A DNA stretch of 64,000 nucleotides from Sphingomonas radiodurans (GTDB lineage Bacteria; Pseudomonadota; Alphaproteobacteria; Sphingomonadales; Sphingomonadaceae). Numbering within the stretch: the stretch's first letter is position 1; each line of letters opens with the position of its first letter. The position numbers were made by a program, and so were the translations under genes. The notes beneath the pieces were generated by a model. It was given only the letters and a program-made list of their open reading frames with translations, searched no databases and was not told the DNA's origin. Below are positions 1 to 64,000 of the stretch, piece after piece. The stretch spans positions 620,001 through 684,000 of the forward strand of contig NZ_CP086594.1 in assembly GCF_020866845.1 (NCBI RefSeq). The letters are read 5' to 3'.

Positions 1-294
1 CGCTCCGCTCGTGCGGACGCGGTCGACGAGTGTTGCTGGCCAGCCCTGGCTGAAATGGGTCTGGACGCCGAGCGTCATGCCGGGGGTGGCGACGGGAGCG
101 GCGGCGCTTGGCGGGGGCGGTGCGACGTCGACGCCCGGCGACGGCTGCGCCGGGGCGAGCACGACGGTAATCAGCTGTCGCTTCGTCGACTGGGCCGGCG
201 CCCCCTGCCCTTCGGCGGCCGACAGCGACATCGTCGTCTCCGCGCCCGCGATCAGCATGGTCAGCGCGACGGTGGTGGTGCGAACGATAATCAT
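1..294 (-). CDS. PslG-like glycosyl hydrolase, N-terminal fragment
   Basis: The gene runs off the left edge; only about 98 N-terminal codons are present. The ATG at 294 overlaps the TGA of the upstream glycosyltransferase by four bases (ATGA), so the two are translationally coupled. The protein starts with a hydrophobic signal-like segment (residues 2-16), then a Pro/Ala-rich linker, then a segment reading MTLGVQTHFSQGW near residue 72. That motif resembles the start of the catalytic domain of PslG/GH39-like hydrolases found in exopolysaccharide clusters, which trim or release polymer in the periplasm. The family call rests on this short motif and on context. Confidence 0.55.
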   Translation of the reverse strand, partial: MIIVRTTTVALTMLIAGAETTMSLSAAEGQGAPAQSTKRQLITVVLAPAQPSPGVDVAPPPPSAAAPVATPGMTLGVQTHFSQGWPATLVDRVRTSGA

Positions 295-1433
295 GCGGCG
301 AGTGCCGCGAGGATGCCGGCGTCGAAATGCTCGGGCGCGAACGTGCGCGCCTGGCGCACCGCGACGGCGGGGTCGAAATGCGGCGCCCAGGTTTCGAAGG
401 CACGGACGGCTTCGGCGAGGGATTCGGCGTTCTGTTCGGGGAAGAACAGCCCGGTCTCGCCCGGCACGATGCTGTCGAGCACACCGCCGCGGCCGTAGGC
501 GATCACCGGGCGGCCAGAGGCCATCGCCTCGACCGGCACGATTCCGAAATCCTCCTCCGCCGTGAACACCAGCGCGCGGCAGGTGGCATAGGCGCGGCGG
601 AGCTGATCGAAGTTCAGCCGATCGACGATTTCGATCGTCGGCCCGGCGCGGCGGCGCAGCTCCTGCGCCAGCTCGCCGGTGCCGACCATCAGCAACGGCA
701 GACCGAGCTGGTTGAAGGCGTCGAGCGCGATGTCGGCGCGCTTGTACGGCGTCATCTGGCCGACCCACAGGAACCGGTCGGTCACCTCGTGCGGCGCGAC
801 GGGGGTGAACAGGTCGACCTCGACCGGCGGGTGGACGACATTGGATTCGCGGCCCCACGATTTGGCAATCCGCGCCTTGATGAAGTGCGAGTTCGCGACC
901 AGCCGATCGACGCGGCGCGCGGACGACACGTCCCAGCCGCGCAACTGGTGGAACATCCACGGCATCAGCGCGCGCGTGAGCCCGCCGGCCGACGCGCGAT
1001 ACTGGTGATAATGGTCCCAGAGATAGCGCATCGGCGAATGGACGTAGCAGAGGTGCAGCGCATCCGGGGTGACGATCACGCCCTTGGCCGGGCCGGATTC
1101 GCTCGAGATGACGAGATCGTACCCGCGCAGATCGAGCTGCTCGAGCGCCATCGGCATCAGCGGCAGATACTTCTGATAATGTTTACGCGCGCCGGGAAGC
1201 CGGCCAACGAACGTCTGTGTCACCCGCCGCCCGCGGATCAGATCGGACACCGCGTCCTCGGCATAAACGTGCGTGAACACGTCGGCGTTGGGAAACAGTC
1301 GCAGCAATTGTTCGACCACGCGCTCACCGCCGCGCATCGTGACGAGCCAGTAATGGATGATCGCCACACGCCGCGGCCAGCCCGGCGGGCGGCCCTCGAT
1401 CATCGGGCGTGCCGCCAGATCTGCCTCAACCAT
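291..1433 (-). CDS. GT4 family glycosyltransferase (EPS assembly)
   Basis: A GT-B fold glycosyltransferase of about 380 residues, expected to add a sugar to the lipid-linked repeat unit at the cytoplasmic face of the inner membrane. The N-terminal lobe has a conserved HYW...GGERV stretch and the C-terminal lobe has the GT4 signature TAEEDFGIVPVEAMASGRPV near residues 290-310, with the nucleotide-sugar binding glutamates. I chose the ATG at 1433, which overlaps the end of the kinase gene by eight bases; an in-frame extension to 1508 lies inside the kinase and is unlikely. It is coupled at its 3' end to the PslG-like gene. The sugar donor cannot be told from sequence. Confidence 0.85.
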   Translation of the reverse strand: MVEADLAARPMIEGRPPGWPRRVAIIHYWLVTMRGGERVVEQLLRLFPNADVFTHVYAEDAVSDLIRGRRVTQTFVGRLPGARKHYQKYLPLMPMALEQLDLRGYDLVISSESGPAKGVIVTPDALHLCYVHSPMRYLWDHYHQYRASAGGLTRALMPWMFHQLRGWDVSSARRVDRLVANSHFIKARIAKSWGRESNVVHPPVEVDLFTPVAPHEVTDRFLWVGQMTPYKRADIALDAFNQLGLPLLMVGTGELAQELRRRAGPTIEIVDRLNFDQLRRAYATCRALVFTAEEDFGIVPVEAMASGRPVIAYGRGGVLDSIVPGETGLFFPEQNAESLAEAVRAFETWAPHFDPAVAVRQARTFAPEHFDAGILAALAA

Positions 1434-3573
1434 AATAGCTTTTGTACCGATCATAATAAGACGCATCGTCGCCGAGCCCGAAGCGGGCGAGCTGCTTGAT
1501 ATCGACACGAGTCAGCACCACGCCGGTGACGGAATCGCGCTCGCGCGGCAGCTGGCGGAAGGCCGCGCGGACCGCGTGGTCGGGGGTGCTGCGCCAGCGG
1601 ACGACGAAGACGCTCGCGTCGGCCTTGCTCAGCATCAGCCGCGCGTCGGCGATCGGCAGAACGGGCGCGGTATCGATGATGATCGCGTCGAAGCGTTCGC
1701 GCAGCAGCGCGAGCAGCCGATCCATTTCCTCGCCCATCAGCAGTTCGGACTGATCGTGGCCTTGCGAGACGGGCAGCACTTGCAGCCCGGTCTGAAAATC
1801 CTTCGACAGCGCTTCGTCGAGCGTGTTGGCGCCGCGCAGCACCTCAATCAGCCCCGGCCGACCCTCGCGATCGGGCAAACGCCGGCTGACGCCCTGCTGG
1901 CGCAGATCGCAATCGATTAGCACGGTATTCTCGCCCGACATGGCGATCGATCGGGCGAGGCAGATCGCGGTCGCCGTCTTGCCCTCGCTCGGCAGCGCGG
2001 AGGTGATCGCGATCACCTTCGCATCGTGCCCGGCGGCGAAGCGGATCGACGCGCGCAGCGAGCGGAAGGATTCGGCGAAGAATGAGCGCGGATCGGCGAC
2101 GATCAGCGAGGTCGGGGTCTCGTTGGCCTTCGTCACGCTGCCCACGGTCGGTACGAGGCCGAGATATCGAACGTGCAGCTTGCGCGTCACATCGCTGCCG
2201 GTGGTGATGCCGGCAAAGTACAGCTCGCGCGCGAACGCCGCGGCGACGCCCAATGCGGTGCCGAGCACCAGCGCGAGCGCGATGTTGAGCAGGCGATTGG
2301 GCGAGGCAGGGAAACGCGGCAGGCGCGCGTTGGTGAGCACGGTGGCGGTCGGCTGTTCGGTGCCTTCACGTGCGCTCAACTGCTTGTAGCGGTTGAGATA
2401 GCTTTGATAGAGTTCCTGCGAGGTCTGCGCGCGCTGCTCCAGATCCTTCAGATCGACCATCGCGCGGTTGTTCTGCGCCAGCGCGCCGCGCGCCTGTCCG
2501 AGCGTCGACGTCAGCGAGCCGAGCCGCTGCTGCGACACCTGCGCGCGCGCGGCGAGGTTCGAAATGACGCGGTCGATTTCGGCCGCGACCTGGCGGTTGA
2601 CCGATTCCAGCTCGCTGCGCGCGCGGATCACATCGGGGTGAAGCGCGCTGTACCGCGCGGTGAGATCGGCGACGCGTGCGCCGATCGTCGCCTGTTGCGT
2701 GCGCAACGAGCCGATCACCGACGACCCGAGCGCTTCGCCGACATCGTCACCAGTCGATCCCGAACGTAACTGGCTGCGCGCCGTCGCGAGCCGCGCCTGA
2801 TCCTCCGCAGCGGCGGCGCGCGCCAGGGCGACCTGCTGGTTGTAGATCGATATCTCCTGCTCGGTCAGCGATGTGCCGGTCGTGCTGAGCAAATTGTTGG
2901 CGATGCGATATTGCTGGACCGCCGCTGTTTCCTCGAGCGCCCGCGCGCGCAGCTGATCGAGCCGTTGCGCAATCAGCGTGTTCGCGTCGCGCGTCTGCGC
3001 CTGCTGGTCGCCCAGATCGGCCAGCGCATATTGGCGGGCATATTCGTTCGCCAGCCGCGTCGCCTCGGCTGCGTCCTCGCTCTCGACGCTGATTTCGAGC
3101 GCGTAGGTGCTGCCGGTGCGACGCACGTCGAGCCCGTGTTTGACATAGTCGATCGCGGCAGTGCGCCGTTCCTCCGCGGTGCGGACGCGCGGCGCCTGTT
3201 CGGTCTGGCCGAGCAGCCGCGCGATCTGGCCGAGCCGGTCGGGCGCTTCGACCCGGATATCCTGGCGCGATTCGATGGCGAGCGCGTTGGCGACCTTCAG
3301 CGCCATGCCATCCGAGCGGATCATCGCGACTTGCGTATCGACATATTGATCGGTCGGGTTGCCGGGCATCGGCGTGCGCTCGTCCATCGCCGGCGGCGCG
3401 GCCGGCGGCGCGCCCTTCAGCGCGACGCTGGACCGCGCGATGAAGATTGGCGTCTGGCGCAGCGTGATGATCACCCCGAGCACAACGACGAGAGACAGCA
3501 CGGCGAGGAACGTGCCGATCCGCCGCCGGAAGATCGACCAGATCGACCGCATATCGACGCGATCCTCCGGCAT
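1426..3573 (-). CDS. GumC/Wzc-type polysaccharide co-polymerase tyrosine autokinase
   Basis: A 715-residue inner-membrane protein that controls chain length and export of exopolysaccharide. It has an N-terminal Wzz domain with a first membrane helix (about residues 18-38), a long periplasmic coiled-coil stretch, a second helix (about 430-450) and a cytoplasmic BY-kinase domain. Visible kinase motifs are Walker A SALPSEGKT (about 525-533), Walker A' VLIDCDLR (about 551) and Walker B IIIDTAPVL (about 631). The C-terminus ends in a cluster of five tyrosines (706, 707, 710, 713, 714), the usual autophosphorylation tail. The ATG at 3573 is the only usable start: an in-frame TAG lies 48 bases upstream, and no clear ribosome binding site precedes it. 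It directly abuts the truncated outer-membrane gene. Confidence 0.9.
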   Translation of the reverse strand: MPEDRVDMRSIWSIFRRRIGTFLAVLSLVVVLGVIITLRQTPIFIARSSVALKGAPPAAPPAMDERTPMPGNPTDQYVDTQVAMIRSDGMALKVANALAIESRQDIRVEAPDRLGQIARLLGQTEQAPRVRTAEERRTAAIDYVKHGLDVRRTGSTYALEISVESEDAAEATRLANEYARQYALADLGDQQAQTRDANTLIAQRLDQLRARALEETAAVQQYRIANNLLSTTGTSLTEQEISIYNQQVALARAAAAEDQARLATARSQLRSGSTGDDVGEALGSSVIGSLRTQQATIGARVADLTARYSALHPDVIRARSELESVNRQVAAEIDRVISNLAARAQVSQQRLGSLTSTLGQARGALAQNNRAMVDLKDLEQRAQTSQELYQSYLNRYKQLSAREGTEQPTATVLTNARLPRFPASPNRLLNIALALVLGTALGVAAAFARELYFAGITTGSDVTRKLHVRYLGLVPTVGSVTKANETPTSLIVADPRSFFAESFRSLRASIRFAAGHDAKVIAITSALPSEGKTATAICLARSIAMSGENTVLIDCDLRQQGVSRRLPDREGRPGLIEVLRGANTLDEALSKDFQTGLQVLPVSQGHDQSELLMGEEMDRLLALLRERFDAIIIDTAPVLPIADARLMLSKADASVFVVRWRSTPDHAVRAAFRQLPRERDSVTGVVLTRVDIKQLARFGLGDDASYYDRYKSYYG

Positions 3574-4288
3574 CCGCGTCGGGAGTTCGTACGGGATCGC
3601 GAGCGCGGGCGTTCGCCCCTACCTGCTCGAAATTATTCTCGTCCAGCGGCACGCGGACGTCGTTGATCCGCGTCGGTTCGTACCGGAACTGGCCGACATT
3701 GCCGCCGACCGTGAGCGAGATGGGGCCGAAGCGATGCTCGCCCGACATGCTCGCGGAAACCTCGCGATAGGCGATCGGTGGGAAGACGCCGACGAGCGTC
3801 TCGTCCTCGGTGCCGCGGCGCTGAATGCGGCGCGCGAGCGTGAGGCTGGTGGCGAGCTGGGTGTCGCGATCGAGCTCCAGCCGACCGCTCGCCACGACGC
3901 CGACGCTCTCGTTATTCTCGATCGTCTGATTGGCGTAGCGCGTGACAATACCCTCGGCGACCAGCGACAGCGCATAAGCGCGGTTCTCGATCGAGGTGAT
4001 CGCCACGCGCGGGGTGAGCAGCAGCGCAGCATCATCGACCGGCGCGTTCGGCAGCGCGTAGATATTGCTGTCGTAGCTCGCGCGTGTTTCGACCGAGGGA
4101 TAGACCCGGAACGCACCGAGCGGGATCCCGATCGGGGCATAGCCCGGCCGGGCGCGCCCGATCACCGTGTCGCGCGTCGCCACCACCGGAGCGGTGGTGC
4201 GAATGCCGGTCTGGGCCACGGCCGGCGGCGTTGCGGCCATGCCGCCGCCCAGCATCGCCAGGCCGATCCCAACAACGTGACCCCGCAA
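2747..4288 (-). pseudogene. Truncated beta-barrel outer-membrane protein (BBP2-like) upstream of the kinase
   Basis: From a TTG at 4288 (G-rich ribosome binding site about 8 bases upstream) the frame gives a signal peptide ending AVAQ, then about 200 residues of beta-barrel character (VYPSVETRASYDSNIYALPN, repeated strands with alternating polar and aromatic residues). This matches the N-terminal half of the putative beta-barrel porin 2 family seen in GumB/GumC loci. At about 3575-3615 the barrel sequence stops and the frame continues without a stop into the kinase gene, out of the kinase frame, to a stop at 2747. That tail is Arg-rich nonsense. The C-terminal half, including the terminal aromatic residue needed for barrel insertion, is missing. 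I infer a deletion joining the two genes. An alternative start lies at 4435. Confidence 0.6.
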
Positions 4289-4539
4289 ATGACCATCCCC
4301 CCCGGCCGCCACGCACGTATCGCCACGAAGCCTGTCTTCGACGGGCCAGCTATCCCGTTGAGCGATGCCGCATCTTAGAGCCTTGAATTTGATCGAGTGC
4401 GACCAATGGGTCCGATCTGACGCTAATAGGCCCACCGATCGGCGTTCCGTAAGATTACAAATAGGCGACGCTACTTTCGGGAACTGACGCGGGAAGATGA
4501 TCTCCGCGACACGACCGATGAAGATCTGGGGGATGTATC

Positions 4540-5100
4540 ATGTCGCGAGCTTTTCGTCCGTTGATCGCCGCTTGCCTTTGCGCGGCGCTTGCTTCGTGCG
4601 CGACGACACCGCCGCCGCTGATGACAGCCGACGGCGCAAAGCCTGCCGGATACATGCTCGATTCGGGCGACAAGCTTCGCATCAATGTCTATAACGAAGA
4701 CAAGTTGAGCGGGGATTACAGCGTTTCCGCGGGCGGTACCCTGGCCTTCCCGCTGATTGGCTCGGTGGGCGCGAAGGGGCTGACGGCCGACCAGCTCGCG
4801 GCAGCGCTAGCGGGGCAGCTGAAGGCCTATGTCAACGAGCCCCGGGTGGCCGCCGAGGTGCTCAACTATCGGCCTTATTACATCCTCGGCGAAGTGGCGC
4901 GACCGGGCGAATATCCGTTTGTTAATGGCTTGCGGATCGAGCAGGCGATCGCGGCGGCGGGCGGGTTCACCTATCGCGCGGACCAGAAGAAGGTGTTCGT
5001 GCAGCGCGGCGAGGCGAGCGAGCGGACGGTGCCGCTGCGGGACACGCCGATCCGCGTGATGCCGGGCGATACGATTAGGATCGGCGAGCGGTATTTCTGA
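4540..5100 (+). CDS. Polysaccharide export lipoprotein (GumB/Wza-like)
   Basis: A 186-residue periplasmic or outer-membrane lipoprotein of the polysaccharide export (OPX) family that forms the exit channel with the Wzc-type co-polymerase. The N-terminus is a lipoprotein signal with lipobox LASC (Cys about 20). The Poly_export domain follows from YMLDSGDKLRI to about residue 110, and a short SLBB domain covers GEVARPGEYPFVNGLRIEQAIAA and onward. Its length is close to GumB and shorter than Wza, so it lacks the C-terminal outer-membrane helix of Wza. It is divergent from the truncated barrel gene and the kinase. A GGGGGATG-type ribosome binding site precedes the ATG. Confidence 0.9.
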   Translation: MSRAFRPLIAACLCAALASCATTPPPLMTADGAKPAGYMLDSGDKLRINVYNEDKLSGDYSVSAGGTLAFPLIGSVGAKGLTADQLAAALAGQLKAYVNEPRVAAEVLNYRPYYILGEVARPGEYPFVNGLRIEQAIAAAGGFTYRADQKKVFVQRGEASERTVPLRDTPIRVMPGDTIRIGERYF

Positions 5101-5139
5101 CGGGGCGAATGATTGCGGCCCCAGGCTGCGACTGACGGA

Positions 5140-5631
5140 TCAGCTCAGCGCTTTCAGCAGCGCGACGACAGCTACCCATGCGGCTGCGCCGCCGCCGATG
5201 AAGATCGCCGTCCGCACCGCTCGCGGCCACGGCTCTCCCGTGTCGATCTCTCCGGCGCCCGACGTGAGGCCCGGCGTCTGGATGACGGTACCGGACGTGA
5301 AGGCGGCCTCTAGCTGGTTCGGCGAGAGCGGCGGATCGAAGGCGCAGCCGTGGTCGTCCCCGTCCACGCGCACGACCTGCGCCGCCGCGGTGCCGGCACC
5401 GGCAAGGCCTAGGCGGATGGGTGTGCCGATGGGGAGCCTGTCGGTCGAACGATAGCGAAAGCCGGTCAGCGACAGATCTTCGACGATCACGTCGTGCGGG
5501 ATATCCTGGCCGTCGCGGATGGTGGATAGGCGCCCGACGGTCGTGCGCGTGCCTGCGCGACGTTCGCTTGCGTCGCATTGGTCGATTGCGTTGCGCGGGT
5601 CTGGCAGATCGATCTTCGCAGCAAGCGTCAT
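5140..5631 (-). CDS. PilZ-domain protein with C-terminal membrane helix
   Basis: About 163 residues. An RRAGTR motif near residue 24 followed about 30 residues later by DLSLTGFR matches the RxxxR and D/NxSxxG signature of c-di-GMP binding PilZ domains. The C-terminus has one predicted membrane helix (AIFIGGGAAAWVAVVALLKAL). I chose the ATG at 5631 (MTLAAKI), which has a CCGGGG site upstream; an ATG at 5670 has none. Lying between the export lipoprotein and the sugar transferase, it may tune exopolysaccharide production to c-di-GMP. That role is inferred from family and position. Confidence 0.75.
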   Translation of the reverse strand: MTLAAKIDLPDPRNAIDQCDASERRAGTRTTVGRLSTIRDGQDIPHDVIVEDLSLTGFRYRSTDRLPIGTPIRLGLAGAGTAAAQVVRVDGDDHGCAFDPPLSPNQLEAAFTSGTVIQTPGLTSGAGEIDTGEPWPRAVRTAIFIGGGAAAWVAVVALLKALS

Positions 5632-6122
5632 TGATTTGCCCCGGTGGCCTGGCTCCCCGCTACGCATCAAAGGTTAAGCACTTGTTTGGCAATGCGCGTC
5701 GGGCGCGATGGCGCAGTGACGCGGCACGATCCCCCACGATCGCGCTGCCGGATGTAATTTTCGATCGGGACTGTCTTTCGCGCCTTGATCACAACCTATG
5801 TGTATTGAGGCGACCCGTAGCGCGCCAGCATATTCGCTGCCGCGCGGGCGTTGGGGTTGTAAATCCTACAACCGTCGTAATGCGTGTTGCGAGAGATCCA
5901 AATTGCCATTTGGCGACAATCCGGATTGCTATTTTACTGCTTCCTGGCCGAAGACTAGCAACAGCGGGCTGCTCGGCGGAATTGGATTACTAAAACAGAC
6001 ATCTGGAGAGATGAGGATTTTGTCGTAGAACGCCGATGCGGCGTGTCCCGAAAAGGAACGAACATTTGCAAACGGCGTTCCATCTATATAATCTAGAGCA
6101 AAATAAAGAGAGGATGTACGAA
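5632..6122. other. Non-coding stretch of lower GC between the PilZ gene and a small ORF
   Basis: I see no convincing gene here. The GC content falls noticeably below that of the surroundings. It contains a possible promoter reading rightward, TTGCAA at 6066-6071 and TATAAT at 6087-6092, with a short 15-base spacer, just upstream of the small ORF at 6123. Confidence 0.4.
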
Positions 6123-6311
6123 ATGCGGTCGCGCTCAATGGCGTCTAGTCGCCGTCTTGCCACTTGTCGGCCGATGCCTACGACGTCTTTCTCAGACAAG
6201 CGAAACAACGGACAAAGGCCGCGGGCGGAATTGCAGCCGGCAGGCCTGGTCAATGCAGTGGGCATGTCCGCAGTGATCTGGTTTGGATTGTTTCGCCTGA
6301 TTCTCGGCTGA
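6123..6311 (+). CDS. Possible small membrane protein (62 aa)
   Basis: I do not recognise this protein. It is basic and Ser/Arg-rich in the first half and ends with one hydrophobic segment (VNAVGMSAVIWFGLFRLIL). The start at 6123 is favoured by an AGAGAGG site 9 bases upstream; the ATG at 6114 is directly adjacent to that site and too close. A TATAAT hexamer lies about 30 bases further upstream. The gene lies in a lower-GC island inside the exopolysaccharide region and converges on the sugar transferase gene. It may equally be a chance ORF. Confidence 0.3.
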   Translation: MRSRSMASSRRLATCRPMPTTSFSDKRNNGQRPRAELQPAGLVNAVGMSAVIWFGLFRLILG

Positions 6312-6333
6312 TCCGAGGCTTGTCGGCGGTCGG

Positions 6334-7011
6334 TCAGTAAGAGCCGCGAGCGAGCATTACGCTCGGCACGGTCATTACAAGGATCTTTGCGTCGAACAAG
6401 GCCGATCGTGAGCGGCTGTATGTCACGTCGAACGCGACGCGGCGGCGATAGGACGTGTTGTTTCGGCCGCTTACTTGCCAGAGGCCGGTTATGCCTGGGC
6501 GAACGCTGCAGTAATGCGCGAAGTACCGGCCATAGCGTAGCACCTCGGCGTCGACGATCGGGCGTGGCCCGACGAGGCTCATCTCGCCACGTAACACGTT
6601 GAAGAGTTGAGGCAGTTCATCGAGACTGCTCTTGCGCAGGAGCCCGCCAATCGCGGTGATCCGCGGATCATTCTTCAGCTTGTGATCGCGCGCCCATTCG
6701 GCGCGCGCTTCAGCGTCTTTAGCGAGCAATTCCGCCAGCAATTCCTCGGCGTTGACCGCCATGCTGCGGAACTTGAGGCAGCGGAAATGCCGGCCGCCCC
6801 GGCCGACGCGGCGATGCGCGAAGAAGACTGGGCCGGGATCGGTCACGTAGATGATCGTGGCGATTACGAGCATGAGCGGGAGAAAGAACGCGAGGGCGAT
6901 CAGCGCGACCGCCAGGTCCATCATACGGGTAATGCGCGCGTCCCAGCGCGCGCCCGTGAACCTTCGACCGCCGGACATCGCGGCCGGCGGCGTGACGACG
7001 GCCATGTGCAT
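6334..7011 (-). CDS. ExoY-type initiating sugar phosphotransferase
   Basis: A 225-residue bacterial sugar transferase that moves a sugar-1-phosphate from UDP-sugar to undecaprenyl phosphate, the first membrane step of repeat-unit synthesis. It has one N-terminal membrane segment (about 30-52) followed by the catalytic domain with the conserved KFRSM, KSSLDELPQLFNVLRGEMSL and VGPRP motifs and a PGITGLWQVSGR block. Its length fits the ExoY branch, which lacks the extra N-terminal helices of WbaP/GumD. Two starts, 7011 and 7005, share a GGGGGAAG site. Confidence 0.9.
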   Translation of the reverse strand: MHMAVVTPPAAMSGGRRFTGARWDARITRMMDLAVALIALAFFLPLMLVIATIIYVTDPGPVFFAHRRVGRGGRHFRCLKFRSMAVNAEELLAELLAKDAEARAEWARDHKLKNDPRITAIGGLLRKSSLDELPQLFNVLRGEMSLVGPRPIVDAEVLRYGRYFAHYCSVRPGITGLWQVSGRNNTSYRRRVAFDVTYSRSRSALFDAKILVMTVPSVMLARGSY

Positions 7012-7239
7012 CGACTTCCCCCTATTTGCTTTGCGTCGATCTGCGCATCCGATGCTGTCGTATTCGGCGCTACGGTGGCGTTCCGCGCTTCGCCTAACGC
7101 CTTCCGCTCTTCAGCCCGGAAGTTCGACGCTCGTCAGCTGACGTCAAACCATGACTCAACCAGTCAGTTATCGAGTAAAAGCCGGCCGGAATCTTATCCG
7201 GCCGACTTTTACGTTCATGCATCAGGTGTGATCAATTGA

Positions 7240-7749
7240 TCAGAGTGCTTCGGCCGCAATGATCAGTGCGTAGAGTTCGTCCTGCGTGAACGTTTGATTG
7301 GTATAGTTTCCGCTACCGTCCGGCGTGATGTTACGGAACGTAAAAGACTCAGCTTCATAAAATGAAACCGCGTCGCCGCTTCCATCAGGTTCGCCAATAT
7401 ACTGAATCTTGATGCCGCCATCCGAGCGCGACGTAAAGATATAGTCGTTGATGCGATGGTTCAGGAAAATTTGATCATAGTCACTAGCATTTTCGCCCAT
7501 TTTGATGATGCCATTCAGATCGACATTTATGTCGTTGGGACCGAAGACGAACACATCGTCACCGGCGCCGAGCTTGATCACCTGATCGCTGTCTTTCTGG
7601 ACATCGAACAGCGTGCCGCGATCGTTTCCAGCCGAACCGACCACCTTACCATCGCCCTGCCCGGTTAGTGGCGAGAGTCCAGTTGGCGTTACGTCTGTGC
7701 TCGGAGCGTCCATTTCTGTAGGTGCAGCAATATTAAGAGAAACAGCCAT
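7240..7749 (-). CDS. Small acidic RTX-like protein, secreted candidate
   Basis: A 169-residue acidic protein without a Sec signal. Residues around 76-85 read KLGAGDDVFVFG, close to the RTX nonapeptide pattern GGxGxDxUx, and the following stretch (INDYIFTSRSDGGIKIQY...AVSFYEAESFTF) resembles the domain that follows RTX repeats in type I secreted calcium-binding proteins. Only one repeat-like unit is present, so calcium binding is uncertain. A strong GGGAGG site lies 8 bases before the ATG. The GC content is lower than that of its neighbours. Position in the exopolysaccharide locus suggests a matrix-associated protein, but the function is unknown. Confidence 0.65.
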   Translation of the reverse strand: MAVSLNIAAPTEMDAPSTDVTPTGLSPLTGQGDGKVVGSAGNDRGTLFDVQKDSDQVIKLGAGDDVFVFGPNDINVDLNGIIKMGENASDYDQIFLNHRINDYIFTSRSDGGIKIQYIGEPDGSGDAVSFYEAESFTFRNITPDGSGNYTNQTFTQDELYALIIAAEAL

Positions 7750-8099
7750 GTCGATTACCTCCCAGTTGTATCGGTGGTTTGTCGGCTGGCAGAATCACCC
7801 GCCGCAAATACGGTGAACCACGGGTTATTAAATACCACATGAGATCACTTGTGCCGGTTCTTAAGGAGTCTTTAACTGAACCGTTTTGGAGGATTTTTTT
7901 GGTCTTCCTAATGTAGCGCACGTGTCCTGTGTGTTTCGTTGTATTCGAAACTGCGAAAATTATAGGATTTTGCGAATATGGGATATATTTATACAGCGAG
8001 GTACTTAGTCGTCGATGCACCGTGGAAAAGTATTGCTAGATAGCTATTTCAAGGTTCCGTCCTACAATTTCTACAGAATTGATCGTCTTGACCTTCCAT
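7750..8099. other. AT-rich intergenic region
   Basis: About 350 bases, clearly AT-richer than the flanks, between two minus-strand genes. It should contain the promoter and leader of the RTX-like gene and the 3' end region of the pyruvyl transferase transcript. I see no supported gene or intrinsic terminator in it. Confidence 0.4.
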
Positions 8100-9158
8100 T
8101 CATGCAAGGTTGGCACGCGCCGCCGTCGCCATTGCGCCGAGGGCACGGCGGCGAGAGCCCGGCACGTGATCGAGCGCACGCGCGGTTGCATACTCCACGC
8201 TCTCGGGGATCGCCTGCGACACCAACGGCAGGTCGAACCGCGTCGCGATGAAGCGTGTCTTCGCGGTTCCGTCGTCGATAACGAGGATGGCGCAGTCCGA
8301 CAGCAGCGCGAAGATGATCGCGTGCAGCCGGTTGGTGACGACCAGCGAGGCGTGGCGGTATTCGTCAAGCAGCACGTCGAGCTCATACGTCGCCTGCAGC
8401 CGCGCGTCGGACAGTGCCAGGCCGTCGATCAGGCTGTGCGCGGCCGCGACATCCATGCCCGGCCGCGGATCGTGGCAAGCAAACACCAGCGCGTCGTCCG
8501 GCCGACGCTCGCGCGCTGCCTCAAGGATCTGCGCGAACACCGGCGTTGCCATCGAGCGCCCTTCGCTACCGTCGATGCACGGGGCGATGAGAATGCGATC
8601 GCGAACAGCTGCCGGCCCGGATGCCCGTTCGTGCAGACGGCCGGGAATGAAGGCGGCGTCCGCGGTTTGCACCACCCGATTGCGCCCCACTAGCGCCGCC
8701 GCGTTCTTGACCGACTGGGCATCGCGAACGCGCACGTCGGTCGCGAGCCGCAACAATGCCTTCCACAGCAAACGCCGATTGCGATCGCTGATCGTGCCAA
8801 CCCCGAGACCGCGGGTGGTGACGACGCCGCCACGCCAGCGCGCCGCGCGTGCGCCGGCATATTGCGCGACGAGGCTGGGGAGCGAGACGTTGCCGCGCAC
8901 CAATTGCCCGCCGCCGATGACGATGTCGCACCGGCTTGCAAGCGCCACGAACGCAACCAAGTTGCGACTGTCGACGAGCGTGCCACCGGCCGCGACCACT
9001 TGGCGCTCGACCTCGGGCGGCAGCGGCGCCCAGCGGCGGACATAGGCGGTGGCGCCGGCGGGCAGATGCTCAAGGTTCTGTAGCAACAGCGCGAGATCGC
9101 CGAGATTGCAAAGGTCACCGCAATAAAACAGGTGCGGTCGCACGCCGTTGTTCCGCAT
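8100..9158 (-). CDS. Polysaccharide pyruvyl transferase family protein
   Basis: A 352-residue protein of the CsaB/PssM-type pyruvyl transferase family (PF04230), which adds ketal pyruvate from phosphoenolpyruvate to sugars of surface polysaccharides. Seen are an N-terminal NLGDLALLLQNL segment, the CDIVIGGGQLVRGN motif near residue 85 and the late VTNRLHAIIFALL block, all typical of the family. It is divergent from a second family member starting at 9373. The 214-base gap between them should hold both promoters. The substrate is unknown; a role in decorating the local exopolysaccharide is inferred. Confidence 0.8.
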   Translation of the reverse strand: MRNNGVRPHLFYCGDLCNLGDLALLLQNLEHLPAGATAYVRRWAPLPPEVERQVVAAGGTLVDSRNLVAFVALASRCDIVIGGGQLVRGNVSLPSLVAQYAGARAARWRGGVVTTRGLGVGTISDRNRRLLWKALLRLATDVRVRDAQSVKNAAALVGRNRVVQTADAAFIPGRLHERASGPAAVRDRILIAPCIDGSEGRSMATPVFAQILEAARERRPDDALVFACHDPRPGMDVAAAHSLIDGLALSDARLQATYELDVLLDEYRHASLVVTNRLHAIIFALLSDCAILVIDDGTAKTRFIATRFDLPLVSQAIPESVEYATARALDHVPGSRRRALGAMATAARANLA

Positions 9159-9372
9159 CTTCTGCGCCCCCCGGATCCCATGTGTCGCGGCGCGGCGGAA
9201 CGGACCATCACGCGATGCCGGACGCGCTTATGCTTAGCCGCGCGCTCGGATCGGGCCGCGGTTTGTAGGTCCGGGATGGTTGAATCTGGCGGTAAACCGC
9301 ACGAGCGCCACGCTAGGGATAGCCGCGACACATCATCACCGTCCGGTCCACGCCTGGGGCGCGCGGAGGCGA

Positions 9373-10584
9373 ATGAACCGGAGCTTCCGTGTGAAGGTCG
9401 CGATCCTCAATGTGAAATACAGCCCGAACCTGGGCGACGGGCTGCTGGCGGAATGCCTGGAGCGCGAGCTGGTGCGGCATCATCCCTCGATCGAGGTGGT
9501 GCCGATCGATCTGGCAGGCCGCACGCACTATGGCGGGCACGGTCGCAACCGCGCGCTGGCGATGCGCACGCTGGAACGGCTGCCGGGGCCGCTGCGCCGC
9601 GTGGCAGCGTGGTCGGTGCTCAGCCTGCTCGCGCGGGTGCGGCTGCGACCGGCGTTCCGCGCCGCGCTTGCCGATTGCGACGCAGCGGTGATCGGGGGCG
9701 GCAACCTGTTCGCCGACGACGATCTCAACTTCCCGATCAAGCTGGCGCTGGGCCTCGCCGAGACCAGACGGCGCGACGTGCCGGTAGCGGTGTTCGCGGT
9801 CGGCGTATCGGACAATTGGAGCGCAACCGGCGAGCGGCTGTTCGCGCGCGCGCTCGCCTCCGCGCGGCTGGCGTGCGTGCGGGTGCGCGACGAGCGATCG
9901 CAGGACATCTGGAACCGTCGGCTGGGCGTGCACGGCGTGCCGCATGCAAAGATCGCGCGCGATCCGGGCCTGCTCGCGGCGCGCTGTTACGCGCTCCCGG
10001 CGTGCGCGCACGCCATGCGCGTGGTCGCGCTATGCGTCACAGACCCGCTGGCGGTGCGCTATCACGGTGGGTCGGACGGGAGCGATGCGGTTTTGGCAGC
10101 GTGGTACACGCAATCGATTGCCGCGCTGGCCGATGCGGAGTGGGACGTGGCGTTGTTCACCAACGGCAGCCCGGAGGATCGCGCTTTCCTCGATCAGCGT
10201 TGTGCTGGCTGGGTTGCGGCTGGGCGCGGCCGGGTCCGCCGGCTGCCCGATTTCGCGCAACCGGCCGATCTGGTCGCAGCCTTGTCGCGCGCGACGATCG
10301 TGATCGCGCACCGGATGCACGCCTGTATCGCGGCCTATTCCTGCGGAGTGCCGGCGATCGGACTGCGCTGGGATCGCAAGCTCGACAGTTTCTTCGCGCT
10401 CTCGGGTCGAGACGCCTTCATGGTCGATACGGCTACGCTCGCGCCGGCCGAAATCGTGACGCTTGCCGAGCGGGCGGCGCATGAGGGCGTGGAGCCAGCG
10501 CTACATGCCGATCTGCTCGATGCGGCCAGCGCGAGTGTGGCGCTGCTCGGCGACCTGCTGCGCGACAGGGCGTGCGCGCGATGA
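9373..10584 (+). CDS. Second polysaccharide pyruvyl transferase family protein
   Basis: About 403 residues. It has KYSPNLGDGLLAECLE at the N-terminus, AAVIGGGNLFADDDLNFPIK near residue 115 and the C-terminal IVIAHRMHACIAAYSCGVPAIGL block, which together identify the PF04230 family. The start at 9373 has a strong GGAGGCGA site; an earlier in-frame ATG at 9280 has none. Its TGA overlaps the ATG of the downstream glycosyltransferase by four bases. Two divergent copies suggest either two pyruvylated residues or different acceptors. Confidence 0.8.
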   Translation: MNRSFRVKVAILNVKYSPNLGDGLLAECLERELVRHHPSIEVVPIDLAGRTHYGGHGRNRALAMRTLERLPGPLRRVAAWSVLSLLARVRLRPAFRAALADCDAAVIGGGNLFADDDLNFPIKLALGLAETRRRDVPVAVFAVGVSDNWSATGERLFARALASARLACVRVRDERSQDIWNRRLGVHGVPHAKIARDPGLLAARCYALPACAHAMRVVALCVTDPLAVRYHGGSDGSDAVLAAWYTQSIAALADAEWDVALFTNGSPEDRAFLDQRCAGWVAAGRGRVRRLPDFAQPADLVAALSRATIVIAHRMHACIAAYSCGVPAIGLRWDRKLDSFFALSGRDAFMVDTATLAPAEIVTLAERAAHEGVEPALHADLLDAASASVALLGDLLRDRACAR

Positions 10585-11803
10585 TCGACCGGGTCGTCAT
10601 CCTAAACGACATCGCCAGGCCAATGGGCGGCGCGACGGCGCTTGCGCTGCTCTCCGCGCACCTGTTCCGTGCGCGCGCGCTGCCCGTCACCTTCATCTCG
10701 GGCGATGCGGGCGAGAATGCCGAGCTAGCGGCGGCCGGAGTAGAGGTGGTTGCGCTGGGTCAGGCGCGGCTGGAGGCCGCTGGTGTGGCCAGCGCGCTGG
10801 TAGGTGGCCTATTCAATCGCCCGGCGATGGCAATGGTGACGCGCTGGATCGCCGCCAACGATACGCCCGGCACCGTCTATCATCTTCACGGCTGGGCGCA
10901 GATCCTGTCGCCAAGCGTGTTCAAGGCGCTGCAGCCCGTCGCGCACCGGCTCGTGCTGTCGGCGCACGACTTCTTCCTCACCTGCCCCAACGGCAGCCAA
11001 TCATTCCTGAAAAGCGGCCGGATCTGCCCGCTGACACCGATGACGCCCGCCTGCATCGCGGCGAATTGCGACCGGCGGCTCTATGCGCACAAATTGTGGC
11101 GCGTCGCGCGGCAAGCGGTGCAGCGGCGCTTCTACGACCGGCAAAACTCACCGCCGGTGTTCGCGATCCATGAGGCGATGCGGCCGTTCCTGATGCGTGC
11201 CGGCATTCCCTCCGCAGCGATCCACACCGTGCCAAACCCGGTGACCGCGTGGACGCAGGAGCGGATCGCGGCGGAGCAAAACGATGAAGTGCTGTTCGTC
11301 GGCCGGCTCGAAGCAACCAAGGGCCCGGACCTCGCCGCCGCGGCCTGCCGCGCGGCGGGGGTGACGCTGCGCGTGATCGGCGACGGGGGCTGCGCGAGCG
11401 GCTTGCGGCGGAATATCCCGAGGCACTGCTGATGGGCCGCCGCGGGCCGGCGGAGATCGCGGATTATGCGCGACGCGCGCGGCTGCTGGTGATGCCGAGC
11501 CGTTATCCCGAACCCTTCGGGCTGGTGGCGGTGGAGGCGCTGTGGAGCGGGCTGCCAGTGATCGCGACCGAGACGGCGTTCCTTGCTGACGATATCGTCG
11601 CGGCGGGCGCCGGACTCGCGGTCGAGCCCCGCGACACCGACGCGTTCGCCGAGGCAATCCGCACGTTCTTCGTTGACGACGCACGCTGCCGTCAGGCGAG
11701 CGTCGCGGCGTTCAAAGATACACGAGCAGTCGCACTATCCCCCGACGCATGGGCGGAGCGGCTGATCGCGGGTTATCGCGAGCGGCTTGGCGCGTCGGGC
11801 TAA
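10581..11803 (+). pseudogene. GT4 glycosyltransferase split by a one-base frameshift
   Basis: The first frame (10581-11432) encodes an N-terminal GT-B lobe (LNDIARPMGGATAL..., LHGWAQILSPSVFKAL, VLFVGRLEATKGPDL). It is interrupted at a run of five G at about 11384-11388. The second frame continues seamlessly with LRERLAAEYPEALLMGRRGP and the donor-binding block PSRYPEPFGLVAVEALWSGLP to 11803. Joined, the pieces make a normal protein of about 407 residues. One missing G in the homopolymer explains the break. The gene is coupled to the pyruvyl transferase by an ATGA overlap. It may be a real null allele, a phase-variable tract or a sequencing error. Confidence 0.85.
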
Positions 11804-12118
11804 TCCCTTCCCTCGTGAAAATGCTGGCGGCGATGCGCCGCGGTAGGACGGCGATATCGCGCACGCTGCGCTAGGGAAGAAACCAGCGCTACAGTCGGAG
11901 TCTCAAGCGGGCGATGCTCGTGACCCCGATGCGCCTTGATACGCACGCAAGCAGCCAAAAATCGGATCGGCGTCAAGGGCAGGCCATGCCGAGCCTGGGA
12001 CGGTCGTTGCACTATAACATTTTGGCAACACCGTCAGACAGAATCGCGCTAGCCAAATTGCATCCTTGTGATGATGTAACACACCCTGTTAGGCGATCCG
12101 TGGCTTGGGAGTTTTCGA
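11804..12118. other. Intergenic region upstream of the TonB receptor
   Basis: About 315 bases between the broken glycosyltransferase gene and the TonB receptor gene. No gene is supported. The GC content drops toward the receptor start and the last 120 bases look like a promoter and operator region. Confidence 0.4.
12077..12091. promoter_or_regulatory. Candidate operator TAACA-N5-TGTTA before the TonB receptor
   Basis: A perfect inverted repeat of two 5-base arms around CACCC, 27 bases before the receptor start. Spacing and position suit repression of a metal-uptake receptor by a Fur/Zur-type regulator, but the match to a particular box is only suggestive. Confidence 0.35.
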
Positions 12119-14299
12119 ATGCACCGTATGGTTAAATTGCTTCTTTTTACGACTGTTGCCGCTCAGGCTTTTCCGGCCCTGGCGCAAGTCGCCGAAGCGC
12201 CGGCGCCCGCGGCAATCGATCGCGATGATGCGGTCCATAACCAGCAAAGCGAGATCGTCGTGACGGCACCTTTCGTCCGTGAGCTTGATCTGTTGGCCGG
12301 CAGCTCGGTTATAACCGGCGACGAACTGGTGATCGACGTTCGCTCACAGATCGGCGAAACGCTCACCCGGCAGCCCGGCGTTTCGGCCACGTCGTTCTCG
12401 CCAGGCGCGTCGCGACCGGTGCTGCGCGGCTTTCAAGGCGAACGTATCCGGGTTCTGTCCGACGGGCTGGGCTCACTCGATGTATCAAACACCTCGACTG
12501 ACCATGCCGTGTCGATCGAACCCCTTACCGCTGAGCGGATCGAGATACTGCGCGGTCCAGCCAGCTTGTTGTTCGGGAGCCAAGCGATCGGCGGCGTGGT
12601 CAACGTGATCGACCGCCGTATTCCCCGGAACGTCCCCGAGGCTGGCTTCCATCTTGATGCGATCGGCGCCTACGGCTCTGCCGCCGAAGAACGTAGCGGC
12701 GGCGCATCGCTCGACGTTGCGCTGGCGCCCAACATTGTCGCGCATGTCGATGGCACTTACCGCAAAAGCGACGATCTCCGGATTGGTGGCTTCGTGCTTT
12801 CGCCGACCCTTCGTGCCGATCAGCGGGCGATTGCTGCCGAGGAAGCCGAGGAAGGCAATCTTGGTGAGGCAGCAGAGGCGAGTGCGCTTGCCAATCTGCG
12901 CGGCCCCCTACCCAATAGCTTCACCGAAACCTTCTCGGTCGGCGGTGGTTTGGCGCTGATCAATGACGGCGGCAGTCTCGGCTTCTCGGCGGGCTATTAC
13001 GATACCAAGTACGGCGTTCCTTCGCGGCCCGGTGCGGGGCATCATCATGGTGAGGAAGGCGAAGAAGGCGAGGCAGAAGGCGGAGAAGAGGAAGGCCCCG
13101 TCACCATCGACCTGAAGCAGTTCCGCGCAGATATGCGCAGCGAAATCACTGTAGGCGGTAGCTTTCTGGAAAGCATCCGAACCCGGATCGGCTATTCCGA
13201 CTACACGCACACTGAGTTCGAAGGTGCCGAAGTCGGGACGGTGTTCGACTCCCAAGCATTCGAAGGCCGATTGGAATTCGTTCAGGCAGACCGCGACGGG
13301 TGGCGTGGTGTGACCGGTTTCCAGGGCTTCACCCGCGACTTCTCCGCAGTTGGCGCCGAAGCCTTTGTTCCGCCTAACGTCACCGATCAGTACGGCGTGT
13401 TCACCCTGCAGGAGTTCAACTTCGGCAAGCTGGGATTAGAAGTGGCCGGCCGGTACGAGCGAAGCGAGGTTAGCTCGTCGAGCGTGCGGATCGGGCTGGA
13501 AGAAGACGCACAGATCGTCGCGGTAGATCGTACGTTCAATGCCTTCTCAGGCGCGATCGGCGTGTCGTACGCCGTAACGCCGACCGTAAAGATCGGCATC
13601 AACGGATCACGCGCCGAGCGCGCACCATCGGGTGAGGAGTTGTTCTCCAACGGTCCACATATCGCAACCCAAGCCTTCGAGATCGGCGACCCCAACTTCA
13701 CCAAGGAGAAAAGCTGGGGTGTCGAATTGTTTGCACGTGGGGACGCCGGGCCGATACGCTTCCAGGTTGCAGGCTATTCGACGTGGTTCAACGACTATAT
13801 CTACGAGGCGGACACCGGCCTCGAAGCTGATGAATTGCCGCTATTCCAGTATATGCAGGCCGACGCCCGCTATTACGGCGTTGAAGGCGAAGTATCGGCG
13901 ACGATTGTCAATACCGGTACGTTCCGGCTGGACGCCAATGTCGTCGCTGATTACGTTAACGCTGAGTTAAGCAATGACGGCGGTCCATTACCTCGCATCC
14001 CACCATTGCGCGTGCTTGGCGGCCTGTCAGCAGCGGCGGGAAGCATTAGTGGTCGGCTGGAAGCCGAGCATATCACCGCACAAAACAACATAGCCGCATT
14101 CGAGACGCCAACCAAAGACTTCACCTTGGTCAACGCTACCTTGTCATTCAAGCCGTTTGGCGGGAAGAACGAGACGATCATCAGCGTTTCGGCAAACAAT
14201 ATCTTTGACGTCGATGCGCGCCGTCATGCTTCATTTACCAAGGATTTTGTGCCCTTGCCCGGCCGTGACATTCGAGTTTCGGCGCGCCTCAGTTTTTAG
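12119..14299 (+). CDS. TonB-dependent receptor with His/Glu-rich loop (ZnuD-like)
   Basis: A 726-residue outer-membrane receptor. Residues 1-23 are a signal peptide ending ALAQ. The plug domain (about 45-165) contains SQIGETLTRQPGVS, PVLRGFQGERIRVLSDG and a TonB-box-like EIVVTA stretch. The barrel ends in ARLSF with the terminal Phe expected for BamA insertion. Around residue 303 an external loop reads GAGHHHGEEGEEGEAEGGEE, a metal-binding sequence like those in ZnuD-type zinc receptors. The gene is monocistronic in appearance, with a palindromic operator candidate upstream. Zinc, or another transition metal, is the inferred substrate. Confidence 0.85.
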   Translation: MHRMVKLLLFTTVAAQAFPALAQVAEAPAPAAIDRDDAVHNQQSEIVVTAPFVRELDLLAGSSVITGDELVIDVRSQIGETLTRQPGVSATSFSPGASRPVLRGFQGERIRVLSDGLGSLDVSNTSTDHAVSIEPLTAERIEILRGPASLLFGSQAIGGVVNVIDRRIPRNVPEAGFHLDAIGAYGSAAEERSGGASLDVALAPNIVAHVDGTYRKSDDLRIGGFVLSPTLRADQRAIAAEEAEEGNLGEAAEASALANLRGPLPNSFTETFSVGGGLALINDGGSLGFSAGYYDTKYGVPSRPGAGHHHGEEGEEGEAEGGEEEGPVTIDLKQFRADMRSEITVGGSFLESIRTRIGYSDYTHTEFEGAEVGTVFDSQAFEGRLEFVQADRDGWRGVTGFQGFTRDFSAVGAEAFVPPNVTDQYGVFTLQEFNFGKLGLEVAGRYERSEVSSSSVRIGLEEDAQIVAVDRTFNAFSGAIGVSYAVTPTVKIGINGSRAERAPSGEELFSNGPHIATQAFEIGDPNFTKEKSWGVELFARGDAGPIRFQVAGYSTWFNDYIYEADTGLEADELPLFQYMQADARYYGVEGEVSATIVNTGTFRLDANVVADYVNAELSNDGGPLPRIPPLRVLGGLSAAAGSISGRLEAEHITAQNNIAAFETPTKDFTLVNATLSFKPFGGKNETIISVSANNIFDVDARRHASFTKDFVPLPGRDIRVSARLSF

Positions 14300-14668
14300 T
14301 TGGATCGCACTATTGCAAGCCAGCTTCATGACGAAGTTCTCGGCTCGTTTCCGGCTGAAGAAGCTGGGATCGAGCCGTGCAACGAAGCTGGCGGGTGAAG
14401 AATTCGAATCACTCGTCACTCCTTCAAGCGATTGGAAGATCGACGTCGGGTACGAAGCCAACGCGATGCGTCTGGAAAACTTGCGCACCCTGCGTTGACA
14501 GGCTGGCCCGACTATATTGATAGTATTCTCATGGGGACCGCGATCTCCCCACGAGGCGGCAGGCCGAAGTATCGCGTCCCGATCCTATCGAAGGACGCGC
14601 TATGCCTGCTCTCAATGCGATTGCCTGCGACAAGCTTGGACGTCGCACAAGGCGAAGGGAGAGCGCCC
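14300..14668. other. Intergenic region between the TonB receptor and chrA
   Basis: About 370 bases. A 56-codon frame from the ATG at 14329 resembles nothing I know and has no good ribosome binding site, so I leave it unannotated. The region should carry the chrA promoter. Confidence 0.35.
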
Positions 14669-16075
14669 GTGAACCCCGCCACTCTCGAGACTCCCGTCGC
14701 TGCGACGACACGACCCGCGCCGGTGACGCTGGGCCAAGCCTTCTGGGTATGGCTGCGGATTGCCGCGCTCTCGTTCGGCGGGCCGGCGGGGCAGATCGCG
14801 GTGATGCATCGCATCCTGGTCGAGGAAAAGCGCTGGATCGGTGAGCATCGATTCCTGCATGCGCTCAACTATTGCATGCTGCTGCCCGGCCCCGAGGCGC
14901 AACAACTCGCCACCTATATTGGCTGGCTGCTGCACCGGACGAAGGGCGGTATCGTCGCCGGGGTGCTGTTCATCCTGCCCGGCGCGATCTCGATCATGGC
15001 GCTGAGCTTCGTGTATGTGTTGTACGGGCGGCTCGGGATCGTTTCGGCGCTGTTCTTCGGGCTGAAGGCGGCGGTGCTGGCGGTCGTGCTGCAAGCGGTG
15101 GCGCGGATCGGCAAGCGCGCGCTGAAGAACCGTCCGATGCAGGCGATGGCGGCGGCGGCGTTCTTGCTTATCTTCTTCGTTGCGGCGCCGTTTCCGGTCA
15201 TCGTCCTCGGCGCCGGGCTGATCGGCTGGTGGGGCGGGCGAGGGGGATTGGCAGCATTCCAGGCCGGCGGCGGGCATGGATCGAGCGGCGGCACGATAGT
15301 TGCCGACGCCGACACGCTGCTGGGCGAGGAACTGCCCGCACATGCCAGCCCCAGTTGGGGCGAGACGCTGCGAACCGCCTTGTGGTGGCTGGCGCTGTGG
15401 CTGATCCCGGTTGCGGGGCTGCTGCTGACGCTCGGGCCCGACCATGTGTTCAGCCGGATCGCCACCTTCTTTTCGACGATGGCGATGGTGACCTTTGGTG
15501 GGGCCTATGCGGTGCTCGCCTATGTCGCGCAGCAGGCAGTCGAGAATTATGGCTGGTTGCGCCCCGAGGAGATGCTCGACGGGCTCGGCATGGCCGAGAC
15601 GACCCCGGGACCGCTGATCATGGTGCTGCAATTTGTCGGGTTCCTGGGCGCCTATCGCGATGCCGGCGGGATGACCCCGCTGCTCGCCGCGACGATCGGC
15701 GCTCTGCTCGCAACATGGGTGACATTCGTGCCGTGCTTCCTGTGGATTTTCCTGGGCGCCCCGTTCGTCGAACGGCTGCGCGGGAATGCGGCGATCGCCG
15801 GCGCACTATCGGCAATTACCGCGGCCGTGGTGGGCGTGGTGCTCAACTTGGCGATCTGGTTCGCGTTGCACACGCTGTTTCGCCAGGTGTCGCCAGTCGC
15901 GGCAGGCCCGCTGCGCTTCGATGCGCCGGTGCTGGAGAGCATTGATCCTTGGGCGACGTTGCTGTCGGCGGTGGCAATCGTCGCGATCTTTCGATTCAAT
16001 GCGGGGGTTATCACCACCCTGCTAGCGAGTTCGGTCGCTGGGCTCAGTCTGTACGCCCTTGGTTTGATCGGCTGA
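14669..16075 (+). CDS. chrA: Chromate transporter ChrA (long-chain CHR family)
   Basis: A 468-residue inner-membrane protein with about 10 hydrophobic segments arranged as two homologous halves. The first half has ALSFGGPAGQIAVMHR and LLPGPEAQQLATYIGWLL; the second has VTFGGAYAVLAYVAQ and MAETTPGPLIMVLQFVGFLG. These pairs are diagnostic of two-domain ChrA proteins, which expel chromate. I chose the GTG at 14669 because a GAAGGGAGAG site sits just upstream; an in-frame extension to 14432 lacks one and is hydrophilic. The next gene begins three bases after its stop, so the two form an operon. Confidence 0.88.
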   Translation: MNPATLETPVAATTRPAPVTLGQAFWVWLRIAALSFGGPAGQIAVMHRILVEEKRWIGEHRFLHALNYCMLLPGPEAQQLATYIGWLLHRTKGGIVAGVLFILPGAISIMALSFVYVLYGRLGIVSALFFGLKAAVLAVVLQAVARIGKRALKNRPMQAMAAAAFLLIFFVAAPFPVIVLGAGLIGWWGGRGGLAAFQAGGGHGSSGGTIVADADTLLGEELPAHASPSWGETLRTALWWLALWLIPVAGLLLTLGPDHVFSRIATFFSTMAMVTFGGAYAVLAYVAQQAVENYGWLRPEEMLDGLGMAETTPGPLIMVLQFVGFLGAYRDAGGMTPLLAATIGALLATWVTFVPCFLWIFLGAPFVERLRGNAAIAGALSAITAAVVGVVLNLAIWFALHTLFRQVSPVAAGPLRFDAPVLESIDPWATLLSAVAIVAIFRFNAGVITTLLASSVAGLSLYALGLIG

Positions 16076-16078
16076 CCG

Positions 16079-17437
16079 ATGGCCAGGTTATCGTTTGCGA
16101 CACTGCTGGCCTGAGGCTTACTGGCGGCCGTCCAGCCGGCATCGGCGCAGCAAGCCGGCAAAACCGACGGCCCGCTCCAGCTAAGCGGCACGGTCCGTGC
16201 GCGCTACGAGGTGATCGACGGGCAGGCGCGCGCTGGCTTTAACACCAGCGACGCGCTGCTGAACCTGCGCACCATCGCTACCGCCGACTACGCCGTCGAT
16301 CCGCACCTGCGCGTCGTCACCGAACAGTGGGACAGCCGCGTCTATGGCGCCAACCGCGGCACGCCGGTATCGACCAACGAGGTCAATACGTTCGAGCTGC
16401 CGCAGGCGTTCGTCGCGCTGACGCTGCCCGAAGCGATCGGCAAGGGCAGCAGCGTGAGCGCCCAGGCGGGCCGGTTCCTCCTCAACCTCGGCTCGCGGCG
16501 GCTGGTCGCCGCCGACGATTATCGCAACACCACCAACAGCTATACCGGCCTGCGAATCGACGGTGCCTTGCGCGGCGGGTGGAAGGCGACGCTGATCTAC
16601 ACACTGCCGCAACAACGGCGGCCGACCGACCTCGACGCGTTGCTGGCGAACCGCGTGCAGGTCGATCGCGAGAGCTTTGACCTTGTGCTTTGGGGCGGGC
16701 TGTTCAGTCGCGCACGCACGATCGCCGGCGCGACCGCCGAGTTCGGATTCTTTCATTTGGGCGAGCGCGATGCCGCCGGTCGTGCCACCCGCGACCGCTC
16801 GCTGGACACCGCCAGCGCGCGGGTCATCCGCGATCCCGCACGTGGCGGAGTTGATTTCGAGGTCGAGGGAATCGCCCAGCGCGGTACTGTCTCGACAACC
16901 CTGGCTGCAAACGCACCGACCCAGCAGGTGCGCGCGTGGTTCGTGCATGGTGACGTCGGCTATACGTTTCGGGGCGGCTGAAAGCCCAGATTGGCGATCG
17001 AGTACGACCATGCCAGCGGCGAATCCCCTGGCGGCAGCTTCGGGCGCTTCGACCCGCTGCTGGGGATGCGGCGGCAGGATCTGGCCCCCGCAGGGCTCTA
17101 CAATACCATTTCGCGTACCAACCTGATCAGCCCGGGCGTCCGGATCGAAGCTGTTCCCGATGCCAAGAGCGACCTGATGGTGAGTTATCGGCCGTTCTGG
17201 CTGGCGGCGCGTCAGGACGCTTTTTCGTCCAGCGCGGTGCGCAACGCCGCCGGAAACTCCGGCAACTTTGCGGGCCACCAAATCGACGCGCGCCTACGCT
17301 ATCTCCTGTTCCCGACCCTACGTCTGGAGGCCGACGTCGTTTTGCTCGCCAAGGGGCGATTTCTGCTTGATGCACCCAATGCGCCGACCGGCCGCTGGAC
17401 GCGCTATCTGTCACTCAACGCCACCTTCGCCTTTTGA
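16079..17437 (+). pseudogene. AlgE-like alginate export porin gene with two in-frame TGA codons
   Basis: One frame of 453 codons starting at the ATG at 16079 reads as a complete outer-membrane protein: signal peptide MARLSFATLLA-stop-GLLAAVQPASAQQ, then barrel strands typical of the alginate export family, ending in NATFAF with a terminal Phe. TGA interrupts it at codon 12 (16112-16114) and again at 16979-16981, in the context FRGG-stop-KPRLAIEYDH. Trp fits both positions, so each is probably a TGG to TGA transition. No TAA, TAG or frameshift is present. The gene follows chrA by three bases. Unless TGA is read through, no functional porin is made. Confidence 0.75.
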
Positions 17438-17457
17438 CCGGAACGACCGATAGCGGA

Positions 17458-19011
<1,554 letters not shown>

Positions 19012-19131
19012 CCGCAGCGCATAGCGGCCCAACGCGCTCGGCGAAAGGGCGGGTACCGACGTAAACTATTGTCGCGCGGCAGTACTCAGCGCATGAAGAT
19101 TAGCGACAGATAAATCGGGGGAGATTACAGC

Positions 19132-19557
19132 ATGCTGATCGTTCAGGACGTGAACATATCGTCGACCGTCAATCGCCAGCTGCAAATGATCGGCAACCAG
19201 CGGCAGCTCGCCGTTGCTGCGCTCAAGCGCCTCGGCAGGACCGGCGGCAAGGCTGGCAAGCCGGTGGGCACCACGGAGGCTGGGCAAGTGCGCAAGGCAG
19301 CACGTGTCCACGGCAGTGCGGGTAAGATCTTCTCCGTTCCATACGGCGACGATAATTTCTGCATCTTCTATTATCGCACCGGTGGCGACATCAAGGCGGA
19401 GGACAAGCTGAGCCACGAGGCTGCCTTCAAGAAGCAGGAGGCCAGCGGCGGCGGTATCTGGACGTTGCTGCTCGGACGCTTCGAGGGAATGTCGCTGATC
19501 CTGCCGACGCACGACAACACGCCATTTGGAGAGGTGCCAGACACGGCAGCCGCCTGA
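19132..19557 (+). CDS. Hypothetical protein (141 aa) between guaA and rplQ
   Basis: I do not recognise the family. The protein has an N-terminal amphipathic segment (NISSTVNRQLQMIGNQRQLAVAALKRL), a Gly/Lys-rich turn, then a mixed alpha/beta region with YGDDNFCIFYYRTGGD and a C-terminal hydrophobic patch (GGIWTLLLGRFEGMSLILPT). No signal peptide is seen. A good GGGGGAGA site lies 7 bases before the ATG and codon use looks genuine, so the gene is probably real. It stands alone on the plus strand, facing the terminator of the ribosomal cluster. Confidence 0.65.
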   Translation: MLIVQDVNISSTVNRQLQMIGNQRQLAVAALKRLGRTGGKAGKPVGTTEAGQVRKAARVHGSAGKIFSVPYGDDNFCIFYYRTGGDIKAEDKLSHEAAFKKQEASGGGIWTLLLGRFEGMSLILPTHDNTPFGEVPDTAAA

Positions 19558-19591
19558 GGCGCGGTCAGTCCGACGTGCCATCGGACATTTG

Positions 19592-19622
19592 AAAAAGGGC
19601 CGCCCCGCAAGCGGGACGGCCC
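19592..19622 (-). terminator. Intrinsic terminator of the alpha operon after rplQ
   Basis: On the minus strand a 12-base-pair GC-rich stem (arms 19597-19608 and 19611-19622, one G-T pair, two-base loop) is followed directly by five T. It lies 27 bases after the rplQ stop. Confidence 0.9.
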
Positions 19623-19648
19623 TGTTAGCCTCATCAACTGCGACGCGA

Positions 19649-20071
19649 TTACGCCGCCTCGTCGAAGTCCTCGTCGTTCATCACTGGGCCCGAATCCTGG
19701 CCCTTCGCCGAAACGTCGCGATCGACGAACTCGATGATCGCCATCGGCGACGCGTCCGAGGCGCGGATGCCGGCCTTGATCACGCGGGTGTAGCCGCCAG
19801 CACGATCGGCGTAGCGCGGCGCGAGAACGTCGAACAGTTTCACCAATTGCGCATCGTCGAGCAACCGAGCGTGGGCGAGACGGCGGTTCGACAGGCCGCC
19901 CTTCTTGCCCAGCGTGATCAGCTTTTCGATATACGGGCGCAGTTCCTTCGCCTTGGCGACGGTGGTGGTGATCTGCTCGTGCTTGATGAGCGCTGCCGAC
20001 ATGTTGCGGAACAGCGCGATGCGGTGGGCCGAGGTCCGCTGAAGCTTACGGCCGCCTACACGGTGACGCAT
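19649..20071 (-). CDS. rplQ: 50S ribosomal protein L17
   Basis: 140 residues. The N-terminus [17 protein letters not shown] and the block [23 protein letters not shown] are characteristic of bacterial L17, which lies near the peptide exit tunnel. The ATG at 20071 has a GAAGGAA site. The acidic C-terminal tail (residues after about 120) is longer than in the E. coli protein. It is the last gene of the alpha operon, but a 233-base spacer full of palindromes separates it from rpoA, and an intrinsic terminator follows. Confidence 0.97.
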
Positions 20072-20111
20072 GGGTAATTCCTTCTCGTTCGTTCGGGGGC
20101 CGTGAACGGAT

Positions 20112-20151
20112 CCCATCAAAGTATTACTTTGATGGGTACCCTCAGGTACCC
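20112..20151. repeat. Tandem palindromes in the rpoA-rplQ spacer
   Basis: Two adjoining perfect inverted repeats. The first has 12-base arms (CCCATCAAAGTA) around a single central base at 20112-20136. The second, GGGTACC-CTCA-GGTACCC, covers 20134-20151 and shares three bases with the first. Both would fold as RNA hairpins between rpoA and rplQ. There is no T-tract. Confidence 0.8.
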
Positions 20152-20186
20152 CAGGACAGGTGGGACGTTAGGGCCACCCTATGTTC

Positions 20187-20254
20187 GTCACCCCGGCTTA
20201 GCGCCGGAGTCCCGCTTGATCTTCTGCCGGCAGCGCCGCGGCAAAGCCGCGGCG
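20187..20254. repeat. REP-like element and perfect hairpin in the rpoA-rplQ spacer
   Basis: A segment at 20187-20216 begins CGTCACCCCGGC and ends GCCGGAGTCCCGCT, the style of short palindromic intergenic repeats in sphingomonads; related copies are at 24689 and 44172. It is followed by the palindrome CTGCCGGCAG (20224-20233) and a perfect 9-base-pair hairpin with loop AAA (20234-20254). Confidence 0.6.
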
Positions 20255-20304
20255 TCGGTCGGGCTGTTTCGTCTCCGACGCAGCGTGGCTGCGCCGGTGC
20301 GAAA

Positions 20305-21366
20305 TCAGCCCATAATCTCCTGCTCGAGCTTCTTGGCCATCTCTTCGATGTTCTCAGGCGGCCAGCCGGGGATTTCCATGCCCAGGCGGAGGCCCATGCT
20401 CGAGAGCACTTCCTTGATCTCGTTGAGCGACTTGCGGCCGAAGTTCGGGGTGCGCAGCATCTCCGCCTCGGTCTTCCCGACGAGATCACCGATGTAGATG
20501 ATGTTGTCGTTCTTGAGGCAGTTGGCCGAACGCACCGACAGTTCGAGCTCGTCCACCTTCTTGAGCAGGTAACGATTGATCTGCTGCGTATCGCTGGCGA
20601 TCTCACCAGTCGGAACCGGAGCGGCCATGCCGACCGGAGCCGAACGCTGGACGATCGAATCGTCGAAGTGGACGAACAGTGCGAGCTGATCCTGCAGGAT
20701 GCGACCGGCGTAGCCGACGGCGTCCTCAGGCGTCACCGTGCCGTCGGTCTCGACCGTCAGGGTCAGCTTGTCATAATCCAGATCCTGGCCAACGCGGGTC
20801 GGATCGACCTTGTAGCTGACTTGGCGAACCGGCGAATACAACGCGTCGACCGGGATCAGGCCGATCGGCGCATCGGCCGGGCGGTTGACGGTCGCGGGCA
20901 CATATCCCTTACCGGTGTCGGCAGTCAGCTCCATGTTGAGCGTCGCGCCTTCGTCGAGATGGCAGATGATCAGCTCGGGGTTCATCACCTCGATATCACC
21001 CGACACCGCGATGTCGCCGGCCTTCACCTCGGCCGGGCCGGTGGCGGAAAGCTGCAGCCGCTTGGGCCCTTCGCCCTGCATCTTCAACGCGATCTGCTTC
21101 ACGTTGAGGACGATATCGGTCACATCCTCGCGCACACCGGCGAGGCTCGAAAATTCGTGCAGCACGTTTTCGATCTTGATCGACGTGACGGCGGCACCCT
21201 GCAGGCTCGACAGCAATACGCGGCGAAGCGCGTTGCCGAGGGTCAGGCCGAAGCCACGCTCGAGCGGTTCGGCGATGAAAGTCGACTTGCGCTTGCCATC
21301 TCCGCCCTTCTTTTCGAGCGTGTTGGGCTTCTTCAGTTCCTGCCAGTTCTTAGCGTTGACGGACAA
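20305..21366 (-). CDS. rpoA: RNA polymerase alpha subunit
   Basis: 353 residues. The N-terminal domain ([23 protein letters not shown], dimerisation and assembly) and the C-terminal domain ([38 protein letters not shown], binding UP elements and activators) are both intact. The only start that fits the family's N-terminus ([14 protein letters not shown]) is the TTG at 21366, with an AGGGGA site about 10 bases upstream. No ATG or GTG lies nearby in frame. A perfect hairpin at 21388-21411 sits just ahead of that site, and the spacer to rplQ is unusually long. Confidence 0.96.
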
Positions 21367-21387
21367 GGCTCGTGTCCCCTGATGTTG

Positions 21388-21411
21388 GGCCGGACGGGGG
21401 CGCGTCCGGCC
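21388..21411 (-). promoter_or_regulatory. Hairpin just upstream of the rpoA ribosome binding site
   Basis: A perfect 9-base-pair stem, GGCCGGACG and CGTCCGGCC, with a 6-base loop, 21 bases before the TTG start of rpoA. It could modulate rpoA translation; a function is not established. Confidence 0.5.
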
Positions 21412-21457
21412 TGGTGTTAGAGGGCGCCCCGACTCGTCAGCCGGGCGCCGGACGTCA

Positions 21458-21847
21458 TCAGACGCGGCGACGCTTCGACGGACGCACACCATTGTGTGGA
21501 ATCGACGTAACATCGCGAATCGACGTGATCTGGAAACCGACCGCCTGCAGCGCACGGAGCGCCGATTCGCGGCCCGAACCCGGACCTTTCACTTCGACCT
21601 CAAGCGTGCGGACGCCGTGCTCGGCAGCCTTCTTGCCGGCGTCCTCAGCCGCGACCTGCGCCGCATACGGCGTCGATTTGCGCGAACCCTTGAAGCCCAT
21701 CGTGCCGGCGGAGGACCAACTGATCGCATTGCCCTGGGCGTCGGTGATGGTGATCATCGTGTTGTTGAAGCTGGCGTTGACGTGCGCCACGCCGGCGGTG
21801 ATGTTCTTGCGTTCGCGACGGCGAATACGCTGCGGTGCCTGTGCCAT
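21458..21847 (-). CDS. rpsK: 30S ribosomal protein S11
   Basis: 129 residues, full length. [21 protein letters not shown], the block [20 protein letters not shown] (here [16 protein letters not shown]) and the basic tail [15 protein letters not shown] are diagnostic of S11, a platform protein beside the decoding region. It lies between rpsM and rpoA in the usual alpha operon order. The spacer to rpsM (86 bases) contains small palindromes. Confidence 0.97.
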
Positions 21848-21933
21848 TTGGTAACCCTGACCTTTGTATCAAGCGAAGACCGGGAGGCGCGACGCCTCGA
21901 CCGGTCGACGACCGAAGAAGTGGAAGCTCGCGC

Positions 21934-22302
21934 TTACTTCTTCTTTCCTGCGATCGGCTTCGCCTTGCCCTTGCGCGTGCGCGCATTGGTGTGCGTGCGC
22001 TGGCCACGGACCGGCAGGCCCTTGCGGTGACGCAGGCCACGATAGCAGGCAAGATCCATCAGACGCTTGATGTTCATCGCGGTCTGGCGGCGAAGATCAC
22101 CCTCGACGGTGTAGCCAGCGTCGATCGCCTCGCGGATCTGAAGAACCTCCTGGTCGGTCAAATCCTGCACGCGACGCTCGGCGGTGATCTCGAGTTTGTC
22201 GGTGATCTGCTTGGCCTTCGCCGGGCCGATACCGTGAATATATTGAAGCGCGATGATCACGCGCTTGTTGGTCGGGATATTAACGCCCGCGATACGTGCC
22301 AT
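21934..22302 (-). CDS. rpsM: 30S ribosomal protein S13
   Basis: 122 residues, full length. [25 protein letters not shown] at the N-terminus and the basic tail [19 protein letters not shown] identify S13, which contacts the 50S subunit and P-site tRNA. It opens the alpha operon here. No rpmJ or infA lies between adk and rpsM, and rpsD is absent from the cluster, as usual in alphaproteobacteria. The 248-base gap to adk may carry its own promoter, but none is obvious. Confidence 0.97.
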
Positions 22303-22550
22303 GAACTATGTTCTCCTCGTGCTCCACGGGACGCGGCATGGTTCGCGCATCCCATCTCTTCGCATGAACTTCCACCACGCAAGAAAGCGGCAAGCGCTTA
22401 CGAAACGCCGCCGGTGACCGGTATGCTGGAAGGCGGTCGGTTAAGCGCCGGCGAACGCCGTGTCAAGCGCCCGGTTCCGGCGTTTCGTCTTTCATAGGCT
22501 GCAACTCAACCGCCTGATGCCAAGCAAATCGCCTGGCGAAAGGACGCAGC

Positions 22551-23201
22551 CTATTTTCCGTCGAGGATCGCCTCGATTGCGCGCGTGACTTCAGCGATGT
22601 CGGCCATGCCATCGACGCGGTGAACCAGCCCCCGCGCGTCGTAGATCGGCAGGATCGGCGCGGTCTTCGCGCGATACTCCGCCATGCGCGTGCGGACGGT
22701 TTCCTCGTTGTCGTCGGGCCTGCGCTTGAACTCATGCGCGCCGCACACGTCGCAGGTGTCGGCGACCTTGGGCAGCTTAAAGCTATCGTGATAGCTGGCG
22801 CCGCAATTGCCGCAGGTGAAGCGCCCGACGATCCGCTCGACAAGCGCATCTTCGTTCACTTCGAGTTCGATCACATGATCGAGCGTCCGGCCGCGCGCGT
22901 CGAGCAGCTGGTCCAATGCGGACGCCTGCGCCGCGGTGCGGGGATAGCCGTCGAAGATCGCGCCTTGGTCAGCATCAAGTCGATCAAGATTCTCGCCGAT
23001 GAGGTCGGACACGATCGTGTCGGAGACGAGCGCGCCCGCGTCCATCACCGCTTTAGCCTGCACGCCCACCGGCGTGCCGGCCTTTACGGCAGCCCGGAGC
23101 ATGTCACCGGTCGACAGCTGAACCATGCCGCGATCCGCCACCAGGCGTTCGGACTGGGTGCCCTTGCCGGCTCCCGGCGGCCCCAGCAGAATGATGTTCA
23201 C
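22551..23201 (-). CDS. adk: Adenylate kinase
   Basis: 216 residues; interconverts AMP, ADP and ATP in the cytoplasm. The P-loop GPPGAGKGTQ starts at about residue 7 and DGYPRTAAQA marks the AMP site. The LID is the long type and carries four cysteines (CGNCG near residue 130 and CDVC near 150), the zinc-binding LID seen in many Gram-positive and some alphaproteobacterial enzymes. It follows secY, as in the spc operon of many bacteria. Confidence 0.97.
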   Translation of the reverse strand: MNIILLGPPGAGKGTQSERLVADRGMVQLSTGDMLRAAVKAGTPVGVQAKAVMDAGALVSDTIVSDLIGENLDRLDADQGAIFDGYPRTAAQASALDQLLDARGRTLDHVIELEVNEDALVERIVGRFTCGNCGASYHDSFKLPKVADTCDVCGAHEFKRRPDDNEETVRTRMAEYRAKTAPILPIYDARGLVHRVDGMADIAEVTRAIEAILDGK

Positions 23202-23244
23202 GAACCGCCCTCCCCGTTTTCTTTATGCGTCGTCTCGCCGCGCT

Positions 23245-24591
23245 TCAGCGCAGGCGGCCGCCCTTCAACTTCGCCTTCTTGATCAGATCACCATATTGGT
23301 GCGCCAACAAATGCGACTGGATCTGCGTTACCGTGTCCATCGTCACGTTGACGACGATCAACAGGCTGGTGCCCCCGAGATAGAAGGGGATCGACAGCGC
23401 CGACACGAGATATTCCGGCACCAGGCAGATGAAGGCGAGATACGCCGCGCCGATCACCGTGATGCGCGTGAGCACATAGTCGAAATATTGCTCGGTGTTC
23501 TTGCCCGGGCGGATGCCGGGAACGAAGCCGCCGTAGCGCTTCAGATTCTCCGCCGTCTCTTCCGGGTTGAACACGACCGCGGTGTAGAAGAACGAGAAGA
23601 AGATGATGCCGGCACCGTACAGCAGCATGTACAACGGGCTGCCGTGCTGCAGATACTGATTCATGCCGATGATGGCATCGCCCCACCAGCTGTCACCCGA
23701 CACGCTCTGGCCAGCGAATTGCGTGATCGTCAGCGGCAGGAGCAGCAGCGACGATGCGAAGATTGGCGGGATCACGCCTGCGGTGTTGATCTTCAGCGGC
23801 AAGTGGCTGCGATCGGCCTGCATGCCGCGCTGCGTCTGGCGCTTGGGGTATTGGATCAGGATGCGGCGCTGCGCGCGCTCCATGAAGCAGATGAACAGGA
23901 CCAGCCCGGCCACGGCGAGAACGATCGCGATCAGGATCGCGGGGTTCATCGAGCCCGTCCGGCCGCCTTCAAGCAGGTTGACGATCGTCGTCGGCAAATG
24001 CGCGACGATGCCGGCCATGATGATCAGTGAAATGCCGTTGCCGATGCCGCGGCTGGTTATCTGCTCGCCGATCCACATCAGGAACATCGTTCCGCCGATC
24101 AGCGAGATTACCGCAGCGACGCGGAACAGCATGCCCGGCTCGACCACCGCACCGCCGGCCTCAAGCCCGGTTGCGATGACATAGCCCTGGATCGCGGTGA
24201 GGAACACCGTGCCGTAGCGTGTGTACTGGTTGAGCTTCTTGCGCCCGCTCTCGCCTTCCTTCTTGATCGCGGCGAGCTGCGGCGAGAGCGACGTCGCAAG
24301 CTGCACGACGATCGAGGCGGTGATGTATGGCATCACGCCGAGCGCGATCAGCGAGGCACGCTCCAGAGCGCCACCCGAAAAGGTGTTGAAGAAGTCGAGC
24401 ACGCCGCCCTGCGTCTGCTTGGCCAGCGCGGCAAGGCCGGTCGGGTCGATGCCCGGCAGCGGCACATAGCTCAGCAGTCGGAAGACGATCAGCGCACCGA
24501 TCGTGAACCACAGCCTCTTCTTGAGATCAGTCGCCTTCGCGAATTTCGCGAAATTGATGCTTTGCGCCATCTGGTCGGCTGCGGATGCCAT
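23245..24591 (-). CDS. secY: Preprotein translocase subunit SecY
   Basis: 448 residues with ten membrane helices, the channel of the Sec translocon. Seen are the plug-region start RLLSYVPLPGIDP, the GIGNGISLIIMAGIVAHLP block of helix 4-5, the cytosolic loop INTAGVIPPIFASSLLLLP and VPGIRPGKNTEQY. I chose the ATG at 24591; the ATG at 24570 (MAQSINFAKF) is a credible alternative, and the frame upstream to 24669 reads through an intergenic repeat. It lies between rplO and adk. Confidence 0.96.
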   Translation of the reverse strand: MASAADQMAQSINFAKFAKATDLKKRLWFTIGALIVFRLLSYVPLPGIDPTGLAALAKQTQGGVLDFFNTFSGGALERASLIALGVMPYITASIVVQLATSLSPQLAAIKKEGESGRKKLNQYTRYGTVFLTAIQGYVIATGLEAGGAVVEPGMLFRVAAVISLIGGTMFLMWIGEQITSRGIGNGISLIIMAGIVAHLPTTIVNLLEGGRTGSMNPAILIAIVLAVAGLVLFICFMERAQRRILIQYPKRQTQRGMQADRSHLPLKINTAGVIPPIFASSLLLLPLTITQFAGQSVSGDSWWGDAIIGMNQYLQHGSPLYMLLYGAGIIFFSFFYTAVVFNPEETAENLKRYGGFVPGIRPGKNTEQYFDYVLTRITVIGAAYLAFICLVPEYLVSALSIPFYLGGTSLLIVVNVTMDTVTQIQSHLLAHQYGDLIKKAKLKGGRLR

Positions 24592-24688
24592 ACTGCGTCG
24601 ATGCCTTCGGAAACGATGAACGGCGGAGGAGGTCTGATGCCCCGCCCCGCCGCTCATATAGGGGCGCATGGCCCTATGTCTAACTTCT

Positions 24689-24765
24689 CGTCACCCCGGC
24701 GTGGCCGAAGCTTCGTCCCGGTCGAGGCGCGAGAAGGCAGCGGGACCCCGGCGCATGTCCGGGGT
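24689..24765. repeat. REP-like intergenic element between rplO and secY
   Basis: It begins CGTCACCCCGGC, as does the copy at 20187, and ends with a 7-base-pair hairpin ACCCCGG-N7-CCGGGGT (24745-24765). There is no T-tract on either side. It fills most of the rplO-secY spacer. Confidence 0.6.
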
Positions 24766-24773
24766 TTGGGAAG

Positions 24774-25319
24774 TTACGCCTTGCCCTGCTTCTCGGCCTT
24801 GTTGGCGAGACGCACTTCGCGCGCCTTGCCCTTCTTTGCCTTCGCCTTGTCGGCAGCGGCAACGACCTCGATTACATTCACGGTGCTGCCCGACTTCTCG
24901 AGCGCTTCGCGTGCGCCAGCCGAGACGCCGGCGACGGTGAAGTTCAGCTTGGCGGTCAACTCACCCTTGCCAAGCAGCCGCACGCCATCCTTGCCACCGC
25001 GCGCCAGGCCAGCAGCCTTGAGCGTCGCGTGATCGATGTCGGTTGCGGTCAGGTTGCCCGAGTCGATCGCCTTCTGGATCGCGCCCAGGTTCACCTCGGC
25101 ATAATCCTTGGCGAAGATGTTGTTGAAGCCACGCTTCGGCAACCGCATGTGCAGCGGCATCTGACCGCCTTCGAAACCGGCGATCGAGACGCCCTCGCGG
25201 CTCTTCTGGCCCTTCTGGCCACGTCCGCCGGTCTTGCCCTTGCCGGAACCGATACCGCGGCCGACACGCATTCTGCGATGGCGGGCGCCTTCGTTATCTC
25301 TGAGTTCGTTGAGCTTCAT
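24774..25319 (-). CDS. rplO: 50S ribosomal protein L15
   Basis: 181 residues. The N-terminus [22 protein letters not shown] and the Gly-rich [18 protein letters not shown] stretch are the L15 hallmark; the central block [14 protein letters not shown] is conserved too. The C-terminus carries a Lys/Ala-rich tail ([12 protein letters not shown]...) longer than in E. coli. I use the ATG at 25319, although one at 25328 (MHDMKL) is possible. A perfect terminator-like hairpin lies between rpmD and this gene. Confidence 0.96.
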
Positions 25320-25355
25320 ATCGTGCACTCGCTTTCGCTTTTGTCGCGCTGATGG

Positions 25356-25386
25356 AAAAAGGAAGGGGGCCGGTTAGCCCCCTTCC
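25356..25386 (-). terminator. Terminator-like hairpin between rpmD and rplO
   Basis: On the minus strand a perfect 10-base-pair stem (arms 25377-25386 and 25361-25370, 6-base loop) runs straight into five T. It sits inside the spc operon, 32 bases after the rpmD stop and 37 before rplO, so it is either an attenuator or an end of one transcript. Confidence 0.75.
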
Positions 25387-25418
25387 CCGTAATTGTCACT
25401 AGGTGGGTCGCAGGAGGG

Positions 25419-25595
25419 TTAGTCCTGCACCTCAACCATGTGCTGCACCTTGCGGATCATGCCGCGAACCTCGGGGGTATCCTCGAGCTCCGAAACACGG
25501 TGCATCTTGTTCAGGCCCAGACCAACGAGCGTCGCGCGCTGGTCCGAGGTCCGCCGGATCGGCGATCCGGTCTGCTTCACCTTGATGGTTGCCAT
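25419..25595 (-). CDS. rpmD: 50S ribosomal protein L30
   Basis: 58 residues, so short that it is easily missed. The translation [20 protein letters not shown] followed by the block [20 protein letters not shown] is typical bacterial L30. It starts 6 bases after the rpsE stop and lies in its usual place between rpsE and rplO. A terminator-like hairpin follows. Confidence 0.95.
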
Positions 25596-25601
25596 GTCCG
25601 C

Positions 25602-26393
25602 TTACTCCGTAACGGCCGCGGCATCCGCCTCGGCGGTCTGCGACCCACCGCGGCCGAGCAGGTCGGCGATCTTCTTGCCGCGCCGCTGCGCAACCGACTT
25701 CGGCGAAGTCTGGTTGTTCAGCGCCTCGAAGGTGGCGCGGATCATGTTGTACGGGTTGGACGTGCCGACCGACTTGGTCACCACATCGGCAACGCCGAGC
25801 GATTCGAAGATGGCGCGCATCGGGCCGCCGGCGATGATGCCGGTACCCTGCGGTGCCGAGCGGACCGTGACGCGGCCGGCACCGAAGTGACCGTTCACGT
25901 CGTGGTGCAGCGTACGGCCTTCCTTGAGCGGCACGCGGACCATGGCCTTCTTGGCCGCCGCAGTCGCCTTCGAGATCGCCTCGGGCACTTCGCGTGCCTT
26001 GCCGTGGCCGAAACCGACGCGACCCTTGCCGTCACCTACAACGACCAGCGCTGCGAAGCCGAAGCGCTTACCGCCCTTCACCGTCTTCGACACGCGGTTG
26101 ATGTGAACGAGCTTCTCGATCAGCTCTTCGCCACCCTCGTCGCGGTTGCGATCGTCACGACGACCGCCTCGGTTGCCACCAGGGCCACCACGATTGCCAC
26201 CGGGGCCGCCACGGCCGCGGTTACCACCGCCGCCACCGCCGCCGCCCGGGCCGCCGCGACCACGACCACCACCCTGGTAGCCGCCACCGCCGCCACCCTG
26301 ATAGCCGCCGCCCTGCTGGGGCGCATCGCTGCTCTGCGTGGCAGGCGCTGCGTCCTGTGGCGCCGAGCCTGGCGTGTTGTTGTCGTCAGCCAT
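25602..26393 (-). CDS. rpsE: 30S ribosomal protein S5 with RGG-rich N-terminal extension
   Basis: 263 residues against about 165 in E. coli. The S5 core starts near residue 88 ([23 protein letters not shown]) and includes [21 protein letters not shown] and the ribosomal fidelity region. The first 87 residues are disordered: an acidic/Ala/Ser start, then residues about 27-80 of Gly, Gln, Arg and Tyr ([15 protein letters not shown] repeats), as in RGG RNA-binding tails. The C-terminus also has a short acidic tail. Spacing in the spc operon is normal. Confidence 0.96.
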
Positions 26394-26396
26394 GTC

Positions 26397-26747
26397 TTAG
26401 AACTCCAGTCCGGCTTCGCGCGCGGCTTCCGCCAACGCCTTCACCCGGCCGTGAAAGAGAAAGCCGCCACGGTCGAACACGACCTGCGTGACGCCCGCAG
26501 CCTTGGCTGCCTCGGCAATGCGCGTGCCGACTGCGGTTGCCGCGTCGACATTCGACGTTGCACCCTCGTGGCCCTGCAGCGTCGATGCGGCAGCAACGGT
26601 GCGCCCGGCCGCATCGTCGATCACCTGGGCATAGATATGCTTGCCCGACCGGTGGATCGACAGCCGCGGACGGCCACCGCTACGCGCACGAAGCGCAGTA
26701 CGGTTGCGGCGACGCCGCTTCTCGAAAAGCGAAAGGCCCTTGCTCAC
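26397..26747 (-). CDS. rplR: 50S ribosomal protein L18
   Basis: 116 residues, full length. [36 protein letters not shown] at the N-terminus and [27 protein letters not shown] at the C-terminus are the conserved 5S rRNA-binding L18 features. Its ATG overlaps the rplF stop by four bases (ATGA), so translation is coupled. Confidence 0.97.
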
Positions 26748-27277
26748 TTCTTCTTCCCTTCCTTGCGGAAGATAAATTCGCCGTCGTACTTGATGCCCTT
26801 GCCCTTGTACGGCTCGGGCTTCCGCCAGCGACGGATCTCCGCGGCCAGCTGGCCGACCTTCTGCTTGTCGGCGCCGCTGATCTCGACCGTGGTCGCGTCC
26901 GGCGTCTTCACCTCGATGCCCTCGGGCACGTCGATGTTCACGTCATGGCTGTAACCGAGCTGCAACTTGAGGTTCCGACCCTGCGCAGCAGCGCGATACC
27001 CGACGCCGGTGATCAGCAGCTTCTTGGTGAAGCCGTCGGTCACGCCGGTCACGAGATTCTGAACCATCGTGCGCTGCATGCCCCAGAAGGCGCGCGCCTG
27101 CTTGCTGTCGTTGGCCGGCTGCACCGAGATGCCACCATCTTCGACCGTGTACGTGATCTCGTCGCGCATCGCGAGGTTCAGGGTTCCCTTGGGCCCCTTC
27201 ACCGTCATCTGCTTGCCTTCGATCGTGGCGGTGACACCGGTTGGGACCGGAACCGCTTTCTTACCGATGCGGCTCAT
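26744..27277 (-). CDS. rplF: 50S ribosomal protein L6
   Basis: 177 residues, full length. [14 protein letters not shown] opens the protein, and the C-terminal signature [24 protein letters not shown] binds 23S rRNA near the sarcin-ricin loop. Start and stop overlap with rpsH upstream (one base) and rplR downstream (four bases), so this is a tightly coupled part of the spc operon. Confidence 0.97.
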
Positions 27278-27672
27278 CAGAATACCTCCGCCAGCACTTC
27301 GCCACCGACGTTCTGCTCGCGTGCTTCGGCATCCGAGAGCACGCCGCGCGGCGTCGAGACGATCGTGATACCCAAGCCGTTCATCACTCGCGGCAGGTCG
27401 TTCGACCCACTGTAGATGCGGCGGCCAGGCTTCGAAACGCGCGCGACGTGCTTAATAGCCGGCTGCCCTTCGAAATACTTGAGCTCAATGCGGACGCCCT
27501 TGACGGGGCCCATCTCTTCATCGCTGTAGCCACGGATGTAGCCTTCGCGCTGAAGCACGTCGAGCACGCGGGTCCGCAGCTTGGACGCTGGCGAGAGGAC
27601 GGAGTCCTTCTTCGCGCGCTGCCCGTTGCGGATGCGGGTGAGCAGGTCACCCAGGGGATCGGTCACTGCCAT
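27277..27672 (-). CDS. rpsH: 30S ribosomal protein S8
   Basis: 131 residues, full length. [21 protein letters not shown] opens it and [26 protein letters not shown] closes it, both diagnostic. S8 binds helix 21 of 16S rRNA and in E. coli represses the spc operon by binding near rplE. I did not identify such a site here. Confidence 0.97.
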
Positions 27673-27682
27673 CTTGGGATCC

Positions 27683-27988
27683 TTACCAGCTCGACTTCGT
27701 CAGACCGGGGATCAGGCCCTTGTTGGCCAGATCGCGCAGCATGACGCGGGCAAGACGGAACTTGCGATAATAAGCGCGCGGCCGACCGGTGATCTCGCAA
27801 CGGTTGCGCACCCGCGTCGGGTTCGAATTGCGCGGCAGTTCGGCCATCTTCAGGCGCGCGATGAGACGCTCGGTCTCGTCGAGCGACTGATCGTTCGCCG
27901 CGGCCTTCAGCTTCGCCCACTTGGGGGCGTACTGCTTGACCATCTTCTTGCGCCGCTCATTCTTATTTACGGAACTCAGTTTCGCCAT
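27683..27988 (-). CDS. rpsN: 30S ribosomal protein S14 (zinc-free type)
   Basis: 101 residues, the long C-minus form without a CxxC zinc site. [18 protein letters not shown] at the N-terminus and [28 protein letters not shown] are conserved. It lies between rplE and rpsH, as expected for the spc operon. Confidence 0.97.
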
Positions 27989-28026
27989 GGACTTAAGCTC
28001 TCTCGTTTAGTTCGTTGCCAAGGGGC

Positions 28027-28623
28027 TCACGCCGCCTTCTTTTCTTCGTCGGCCTCGTCCCGCGGGAACGGGAAGCCGAACAGACGCAGCAGCTCGCGCG
28101 CCTCGTCGTCGGTCCGTGCACTCGTCGTGACAATCACGTCCATGCCGCGCACCTTATCGATGCGGTCATAGTTGATTTCCGGGAACACGATCTGCTCCTT
28201 GAGCCCGCAGGCATAATTGCCACGACCATCGAAGCTCTTCGGGTTGAGCCCACGGAAATCGCGAACGCGCGGCAGCGCGATCGTGATGAAGCGATCGAGA
28301 AACTCGTACATGCGATCACGGCGAAGGGTAACCTTCACGCCGATCGGCATGCCTTCACGCAGCTTGAACTGCGCGATCGACTTCTTCGCCTTCGTGATCA
28401 CCGGCTTCTGACCTGCGATCAGCTCCATCTCGGAAGCGGCCTGATCGACGCGCTTCTTGTCCTGGGTCGCCTCACCGACGCCCATGTTGAGCACGATCTT
28501 CTCGATCCGCGGCACTTCGAGCACGTTCTTGTAGCCGAACTTCTCGGTCATCGCCTTGGCGATGCTCTCGTCATACAGCTTGCGGAAGCGCGGCGTATAG
28601 CCCTGGGTGTTAGCCTCAGCCAC
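28027..28623 (-). CDS. rplE: 50S ribosomal protein L5
   Basis: 198 residues. [35 protein letters not shown] and [29 protein letters not shown] are L5 signatures; the protein holds 5S rRNA. The start is a GTG at 28623 that overlaps the rplX stop by eight bases; no ATG is available. The last 15 residues ([16 protein letters not shown] tail) are more acidic than usual. Confidence 0.96.
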
Positions 28624-28933
28624 CGATCTTCTCCCCGGTCTTGACCGCAATGCGGACCTTTTTGCCGTCCTGCATTTCGAAACGGACGCGCGTCGGCTTG
28701 CCATCGGCCGTCACGTGCGCAACCTTCGAGGCATGCATTGGCGCTTCGAAGCGCTTCAGGCCGCCCTGCGGGTCGCCCTGCGTCGGCTTCGAGTGGCGCG
28801 TCGCGACGTTGATGCCGCCGACGATGACCTTGCCGTCCTTCGGCATGGAGGCGGTGACGGTGCCCGTCTTGCCCTTGTCCTTGCCGGACAGGACGATGAC
28901 CTGGTCACCCTTCTTGATCTTCGCGGCAGCCAT
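28616..28933 (-). CDS. rplX: 50S ribosomal protein L24
   Basis: 105 residues, full length. The KOW motif [20 protein letters not shown] at the N-terminus and the block [13 protein letters not shown] identify L24, an early assembly initiator. Its ATG overlaps the rplN stop (TAATG) and its end overlaps the rplE start, so all three are coupled. Confidence 0.97.
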
Positions 28934-29301
28934 TACAGCACCTCCGGCGCAAGGCTGATGATCTTCATGTGCTTCTTGCCGCGCAGCTCGCGCACGACCG
29001 GGCCAAAAATACGGGTGCCGATCGGCTCCTCGTTCTTGTTGACCAGCACCGCGGCGTTCGAATCGAAACGGATGGTCGAACCGTCCGCCCGATGAATGTC
29101 CTTCGCGGTACGCACGATGACGGCGCGGTGAACGTCGCCCTTCTTCACTTTGCCACGCGGCTGCGCTTCCTTGATGGAGACGACGATGATGTCGCCCACA
29201 CCGGCAACCCGGCGCTTGGACCCGCCAAGCACCTTGATGCACTGCACCCGCTTCGCGCCGCTGTTGTCAGCGACGTCGAGATTGGACTGCATCTGGATCA
29301 T
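28933..29301 (-). CDS. rplN: 50S ribosomal protein L14
   Basis: 122 residues, full length. [19 protein letters not shown] and the block [25 protein letters not shown] are canonical for L14, which forms intersubunit bridges with 16S rRNA. It is the first gene after a 248-base gap that contains a terminator-like hairpin, so it probably opens the spc transcript. Confidence 0.97.
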
Positions 29302-29352
29302 TGATCCGCTTCCTTCTCGCTATTGGGGTGGATACCGACCCAGCCCCGCCTT

Positions 29353-29377
29353 AAAAAAATGACCCCGGCCGCGGGGT
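29353..29377 (-). terminator. Terminator-like hairpin between rpsQ and rplN
   Basis: On the minus strand a perfect 6-base-pair stem (ACCCCG and CGGGGT, arms 29372-29377 and 29362-29367, 4-base loop) is followed by CA and seven T. It marks a likely boundary or attenuation point between the S10 and spc gene sets. It is 173 bases after the rpsQ stop. Confidence 0.65.
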
Positions 29378-29549
29378 TATCCGCGTCCAGGGGGAGCGGC
29401 CCGTTAGCCGCCCCGCAAGAAAAATGCAATGCCCCGTGGGGCGCTGCCTCGTTCCTGCCCTTACTCACCCTCGCCCCTCGGCTGGTCTCCGGTACCCCGG
29501 ACCCTGGCCGATACTGACGAAGGTGCCCTGCTATCGAACCAGCGGCGGC

Positions 29550-29834
29550 TTACGCCGTTGCCGGCTCGTCGATCTCGACCCGCTCTGGCGTCGCATGGGT
29601 GTTAACCCGGTCGACAACCTTCCAGGTCTTCAGCTTGGAGATCGGAGCTGTCTCTTCGATCCGAACCGTCTCGCCCTGCTTGAACTCATTCGTCTCGTCG
29701 TGAGCATGATACTTCTTCGAGCGACGGATGATCTTGCCGTAGAGCGGGTGCTTCACCTTGCGCTCGACATTCACCACCACCGTCTTGTCGCCCTTGTCGG
29801 AAACGATCAGCCCGGTCAGCACGCGCTTTGGCAT
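29550..29834 (-). CDS. rpsQ: 30S ribosomal protein S17
   Basis: 94 residues. [21 protein letters not shown] and the basic block [19 protein letters not shown] are typical of S17, which organises the 5' domain of 16S rRNA. The C-terminal tail (after VVDRV) is about ten residues longer than in E. coli. It ends the S10 gene set here. Confidence 0.96.
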
Positions 29835-29845
29835 GTGCTTGTCCT

Positions 29846-30049
29846 TTACTTGCCGGTCGCAGCACTACGCTGCGACTGGAGGGTCTTGATGCGGGCAATG
29901 TCCTTGCGGACCTCACGCACGCGGCTCGGCTTTTCGAGCTGGTTGGTCGCCGCCTGAAAGCGCAGGTTAAACTGCTCGCGCTTCAGGTTGCCCAGCGCGT
30001 CGGACAATTGATCGTCCGACTGGCCATTATATTCGATCTTCTTAGCCAT
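29846..30049 (-). CDS. rpmC: 50S ribosomal protein L29
   Basis: 67 residues, full length. The two-helix protein has [20 protein letters not shown] and [19 protein letters not shown], the L29 signature. It sits one base after rplP, so the genes are probably coupled, and 11 bases before rpsQ. Confidence 0.96.
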
Positions 30050-30050
30050 C

Positions 30051-30485
30051 TCACTCGCCTCCGAGATGCGTGGTGTCGCCGAGACGAGCCACGACCTTGG
30101 TCTTGATCGGGAGCTTCATCGCCGCGCGCTCGAACGCCTCGGCAGCAAGCGGACCCGGAACCCCGTCGAGCTCGAACAGGATACGACCCGGCTTGACGCG
30201 TGCGGCCCAGAACTCGGGCGAACCCTTGCCCTTACCCATGCGGACTTCGGCCGGCTTGCCCGACACCGGAAGATCCGGGAAAATCCGGATCCAGAGCCGG
30301 CCCTGGCGCTTGATGTGACGCGTGATCGCGCGGCGAGCCGCCTCGATCTGACGCGCGGTGATCCGCTCGGGCTCCAGCGCCTTCAGGCCATAGGCCCCGA
30401 AGTTGAGCGCGGTGCCGCCCTTAGCGTCGCCGCTGATGCGGCCCTTGAACGCCTTGCGGAACTTGGTGCGCTTCGGTTGTAGCAC
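30051..30485 (-). CDS. rplP: 50S ribosomal protein L16
   Basis: 144 residues, full length. [19 protein letters not shown] and [20 protein letters not shown] are diagnostic. L16 helps position aminoacyl-tRNA at the A site. It lies between rpsC and rpmC in the standard order. Confidence 0.97.
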
Positions 30486-30498
30486 TTTTCTCTACTCC

Positions 30499-31206
30499 TT
30501 AGCGACGGTCGTCGCGCGCAGGACGCACGCCGGAGGTCTGAGCCTCCATCATCAACCGATCGAACGCCATCGGATCATGGCCGAGGATCTCGCCCTTGAA
30601 GATCCAGACCTTCACACCGCACACGCCATAAGCGGTGTGCGCCTGGGCCTCGGCATAGTCCATGTTGGCGCGCAGCGTGTGCAGCGGCACCCGGCCCTCG
30701 CGATAGCTTTCCGAACGCGCGATCTCGGCGCCGCCAAGGCGACCGCCGCACGCGACGCGGATGCCATCAGCACCCAGCCGCATCGCCGACTGCACCGCAC
30801 GCTTCATGGCGCGACGGAAAGCGATACGACGCTCGAGCTGATCGGCGATGCCCTGCGCAACGAGCTTGGCATCGACTTCCGGCTTGCGGATCTCGACGAT
30901 GTTGAGCGAGACGTCCGAACTCGTCATCGAACCGATCGTCTTGCGCAGCTTCTCGATATCGGTGCCCTTCTTGCCGATGATCACGCCCGGACGTGCGGCA
31001 AAGATGGAAATGCGGCACAGCTTGGCCGGACGCTCGATCACCACCTTGGAGATCGCAGCCTGCGGCAGCGTCTTCATGATGTGCGTGCGGATCTTCAGAT
31101 CCTCAAGCAGCAGGCGACCATAGTCGGCGCCGTCGGCGTACCAGCGGCTGTCCCACGTGCGGTTGATCTGCAGGCGCAGACCGATCGGGTTGCTCTTATG
31201 ACCCAT
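30499..31206 (-). CDS. rpsC: 30S ribosomal protein S3
   Basis: 235 residues. [26 protein letters not shown] opens the protein, the KH-domain GxxG loop is in [16 protein letters not shown], and the C-terminal domain ends shortly after [14 protein letters not shown]3 lines the mRNA entry channel. The start overlaps the rplV stop by one base. Confidence 0.97.
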
Positions 31207-31583
31207 TAGGCTTCTTCCTGCTCGCGCACGACAATCCGCAGCCGCGAGAACGGCTTGAGAATGCGGGTGGACTTGCCGCGGCCGCGCGTCGCGAACCGCT
31301 TCATAGTGATCGACTTGCCAACCGACGCCTCGGCAACGACGAGTGCGTCGACGTCGAGGTTGTGGTTGTTCTCGGCATTGGCAATCGCGGAGGCGAGAAC
31401 CTTGCGCGCATCGACCGCCATGCCCTTCGTCGAGAAGGTCAGGATGTTCAACGCGTCGCCGGCCTTCTTGCCACGGATCAGCGCCGCAACCAGGCCCAGC
31501 TTCTGCGCCGAACCACGGATCTGCGTACCGACCGACAAGGCTTCCTTGTCGCCGACCTTGCGGGGGGACTTAGGCTTGCTCAT
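31206..31583 (-). CDS. rplV: 50S ribosomal protein L22
   Basis: 125 residues. The globular part ([25 protein letters not shown]) and the long beta-hairpin near [21 protein letters not shown], which reaches into the exit tunnel, are both present. The start codon overlaps the rpsS stop (TGATG), implying coupled translation. Confidence 0.97.
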
Positions 31584-31861
31584 CAGCGCTTGCCCTTCTT
31601 GTCGGCGGCGTGGCCTGGGAAATAGCGCGTCGGCGCGAACTCACCCAGCTTCATGCCGACCATATCTTCATTGACCGAAACCGGCACGAACTTGCGACCA
31701 TTATAGACGCTGAACGTAAGGCCGACGAACTGCGGCAGGATCGTCGAACGACGCGACCAGGTCTTGATCGGGCCGGTGCGACCGTTCTGGTCCTGCGCCA
31801 CTTCTGCCTTCTTCAGCAGATGAAGGTCCACGAACGGACCCTTCCAGACGGAGCGAGCCAT
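31583..31861 (-). CDS. rpsS: 30S ribosomal protein S19
   Basis: 92 residues, full length. [20 protein letters not shown] and the conserved block [20 protein letters not shown] followed by [11 protein letters not shown] mark S19, a head protein next to S13. Both ends overlap neighbouring genes by one base. Confidence 0.97.
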
Positions 31862-32694
31862 TACTTCTTCCTCGCGTGACGGCTGCGGATGATCATCTTG
31901 TCCGTCGCCTTGTTGTGGCGGGTGCGCGCACCCTTCGTCGGCTTGCCCCACGGCGTGACCGGATGACGACCGCCCGAAGTGCGGCCTTCGCCGCCGCCGT
32001 GCGGATGGTCGACCGGGTTCTTGGCAACACCGCGCGTCAACGGGCGCTTGCCCATCCAGCGGGTGCGGCCAGCCTTGCCGAAGTTCTGGTTCTGGTTGTC
32101 CGGGTTCGACACCGCACCGACCGTCGCCATGCAATCCGAGTGGATGTAGCGCTGCTCGCCCGAGTTCAGGCGAACGATCACCATCCCGCGATCACGGCCG
32201 ACGACCTGCACGTACGTGCCAGCCGAGCGTGCGATCTGCCCGCCCTTGCCCGGCTTCATCTCCACATTGTGGACGATGGTGCCGACTGGCATCTGGCCGA
32301 GCTCCATGGCGTTGCCCGGCTTTACGTCAGTCTTCTTGCCCGCGATAACCTTGTCGCCAGCGGCAAGCCGCTGCGGCGCGATGATGTAGGCCAGCTCCTC
32401 GTCCGGATACTTCACCAGCGCGATGAACGCCGTGCGGTTGGGATCATATTCCAGCCGCTCGACAGTACCTTCGACATCCCACTTGCGACGCTTGAAATCG
32501 ATATGACGATAGCGCTGCTTGTGGCCGCCGGCGATGCCGCGCGACGTGACATGGCCCTTGTTGTTGCGGCCACCGCTCTTGCGCTTACCTTCAGTCAGCG
32601 CCTTAACGGGGCTGCCCTTGTGCAGGGTCGAACGATCGATCAGGACGAGCCCGCGCATCGCGGGGCTCGTCGGATTATAATGCTTGAGTGCCAT
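31861..32694 (-). CDS. rplB: 50S ribosomal protein L2
   Basis: 277 residues, full length. [21 protein letters not shown] at the N-terminus, the RNA-binding core, and the C-terminal block [20 protein letters not shown] with the conserved His residues of the peptidyl transferase region are all present. It is one base from rpsS and one from rplW. Confidence 0.97.
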
Positions 32695-32695
32695 C

Positions 32696-33010
32696 TTACT
32701 TGGCCCCCTCGGTAACGTCGATCGACTGCCCGTCCTTGAGCGTCACGATTGCCTTCTTCATGTCCGACCGGAAATAGGGCTTGCCCTTCCAGCGCTTCGT
32801 CTTGCCCTTCTGGACGATGGTGTTCACGCCAACGACGCTAACGTCGAAGATCGCTTCCACCGCCGCCTTGATCTCCGGCTTGGTGGCGCTGTTGGCCACC
32901 TTGAACACTACGGCGTTCTGCTCGGAGAGAAGGGTCGACTTCTCGGTGATATGTGGCGCGACGATCACGTCATAGTGACGGTTGTCGATCGCCTTCTGCT
33001 GCTTAGCCAT
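32696..33010 (-). CDS. rplW: 50S ribosomal protein L23
   Basis: 104 residues. [17 protein letters not shown] and the [18 protein letters not shown] loop are typical. L23 at the tunnel exit docks trigger factor, SRP and the Sec machinery. The ATG at 33010 overlaps the rplD end by eight bases. Confidence 0.97.
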
Positions 33011-33620
33011 TGAAGCGAGCCTCCAGCTTCTCGACCGCCGCGCGGGTGAGCACCAGCGTATCGGCCTTAATGATGTCGTAGACGTTCGCACCGACCGCCG
33101 GGAGCATGTCCACGCCCGGCAGGTTGTTGCCGGCGCGGAAGCTCTCGGCAGTATCGGCGTCGATCACGAGCGTGCGCTTGCCTGTGCCCAGCGTCTCGAA
33201 GTGACCCTTCAGTTCCTTGGTCTTGGAAACCTGGAAGGCATCGAGAATGATGAGCGAGCCAGCGAGTGCATGGCTCGACAGCGCCATCTTCAGACCGAGC
33301 GCACGAACCTTCTTGTTCAGCGACGGATTGAAGTCACGAACGCGAGCGCCGTGAGCCTTACCGCCGCCAACGAAGACCGGAGCGCGACGATCGCCGTGAC
33401 GAGCGACACCGCCGCCCTTCTGACGACCGAGCTTCTTGCCGGTCCGTGCGACGTCGGAACGCTCACGCGTGCCACGCGCGGTGGCGCGGCGCTTTTCGAG
33501 CTGCCAAGTGACGACGCGGTGCAGGATGTCGGCGCGCGGCTCGAGGCCGAAGACCTCGTCCGACAGCTCGACATCCGCGGCGCTCGCCGTGGCATCGAAG
33601 GAGGAAACCTTGACCTTCAC
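33003..33620 (-). CDS. rplD: 50S ribosomal protein L4
   Basis: 205 residues, full length. [36 protein letters not shown] is the tunnel-reaching loop. In E. coli L4 represses its own operon through the S10 leader; here a long, structured spacer lies between rpsJ and rplC instead. That connection is inference. Confidence 0.97.
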
Positions 33621-33622
33621 GT

Positions 33623-34357
33623 TCAGCCCTCCTGGCCGTCGACCGCGTCGGTCGCGGGAGCGGCCTCGGCGGTATTGCTGTTGGCAGCCTTCAGGCTGGC
33701 CGGGAACGGCGCTTCAGCATGCGGCTTGACCTTCACGGCGTCCTTGACGAACAGCCAGCCACCCTTCGAGCCAGGGACCGAGCCCTTGACGAAGATGAGG
33801 CCACGCTCGGTGTCGGTGCCGACGATTTCGAGGTTCTGCTGCGTGCGGAACTTGTCGCCCATGTGGCCGGCCATCTTCTTGTTCTTGAAGACGCGGCCCG
33901 GATCCTGGCGCTGACCGGTCGAACCCAGCGAACGGTGCGAGACCGACACGCCGTGGGTTGCCCGCAAACCACCAAAGTTCCAGCGCTTCATGCCGCCGGC
34001 GAAGCCCTTACCCTGGGTACGACCCTGGATATCGACCAACTGGCCAGCAACGTAATGATCGGCAGAGATCTCCGCGCCGACATCGAGGAGATTGTCCTCG
34101 GTCACGCGAAATTCATGCACGACTGCCTTGGGCTCGACTTCGGCCTTGCCGAAGTGGCCACGCTGCGGCTTGTTAACGTTCTTAACCTTGGCGACACCTG
34201 CGCCAAGCTGGACGGCGGTATAGCCGTCACGATCGGTTTCGCGGCGAGAGACGACCTGAAGCCCTTCGAGCTGCAGGACGGTAACCGGCACATGCCGGCC
34301 ATCATCCTGAAACACGCGGGTCATGCCCATCTTCTTCGCGATCACGCCGGTACGCAT
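33623..34357 (-). CDS. rplC: 50S ribosomal protein L3
   Basis: 244 residues. [20 protein letters not shown] opens it and the block [23 protein letters not shown] lies near the peptidyl transferase centre. The C-terminus is longer than in E. coli, with an Ala/Glu/Pro-rich tail (after [12 protein letters not shown]). The ATG at 34357 fits the family; an in-frame extension to 34399 is spacer. Confidence 0.96.
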
Positions 34358-34435
34358 GATCCGTTGCTCCTCAACAGAGGCACCCTGGGACCATCCCAAA
34401 GGTGCTTGTGACCGACCCCGAGAGATCGATCTGTT

Positions 34436-34475
34436 CCAGCCCGGAAATGCGAAGCGTGCCCCCGTTCCGGGCTGG
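34436..34475 (-). promoter_or_regulatory. Strong hairpin in the rpsJ-rplC spacer
   Basis: A perfect 11-base-pair inverted repeat, CCAGCCCGGAA and TTCCGGGCTGG, around an 18-base loop, about 80 bases upstream of rplC. The spacer is 280 bases, very long for an S10 operon. A second, weaker 7-base-pair stem lies at 34601-34626, close to the rpsJ stop. Confidence 0.5.
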
Positions 34476-34637
34476 CTATCCCCTGACGGGAATAAAACGG
34501 GAGACGCTGGCCCGGCGAGCGGACCCGCCGGCGGTATCTCTTGTCTGTCGAGCGCTTTGTTTAAGCGCCAAACCGCTCCGCCAAAGGCAGGAACGACAAA
34601 CCCGCGGGACTCACGTCAACCGCGGGGTCCGGCGTCC

Positions 34638-34946
34638 TTAGGCGAGCTTGATCTCGACGTCAACGCCTGCTGCGAGGTCGAGCTTCATCAGCGCGTCGAC
34701 GGTCTGCGGGGTCGGTTGAACGATATCGAGCATACGCTTGTAGGTGCGAACCTCAAACTGCTCACGGCTCTTCTTGTCGACGTGAGGCCCACGGTTGACC
34801 GTGAACTTCTCGATACGCGTCGGGAGCGGGATTGGACCGCGGATAAGGGCACCCGTGCGACGGGCGGTGTCGGCGATGTCGCCGGTCGCCTGGTCAAGCA
34901 CGCGATGGTCGAACGCCTTCAAGCGAATGCGGATGTTGCTGTCCAT
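34638..34946 (-). CDS. rpsJ: 30S ribosomal protein S10 (NusE)
   Basis: 102 residues, full length. [19 protein letters not shown] and the [30 protein letters not shown] block (here [20 protein letters not shown]) identify S10, also the NusE partner of NusB/NusG in antitermination. It opens the S10 gene set after the tuf terminator and is followed by a long structured spacer before rplC. Confidence 0.97.
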
Positions 34947-35018
34947 AATCCCTACCGATGCGAAAGAGCGGGCCGCGTGAATGCGGCTCTTGCTGTTCAG
35001 AAACTGTCGAAGGCGCGG

Positions 35019-35046
35019 GCTATAACCACCCCTTCATAAAAAGCAA
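35019..35046 (-). promoter_or_regulatory. Possible rpsJ promoter overlapping the tuf terminator
   Basis: On the minus strand TTGCTT (35046-35041) and TATAGC (35024-35019) are separated by 16 bases. The -10 hexamer is identical to that of the rpsL promoter. The -35 half lies in the T-tract of the tuf terminator. The -35 match is weak (3 of 6). Confidence 0.35.
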
Positions 35047-35077
35047 CCGCCCGACGCACCTGATGGCGCGCCGGGCG
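35038..35077 (-). terminator. Intrinsic terminator after tuf
   Basis: On the minus strand a 13-base-pair stem with two G-T pairs (arms 35065-35077 and 35048-35060, loop ATCA) is followed by GTTGC and five T. It is 37 bases after the tuf stop and should separate the str and S10 transcripts. Confidence 0.8.
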
Positions 35078-35113
35078 ACTGTTTTACGACTAGCCGCTTG
35101 CGCGGCCGGCGTT

Positions 35114-36307
<1,194 letters not shown>

Positions 36308-36440
36308 TATATCCCTACCTTCTGGATTTCAACTTGAGCCGCGCTGAGGACTCGCCGTGAAGGCGGCCCCATAGCGACTGAATCTTGGTTGCGCAAACCC
36401 TGACCCGCCGCCCGGAGAGGCCGGACAGCGGCAGGTGTTA

Positions 36441-38516
<2,076 letters not shown>

Positions 38517-38535
38517 GACGGACTTCCTTAGCGAT

Positions 38536-38606
38536 ATGGGGAGCAGGCCCGTGGCCGGCTCCCCATGATATAGTTTACGTGTGAGACGCTGCCAAGACGG
38601 GCAGCG
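38536..38606 (-). promoter_or_regulatory. Two hairpins in the rpsG-fusA spacer
   Basis: One stem has 9-base arms ATGGGGAGC and GCTCCCCAT (38536-38544, 38558-38566) with an inner GGCC-CGT-GGCC stem. The other has 7-base arms CGCTGCC and GGCAGCG (38587-38606) immediately before the rpsG stop. The first hairpin lies about 20 bases ahead of the fusA start and could affect its translation. Confidence 0.5.
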
Positions 38607-38612
38607 CCGCCA

Positions 38613-39083
38613 TTACCAGCGATAGTGGCTGAACGCGCGGTTCGCTTCGGCCATGCGGTGCGTGTCTTCGCGCTTCTTCACCGCGTTGCCGCGGTTGTTT
38701 GACGCGTCGAGCAGCTCGCCCGACAGACGCGCATCCATCGTGTTCTCGCTGCGACCGCGCGCGGCGGTGATCAGCCAGCGGATCGCGAGCGCCTGCGCGC
38801 GCTCCGGACGAACCTCTACCGGCACCTGGTACGTCGCACCGCCAACGCGGCGCGAACGGACTTCGATGCCCGGCTTAATGTTGTTCAGCGCGTCGTGAAA
38901 CACGCCGATCGGCTCGCGCTTGGCGCGGGCCTCGACAGTGGTCAGCGCGGAATAGACGATGCCTTCCGCGACGGACTTCTTTCCGTCCATCATCACGGAG
39001 TTCATGAACTTCGACAGAACCTCATCCCCGTAGACGGGATCAGGCAGGATTTCCCGCTTTTCGGGACGACGACGACGAGCCAT
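38613..39083 (-). CDS. rpsG: 30S ribosomal protein S7
   Basis: 156 residues, full length. [21 protein letters not shown] and the block [23 protein letters not shown] are characteristic. S7 nucleates the 30S head and in E. coli regulates the str operon. It starts 54 bases after rpsL. Confidence 0.97.
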
Positions 39084-39137
39084 CTGATATCTTCCTTCTA
39101 AACTTCAGCCTTGTTGGTCAGACATGCGCTGACCGGC

Positions 39138-39509
<372 letters not shown>

Positions 39510-39671
39510 TGAAGCCTTCACCTTTCCGTAGGTTACTTTGCTGGAGCTGTGACAGCACTTGGAATACGAAAAGGACCATCAGGCGGTCGCGTGCGACCTA
39601 CCGGCGGCCCTTCTAGCATCCAGCAATGTTCAAGCTGCCCGTGCGGGCAAGGCCCACCACGAACGGCCGCG

Positions 39672-39700
39672 GCTATACGCAGCGGATCGGCAAGCGTCAA
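39672..39700 (-). promoter_or_regulatory. Promoter of the str operon
   Basis: On the minus strand TTGACG (39700-39695) and TATAGC (39677-39672) are separated by exactly 17 bases, a near-consensus housekeeping promoter. The leader to rpsL would be about 155 bases and contains two small palindromes: TGCCCGTGCGGGCA near 39637 and GGTCGCGTGCGACC near 39576. Confidence 0.75.
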
Positions 39701-40923
39701 TGCCGCGCGCCTTAACGTGGCAGCAACCATCTCCGCCGCATTCCTGCGTCGTGATCGCGCGCACCCTCTCCCCGCTTTCAGCCCCGCCGCTGGTGGCCAC
39801 GCTCGTGCTGGCGGTGGCCGCACACTGGTGGCTGTGGGGCTTCACCGGGCTGGATGTCGCGACCTATCTGCTGCCGTGGTTCCGGCACATCCTGGAAGCT
39901 GGGCCGATCGGCGCCTTCGCAGCCCCATTCGGGAATTACTCTCCACTGTACCTGTACATGCTAGCCGCCACGACTTCGCTTGCTGACTGGTTTCACCCTG
40001 TCGACCTGATCAAGGCGCTGTCAGTCGCGGGCTCGCTCGCGCTGACCGGCGCGGTCTGGCATTTACTGCGGACGCTCGGCGACGGCCGGACGCCCCATCC
40101 TCTTGAGCGCGCAGCGGCATTGGTGCTGATTCTGCCCACAACCCTGCTCAACACCGCGCTATTGGGACAATGCGATGCGATGTGGTCGGCCGCTTGCATA
40201 ATGGCGCTGGCAGCCGCGGTCGCTCGGCGCCACGCAGCGATGCTGGCGTGGTGCGGCGTCGCATTCGCGTTCAAGCTGCAGGCGGCGTTCTTCGCGCCGT
40301 TTGTGCTTGCGCTCCTGATCCGCCGCCGTGTCCCGCTGCGGCTGTGGCCGATCGCCGCCGTCACTTGGATCGCCAGCCTCATTCCGGCTTGGCTCGCGGG
40401 ATGGCCCGCGCTCGACCTGCTCACCATCTACTTTCGGCAGACCGAGTACGACCCGTCGATGCCGCTAAATGCTCCGAACCTTTGGATGATCGTTGCCGCG
40501 CTCCCGCTGTTCGCCGGTGTGCCACTCACTGGCCTCGCCTTCGCCACCGCCATCGGCGCCACCGCCACCTATGTTGCGCGGCTGACCGTTGCGCCGTTCG
40601 GCCCGCGGCGGGTGATGGAGGCTGCGGCCTTGTCGCCGATGCTGGTCGCCGGGCTGCTGCCGCGGATGCACGAGCGCTATTTCTTTCTGGCCGACATCAT
40701 CACGCTCGCCATCGCGCTCGCCTGGCCAGACCGGCGTAGCATCGGCATCGCCGCGCTGGTCCAGTTCGGCTCGGCGCTGGGGCTGCTCGCGTATCTCAGC
40801 GGCATTTCCGGGCTGGCGATGCTCGGCGCGGTGCCGATGATCGCCGCGACCGTCGCGCTTGCCAGGCCGCTGTGGCGGCAGCCAGCCAACGACAATCCAC
40901 TGGTTACGCGCGCGGTGGGTTAG
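39700..40923 (+). CDS. GT87-like polyprenyl-phosphate mannosyl/glycosyltransferase (membrane)
   Basis: About 407 residues with roughly ten membrane helices. The first extracellular loop after helix 1 carries FGNYSPLYLYMLA, and an interior LGQCDAMWSAACIMALA block resembles the GT87/DUF2029 family of GT-C enzymes using polyprenyl-phosphate sugars. The start is uncertain. The ATG at 39700 overlaps the -35 box of the divergent str promoter; a GTG at 39751 is just as plausible and neither has a clear ribosome binding site. The gene ends overlapping the convergent hydrolase by four bases. Confidence 0.65.
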   Translation: MPRALTWQQPSPPHSCVVIARTLSPLSAPPLVATLVLAVAAHWWLWGFTGLDVATYLLPWFRHILEAGPIGAFAAPFGNYSPLYLYMLAATTSLADWFHPVDLIKALSVAGSLALTGAVWHLLRTLGDGRTPHPLERAAALVLILPTTLLNTALLGQCDAMWSAACIMALAAAVARRHAAMLAWCGVAFAFKLQAAFFAPFVLALLIRRRVPLRLWPIAAVTWIASLIPAWLAGWPALDLLTIYFRQTEYDPSMPLNAPNLWMIVAALPLFAGVPLTGLAFATAIGATATYVARLTVAPFGPRRVMEAAALSPMLVAGLLPRMHERYFFLADIITLAIALAWPDRRSIGIAALVQFGSALGLLAYLSGISGLAMLGAVPMIAATVALARPLWRQPANDNPLVTRAVG

Positions 40924-41906
40924 CGTACCACCGACAACAGCGTCTTCTCGAACCGCGCCGGATCTTCGACCTGCGGCGAGTGCCCGAGCCCGTCGAGCCG
41001 CACCAGCGTCCCCTTCGGCATTTTGGCCACCGCGCCCGGCGCGACGAGCGGGATCGCCTGGAGGAACTGGTGCAACGACGTGGGAACCTGCTGGCGCCCG
41101 AACGCGGTCTTGTCGAGCGTGCCAACGATCACCGTCGTGGGCGGCTTGATCCGATACAACTCGTGCGCGACGGGCTGCGTCTTGATCATCTCACTCGTCT
41201 TCGCCTGCGCCAGCGCGACCATGTCACGCCCCTGCCCCTCGTACATGCCTGCCAGCATCCAGACCCAACGGTCGTACGCCGGCTTCCAGGTGCCGTGGTA
41301 ATAGTTTTCCTGCTGATAGGCCTTGATCGAGGCGTAGCTCGTCTTCTTCTCGCCAGCCCATAGCGTATCGACATCGACGTACGGCAGCCCTTGCTCCGAC
41401 CGGTCGACCAAGCCGAGAGGGTTGACAAGCACCAGCCTATCTACTGCTTCCGGAAACATGATTGCGTATCGCATCGCAAGCATGCCACCCAGCGAATGAC
41501 CAACGATCGTCGCACGCGCCACGCCGCGCGAGGCGAGCAGCTTGCGCGTATTGCTCGCCAGCATCTCGAAACTGTATTGCGCCGCGCGCGGCTTGGACGA
41601 TTTGCAGAAGCCGATCTGATCGGGAATGATCACGCGATAACCGGCCTGGACCAGCGCCCGCCCGGTCGACCCCCAGGTTGCGCCGCAGAAGTTCTTGCCG
41701 TGCAGCAGCACGATCGTGCGTCCGTTCGGCCGATCGGGCGCAATATCCATGAAGACCATCGTCGCAGGCTGACCGATAACATCCACCGTCATGCTTTGCA
41801 CCGGCCATGGATAGGTAAAACGCTCGAGGTTCACACCGAAGTCAGGAGAAGATGGCGCTGCCCCCATCAGCATCGCCGCTGCAACCACTACGCCAATCGC
41901 TCGCAT
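40920..41906 (-). CDS. Alpha/beta hydrolase, exported
   Basis: 328 residues with an N-terminal signal peptide (MRAIGVVVAAAMLMGAAPSS). The fold is plain: oxyanion HG in LLHGKNFCG, nucleophile Ser138 in GHSLGG, acid in GTLDKTAFG (about 262) and His in DGLGHSPQVEDP (about 311). A periplasmic esterase or lipase-like activity is likely; the substrate is unknown. It converges with the GT87-like gene. Confidence 0.85.
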   Translation of the reverse strand: MRAIGVVVAAAMLMGAAPSSPDFGVNLERFTYPWPVQSMTVDVIGQPATMVFMDIAPDRPNGRTIVLLHGKNFCGATWGSTGRALVQAGYRVIIPDQIGFCKSSKPRAAQYSFEMLASNTRKLLASRGVARATIVGHSLGGMLAMRYAIMFPEAVDRLVLVNPLGLVDRSEQGLPYVDVDTLWAGEKKTSYASIKAYQQENYYHGTWKPAYDRWVWMLAGMYEGQGRDMVALAQAKTSEMIKTQPVAHELYRIKPPTTVIVGTLDKTAFGRQQVPTSLHQFLQAIPLVAPGAVAKMPKGTLVRLDGLGHSPQVEDPARFEKTLLSVVR

Positions 41907-41962
41907 TCGCCCTCATTCCCCGCCCGTCAGTAACATGCGTTAAACCAGCTGACGAACGGATG

Positions 41963-42322
41963 CTACGCCTTCAAAGGATCGTGCCCCCAGTTCATCAGCG
42001 AATAGCGCCAGTCGCTATGCTCCTTGTCCTTGGCGGGGCCGCCCTGCGCGAGATGGCGATGCACGTAGCCCGTCACCTTCTTCATGTGCGCGTAATCGTC
42101 GTCGCTGAGGTCCGCCTTCTTCTTGCGCTTGATATCGACGATCCGCCGGCCAGACGCATGGCCGACGCTTTCGCCCGCGTCATTGCCGTCTTCGCGCTTC
42201 CAGCCGACCCGTTTCGACTCTTCGGTGTCGAGGAACTGCTCGATCGCCGCCGGCGTCATGTTCACCGCCTCGCCGAAATCCTTGTACACTTGCTCGCGAT
42301 CTTCCTGGTCGGCCACCGGCAC
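41963..42322 (-). CDS. DUF3140 domain protein
   Basis: 119 residues matching the DUF3140 family: FGEAVNMTPAAIEQFLDTEESKRVG, GESVGHASGRRIVDIKRKKKADL and the tail HMKKVTGYVHRHLAQ...RYSLMNWGHDPLKA. Family members are small cytoplasmic proteins, basic in the middle, sometimes described as DNA-binding. The role is not established. It stands alone between a hydrolase and an amidohydrolase. Confidence 0.85.
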   Translation of the reverse strand: MPVADQEDREQVYKDFGEAVNMTPAAIEQFLDTEESKRVGWKREDGNDAGESVGHASGRRIVDIKRKKKADLSDDDYAHMKKVTGYVHRHLAQGGPAKDKEHSDWRYSLMNWGHDPLKA

Positions 42323-42362
42323 TCTCCTTCGTTCCGATGAACCAACGAGGCGACGCGACGGT

Positions 42363-43613
42363 TCAGTCGACGCACACGCCGCCCTTGATCACCGCCACCG
42401 GCCGCTCGAGCGTCGTCACGTCAGAAAGCGGATTACCCGACACCGCAACCATGTCGCCATAGCGCCCGACCGCGATCGCGCCGACGTCGCGGCTGCGACC
42501 CAGCGCCTCGGCTGCGGTAACCGTCGCGGCGCGGATCGCCTGCAGCGGCGTCATCCCGTACTGGATCATAACGCGGAACTGCTTGCCGGCGTCGCCATGC
42601 GGCATCACCCCGGCGTCGGTGCCGAACACCATCTTCGCGCCCGCCGAATTGGCCTTGCGGAAATTGTCGCGCTGGACCTGCGCGACCTCCCGGTCCTTGC
42701 GCAGATTGTCTTCGAGGATGCCGTTCTTCTTGCCCTCGGCCTGCGTGTAATCGGTGTTGTAGATGTCCATCGACAAATAGGTGCCGCGCTCCTTGGCGAG
42801 GCGGATGCCTTCGTCGTCGATCAGGCTGGCATGCTCGATCGTGTCGATCCCGGCGCTGATCGCGGCCTTGATCCCCGCCGCACCGTGCGCGTGGGCGGCG
42901 ACCTTGAGCCCCCATTGATGCGCCTCGTCGGCGATCGCGCGAAGCTCGGTTTCCGAAAGCTGCTGCTGTCCCGGCTCCGTATTGCGGCTGAAAACGCCGC
43001 CCGTCGCGCACACCTTGATCACTTCGGCGCCATATTTGCGCTGCTCGCGTACGACCTTGCGCAGCTCCTCGGGGCTATCGCCCACAGCCTTGCTGCGCTG
43101 GTTGAACGAAGGCGGGAAGAAGGTGCTGTCGCAATGACCGCCTGTCGCGCTCAGCGCATGCGCTGCGGGCACGATCCGAGGCCCGATCATCACACCCTCC
43201 TCGATCGCCTGCTTGTAGGCGACATCGGCAAAATTGTCGGAACCGACGTTGCGCACCGTCGTAAAGCCCGCGCGCAGCATCGCTGCGGCATTGCCGACAC
43301 CTTGCACTGCCCAAAATGCATCGGTGAACTGCAGTGCCTGATACGGGCCGTAGCGCGGATTGCCGTCAAGATGGACGTGCATGTCGATCAGCCCCGGCAC
43401 GAGCGTCACGTCCCCAAGATCGAGCGTCTTCGCCCCCGCCGGAGCAGCGCCGCCGATCGACGCGATCCGCCCGTCAGTGACGACGATCACCGGCCGCTCG
43501 ACGATCGCGCCCTTCTCAACATCGAGCATCCGCGCGGCCGTCACCACGACCGTCTCGGCGGTCGCGGGAACGGCGGCGATCATCGCAACGGTGGCAAGCA
43601 GAATGGACTTCAC
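42363..43613 (-). CDS. Secreted metal-dependent amidohydrolase (prolidase-like)
   Basis: 416 residues with a signal peptide (MKSILLATVAMIAAVPATAE). Metal ligands of the amidohydrolase superfamily are all visible: LIDMHVHLDG (HxH), Lys in AEVIKVCATGGVF, His in KVAAHAHGAAG, His in DTIEHASLID and Asp in VFGTDAGVMPHGD. The closest look is to Xaa-Pro dipeptidase/carboxypeptidase subfamilies found in Caulobacterales and Sphingomonadales. Its stop overlaps nothing downstream, but the MAPEG gene upstream overlaps its start by four bases (ATGA), so the two form an operon. Confidence 0.88.
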   Translation of the reverse strand: MKSILLATVAMIAAVPATAETVVVTAARMLDVEKGAIVERPVIVVTDGRIASIGGAAPAGAKTLDLGDVTLVPGLIDMHVHLDGNPRYGPYQALQFTDAFWAVQGVGNAAAMLRAGFTTVRNVGSDNFADVAYKQAIEEGVMIGPRIVPAAHALSATGGHCDSTFFPPSFNQRSKAVGDSPEELRKVVREQRKYGAEVIKVCATGGVFSRNTEPGQQQLSETELRAIADEAHQWGLKVAAHAHGAAGIKAAISAGIDTIEHASLIDDEGIRLAKERGTYLSMDIYNTDYTQAEGKKNGILEDNLRKDREVAQVQRDNFRKANSAGAKMVFGTDAGVMPHGDAGKQFRVMIQYGMTPLQAIRAATVTAAEALGRSRDVGAIAVGRYGDMVAVSGNPLSDVTTLERPVAVIKGGVCVD

Positions 43614-44080
43614 GAAACACCCCCCATGGCGTCCATCGCGCGGGAATATGCTCCCGCCGCCTGGACGATATCAACGAAAAAACCGATCCACATCGCCATC
43701 AGCGCAATCACCGACACGAGATAGACCAAGAAGCGCGCGGGCACCTTCTTCGGCCCGATGTGAATTAAGCTGTGCACCGCACGCGCCGTTACGAACAGCC
43801 ACGCGAGCGTCACTTGGATGACATTCGCCTGCGCCGTGATGATCAGCAGCGGCACCAGCGCGAAATAGAGTACCGGCATTTCGAACAGATTGGCGAGGTT
43901 GTTTGCCGGCATTTCCACCGGCTGGAAATAACGCATCGACGCCTCGCCACTGGCGAAGTCCGCTGCTTTGGGCGGGGTGCGCCTCATATGCCGCATGCGC
44001 TGGAAGAACAGCGTGAACCACACGACAAAGACGAGCGCGACCAGCGCAAACGTCGGCCACAGAATACCCAAGATCGCCAC
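43610..44080 (-). CDS. MAPEG family membrane protein
   Basis: 156 residues with four hydrophobic segments. ANNLANLFEMPVLYFALVPLL and RAVHSLIHIGPKKVPARF are MAPEG signatures (membrane-associated proteins in eicosanoid and glutathione metabolism). In bacteria their substrates are mostly unknown. It is coupled to the amidohydrolase by an ATGA overlap. Its start follows a repeat-rich intergenic region. Confidence 0.85.
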   Translation of the reverse strand: MAILGILWPTFALVALVFVVWFTLFFQRMRHMRRTPPKAADFASGEASMRYFQPVEMPANNLANLFEMPVLYFALVPLLIITAQANVIQVTLAWLFVTARAVHSLIHIGPKKVPARFLVYLVSVIALMAMWIGFFVDIVQAAGAYSRAMDAMGGVS

Positions 44081-44171
44081 AGTCCGCCCCCTTACTCGCG
44101 GGTCAGCATGGCGCGGAACTTGATGAGAGGGAAGCCAACGATCGGCGTCCGCCGGGCGCCACTACCCAACG

Positions 44172-44413
44172 CGTCACCTCGGACTTGAGCCGAGGTCCAT
44201 AGCGCCGCGAGCGCTGCCGTTCGAGCTGATACGGCGCCGGTCCCTGTCATGCCGGGCCCGTCCCGGCTCCACCGTGCCGCGAGTTCGCCAGCGGTTGGCT
44301 GGACTGCGCGGTGGATGCCGGGACAGGCCCGGCATGACGGTCGAGATGTCGTCCCTAAATTCTGATTTAGCGTCTCTGGCACTACGGTCCCGGCTCAACG
44401 CCGGGATGACGGT
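44172..44413. repeat. Cluster of REP-like palindromes (FtsB-like/MAPEG spacer)
   Basis: The 340-base gap holds no gene. It contains a hairpin of the CGTCACCTCGG type (44172-44198), a long imperfect inverted repeat of about 29 bases per arm (44247-44275 and 44310-44339, nearly identical) and a third short one, CCCGGC-TCAAC-GCCGGG, with a flanking GATGACGG (44391-44413). All share the CGTCATNCCGGG/CCCGGNATGACG style of sphingomonad intergenic repeats. Confidence 0.75.
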
Positions 44414-44420
44414 CCCACAA

Positions 44421-44735
44421 TCACCGTAGTGGAACGATAACCTCGTCGGGGTGGGCCACGTTCAGATCGCGCCGCACCAACTCGTCGACCATATCGGGGT
44501 TGGCATGCCGCGGATCGAGCAGCGCGACGCGGTTGCGCAGCATCTCACGACGCTGGTCAAGCGCGGCGAAATGCTGCTCGCGCTTGGCAAGCTGGCGCTT
44601 GTAATCGCCGAACGCCAGCAGCCCATTCGTGCCCAGCACCGCATAGCCCCCGAAGAACGCCATCACCACCAGCGCGACCGCCGGCCAGGCGGCGCGCTTC
44701 AGCACGGAGCGAAAATTGGAGGGCTTGCGGAGCAT
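44421..44735 (-). CDS. FtsB/DivIC-type septum formation initiator protein
   Basis: 104 residues: a short cytoplasmic start, one membrane helix (AAWPAVALVVMAFFGGYAVLG, about 16-36) and a coiled coil (KRQLAKREQHFAALDQRREMLRNRVALL), ending in DPRHANPDMVDELVRRDLNVAHPDEVIV. This is the layout of FtsB-like proteins that join FtsL and FtsQ at the division site. It lies just downstream of eno, a linkage common in alphaproteobacteria. I use the ATG at 44735; one at 44771 is upstream. Confidence 0.85.
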   Translation of the reverse strand: MLRKPSNFRSVLKRAAWPAVALVVMAFFGGYAVLGTNGLLAFGDYKRQLAKREQHFAALDQRREMLRNRVALLDPRHANPDMVDELVRRDLNVAHPDEVIVPLR

Positions 44736-44777
44736 CAGAGTGATTCTTGCTGAATCACCCCGTAGATTCAAGCGCTT

Positions 44778-46070
<1,293 letters not shown>

Positions 46071-46189
46071 CTACGGTGGCAGACACGGGTTCGCGATGCC
46101 CGATAACGGGGCGCGGGCGCGGCGGCAAATCGCGATGGAACCACGGCGGACGCCGCGGGGTTTCCGTTACGATCAAAGAAGGATCTATC

Positions 46190-46801
46190 ATGGCCGACGA
46201 CACCCACAAGCCAACGAACGACACCGATGTCGCGCCCCCGGCTGCTGACCCGCTGGTCCAGGTCGACTCGCTCGAACCCGCCAACCCGATGAATCCGGTC
46301 GATGCGTACCAGCCTGCCGACCCCCTGAAGGGCACATCAACCGACGGCGGCGATCCGCTGCCGCCGCTGCCCAGTGACTCGGACATCGCCGATGAGGATG
46401 ATGCCGACGAGCAGACGCCCCCGCTTAACGCGCGCCAGGCGATCAGCGACAACGTCACGAAGCTGAAGAGCGAAGCAACTGATCGTGCCCGTACCCTCGC
46501 CGACGAAGGCAAGGCCCGCGCCACCGGTGCGCTCGAACAGCTCTCGCAGATGCTCACCGACGCTGCCGAGCAGGTCGATGAGAAGCTTGGCGAGCAATAT
46601 GGTCAGTATGCGCGCAGCGCGGCGGATCAGGTGCAGGGTTTCTCCTCGTCGCTGAATGACCGAAGCGTCGAAGAACTGCTCGACGATGCGCGCGGCTTGG
46701 TACGCAAAAGCCCAGCCATGGCGATCGGCACCGCCGCAGCGTTTGGCTTCGTCGTGGCTCGGCTCCTTTCCGCAGGGCTCGACCAGCGCGACAAGGCGTG
46801 A
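46190..46801 (+). CDS. Acidic disordered protein with C-terminal membrane-anchor segment (DUF883/YqjD-like)
   Basis: 203 residues. The first 80 are acidic and Pro/Asp-rich, hence probably disordered; then comes an amphipathic helix (DNVTKLKSEATDRARTLADEGKARATGALEQLSQMLTDAA and on) and a C-terminal hydrophobic segment with RKSPAMAIGTAAAFGFVVARLL, the layout of YqjD/ElaB ribosome-tethering or envelope stress proteins. GAAGGA precedes the ATG. It leads a four-gene run in which each stop overlaps or nearly overlaps the next start. Confidence 0.7.
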   Translation: MADDTHKPTNDTDVAPPAADPLVQVDSLEPANPMNPVDAYQPADPLKGTSTDGGDPLPPLPSDSDIADEDDADEQTPPLNARQAISDNVTKLKSEATDRARTLADEGKARATGALEQLSQMLTDAAEQVDEKLGEQYGQYARSAADQVQGFSSSLNDRSVEELLDDARGLVRKSPAMAIGTAAAFGFVVARLLSAGLDQRDKA

Positions 46802-47148
46802 ACTTCATGCACGGTGATCGTGTCGATTTCGAAGAGCCGGGCATCGGCCAGCTCGTTTCCCAACTCGCTGGCGACGCCCGCGAGATGGCGCAGGCGGAGC
46901 TCGCGCTGGTCAAGGCGCGGGCCGCCGTTGCCGTTACGCGGTACAAGTGGGCGGCGGTTTATTTCGGGATTGCCAGCGTGCTCTCGCTGGCGGCACTAAT
47001 TGCGCTGCTGGTCGGCCTGATCATGACGCTGGCGACGCTGATCGGTCCGGGCTGGGCCACACTGGCAGTGGTTGGCAGCGTCTTCGTGATCGCGGGAATT
47101 CTAGCGATGATTGGTAGCGCCCGGCTTAACCGCAAGGTGGGCGCATGA
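46798..47148 (+). CDS. Phage holin family/Actinobacterial-type small membrane protein (PF07332-like)
   Basis: 116 residues with an N-terminal amphipathic helix (IGQLVSQLAGDAREMAQAELALVKARAA) and two membrane helices (about 52-74 and 83-105). This matches the 'phage holin family' (DUF1469) proteins that are chromosomal genes, not phage lysis proteins. The GTG at 46798 overlaps the preceding stop by four bases; an ATG at 46807 is an alternative. It is the second gene of the run. Confidence 0.75.
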   Translation: MNFMHGDRVDFEEPGIGQLVSQLAGDAREMAQAELALVKARAAVAVTRYKWAAVYFGIASVLSLAALIALLVGLIMTLATLIGPGWATLAVVGSVFVIAGILAMIGSARLNRKVGA

Positions 47149-47516
47149 GTGCCGATCCGGGCGCGCTGCAGGTGACCGAGGCTGAGGCGCGCGCGGCAGC
47201 GGCACGGCATCGACTGACGGAAACCGTCGGCACACTGCAGACGCGGCTCAACCCGCGCATCGTCGCGCGTGACGCCGTCGAGGGCCTCACCGAAAGCGGC
47301 GAAAAGGCATTGCGGACCGGTGTGGAAACGGCGCGTGCGCATCCGAGCGCAGTCATGGTCGCCGCGACCATCGCGGTGGCGTGGCTGGCACGACGCCGGA
47401 TCGGGGCGGCATTGCGTCTGCCCCGCAAGCGCACGGAAACAAACGCAACCGGGTTGCCGCTTGCGCGTTCGATCCCAGGTGACTGGCCGGAACCGGCCGA
47501 GAGGAAAAAGCGATGA
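47145..47516 (+). CDS. DUF3618 family protein
   Basis: 123 residues. The block HRLTETVGTLQTRLNPRIVARDAVEG is the DUF3618 helix, followed by one hydrophobic helix (SAVMVAATIAVAWLA) and a basic tail. Such proteins are regularly found beside the holin-like and DUF883-like genes in Sphingomonas and relatives. The ATG overlaps the preceding TGA by four bases. Function unknown, presumably envelope-related. Confidence 0.75.
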   Translation: MSADPGALQVTEAEARAAAARHRLTETVGTLQTRLNPRIVARDAVEGLTESGEKALRTGVETARAHPSAVMVAATIAVAWLARRRIGAALRLPRKRTETNATGLPLARSIPGDWPEPAERKKR

Positions 47517-47989
47517 CCGACTCCAAGCAATCGTCCGCCACCAATGCCGGATCCGAATCGGAGACGCTGCGCGATCGCGCGACTCACGCCTACGAAAGTG
47601 CGGTCGCGCGCGCCGAAGACACTGTTGAGACGTCGCGGGAAAAGGCGCGTGACGCTGCGCATCAGGCGTCGGATCTGGTCGAAAGCAATCCGCTGGGCAT
47701 CCTTGCCGGTGGACTGGCGCTGGGTGCGATCGTCGGCGCGCTGGTGCCGCGCAGTGATCGAGAGAAGGAATTGCTCGCGCCTGTCGGCAAGCGGATGAGC
47801 GTTGCGGCACTCGCCGCGATTGCCGCCGCAAAGGAAGCTGGGCGCAGCGAACTCGACGAGCTCGGGTTCAGCAAGGATGCGGCGCGCGAGCAAGTGAAGT
47901 CGCTGTTCCAGGGCGTTACCAAGGCGGCAACGCATGCCGGGAGTGCTGCGGCTCAGGCCGGCCGCGAAAAGATCAAGACGCCGGAATAA
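47513..47989 (+). CDS. DUF883/YtxH-like membrane-associated protein
   Basis: 158 residues. Residues 18-55 form a charged helix (DRATHAYESAVARAEDTVETSREKARDAA), followed by a Gly-rich hydrophobic helix (PLGILAGGLALGAIVGALVP) and a second helical half ending in REKIKTPE. This is the layout of membrane-tethered stress proteins. It closes the four-gene run, again with a four-base overlap at its start. Confidence 0.7.
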   Translation: MTDSKQSSATNAGSESETLRDRATHAYESAVARAEDTVETSREKARDAAHQASDLVESNPLGILAGGLALGAIVGALVPRSDREKELLAPVGKRMSVAALAAIAAAKEAGRSELDELGFSKDAAREQVKSLFQGVTKAATHAGSAAAQAGREKIKTPE

Positions 47990-48039
47990 GGCAATCGTGA
48001 TGCCTTCAATCCCGAACGCTGAAGCGATATGAGACTGGC

Positions 48040-48267
48040 ATGAGCAAGCTTCATCTCGTTTTCGGCGGCCGGGTGGCCGATCCTCGCACGCTCGATTTTG
48101 ACGATCTCACGTCCATCGACATCGTCGGCGTTTATCCTGATTATGCCTCGGCTGAGTCGGCTTGGCGTGGCGCTGCGCAGCGCACGGTCGATGATGCCGA
48201 AATGAAATACGTTGTGGTTCACCTCCACCGCTTGCTCGAGCCGGACCTGCTCAAGCGCGTACCCTGA
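48040..48267 (+). CDS. DUF4170 domain protein
   Basis: 75 residues, the normal length of DUF4170. SKLHLVFGGRVADPRT, IDIVGVYPDYASAESAWRG and AQRTVDDAEMKYVVVHLHRLLEP are family hallmarks. The fold is small and cytoplasmic; function unknown. It ends two bases from the convergent aph pseudogene. Confidence 0.88.
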   Translation: MSKLHLVFGGRVADPRTLDFDDLTSIDIVGVYPDYASAESAWRGAAQRTVDDAEMKYVVVHLHRLLEPDLLKRVP

Positions 48268-48269
48268 CG

Positions 48270-49048
48270 TCAGAACAGTTCGTCGAGCGAGCGATGCAGT
48301 ATCATTCGCTGCCAATCCGGCGGATTTAACGCGAGCGCAGCGATGAACATCGCCTGCGCCGCCGCGCCGAGCCCTCCCAAGTCGCGCCAACAAATGGCAA
48401 TGTCCTGGTACGGGTCCGCGACTCCAAGCCGCCCCGCGTCGATGCAGCCGCTGACGTTACCGGCGTCGTTGAAGAGCAGGTTACCAAGCGACAAATCGCC
48501 ATGCACGACGACCCGCCCGGTAGCGCAAGCTGCGAGAGCCTCGACCTTTGCGAGGACCTGTTTCGCGCTCCATCCGCAATGATCCGGGTCGAAGTCGTCT
48601 TCGTCAACCAGCCCTGCCGCAACACGGTCGCGAGCCTCGGGTAGCCATGCGGCAACGCTCGAATCGAACGGGCATTCGTCAGCCGGCAGATCATGTAGCG
48701 CACGCATGTACCGGCAACTGCACCGACTAGCTCGTTCGCTCGATCAGGATATTTCGATAGCCAAGCGCCGGCCGATTGCCCCGGAAGCGCCTCCGTCAGC
48801 AGCCACCCATGGCCCCTGAACGCCTCCGACGCCACGACACGAGCCGCCGGCAAGCGGCTGGCAAGCCAGCGCAATCGTGCCGCCTCGTCGAGGACCGCGT
48901 CAGCCAACCCGCCTTCACCGCATTTGAGAAACAGGTCCACCGGCCCGCCAACGAGCCGATGAACACCCGCGCCTGACTCGCCGTCATCAACCCGCACCCA
49001 CCGCCGCTCGCCGATGATATCGGCAAGCGCGGGGGGCACAGGCGGCAT
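48270..49048 (-). pseudogene. APH(3')-like aminoglycoside phosphotransferase split by a frameshift
   Basis: The N-terminal lobe is read in one frame from 49048 (WVRVDDGESGAGVHRLVGGPVDLFLKCG, LPGQSAGAW). The C-terminal lobe is read in another from about 48709 (MRALHDLPADECPFDSSVAAWL, catalytic VVHGDLSLGNLL, then GCIDAGRLGVADPYQDIAI). The HGDxxxxN and IDxGRLGVAD motifs are those of APH(3') kinases. A single base is missing near 48710, where GGTACATG probably was GGTACCATG. Rejoined, the protein is about 259 residues, the normal length. It is probably chromosomal, not recently acquired, as codon use matches the neighbours. Confidence 0.85.
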
Positions 49049-49050
49049 GA

Positions 49051-49527
49051 TCAGATGAACTCGATCTTCGACACGACGTAATAACGCTCGCCCGCCGGCA
49101 CCGAGACCTCGATCTCGTCGTCAACGCTGCGGCCGATCAACGCGCGGCCCATCGGCGAATTGTAGCTGATCCGCCCGGACTTCGCGTCAGCCTCGGTTTG
49201 GCCGACGATCTGATAGCGAACTTCCTTCTCATCCTCGTCGAGCAACGTCACGGTCGCGCCGAAGACGATCTTGTCGCCGGACAAGTCGCGCGGATCGATG
49301 ATCTGCGCGCGCGACAATTTGTCTTCGATATCGGAGATCGATGCCTCGACCTGACCCTGACGCTCCTTGGCAGCATGATATTCGGCGTTTTCGGAAAGAT
49401 CGCCGTGCGCACGCGCTTCCTCGATCGCATCGACGATCGTCGGCCGTTCGATCTTGAGCCGTTTCAGGTCTGCGGACAGCCGCTCATAGCCCTCCTGCAG
49501 CATCGGCATCTTTTCGACGGTCGCCAT
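49051..49527 (-). CDS. greA: Transcription elongation factor GreA
   Basis: 158 residues, full length. [21 protein letters not shown] leads into the antiparallel coiled coil with the acidic tip [18 protein letters not shown], which reaches into the RNA polymerase channel to rescue backtracked complexes. The C-terminal domain contains [28 protein letters not shown]. It lies downstream of carB with an 80-base gap, as in many alphaproteobacteria. Confidence 0.97.
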
Positions 49528-49607
49528 TGCGCCTGTTCCTTCAACAAAACCCCTACCCCGAGCGGCGCCCTGACCGGCCGCTTCGCACGCAACAACAATG
49601 TCGGGGA

Positions 49608-52600
49608 TTAATTGTGCGGCTGCAAATAATAGGATTGAAGCGGCCTTACTTCAAGGTCGCGCGTACCTGACGTGATTGCCTTCGCCACCTGAATGCTTGC
49701 CTGAGCGGTGGTGAAATAGGGAATCTTCTGATTCACCGCCGAGGCGCGGATCGGCTGCGAGTCCTTCAGGCTCTGCCACCCTTCGGTGGTGTTGAAGATC
49801 AAACCGATGCGCCCGTCCTTGATCCGGTCGACGATGTGTGGCCGGCCCTGCGCCACCTTGTTGACCCGCTCGACCGGCACGCCGGCGCGCATTAGATGAT
49901 CGGCCGTGCCCCCCGTGGCGACGATGGTGAAGCCAGCATCGGCGAGATCGCGCATGGCAGGAACGATCGCTGCCTTGTCGTCGTCCTTCACGCTCACGAA
50001 CACCGCGCCGCCGGTCGGCAACACATTGCCCGCAGCGAGCTGCGACTTGGCAAAGGCGGTGGTGAAATCGAGGTCGATCCCCATCACTTCGCCGGTCGAT
50101 TTCATTTCGGGCGACAGCACTGGATCGATACCGGGGAAGCGATTGAACGGGAACACCGCTTCCTTGACCGCGAAATAGTCGATCGCGCGGTCGATCTTGG
50201 GAAGGTCGCGCAGCTTCTCGCCCGCCATCACGCGCGCAGCGATCTTGGCGATCGGCGCGCCAATCGCCTTGGCGACGAACGGCACGGTTCGGCTCGCACG
50301 CGGGTTCACCTCGATCAGGTAGACCAGCCCGTCCTTCACCGCGAACTGAATGTTCATCAGCCCGCGTACTTCCAGACCGCGCGCCAGCAGCTCGGTCTGG
50401 CGCTCGATTTCGGCGATGATCTCGGGCGGCAGTGAATAGGGCGGGATCGAGCAGGCGCTGTCGCCCGAATGGACCCCCGCCTCCTCGATATGCTGCAGCA
50501 CGCCCGCGACCACCACGTCATCGCCATCGCAGAGCGCATCGACATCCACTTCGATCGCGTCGCGAAGATACTGGTCGATCAGCACCGGTGCGTCGCCCGA
50601 CACCTGTACCGCAGTCTGGATATAATCATCGAGCTGCGCCGGGCCGTCGACAATCTCCATCGCGCGCCCGCCGAGCACGAAGCTCGGCCGCATCAGCACG
50701 GGGTAGCCGACGCGCTCGGCGACGCGCAGCGCCTCGTCGCGGCTTCGCGCCATCCCGTTCTTCGGCTGGAGCAAGCGCAGCCGGTCGATCAGCGCGGCGA
50801 ACTGCTCGCGGTCTTCCGCCAGATCGATCGCCGCCGGCGACGTGCCGAGGATCGGGATCCCCGCCGCCTCCAGCGCGCGCGCGAGGTTCAGCGGCGTCTG
50901 CCCTCCGAACTGGACGATCACACCGACCAGCTCACCGCGACTCGCCTCGACATGCAGGATCTCGAGCACGTCCTCGGCTGTAAGCGGCTCGAAATACAGC
51001 CTGTCGGACGTGTCGTAATCGGTCGACACCGTTTCAGGGTTACAATTGACCATGATCGTCTCGAAGCCCGCATCGGCCAGCGCGAAACAGGCATGGCAGC
51101 AGCAATAATCGAATTCGATCCCCTGCCCGATCCGGTTCGGCCCGCCGCCCAGGATCACGATCTTGCGCCGCTCGGTCGGCTGCGATTCGCACTCGGGCTC
51201 GCCGAAGCTCGGCCCCTCGTACGTCGAGTACATATACGGCGTCTTGGCGTCGAACTCGGCCGCACACGTGTCGATCCGCTTGAAGACAGGCCGCACACCC
51301 AGCTTCACGCGATGCGCGCGGACTTCCTCTTCCGTCACGCCGCCCGTCATCGCCTTCACCGCTTCGTGGATCAGACCAGACCCACGCGCGATGCCGCGCT
51401 GCATCCCGCGCAGGTTCGCCGATTGCAGCGCCAGCCACGCGAGGCGCTTGTCGCTGAACCCCATGCCCTTCAGCCGCCGCATGCCCGGCGCGTCGATCGG
51501 CAGGCCGTTCGTCATCACCTCGTTCTCGGCCGCGACGATTTCGGCGATCCGCTCGAGGAACCACGGATCGTACTTGGCGATCGCGTGGACCTCGGCGACG
51601 GTGAAGCCCTCGCGCAATGCCTGCGCCGCCACCAGCAGCCGATCGGGCGAAGCGACCGCAAGCGCCGCCTCGATCTCGCCGCGCGGCGCGCCGATCAGCC
51701 GATCGACATGGTTGAAGCCGGCCAGCCCCGTCTCGAGCCCGCGCAGCGCCTTCTGCATCGATTCATGGATGTTGCGACCGATCGCCATCACTTCGCCGAC
51801 GCTCTTCATCGCGGTCGACAGCACCGCTTCGGCGCCCTTGAACTTCTCGAACGCGAAGCGGGGGATCTTAGTGACGACATAGTCGATCGTCGGCTCGAAC
51901 GCCGCGGGCGTGGCGCCGGTGATGTCGTTGATGATCTCGTCAAGCGTGTAACCGACCGCCAGCTTCGCCGCGACCTTGGCGATCGGGAAGCCCGTCGCCT
52001 TCGAGGCGAGCGCCGAGGAGCGCGACACGCGCGGGTTCATTTCGATCACGATCAGCCGGCCATCCGCGGGATTGACCGCGAACTGCACGTTCGAGCCGCC
52101 AGTCTCAACGCCGATCTCGCGCAGCACCGCGATGCTGGCGTTGCGCATGATCTGATATTCCTTGTCGGTCAGCGTCAGCGCCGGCGCGACGGTGATCGAG
52201 TCCCCAGTATGGACGCCCATCGGATCGATATTCTCGATCGAACAGATGATGATGCAATTGTCCGCGCGATCGCGGACCACTTCCATCTCATATTCCTTCC
52301 AGCCGAGCAGCGATTCCTCGATCAGCACTTCCTTGGTCGGCGATGCGTCCAGGCCCTTACGGACGATCTCGAGGAATTCCTCGCGGTTGTACGCGACACC
52401 GCCGCCGGTGCCGCCCAGCGTGAACGATGGACGGATGATCGCCGGCAACCCGACCTTGTCGAGCCCTTCGAGCGCCTCCGCCTCGCTGTGCGCGATCGCC
52501 GAGCGCGCGCTTTCCAGCCCGATCCGGTCCATCGCGTCGCGGAACTTCAGCCGGTCCTCGGCCATGTCGATCGCGTCAGCATCGGCGCCGATCATCTGGA

Positions 52601-52937
52601 CGCCATATTTCTCCAGCGTACCGTCGCGGAACAGCGCCAACGCGGTATTGAGAGCGGTCTGTCCGCCCATCGTCGGCAGCACCGCGTCGGGGCGCTCCTT
52701 CGCGATGATCTTGGCGACGATCTCGGGCGTGATCGGCTCGACGTACGTCGCTTCCGCGAGTTCGGGATCGGTCATGATCGTCGCAGGGTTCGAATTCACC
52801 AGAACGATGCGATAACCCTCCTCGCGCAACGCCTTGATCGCCTGCGTGCCCGAATAATCGAATTCGCACGCTTGGCCGATGACGATCGGCCCCGCGCCGA
52901 TGACGAGGATCGAGGAAATGTCGGTGCGTTTAGGCAT
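49608..52937 (-). CDS. carB: Carbamoyl-phosphate synthase large subunit
   Basis: 1109 residues in two homologous ATP-grasp halves plus a C-terminal allosteric MGS-like domain. [30 protein letters not shown] opens the protein; [17 protein letters not shown] in the first half and [16 protein letters not shown] in the second mark the two carboxyphosphate/carbamate sites; [19 protein letters not shown] begins the allosteric domain. It makes carbamoyl phosphate for arginine and pyrimidines. It is separated from carA by an RTX gene fragment on the other strand. Confidence 0.97.
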
Positions 52938-53165
52938 ATCATTGTCTCGTCAGCGAAAGATAGGGAGCGACGCGCGCGAGCACGGGCGCGGCGAGGCCGC
53001 GCCGGGAGAGGTTTCGCTGCTGCATCGAAGCCGTGCCTATGCCACGTCGGCCCGCCAATGCAACCGCGCGCCAGCCCGCGATGCGATCGATATATGTCAT
53101 TTTGTTGCCGATGCATCTTCTAAATAAACCCGGCGTACCTGCGCGGAACCAAAGGGAGAGTGTTA

Positions 53166-53504
53166 ATGGCTGTCAATGGAGGCAGAGACCGCGACGATGT
53201 GGTCGGGTACAACCTGTCGCAATTCGCCAGCATCAACCGTGATCTTGGCGCCGGCTACGACGTCGTAAACATCGATGACACTGCTGGTTCCGTCCGTCAG
53301 GTACGTATCACCTTTACCAGTACCGAAGTCGGCAACAACGTTGCCACCGATTCGGGGACGCTCGCCAATCAAGATGGCGGGCTAGCCGTGCGCATGCAGG
53401 CCGAGGACGATAGCGGCGCGCTGACCGGTGGCGTTGCTCGATTTGATGATGAGGGCATTAGCTTCATTGCCACCGGTCGGACTGGTACGAGCGCCTTTTC
53501 GTAG
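53166..53504 (+). pseudogene. N-terminal fragment of an RTX/hemolysin-type calcium-binding protein
   Basis: 112 residues from an ATG at 53166 with an AGGGAGAG site upstream. The sequence (LGAGYDVVNIDDTAGSVRQVRI, then VGNNVATDSGTLANQDGGLAVR, then VARFDDEGISFIATG) matches the first part of large type I secreted calcium-binding proteins in Sphingomonas, where ISFIA is normally followed by a TFDVRDLVSG block and many GGxGxDxUx repeats. Here the frame ends in GRTGTSAFS-stop, eight bases before the carA stop. The repeat part is absent. It reads as a truncated 5' remnant, although a short protein could still be made. Confidence 0.55.
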
Positions 53505-53511
53505 GTGCTGC

Positions 53512-54777
53512 CTACCGCCGCAGGTCGCTGACGAACCGTTCGAACAGATAGAAGCTGTCTTGCGGCCCGGGGCTTGCCTCGGGGTGATACTGGACGCTGA
53601 ACGCCGGTCTGTCGGTCAGTTCGAGCCCGGCGTTGCTGCCGTCGAACAGCGACACGTGCGTCTCGCGCGCATTCGCTGGCAAGCTCTCGCGCTCGACCGC
53701 GAAACCGTGGTTCATGCTGGTGATCTCGACCGCGCCGTCCGACAGCCGCTTGACCGGATGGTTGGCCCCGCGGTGGCCCTGAAACATCTTCGTCGTCCGC
53801 GCGCCGACCGCCAGCCCGAGCAATTGGTGCCCGAGGCAAATGCCGAACATCGGCTTGCCCGTGTCGAGCAGCTGCCGGATCACCGGCACGGCATATTCGC
53901 CCGTCGCGGCGGGATCGCCGGGGCCGTTCGACAGGAAGATGCCATCGGGCTCCAGCGCCATAATCGTGTCGTAGCTCGCCTCGGCGGGCACCACTGACAC
54001 CTTCGCGCCGGCCGCAACAAGACTGCGGAAAATGTTGTGCTTGCTGCCATAATCGATCGCGACGACGTGTGGTCGGCCGCCGGCATCCTGTCCCTCGACT
54101 TCGCTCGGGACGGACGGGTCGGATGTGTCATCTTCTTCACCGTTCGTGCCGAGCGAAGTCGAGGCCCCATAGCCAAACCCCAGCCGCCACACGCCGCCAG
54201 CACCGTCATCACCCCACGTCCCATGCGTTTCACGGGTCACTTGCTTGGCGAGGTCCATCCCCTCCAGCCCGGGCCAGGCCCGGGCGAGCCCCAGCAGGAA
54301 ATCCACATCGAACGTCCCGCTCGCGGAATGCGCGATCACCCCGTTCGGCGCCCCGCCGCCGCGAATGCGCCGCGTCAGCGCGCGGGTGTCGATGCCGGCG
54401 AGCCCGATCCGCGTATGGCGCTTCATCCAGCCGTCGAGGTGCTCCACCGCGCGGAAGTTCGACGGGCCGGTCGGATCCTCGCGCACGATCATGCCCAGCG
54501 CATGCGGCTCGTCCGCCTCGACGTCGTCAGGGTTGGCGCCGACGTTGCCGATGTGCGGGAAGGTGAAGGTGATGATCTGCCCGGCGAACGACGGATCGGT
54601 CATGATCTCCTGATAGCCAGTCATTGCGGTGTGGAAGCACACCTCGCCCGCCGCCTGCCCCTCGGCGCCGAACCCGCGCCCCCACAAGACGTCGCCCGAA
54701 GCGAGAACGAGCACGCCGGTGGCGCCATCTGGAGCAGGTCGACTTTGGGGCGCGTGCGAGGGCTTGGCGTCGGCCAT
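53512..54777 (-). CDS. carA: Carbamoyl-phosphate synthase small subunit with a palindromic insert
   Basis: 421 residues. The N-terminal domain (VLASGDVLWGRGFG, FHTAMTGYQEIMTDPSFAGQII, GIDTRALTRRIR) and the class I amidotransferase (catalytic Cys in MFGICLGHQLLGLA, His/Glu in VQYHPEASPGP) are intact. It supplies ammonia to CarB. The linker between the two domains holds an extra stretch of about 24 residues (TSLGTNGEEDDTSDPSVPSE...) encoded by an inverted-repeat element at 54093-54164 in frame. I use the ATG at 54777 (MADAKPSH); an in-frame start at 54894 is upstream. Confidence 0.95.
   Translation of the reverse strand: MADAKPSHAPQSRPAPDGATGVLVLASGDVLWGRGFGAEGQAAGEVCFHTAMTGYQEIMTDPSFAGQIITFTFPHIGNVGANPDDVEADEPHALGMIVREDPTGPSNFRAVEHLDGWMKRHTRIGLAGIDTRALTRRIRGGGAPNGVIAHSASGTFDVDFLLGLARAWPGLEGMDLAKQVTRETHGTWGDDGAGGVWRLGFGYGASTSLGTNGEEDDTSDPSVPSEVEGQDAGGRPHVVAIDYGSKHNIFRSLVAAGAKVSVVPAEASYDTIMALEPDGIFLSNGPGDPAATGEYAVPVIRQLLDTGKPMFGICLGHQLLGLAVGARTTKMFQGHRGANHPVKRLSDGAVEITSMNHGFAVERESLPANARETHVSLFDGSNAGLELTDRPAFSVQYHPEASPGPQDSFYLFERFVSDLRR
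54093..54164. repeat. 72-bp palindromic element inserted in frame within carA
   Basis: Arms of 24 bases (54093-54116 and 54141-54164), differing at only two or three positions, flank a 24-base loop. The length is exactly 24 codons. The arms carry CTCGACTTCGCTCGG and its complement CCGAGCGAAGTCGAG, a sequence style found in sphingomonad intergenic repeats. Its translation is the polar linker of carA that has no counterpart in ordinary CarA. Confidence 0.75.
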
Positions 54778-54870
54778 GGGGCGGGCACTCCTGGGGTTCG
54801 GCGATGTACGTAAGGCCCGCGCGCTAAACTCGCCCCTCGCCCGCGTCAATCTGATATGGCCCCGCGCACC

Positions 54871-55323
54871 ATGATTCGAGACGACATCAAACAAGCCCAG
54901 ATCGCCGCCATGAAGGCTGGCGACAAGGAATCCCGCAACGCGATCAGCCTGATCCAGTCAGCGATCAAGAACCGCGACATCGAGGCGCGCACACAAAGCA
55001 CAACGCCGGATGACGATACGCTCGTCGTCGAGGTTCTTCAGAAAATGAAGAAGCAGCGCAGCGAATCGATCGAGATGTACCGCAAGGGTGGCCGCGAGGA
55101 ACTCGCCGCCGCCGAAGAAGCCGAAGTCGCGGTGATCGACCGCTTCCTGCCCAAGCAGCTAAGCGAGGTTGAGACGACCGCCGCGATCGTCGCCATCCGC
55201 GACGAGATCGGTGCCGCGGGCATGAAGGATATGGGCCGCGTGATGGCCGAACTGAAGGCGCGCCACGGCAGCGTCCTCGATATGTCGAAGGCAAGCGGGC
55301 TGGTGAAGGCGGCGTTGGCGTGA
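54871..55323 (+). CDS. GatB/YqeY domain protein
   Basis: 150 residues. IRDDIKQAQIAAMKAGDKESRNAISLIQSAIKNRDIEAR, the acidic middle and the block GAAGMKDMGRVMAELKARH...DMSKASGLVKAAL are the YqeY hallmark, related to the tRNA-binding tail of GatB. YqeY next to dnaG and rpoD is conserved in alphaproteobacteria. Function is uncertain; binding to tRNA is assumed. An ATG at 54856 is an alternative start. Confidence 0.9.
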   Translation: MIRDDIKQAQIAAMKAGDKESRNAISLIQSAIKNRDIEARTQSTTPDDDTLVVEVLQKMKKQRSESIEMYRKGGREELAAAEEAEVAVIDRFLPKQLSEVETTAAIVAIRDEIGAAGMKDMGRVMAELKARHGSVLDMSKASGLVKAALA

Positions 55324-55393
55324 TCGACCTCCCGCTTGCGGGAGATATCGGGCCCGCGCATGTCATCGATGCCGTGCCCAGGCTAGAACCAGG

Positions 55394-57271
55394 ATGTCTC
55401 TAACCCCCGCCTTCCTCGACGAACTCCGCGCCCGCACATCGCTGTCGGCGCTGATCGGCCGAACCACCAAGCTCACCAAGGCTGGCCGCGAGCACAAAGG
55501 CTGCTGCCCGTTCCACAACGAAAAGACGCCCAGCTTCTACGTCAACGACGACAAGGGCTTCTACCATTGCTTCGGCTGCTCGGCGCATGGCGATGCGATC
55601 CGCTGGATGACCGATCAGCGCGGGCTGCCCTTCATGGATGCGGTGAAGGAGCTTGCGCAGGCCGCCGGCATGGAAGTCCCCGCCCTCGACAAGAAGTCGG
55701 CCGAGCGCGCGGAGAAAGCGCAGTCGCTGCATGACGTCATGGCCGCCGCCGCCGAGTGGTTCTGCACGCAGCTCGACGGGCTGGAGGGCAGCGCCGCGCG
55801 TGAGTTGCTCGACCGGCGCGGCATCAAGGCGGAGACAAAGCGCACCTTCGGCTTCGGCTTCGCTCCCGATGCGCGCGGCAAGCTGCGCGCGGCGTTGAAG
55901 CAGTTCGGCGATGCAATGCTGATCGAGGCCGGGCTGCTCATCAACGTCGAGGGCAAGGAGCCCTACGATCGCTTCCGCGGCCGGCTGATGATCCCGATCC
56001 GCGACCAGCGCGGGCGCGTGATTGCGTTCGGCGGGCGGATCATCGGCGACGGCGAGCCGAAATATCTGAACTCGCCCGACACCCCGCTCTTCGACAAGGG
56101 CCGCACGCTCTACAATATCGATCGCGCGCTGCCCGCGGCGCGCAAGGCGAACCGCGTGTTTGTCGTCGAAGGCTATATGGACGCAATCGCGCTGGCGCAG
56201 GCGGGGATCGGCGAAGTCGTCGCCCCACTCGGCACCGCGCTGACCGAGCATCAGCTCGAACGGCTGTGGCGCATCGCCGATGTGCCGACGCTCTGCTTCG
56301 ACGGCGACAATGCCGGCCAGAAGGCCGCGATCCGCGCCGCGCACCGTGCCATGCCGATGCTGGCGGCGGGCAAGAGCCTCAAGTTCGTCACCTTGCCCGA
56401 GGGGCAGGATCCCGACGATCTGATCCGCGCCAAGGGCGCCGGCGCGTTCGAGGCGCTCGTTCGCGACGCAACACAGCTAGTCGATCGACTATGGGCGCAC
56501 GAACTCGCTGCCGAGCCGATGACGACTCCCGAGGAGCGCGCCGGCTTCCGCGGCCGCTTCGCGGAATTGGCCAAGGCAATCGCCGATCCGGTCGTCCGCT
56601 CCGAATACCAATCCGAATTCCGCCGCCGCTACGACGAGCAGTTCGCCGCCCCGCCGCGCGCGCCGTTTCAACCGCGCCAACCCTTCGTGCCTCGCAAGCC
56701 GGGGCAGAAATGGTCGCCCCCGCCTGCCCCCGTCACCGAGGATGCCAAAGCGTTTCGCGCGATCGGGATCGATCGCGTGCTTGCCAAGGCAGTGCTCGCC
56801 GGACTGATCCGCCACCCGGTGGAAATCGCACGGCATGTCGAGGTATTGGGATCGCTTCGGCTGGCGGATGGCGCGCTCGGACGATTGTTCGAGGCCGTGG
56901 TGGATGTCGCGCTTGAAGATCAGGCGCTTGATAGCGGCCGCCTGGTTACCATATTGGCGCAAAGCGGTTTCGAAACGGTCGCCCGCGACCTCTTGAGAGC
57001 CGATACGATGCCTTATTCCTTCACCCAAGCGACGGGGGACGAGACGCGCGCCAGGGAAGACCTTGACGAAGCGATAGCGATCCTCGTGGCGCGGCCCGAA
57101 GTGGATGCGGCGCTGGCCGATGCGACTTCCGCCATGCAGGCACGCTTCACTGATGAAGCGTTTCAGCGGCAGGTGGCATTGGTCAGGGAACAACAGGCGC
57201 TGGACCTTCGACTTGCAAATCTCGTGCAGTCGAACGAAGACGCCCGCGCTTTTGATGCCGAGGACGATTGA
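55394..57271 (+). CDS. dnaG: DNA primase
   Basis: 625 residues. The zinc-binding domain has C38-x2-H41-x17-C59-x2-C62 ([12 protein letters not shown]...[12 protein letters not shown]). The TOPRIM catalytic domain contains [13 protein letters not shown] and [12 protein letters not shown], with the acidic metal ligands. A basic, Pro-rich linker (about 415-445) precedes the DnaB-binding C-terminal domain. It makes RNA primers at the replication fork. It overlaps rpoD by one base (TGATG), a trimmed macromolecular-synthesis operon without rpsU. Confidence 0.97.
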
Positions 57272-59292
57272 TGGCGAAGGTTAACGGTAGCGGTGGCGAC
57301 GAAGGCGGCGAAACGGCCGATGCACCGCTGATCGACCTGAACGATGCGGAAATAAAGAAGCTGGTCGCACGCGCGAAGAAGCGCGGGTACATCACCTATG
57401 ATCAGCTCAACTCCGCATTGCCGCAGGATCAGATGTCGAGCGACCAGCTCGAGGACATCATGTCCGCGCTCAACGAAATGGGCGTGAACATCGTCGAGAA
57501 CGAGGAAGCCGGGGAAGACGGCGACGAGCAGGAAGCCGCCGAGGACGAGGTCGAGACGGTCGACGCCGACCAGGAAAACGCGCCCGTCGTCGAAAAGAAG
57601 AAGGAAACGATCGACCGCACCGACGATCCGGTGCGGATGTATCTGCGCGAGATGGGCGCCGTCGAGCTGCTCAGCCGCGAGGGCGAGATCGCCATCGCCA
57701 AGCGGATCGAAGCCGGCCGGGACACGATGATCCTCGGGCTGTGCGAATCGCCGATCACCTTCAACGCGATCATCGATTGGTCGACCCAGCTCAACGAAGG
57801 CACGATGCAGCTGCGTGAGATCCTCGATCTTGACGCGATGTTGTCGAAGGGCCCGTCGGCCGAGCAGGTCGAGAACGCCGAGGACGACAGCGGCGAGATC
57901 AGCGAAAAGACCGCCGGCGCATCGTTCAAGGAAGAAGCCGAGCCGGAAGAGGCATCGGCCGACGAAGACGATGACATGACCGAGCGGCGCACGCCGCGTC
58001 CGTCGGACGACGAAGAGGAGGATAACACCCTCAGCCTCGCGCAGATGGAGGAAACGCTCAAGCCGATGGCGCTCGAGAAGTTCGCCAACATCACGGCGAT
58101 CTATAAAAAATTCTCGAAGATGCAGCAGGGCCGGCTCGGCGCGATGGGCGGCGGCAGCGAGCTGTCGGCGGGCGACGAGCGCAAGTACCACAAGCTGCGC
58201 GAGGAGCTGACCGCCGAGGTCGAGAGCGTCCAGTTCCACAACGCCAAGATCGAATATCTCGTCGATCAGCTATACAGCTACAACCGGCGCCTGACCGCGC
58301 TCGGCGGCCAGATGCTGCGCCTCGCGGAACGCCACAAGGTGAACCGCAAGGACTTCCTCGATCGCTACATGGGCCACGAGCTCGACGACACATTTCTCGC
58401 GACCGTCACTGGGCTCGACAAGAAGTGGACCGCGTTCGCGACCAACGAGGGCGACGCCGTCGATCGCATCCGTATCGAGATTTCGGAAATCTCGCAGCAG
58501 ACCGGCATGGCGCTCGGCGAGTTCCGCCGCATCGTCAACATGGTGCAGAAGGGCGAGCGCGAGGCACGCATCGCCAAGAAGGAAATGGTCGAGGCGAACC
58601 TGCGGCTCGTGATCTCGATCGCCAAGAAATACACCAACCGCGGGCTGCAGTTCCTGGATCTGATCCAGGAGGGCAACATTGGCCTGATGAAGGCGGTCGA
58701 CAAGTTCGAGTATCGGCGCGGCTACAAGTTTAGCACGTACGCCACGTGGTGGATCCGCCAGGCGATCACCCGCTCGATCGCCGATCAGGCGCGCACGATC
58801 CGCATCCCGGTCCACATGATTGAGACAATCAACAAGCTGGTCCGTACCAGCCGCCAGTTCCTCCACGAGCAGGGTCGCGAGCCCACGCCAGAGGAAATGG
58901 CCGAGCGCCTGAGCATGCCGCTCGAAAAGGTCCGCAAGGTGATGAAGATCGCCAAGGAGCCGATCAGCCTCGAAACGCCGATCGGCGACGAGGAGGATTC
59001 GCACCTCGGCGATTTCATCGAGGACAAGAATGCCGTCATCCCAGTCGACGCGGCGATCCAGGCCAACCTCAAGGAAACCGTGACCCGCGTCCTCGCCTCG
59101 CTCACCCCGCGCGAAGAGCGTGTGCTGCGCATGCGCTTCGGGATCGGCATGAACACCGATCACACGCTCGAAGAGGTCGGCCAGCAGTTCTCGGTGACGC
59201 GCGAGCGTATCCGCCAGATCGAGGCGAAGGCGCTCCGCAAGCTGAAGCACCCGAGCCGCAGCCGCAAGATGCGCAGCTTCCTCGATCAGTAA
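57271..59292 (+). CDS. rpoD: RNA polymerase sigma factor RpoD (sigma 70)
   Basis: 673 residues. Region 1.1 occupies the first 80 residues; a long acidic insert, Glu/Asp-rich, covers about 75-115 and 190-250. Region 2 has [63 protein letters not shown], here cited in parts; region 3 follows; region 4.2 ends [25 protein letters not shown]. The ATG at 57271 overlaps the dnaG TGA. A hairpin follows the stop. This is the primary sigma factor. Confidence 0.98.
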
Positions 59293-59307
59293 GGCGCTGG
59301 GTGACGA

Positions 59308-59331
59308 CGGAGAGCGCACGGCCGCTCTCCG
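59308..59331 (+). terminator. Possible terminator after rpoD
   Basis: A perfect 9-base-pair stem, CGGAGAGCG and CGCTCTCCG, with a 6-base loop, 16 bases after the rpoD stop. Only three T follow (CCTTT), so termination may be partial. Confidence 0.55.
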
Positions 59332-59529
59332 CCTTTGCCAAAATCGCCCTTCGGTGATTCGGCCACGTCGAGGCGTCCGCGTTCGCTGGCTCATGATTGA
59401 GACGGACCGTCTCTATCGCGCGATGATGCGACGTCGCGCCGCGATGATCATGTCCAAGTCGGTCGCGTCGTAAACTCGCTCTTTACGCTGTTCCGCTAAC
59501 GTCGTGGCTTCACCGGACAGGGAAAGTGC

Positions 59530-60189
59530 GTGTCGACCGCTCCGAGTACAGGCTTTGCGGCGTCGGGTCGCTCGATCGGCGGCATTGTCGCCGAAGAAGG
59601 CACGCTTGTGTCCGACCATGCGCGGTCGCTCTGTCTGCCGGGTGCAGCAACGCGTGATCTGTCGGACGCGGTCCATGCTCTGTGCGCGTTGCACGGCGCG
59701 ACGCCGAGCATGGTCGAGCTCGCGATCGTCGCGCGCGGCGGGCAGGACGTGCAGCAATGGATGCACGATGCCGCCGTCGCCTTCGACGACGAGCGCCATG
59801 CGCTCGCGCTTCTCACCGCTGCGATCGGGCCGCTCCCGTCCACACCTGGCCAGGCCGAATCGGAAGCCGCGATCAGCGGCCAGCAGCGCGCCCTGGCGAC
59901 GCTGGCCCGATCCGACCGCAGCGGTTGCGCTCTCGGTGCGGCGCTGGCCTTACTCCTAGACTGGCATGCGATCCGCCCCGTCCTCGACGCCGCAGCGCAT
60001 CGTGCCGGCTCCGCGCCACGCCCCGTCATGCTCCCCGCCCCCCACCAGATTACCGCGATCGCCACGCGGCTCGCGGCGGAGCCCGCCGCCGCGCGCGCGA
60101 TGATGTTCGGCGCGCAACAGCTGATCGCGCAGCACCGCGGCCTGTGGCACTTGCTCGATGCGCGCGCCGGAGCCCGCAACGCGCATTAA
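59530..60189 (+). CDS. Hypothetical Ala-rich protein (219 aa), sphingomonad-type
   Basis: I do not recognise a named family. The translation begins at a GTG (MSTAPSTGF) and is Ala-rich and helical. It contains SLCLPGAATRDLSDAVHALCALHG, WMHDAAVAFDDERHALALLTAAIGPLPSTPGQAE and a C-terminal block with AAARAMMFGAQQLIAQHRGLWHLLDARAG. The arrangement of conserved His/Asp-rich helices suggests a globular cytoplasmic protein. Codon use supports a real gene. It lies between rpoD and a MoxR ATPase, on the same strand. Confidence 0.6.
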   Translation: MSTAPSTGFAASGRSIGGIVAEEGTLVSDHARSLCLPGAATRDLSDAVHALCALHGATPSMVELAIVARGGQDVQQWMHDAAVAFDDERHALALLTAAIGPLPSTPGQAESEAAISGQQRALATLARSDRSGCALGAALALLLDWHAIRPVLDAAAHRAGSAPRPVMLPAPHQITAIATRLAAEPAAARAMMFGAQQLIAQHRGLWHLLDARAGARNAH

Positions 60190-60272
60190 GCGGCAGGACT
60201 TAACCCGGCTTGCGCCCGCCCGAAAATTCCCGCATCGCCAGACCCGATATTCGAACGAGACGGGATGAGGGC

Positions 60273-61127
60273 ATGAAGCGTTTCGAGGGCACGCAAAGCT
60301 ATGTCGCGACCGACGACCTGAAAGTGGCGGTAAACGCCGCCGTGTCGCTCCGCCGCCCGCTGCTGGTGAAGGGCGAGCCCGGCACCGGTAAGACCGTCCT
60401 GGCCTATGAAATCGCCAAGGCGACCGGCGCGCCGCTGATCGAGTGGAACGTCAAGTCCACCACCAAGGCGCAGCAGGGCTTGTACGAATATGACGCGGTC
60501 GCCCGGCTGCGCGACGGCCAGCTCGGCGACGAGCGCGTTCACGACATCGGCAACTACATCCGCAAGGGCAAGCTGTGGGAAGCGTTCACCGCCCCCGAAT
60601 TGCCCGTGCTGCTGATCGACGAGATCGACAAGGCCGACATCGAATTCCCGAACGATCTCCTGCAGGAGCTCGATCGCATGGAATTCCATGTCTACGAGAC
60701 GAAACAGACGATCCGCGCTGCCGATCGCCCGATCGTCGTGATCACGTCGAACAACGAGAAGGAACTGCCCGACGCATTCCTGCGCCGTTGCTTCTTCCAC
60801 TATATCAAGTTCCCCGATCGCGACACGATGCAGGCGATCATCGACGTCCACTTCCCCGGCATCCAGAAGATGCTGGTGAACAAGGCGATGGATATCTTCT
60901 ACGACGTGCGCGACGTGCCCGGCCTGAAGAAGAAGCCGTCGACCAGCGAATTGCTCGATTGGCTCAAGCTGCTGCTGCACGAGGACATGCCGCTCGAGGT
61001 GCTGCAGAATCGCGATCCGACCAAGGCGATCCCCCCGCTCCACGGCGCGCTGCTGAAGAACGAACAGGACGTGATGCTGTTCGAGCGCCTCGCGTTTATG
61101 GCGAAGCGCCAGGCGAACAAGGGTTGA
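60273..61127 (+). CDS. MoxR-type AAA ATPase
   Basis: 284 residues. Walker A GEPGTGKT lies at 34-41, Walker B VLLIDEIDKADIEF at 112 and onward, and sensor 1 and the arginine finger in VVITSNNEKELPDAFLRRCFFHY, which matches MoxR/APE0892-like AAA proteins that act as chaperones for cofactor or metal insertion. Such genes are normally followed by a vWA-domain partner; here a repeat and an aspartyl protease follow instead. The ATG at 60273 is favoured by the family N-terminus (MKRFEGT). Confidence 0.88.
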   Translation: MKRFEGTQSYVATDDLKVAVNAAVSLRRPLLVKGEPGTGKTVLAYEIAKATGAPLIEWNVKSTTKAQQGLYEYDAVARLRDGQLGDERVHDIGNYIRKGKLWEAFTAPELPVLLIDEIDKADIEFPNDLLQELDRMEFHVYETKQTIRAADRPIVVITSNNEKELPDAFLRRCFFHYIKFPDRDTMQAIIDVHFPGIQKMLVNKAMDIFYDVRDVPGLKKKPSTSELLDWLKLLLHEDMPLEVLQNRDPTKAIPPLHGALLKNEQDVMLFERLAFMAKRQANKG

Positions 61128-61135
61128 GGTCTCCC

Positions 61136-61162
61136 CGTCATTCCCGCGAAAGCGGAATGACG
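61136..61162. repeat. Short palindromic repeat after the MoxR gene
   Basis: CGTCATTCCCGC and GCGGAATGACG are separated by GAAA, a hairpin of a type common in sphingomonad intergenic DNA. One arm lacks a single base. It begins nine bases after the MoxR stop. Confidence 0.7.
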
Positions 61163-61240
61163 GCGCCCCCCCGTACCATTCTGAACCCGACCGCCCCGTA
61201 ACCCCGTAGCCGCCCCGCGCCCCGCGGGCTAAGCAGGCGC

Positions 61241-62410
61241 GTGTTGCTTTTCTCGCTCCTCGCCGCTGCCGCGCTCGCGCTGCCAGCGGCCCAGCCCACC
61301 GGCACGGCGACGCTCGCGCCCGACGCCGAAACGCGCTGGGTGCCGTTCGAGCTGACGCCGGGCAATCAGATGCGCTTCACCATGGCGGTCGACGGGCGGC
61401 CGACGGTGGCGATCCTCGATACCGGCGTCAGCTATTCGGTGCTGTCGCGCCGCTTCGCCGACCAGGCAGCGCTGAAGGTGAAGCCCGGCGGCAGCGCCAC
61501 CGCGATCGGCGGCCTGGTCGATATCGGCTGGACCGACACCACTTCCGTGACGCTCGGCGGCGCAACACGGCGCGGCGGAGGGCTGACCGTGGCGACGCTG
61601 CCCGCTATCGCGACCGGCAGCGCACAGGCGGTCGATCTGCTCGTCGGACGCGACCTGACCGGCAATTATGCGCTCGACATCGATTATGCCGGACGCCGCT
61701 TCCGCCTGCTGCCGAGCGGGCGGATGCCATATCGAGGCTTCACTGCGCCGCTGGCGATCTCGCGCGATCGGCTGGTCTATGTCAGCGAACTCACGCTGGG
61801 CGCGGCGCGGCTGCGGCCGATGGTCGTCGACACCGGCGACGGATCGTCGGTGACGGTCAGCGCCGCCGGCTGGTCAACGGCGCGGCTGACGGGCATCCGC
61901 ACCACTACGGCGGTCTCCTTCGGCCTCGCCGGCGCGGTGACCAGCACGATCGGCGTGGTCCCGTCGCTCGCGCTGGGCGAACTCGTTGCGCGAAATGTCG
62001 AGATTCGTATCGAGCCGGCCAACGGGTTCTCCGAATCGATCGAGGCGGCTGGCCGGATCGGTTCGGGCTTCCTGCAGAACTACCGCGTGCTGCTCGATCC
62101 CACCGCCGGGCGGATGATCCTCAGCCCCGGCCCGACTGCGGACCAGCGGCCACTACGCTCCACCAGCGGGTTGCTCGTCGGCGTCGACCGCGACCGGCTG
62201 CGCATCCTCCACGTCATGCGCAGCGGCCCAGCGGCCGTGGCGGGCTGGAAGGAAGGCGAGACGATCTGCACCATCGACGGCCAGCCGATCCCGCGCGATT
62301 ATGGCACCAGCGCGCTCGCCACCTGGTCGGCCGGCGCGCCTGGCCGCACAGTCGCGCTCGGCCTGTGTGACGGCACCAAGCGGACCCTGACGCTGCGCGA
62401 CTTCTACTAA
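61241..62410 (+). CDS. Aspartyl protease-like protein with two DTG motifs and a C-terminal PDZ
   Basis: 389 residues starting at a GTG. A signal peptide (MLLFSLLAAAALALPAAQ) suggests export. Two retropepsin-like lobes are visible, with DTG at residues 60-62 (VAILDTGVSYSVL) and again at 197-199 (MVVDTGDGSSV), followed by a PDZ-like domain (LRILHVMRSGPAAVAGWKEGETICTIDGQPI) at about 310-350. The tandem DTG lobes resemble a pepsin-like bilobed enzyme in one chain. Periplasmic protease activity is inferred. The protein ends just before a long inverted repeat. Confidence 0.75.
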   Translation: MLLFSLLAAAALALPAAQPTGTATLAPDAETRWVPFELTPGNQMRFTMAVDGRPTVAILDTGVSYSVLSRRFADQAALKVKPGGSATAIGGLVDIGWTDTTSVTLGGATRRGGGLTVATLPAIATGSAQAVDLLVGRDLTGNYALDIDYAGRRFRLLPSGRMPYRGFTAPLAISRDRLVYVSELTLGAARLRPMVVDTGDGSSVTVSAAGWSTARLTGIRTTTAVSFGLAGAVTSTIGVVPSLALGELVARNVEIRIEPANGFSESIEAAGRIGSGFLQNYRVLLDPTAGRMILSPGPTADQRPLRSTSGLLVGVDRDRLRILHVMRSGPAAVAGWKEGETICTIDGQPIPRDYGTSALATWSAGAPGRTVALGLCDGTKRTLTLRDFY

Positions 62411-62430
62411 AAAGGGGAATTTGCCACCTA

Positions 62431-62533
62431 GTTCCCCGGCGAAGGCCGGGGCCCAGCCGCAAACCGACTAGTGGAGAGTGGCGCCAGCGCCACAATCCCC
62501 GCCCCGACTAGGCCCCGGCCTTCGCCGGGGAAC
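62431..62533. repeat. 103-bp inverted repeat with perfect 23-bp arms, between convergent genes
   Basis: Arms 62431-62453 and 62511-62533 are exact complements, GTTCCCCGGCGAAGGCCGGGGCC and its reverse written in parts. The 57-base centre holds an inner hairpin, GTGGCGC-CA-GCGCCAC, and two direct copies of CGACTAG (at about 62465 and 62504). It sits exactly between the convergent protease gene and pxpA and may end transcription from both sides, though it has no T-tract. Confidence 0.8.
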
Positions 62534-62550
62534 GAACCTCCGGCCCTAAA

Positions 62551-63315
62551 TTAGCTCGCAATAAATGGCGCGATCGTCAGGCCGCGCTTGGAAAGCACCT
62601 CACGCACCCGCCCCGCCATCGCCATGGCCGCGGGGTTGTCACCATGGACACAAATCGAATCGACCGCAAGCCGAACGCTGCCGCCCTCCACCGTCGGCAT
62701 CTCGCCGCTGTCGAGGAAGCTGACCAGCCGCCCCGCCGCGACGTCGGCATCGTGAATCAGCGCGCCGGGAGCACTCCGCGGCACCAGATCGCCCGCCGCA
62801 GTGTAACCGCGATCCGCGAACACCTCGCTGAACACCCACAGCCCCGCCGTGCTCGCCGCCGCCTGCAGCTCAGTCCCCGAAATCGCCAGCACTGCAAGCG
62901 CTGGATCGACCGCACGCACCGCCCGCGCGATGGCATCGGCCACCTCGCGCTCGGCCGCCGCGACATTGGCAAGCGCCCCATGCGGCTTCACGTAGCGCAC
63001 CGGATGCCCGGCGAGCGCCCCGACGGCGATCAGCGCACCCACCTGCGCCGCGACGAACCGCTCGATCTCTGCCGGTGTCGCCGGCAACCGCCGCCGCCCG
63101 AAGCCAAGCAGATCGGGATAACTCGGATGCGCCCCCACCACCACGCCGCGCTCGCGCGCTAGCACCATCGTGCGGAACATCGTCTCCGGATCGCTGGCAT
63201 GCCCGCCACATGCGACGTTAGCGCTTGTGACGAGCCCCAGCATCGCGGCATCGTCACCCATCGACCAGGGGCCGTAGCCCTCCCCCAGATCGGCATTGAG
63301 ATCGATCGAGATCAT
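62551..63315 (-). CDS. pxpA: 5-oxoprolinase subunit A (LamB/YcsF family)
   Basis: 254 residues, full length. SIDLNADLGEGYGPWSMGDDAAMLGLVTSANVACGGHASDP and GVVVGAHPSYPDLLGFGRR are PxpA signatures, followed by VKPHGALANVAAAE and SICVHGDNP. With PxpB and PxpC it opens 5-oxoproline to glutamate using ATP. The partner genes pxpB and pxpC are not in the window. It follows the partial SDR gene on the minus strand. Confidence 0.9.
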   Translation of the reverse strand: MISIDLNADLGEGYGPWSMGDDAAMLGLVTSANVACGGHASDPETMFRTMVLARERGVVVGAHPSYPDLLGFGRRRLPATPAEIERFVAAQVGALIAVGALAGHPVRYVKPHGALANVAAAEREVADAIARAVRAVDPALAVLAISGTELQAAASTAGLWVFSEVFADRGYTAAGDLVPRSAPGALIHDADVAAGRLVSFLDSGEMPTVEGGSVRLAVDSICVHGDNPAAMAMAGRVREVLSKRGLTIAPFIAS

Positions 63316-63326
63316 GGGAAGCCACC

Positions 63327-64000
63327 CTACAACGACTGCCCGTCATCGATATCGATCACCGATCCCGTCACCATCGCGCTCGCGTCCGATGCGAAATACA
63401 AAAGCTGCGGATCAAGCACGTCGATCGGCATAAAGCGCCGCCGGTGCCACCCGGCGACCTGCTTCGCGCCGCCCTCGGTATCGAACCAGTCGCCAGCGAT
63501 CTCGGTCTGGATATAGCCCGGCTGGATCACATTGACGTTGATCCCCTGCCGCACCCACTCGCGCGCCAGATTGCGCCCGAGATGCGCCACCGCCGCCTTA
63601 GACGCAGCATATGCGCTGTCGCCATGACCCGTCACATGCGCGGTAATCGAACCGATCAGCACGATCCGGCCCCGCCCGCTCTCCCGCGATCCAGCCGCCA
63701 TCAGCCGCTTGGCGCCCTCGCGCGCGGTGAGCAGAACGCCGGTGAAATTGGTGTCGATGGTCTGCCGCAGCGCGGCAGGCGCGACGTCGACCGAGCGCCC
63801 GCCATTCGCGACACCGGCGTTAGCGATCACCGTATCGACGATGCCGAACTGCGCCTCGGCAGCATCGAAGGCCGCAGCAATCGAATGCTCATCGGTAACA
63901 TCGATCGCGACCGGCAGCGCCGCATCGCCCAGCCGCGCCGCCAGCGCCTCGACCCGATCGATCCGCCGCGCACAGATCACCACACGTGCGCCGGCGGCAA
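63327..64000 (-). CDS. SDR family oxidoreductase, C-terminal part
   Basis: The gene continues beyond the right edge; about 224 codons are present. The classic short-chain dehydrogenase motifs are visible: NAGVANGGRS (NAG), the catalytic Ser in LIGSITAHVTG, and YxxxK in SAYAASKAAVAHLGRN. The Rossmann GxxxGIG motif lies off the end. The protein ends with MVTGSVIDIDDGQSL, the usual SDR C-terminus. The upstream frame (AAGARVVICARR) shows that translation starts outside the window. The substrate is unknown. Confidence 0.85.
   Translation of the reverse strand, partial: AAGARVVICARRIDRVEALAARLGDAALPVAIDVTDEHSIAAAFDAAEAQFGIVDTVIANAGVANGGRSVDVAPAALRQTIDTNFTGVLLTAREGAKRLMAAGSRESGRGRIVLIGSITAHVTGHGDSAYAASKAAVAHLGRNLAREWVRQGINVNVIQPGYIQTEIAGDWFDTEGGAKQVAGWHRRRFMPIDVLDPQLLYFASDASAMVTGSVIDIDDGQSL

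Follow-up and report, generated by a model that had tools for sequence, protein, structure and literature searches.

The carA gene of Sphingomonas radiodurans, which codes for the small subunit of carbamoyl-phosphate synthase, contains a palindrome within its reading frame. This raises the question whether a mobile palindrome has colonised a coding gene without breaking it, as reported for the Rickettsia palindromic elements (RPEs), and, if so, why it settled at this place. RPEs are described as dispersed palindromes of about 100–150 bp lying in frame within genes (PMC10969869, PMC3767692), and orthologous Rickettsia genes have been reported to carry RPEs of different families at one and the same locus (PMC3767692). 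The authors of the latter work weigh an insertion hot spot against the common origin of one diverging insert and lean to a common origin. The analysis started from a stretch of 64,000 nucleotides (referred to as the window) and was extended to the whole genome and to related bacteria.

Structure of the palindromic element in carA

The gene was located at positions 53512–54777 on the minus strand of the window. It encodes a protein of 421 amino acids including the insert, with its start at M-A-D-A-K of P0001 and a TIGR01368 match above the cut-off. The interdomain linker (residues 204–234; 54076–54168, minus strand) measures 93 nt or 31 codons here, compared with 21 nt in the empty loci L008–L011 and with the 7 and 8 codons found most often in the loci read. 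The net gain of 72 nt corresponds to exactly 24 codons, the number given in the original prediction. E. coli CarA could be aligned to residues 21–190 and 237–417, so that the insert sits, as anticipated, between two aligned CarA domains. The AlphaFold model of CarA cannot place it (mean pLDDT 62.6, with low confidence at residues 171–232 among other stretches).

The element had been described as an in-frame palindrome of 72 bp, composed of two 24-base arms and a 24-base centre. Its palindromic nature, its frame, the 72-nt gain and the arrangement of inverted arms around a centre were verified, but the dimensions had to be revised: the full element comprises 78 nt (54090–54167, unstranded), each arm is part of a complete repeat unit of 28 nt, and the centre separating the units has 22 nt (54118–54139, unstranded). 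Unit 1 (54090–54117, minus strand) has a stem of the GTCCC/GGGAC type and unit 2 (54140–54167, plus strand) one of the GTGCC/GGCAC type; both show one mismatch to the pattern and together they form an inward-facing (TT) pair. An inverted-repeat search detected a single inverted pair within carA, with arms at 54093–54117 and 54140–54164 that are 92% complementary at a spacing of 22 nt. Folded as RNA, the element reaches −44.8 kcal/mol (z = −5.4), and none of 200 shuffled sequences was equal or better. The reading frame of carA stays open through the whole palindrome.

The element as a member of a dispersed repeat family

The repeat unit, CCGTTCGTSYCGAGCGMAGTCGARRSAC, belongs to a dispersed repeat which we termed family A. 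A search with its inner 26 bases and up to three mismatches revealed 38 forward and 36 reverse copies, 74 in all, across the genome of 3.68 Mb, while the reversed-pattern control yielded 0 and 0. Changes in one half of the stem are matched in the other (GTCCC..GGGAC, GTGCC..GGCAC, GTGTC..GACAC), and the units are organised in 34 pairs with units within 150 nt and in six single units. The arms had been thought to look like a sphingomonad intergenic repeat, and the genome-wide count agrees with this; the arm is not unique to carA, and copies are present in at least four more genes. A palindrome arisen by chance or low complexity was ruled out by the z-score of −5.4 and by the 74 copies against a control of zero. 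The proposal that an intergenic palindrome colonised carA is supported, among other things by the dispersed arms and by relatives with empty linkers. The carA copy is, however, no plain copy of the intergenic element: 33 of the 34 pairs face outward (HH) and the sole inward pair is that of carA. Since the usual pair is outward, the inward order is not predicted by a simple insertion and counts against it.

Short stem-loops of the CGTC type (CGTC-1 to CGTC-4, Di Nocera et al. 2013) are common in Alphaproteobacteria, including sphingomonads (PMC3733652). According to this source these repetitive extragenic palindromes (REPs) form mostly outward (HH) pairs and are mostly intergenic, with some inside genes, and no dedicated transposase is known for them. 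Their features are a CGTC tag, a stem of 8–9 bp with complementary A-T at positions one and two, a loop of 4–5 nt and mostly a CCA-like tail. The outward orientation of most family A pairs resembles these families. In contrast, the start of the family A unit varies between CGTC and CGTG (CGTS), its stem lacks the initial A-T, a CCA tail is missing and the carA copy is an inward pair. With the CGTC families taken as described there, an assignment of family A to CGTC-1 to -4 was rejected on account of tag, stem start and tail. The same paper reports intragenic REPs for several species (among them S. alaskensis), recB hit at about one site in two Xanthomonas species, and some REP families that sit inside defined palindromic targets; the term “carbamoyl” is absent from its main text. 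The open-access literature provided no earlier account to the point of such inserts for carA or Sphingomonas.

The GTAG REPs and REPINs of RAYT (TnpA-REP), as described, share with family A the paired short palindromes dispersed in the genome, but the family A unit carries no GTAG tag. A search for RAYT-type transposases (Y1_Tnp, PF01797) gave no hit in this genome, whereas it was positive in five of 14 control genomes, and a RAYT-driven REP was discarded as a candidate for lack of this Y1 transposase. MITEs (BOX, ERIC and others) are non-autonomous inverted-repeat elements able to fuse with genes (reviewed in PMC10969869). The in-frame fusion of an inverted-repeat element to a gene recalls such MITEs as described there, although the carA element is far shorter, and no target duplication was recognised by eye between flanks that have diverged. 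A close parallel is offered by the RPEs, at least as far as published descriptions, the sole basis of this comparison, can be set beside our data: in both cases a palindrome lies in frame in a conserved gene, keeps the frame open and is missing from some orthologs. Differences are the size of 78 bp compared with about 100–150 bp, and the hosts of RPEs (rickettsial/Wolbachia), which are obligate intracellular.

Distribution of long carA linkers

The linker is empty in the two nearest relatives found, P0010 (93.3%) and L008 (93.0% outside the linker), as well as in P0012 (91%). In P0002 (91% identical) the corresponding place is filled by a family A insert of greater length, and in P0003 (91%) by an apparently degraded one. 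The insert is therefore present only in some relatives, as had been expected; neither do all close relatives carry the same residues nor is the arm confined to carA, with 74 units in the genome. Because of the family A insert at the same place in P0002, the window’s insert may be common to both by descent.

For a survey at a broader scale, 397 genomes of the window’s family (taken as Sphingomonadaceae from its named relatives) and 289 genomes of Alphaproteobacteria were searched with E cut-offs of 1e-50 and 1e-30; CarA matches were obtained in 379 and 222 of them, respectively, 218 of the latter lying outside the family. The match was split at the linker in 48 of 379 family genomes, while among the 218 matching Alphaproteobacteria from outside the family four gave two matches (Fisher p = 1.3e-6), all of them assemblies of at least 90 contigs. 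CarB, encoded next to carA (window 49611–52937), served as neighbour control for split matches. By a count made by eye, 35 of 194 genomes gave at least two CarB matches. Eighteen of these 35 genomes were examined and contained no insertion: in 17, about 26–35 query residues around 503–538, which the CarB of the window possesses, were missing (genome gap of at most 12 nt), and G052 showed a broken frame. A split match alone was consequently rejected as proof of insertion, and the CarA splits were read as DNA.

Linker DNA was read at 158 loci, comprising the first 80 loci fetched (15 of which had linkers of at least 84 nt), 30 unsplit and 47 split loci and the window. In this set, which is enriched for long linkers, 63 loci had linkers of at least 84 nt and 92 had linkers of at most 39 nt. 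All long linkers except one were a multiple of three and free of stops (62 of 63). The exception, L185 (G039:C22:23900-25700), is 178 nt long, is interrupted by stops, includes one N and contains a stretch that is repeated; it represents either a broken insertion or an assembly fault. A significant hairpin (z below −2, 60 shuffles each) was found in 59 of the 62 remaining long linkers, with a median z of −6.75; among genomes with a split CarA match, 46 of 47 folded linkers form hairpins (the 48th, L185, was left out). Hairpins were not significant in L012, L070 and L176. L012 is a family A linker of 105 nt that has kept its frame (z = +0.6) and reads as a case of an old copy which decays while the frame stays.

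These data bear on the view that the linker simply grew by low-complexity indels or acquired a chance inverted repeat. Indels usually fall in linkers, and two of the long linkers, L070 and L176, lack a palindrome. The fold of the window’s element, the 59 of 62 palindromic long linkers and the 74 copies against none in the control speak against it, and for the carA insert it is refuted by the dispersed copies; as a general explanation we regard it as extremely improbable.

Unrelated palindrome families at the same site

At least three unrelated repeat families are held by carA linkers. Among the fillers, family A and its subfamily D begin alike with CCGTTCG; the others are family B, which is GC-rich (CCCCTCCCGCNNGCGGGAGGGG and its variants), family C and, in L158, yet another palindrome. 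A, B and C are unlike in sequence. The labels were assigned by regular expression on the peptides followed by correction by hand. Family A is dispersed in all 16 G genomes with a pattern-found carA copy (7 to 262 units, carA copies included) and the palindrome of family B in 42 of 48 genomes. Family D was present in ten of ten chosen genomes, with only two units in the window’s own genome. The family C insert of L184 fits, by reading of its DNA, the CGTC-1 features as described (PMC3733652). In one genome whose linker (L157) is of family B, a rare inward family A pair lies about 1 kb upstream of carA (G369:C1:2590435-2590528).

The occupation of the linker changes between nearly identical proteins. 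When repeat-free linkers of up to 21 residues were scored as empty, different linker states were observed in 40 row-disjoint CarA pairs with at least 90% identity outside the linker. The best pair, P0054 (D) and P0113 (empty), is 99.7% identical there, followed by examples such as P0017 (A) and P0029 (B) with 98.7%, P0061 (D) and P0079 (B) with 97.1%, and P0052 (B) and P0104 (empty), likewise with 97.1%. This replacement of unrelated families by each other in proteins of up to 99.7% identity distinguishes the inserts from the RPEs as described. On the DNA level, the flanks of L168 (A) and L171 (B) are 91–94% identical while the linkers are wholly different, the junctions of L183 (D) and L186 (A) almost coincide in DNA of 94–95% identity, and L062 presents a clean empty site against L060. 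Inspection by eye of L060/L062 and other pairs, the flanks of which have diverged, gave no recognisable target-site duplication. A CarA tree without the linker was calculated with 227 rows, 225 of them labelled (L070 and L176 being the unlabelled ones), from 263 entries minus P0001 and P rows of at least 98.5% with the same label (14 P rows left out). It requires a minimum of 76 changes when six states are distinguished and of 49 when occupied is set against empty; the minimum per family is 34 for A, 27 for B, 16 for D and 6 for C, whereby parsimony is blind to gain versus loss and to insertion versus allele recombination.

One ancient insertion into an ancestral sphingomonad carA, the insert later diverging, undergoing gene conversion with copies elsewhere in the genome and being lost repeatedly, would account for the common site, for the single reading frame of all 24 family A inserts, for the inward order in most carA family A copies and for the fact that related loci (L026/L031, L170/L177) have long linkers filled by one family. 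But the sequences of A, B and C are unlike one another, and each of A, B and D occurs in dispersed copies in the genomes searched, which marks the families as separate repeats and not as stages of one; the families change places between proteins that are 97–99.7% identical elsewhere; and the hairpins are mostly strong and hence little decayed. As an account of the linker as a whole we judge such an origin improbable, and it may be true of part of the inward family A copies.

Copies in other conserved genes

Open frames across 40 family A sites were listed and 18 of those frames were scanned with Pfam. On the basis of these sequences, at least five family A sites of this genome, including carA, are situated in conserved genes. 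The gene for the alpha subunit of propionyl-CoA carboxylase (PCCA; L211, C1:1304683-1304739) carries an in-frame copy read as Q-A-P-F-V-P-S-E-V-E-G-Q-G-A-S-T-L-L-G-T-N-G. Further in-frame copies were found in a cysteine desulfurase gene (L088, C1:112223-112303) and in a siroheme synthase gene (L003, C1:2720564-2720589), the latter with one unit and a second, decayed one. A gene for an ImuB-like Y-family polymerase (L227, C1:1599738-1599839) has a family A pair inside it; about 250 low-complexity residues separate the N-terminal stretch of this protein from its polymerase domain, and the pair falls within them.

In the PCCA loop, palindrome-type peptides of five families occur in 88 of the 120 homologs listed, as classified by regular expression: 48 of family A, 17 of B, 15 of C, five of D and three of a further repeat family, besides 30 short loops and two others. 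Swaps are seen here as well, P0178 (A) and P0208 (C) being 99.5% and P0202 (C) and P0219 (B) 99.4% identical. Two further repeat-like peptides, of the type L-H-H-D-A-A-R-R-G-P-P-P or A-K-Q-S..R-S-A-R-N-D-D, fill the PCCA loop of P0132 and of P0128, P0145 and P0163 and may represent additional dispersed families. Among 120 cysteine desulfurase homologs, inspected by eye, about twelve loops belong to family A and two to family D, and most are short. Thus at least two more of the five genes, those for PCCA and the cysteine desulfurase, contain recurrent landing loops.

The distribution among genes also touches the question whether the carA linker is a preferred target of a mobilising enzyme common to several palindrome families. 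The inserts cluster within a few codons past the conserved G-Y of the linker, L183 and L186 share nearly the same junction in a background of 94–95% identity, and a preference for defined palindromic targets is reported for some REP families (PMC3733652). The junctions vary, however, by several codons, loops of PCCA, cysteine desulfurase and siroheme synthase are also hit, unrelated families would need one enzyme, and the search with PF01797 found no such enzyme. Targeted insertion appears rather unlikely, if somewhat less so than a single ancient event.

Another explanation is that the inserts are retained because the mRNA hairpin or the longer linker is useful, for instance by slowing the ribosome between the domains. 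The unrelated peptides have only the hairpin in common (59 of 62), and the position is a domain boundary. On the other hand, the linker is empty in a large number of relatives (it measures at most 39 nt at 92 of 158 loci, in a set enriched for long linkers), L012 has kept its length and lost its hairpin, and the copies in PCCA, cysteine desulfurase and siroheme synthase lie within or near the edge of matched domains and not at a boundary of this kind. We consider an adaptive role improbable, to about the same degree as the ancient insertion.

A more speculative thought is that certain sphingomonad loops are standing exchange sites, in which a resident fragile hairpin is repeatedly replaced by an unrelated palindrome in the manner of a cassette swap in CarA, PCCA and other proteins. 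Such an exchange predicts the pairs P0178/P0208 and P0202/P0219 in PCCA as well as the nearly identical L183/L186 junction in carA. It is a tentative idea which we do not favour; if true, it would amount to natural mutagenesis of linkers by selfish DNA.

Reading frame, charge and orientation

The family A unit is permissive for translation: all six frames are open in two unit types, and among five variants a single one is interrupted by a stop, in one frame. By pattern, 24 family A inserts with 24 forward and 23 reverse units were identified in carA. All of them are read in the same frames, as P-F-V-P-S-E-V-E-G and S-T-S-L-G-T-N. The frames used are acidic or near neutral, while of the four remaining frames three give basic peptides in every one of the five variants. 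When 360 proteins from three families were scanned by regular expression, no peptide of these four frames turned up. The ImuB-like polymerase reads its copy as V-R-V-E-Q-S-R-D and S-L-D-D-A-R-D-E-R, two frames that none of the four other genes uses. This protein breaks any strict rule that would confine family A to the polar frames, so that the rule is at most a strong bias. The use of one frame reads as selection against basic frames, to which shared descent may have contributed in part.

With regard to orientation, both units were detected in 22 carA inserts, 15 of which are inward and seven outward, and two more inserts have one unit. None of the 33 remaining pairs of this genome is inward, and against them the 15 of 22 carA inserts give p = 1.4e-8, the rows not being independent. 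Both unit orders occur in cysteine desulfurases. A hypothetical source of the inward order in carA would be an intermediate that was circular and had been opened within the spacer.

Origin and significance of the inserts

The carA element is a dispersed in-frame palindrome that is missing in some near relatives and is one of several unrelated palindromes at this linker. In our preferred reading, to which we assign a probability of about 0.78, a dispersed pair of units likely inserted into carA as a REP-like mobile element, and the linker was likely refilled repeatedly, since in-frame additions would be tolerated there. The proposed parallel to Rickettsia, a mobile palindrome in a coding gene with its frame unbroken, is thereby supported by the dispersed arms, the empty relatives, the open frame and the other genic copies, from which we infer mobility. 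The elements would arrive by a copying process of the REP type. Since no Y1/RAYT transposase was found in this genome, it has to be supposed that the mobiliser was lost, belongs to an unknown kind or works in trans. Selection would purge insertions elsewhere in carA and those in harmful frames, whereas the short linker would let stop-free, polar readings survive; such tolerance is the presumed cause of the repeated filling. Old copies would then decay by ordinary mutation with the frame kept. We predict that the inserted peptide extends the linker neutrally, or almost so, and serves no function.

In-frame palindromes in genes as such are already known from the RPEs of Rickettsia and from intragenic REPs, as described in the works cited. 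New is the recurrent and interchangeable filling of one loop by unrelated families. This bears on the question raised for Rickettsia, an insertion hot spot versus one diverging insert (PMC3767692), because the divergence of one insert hardly yields unrelated families in proteins that are otherwise 97–99.7% identical.

In-frame palindromes in genes are best known from Rickettsia. Many sphingomonads are cultivable. Together with the many sequences at hand, this makes the origin of protein loops from selfish DNA, the rules of tolerance (site, frame, charge) and the mobiliser accessible to testing.
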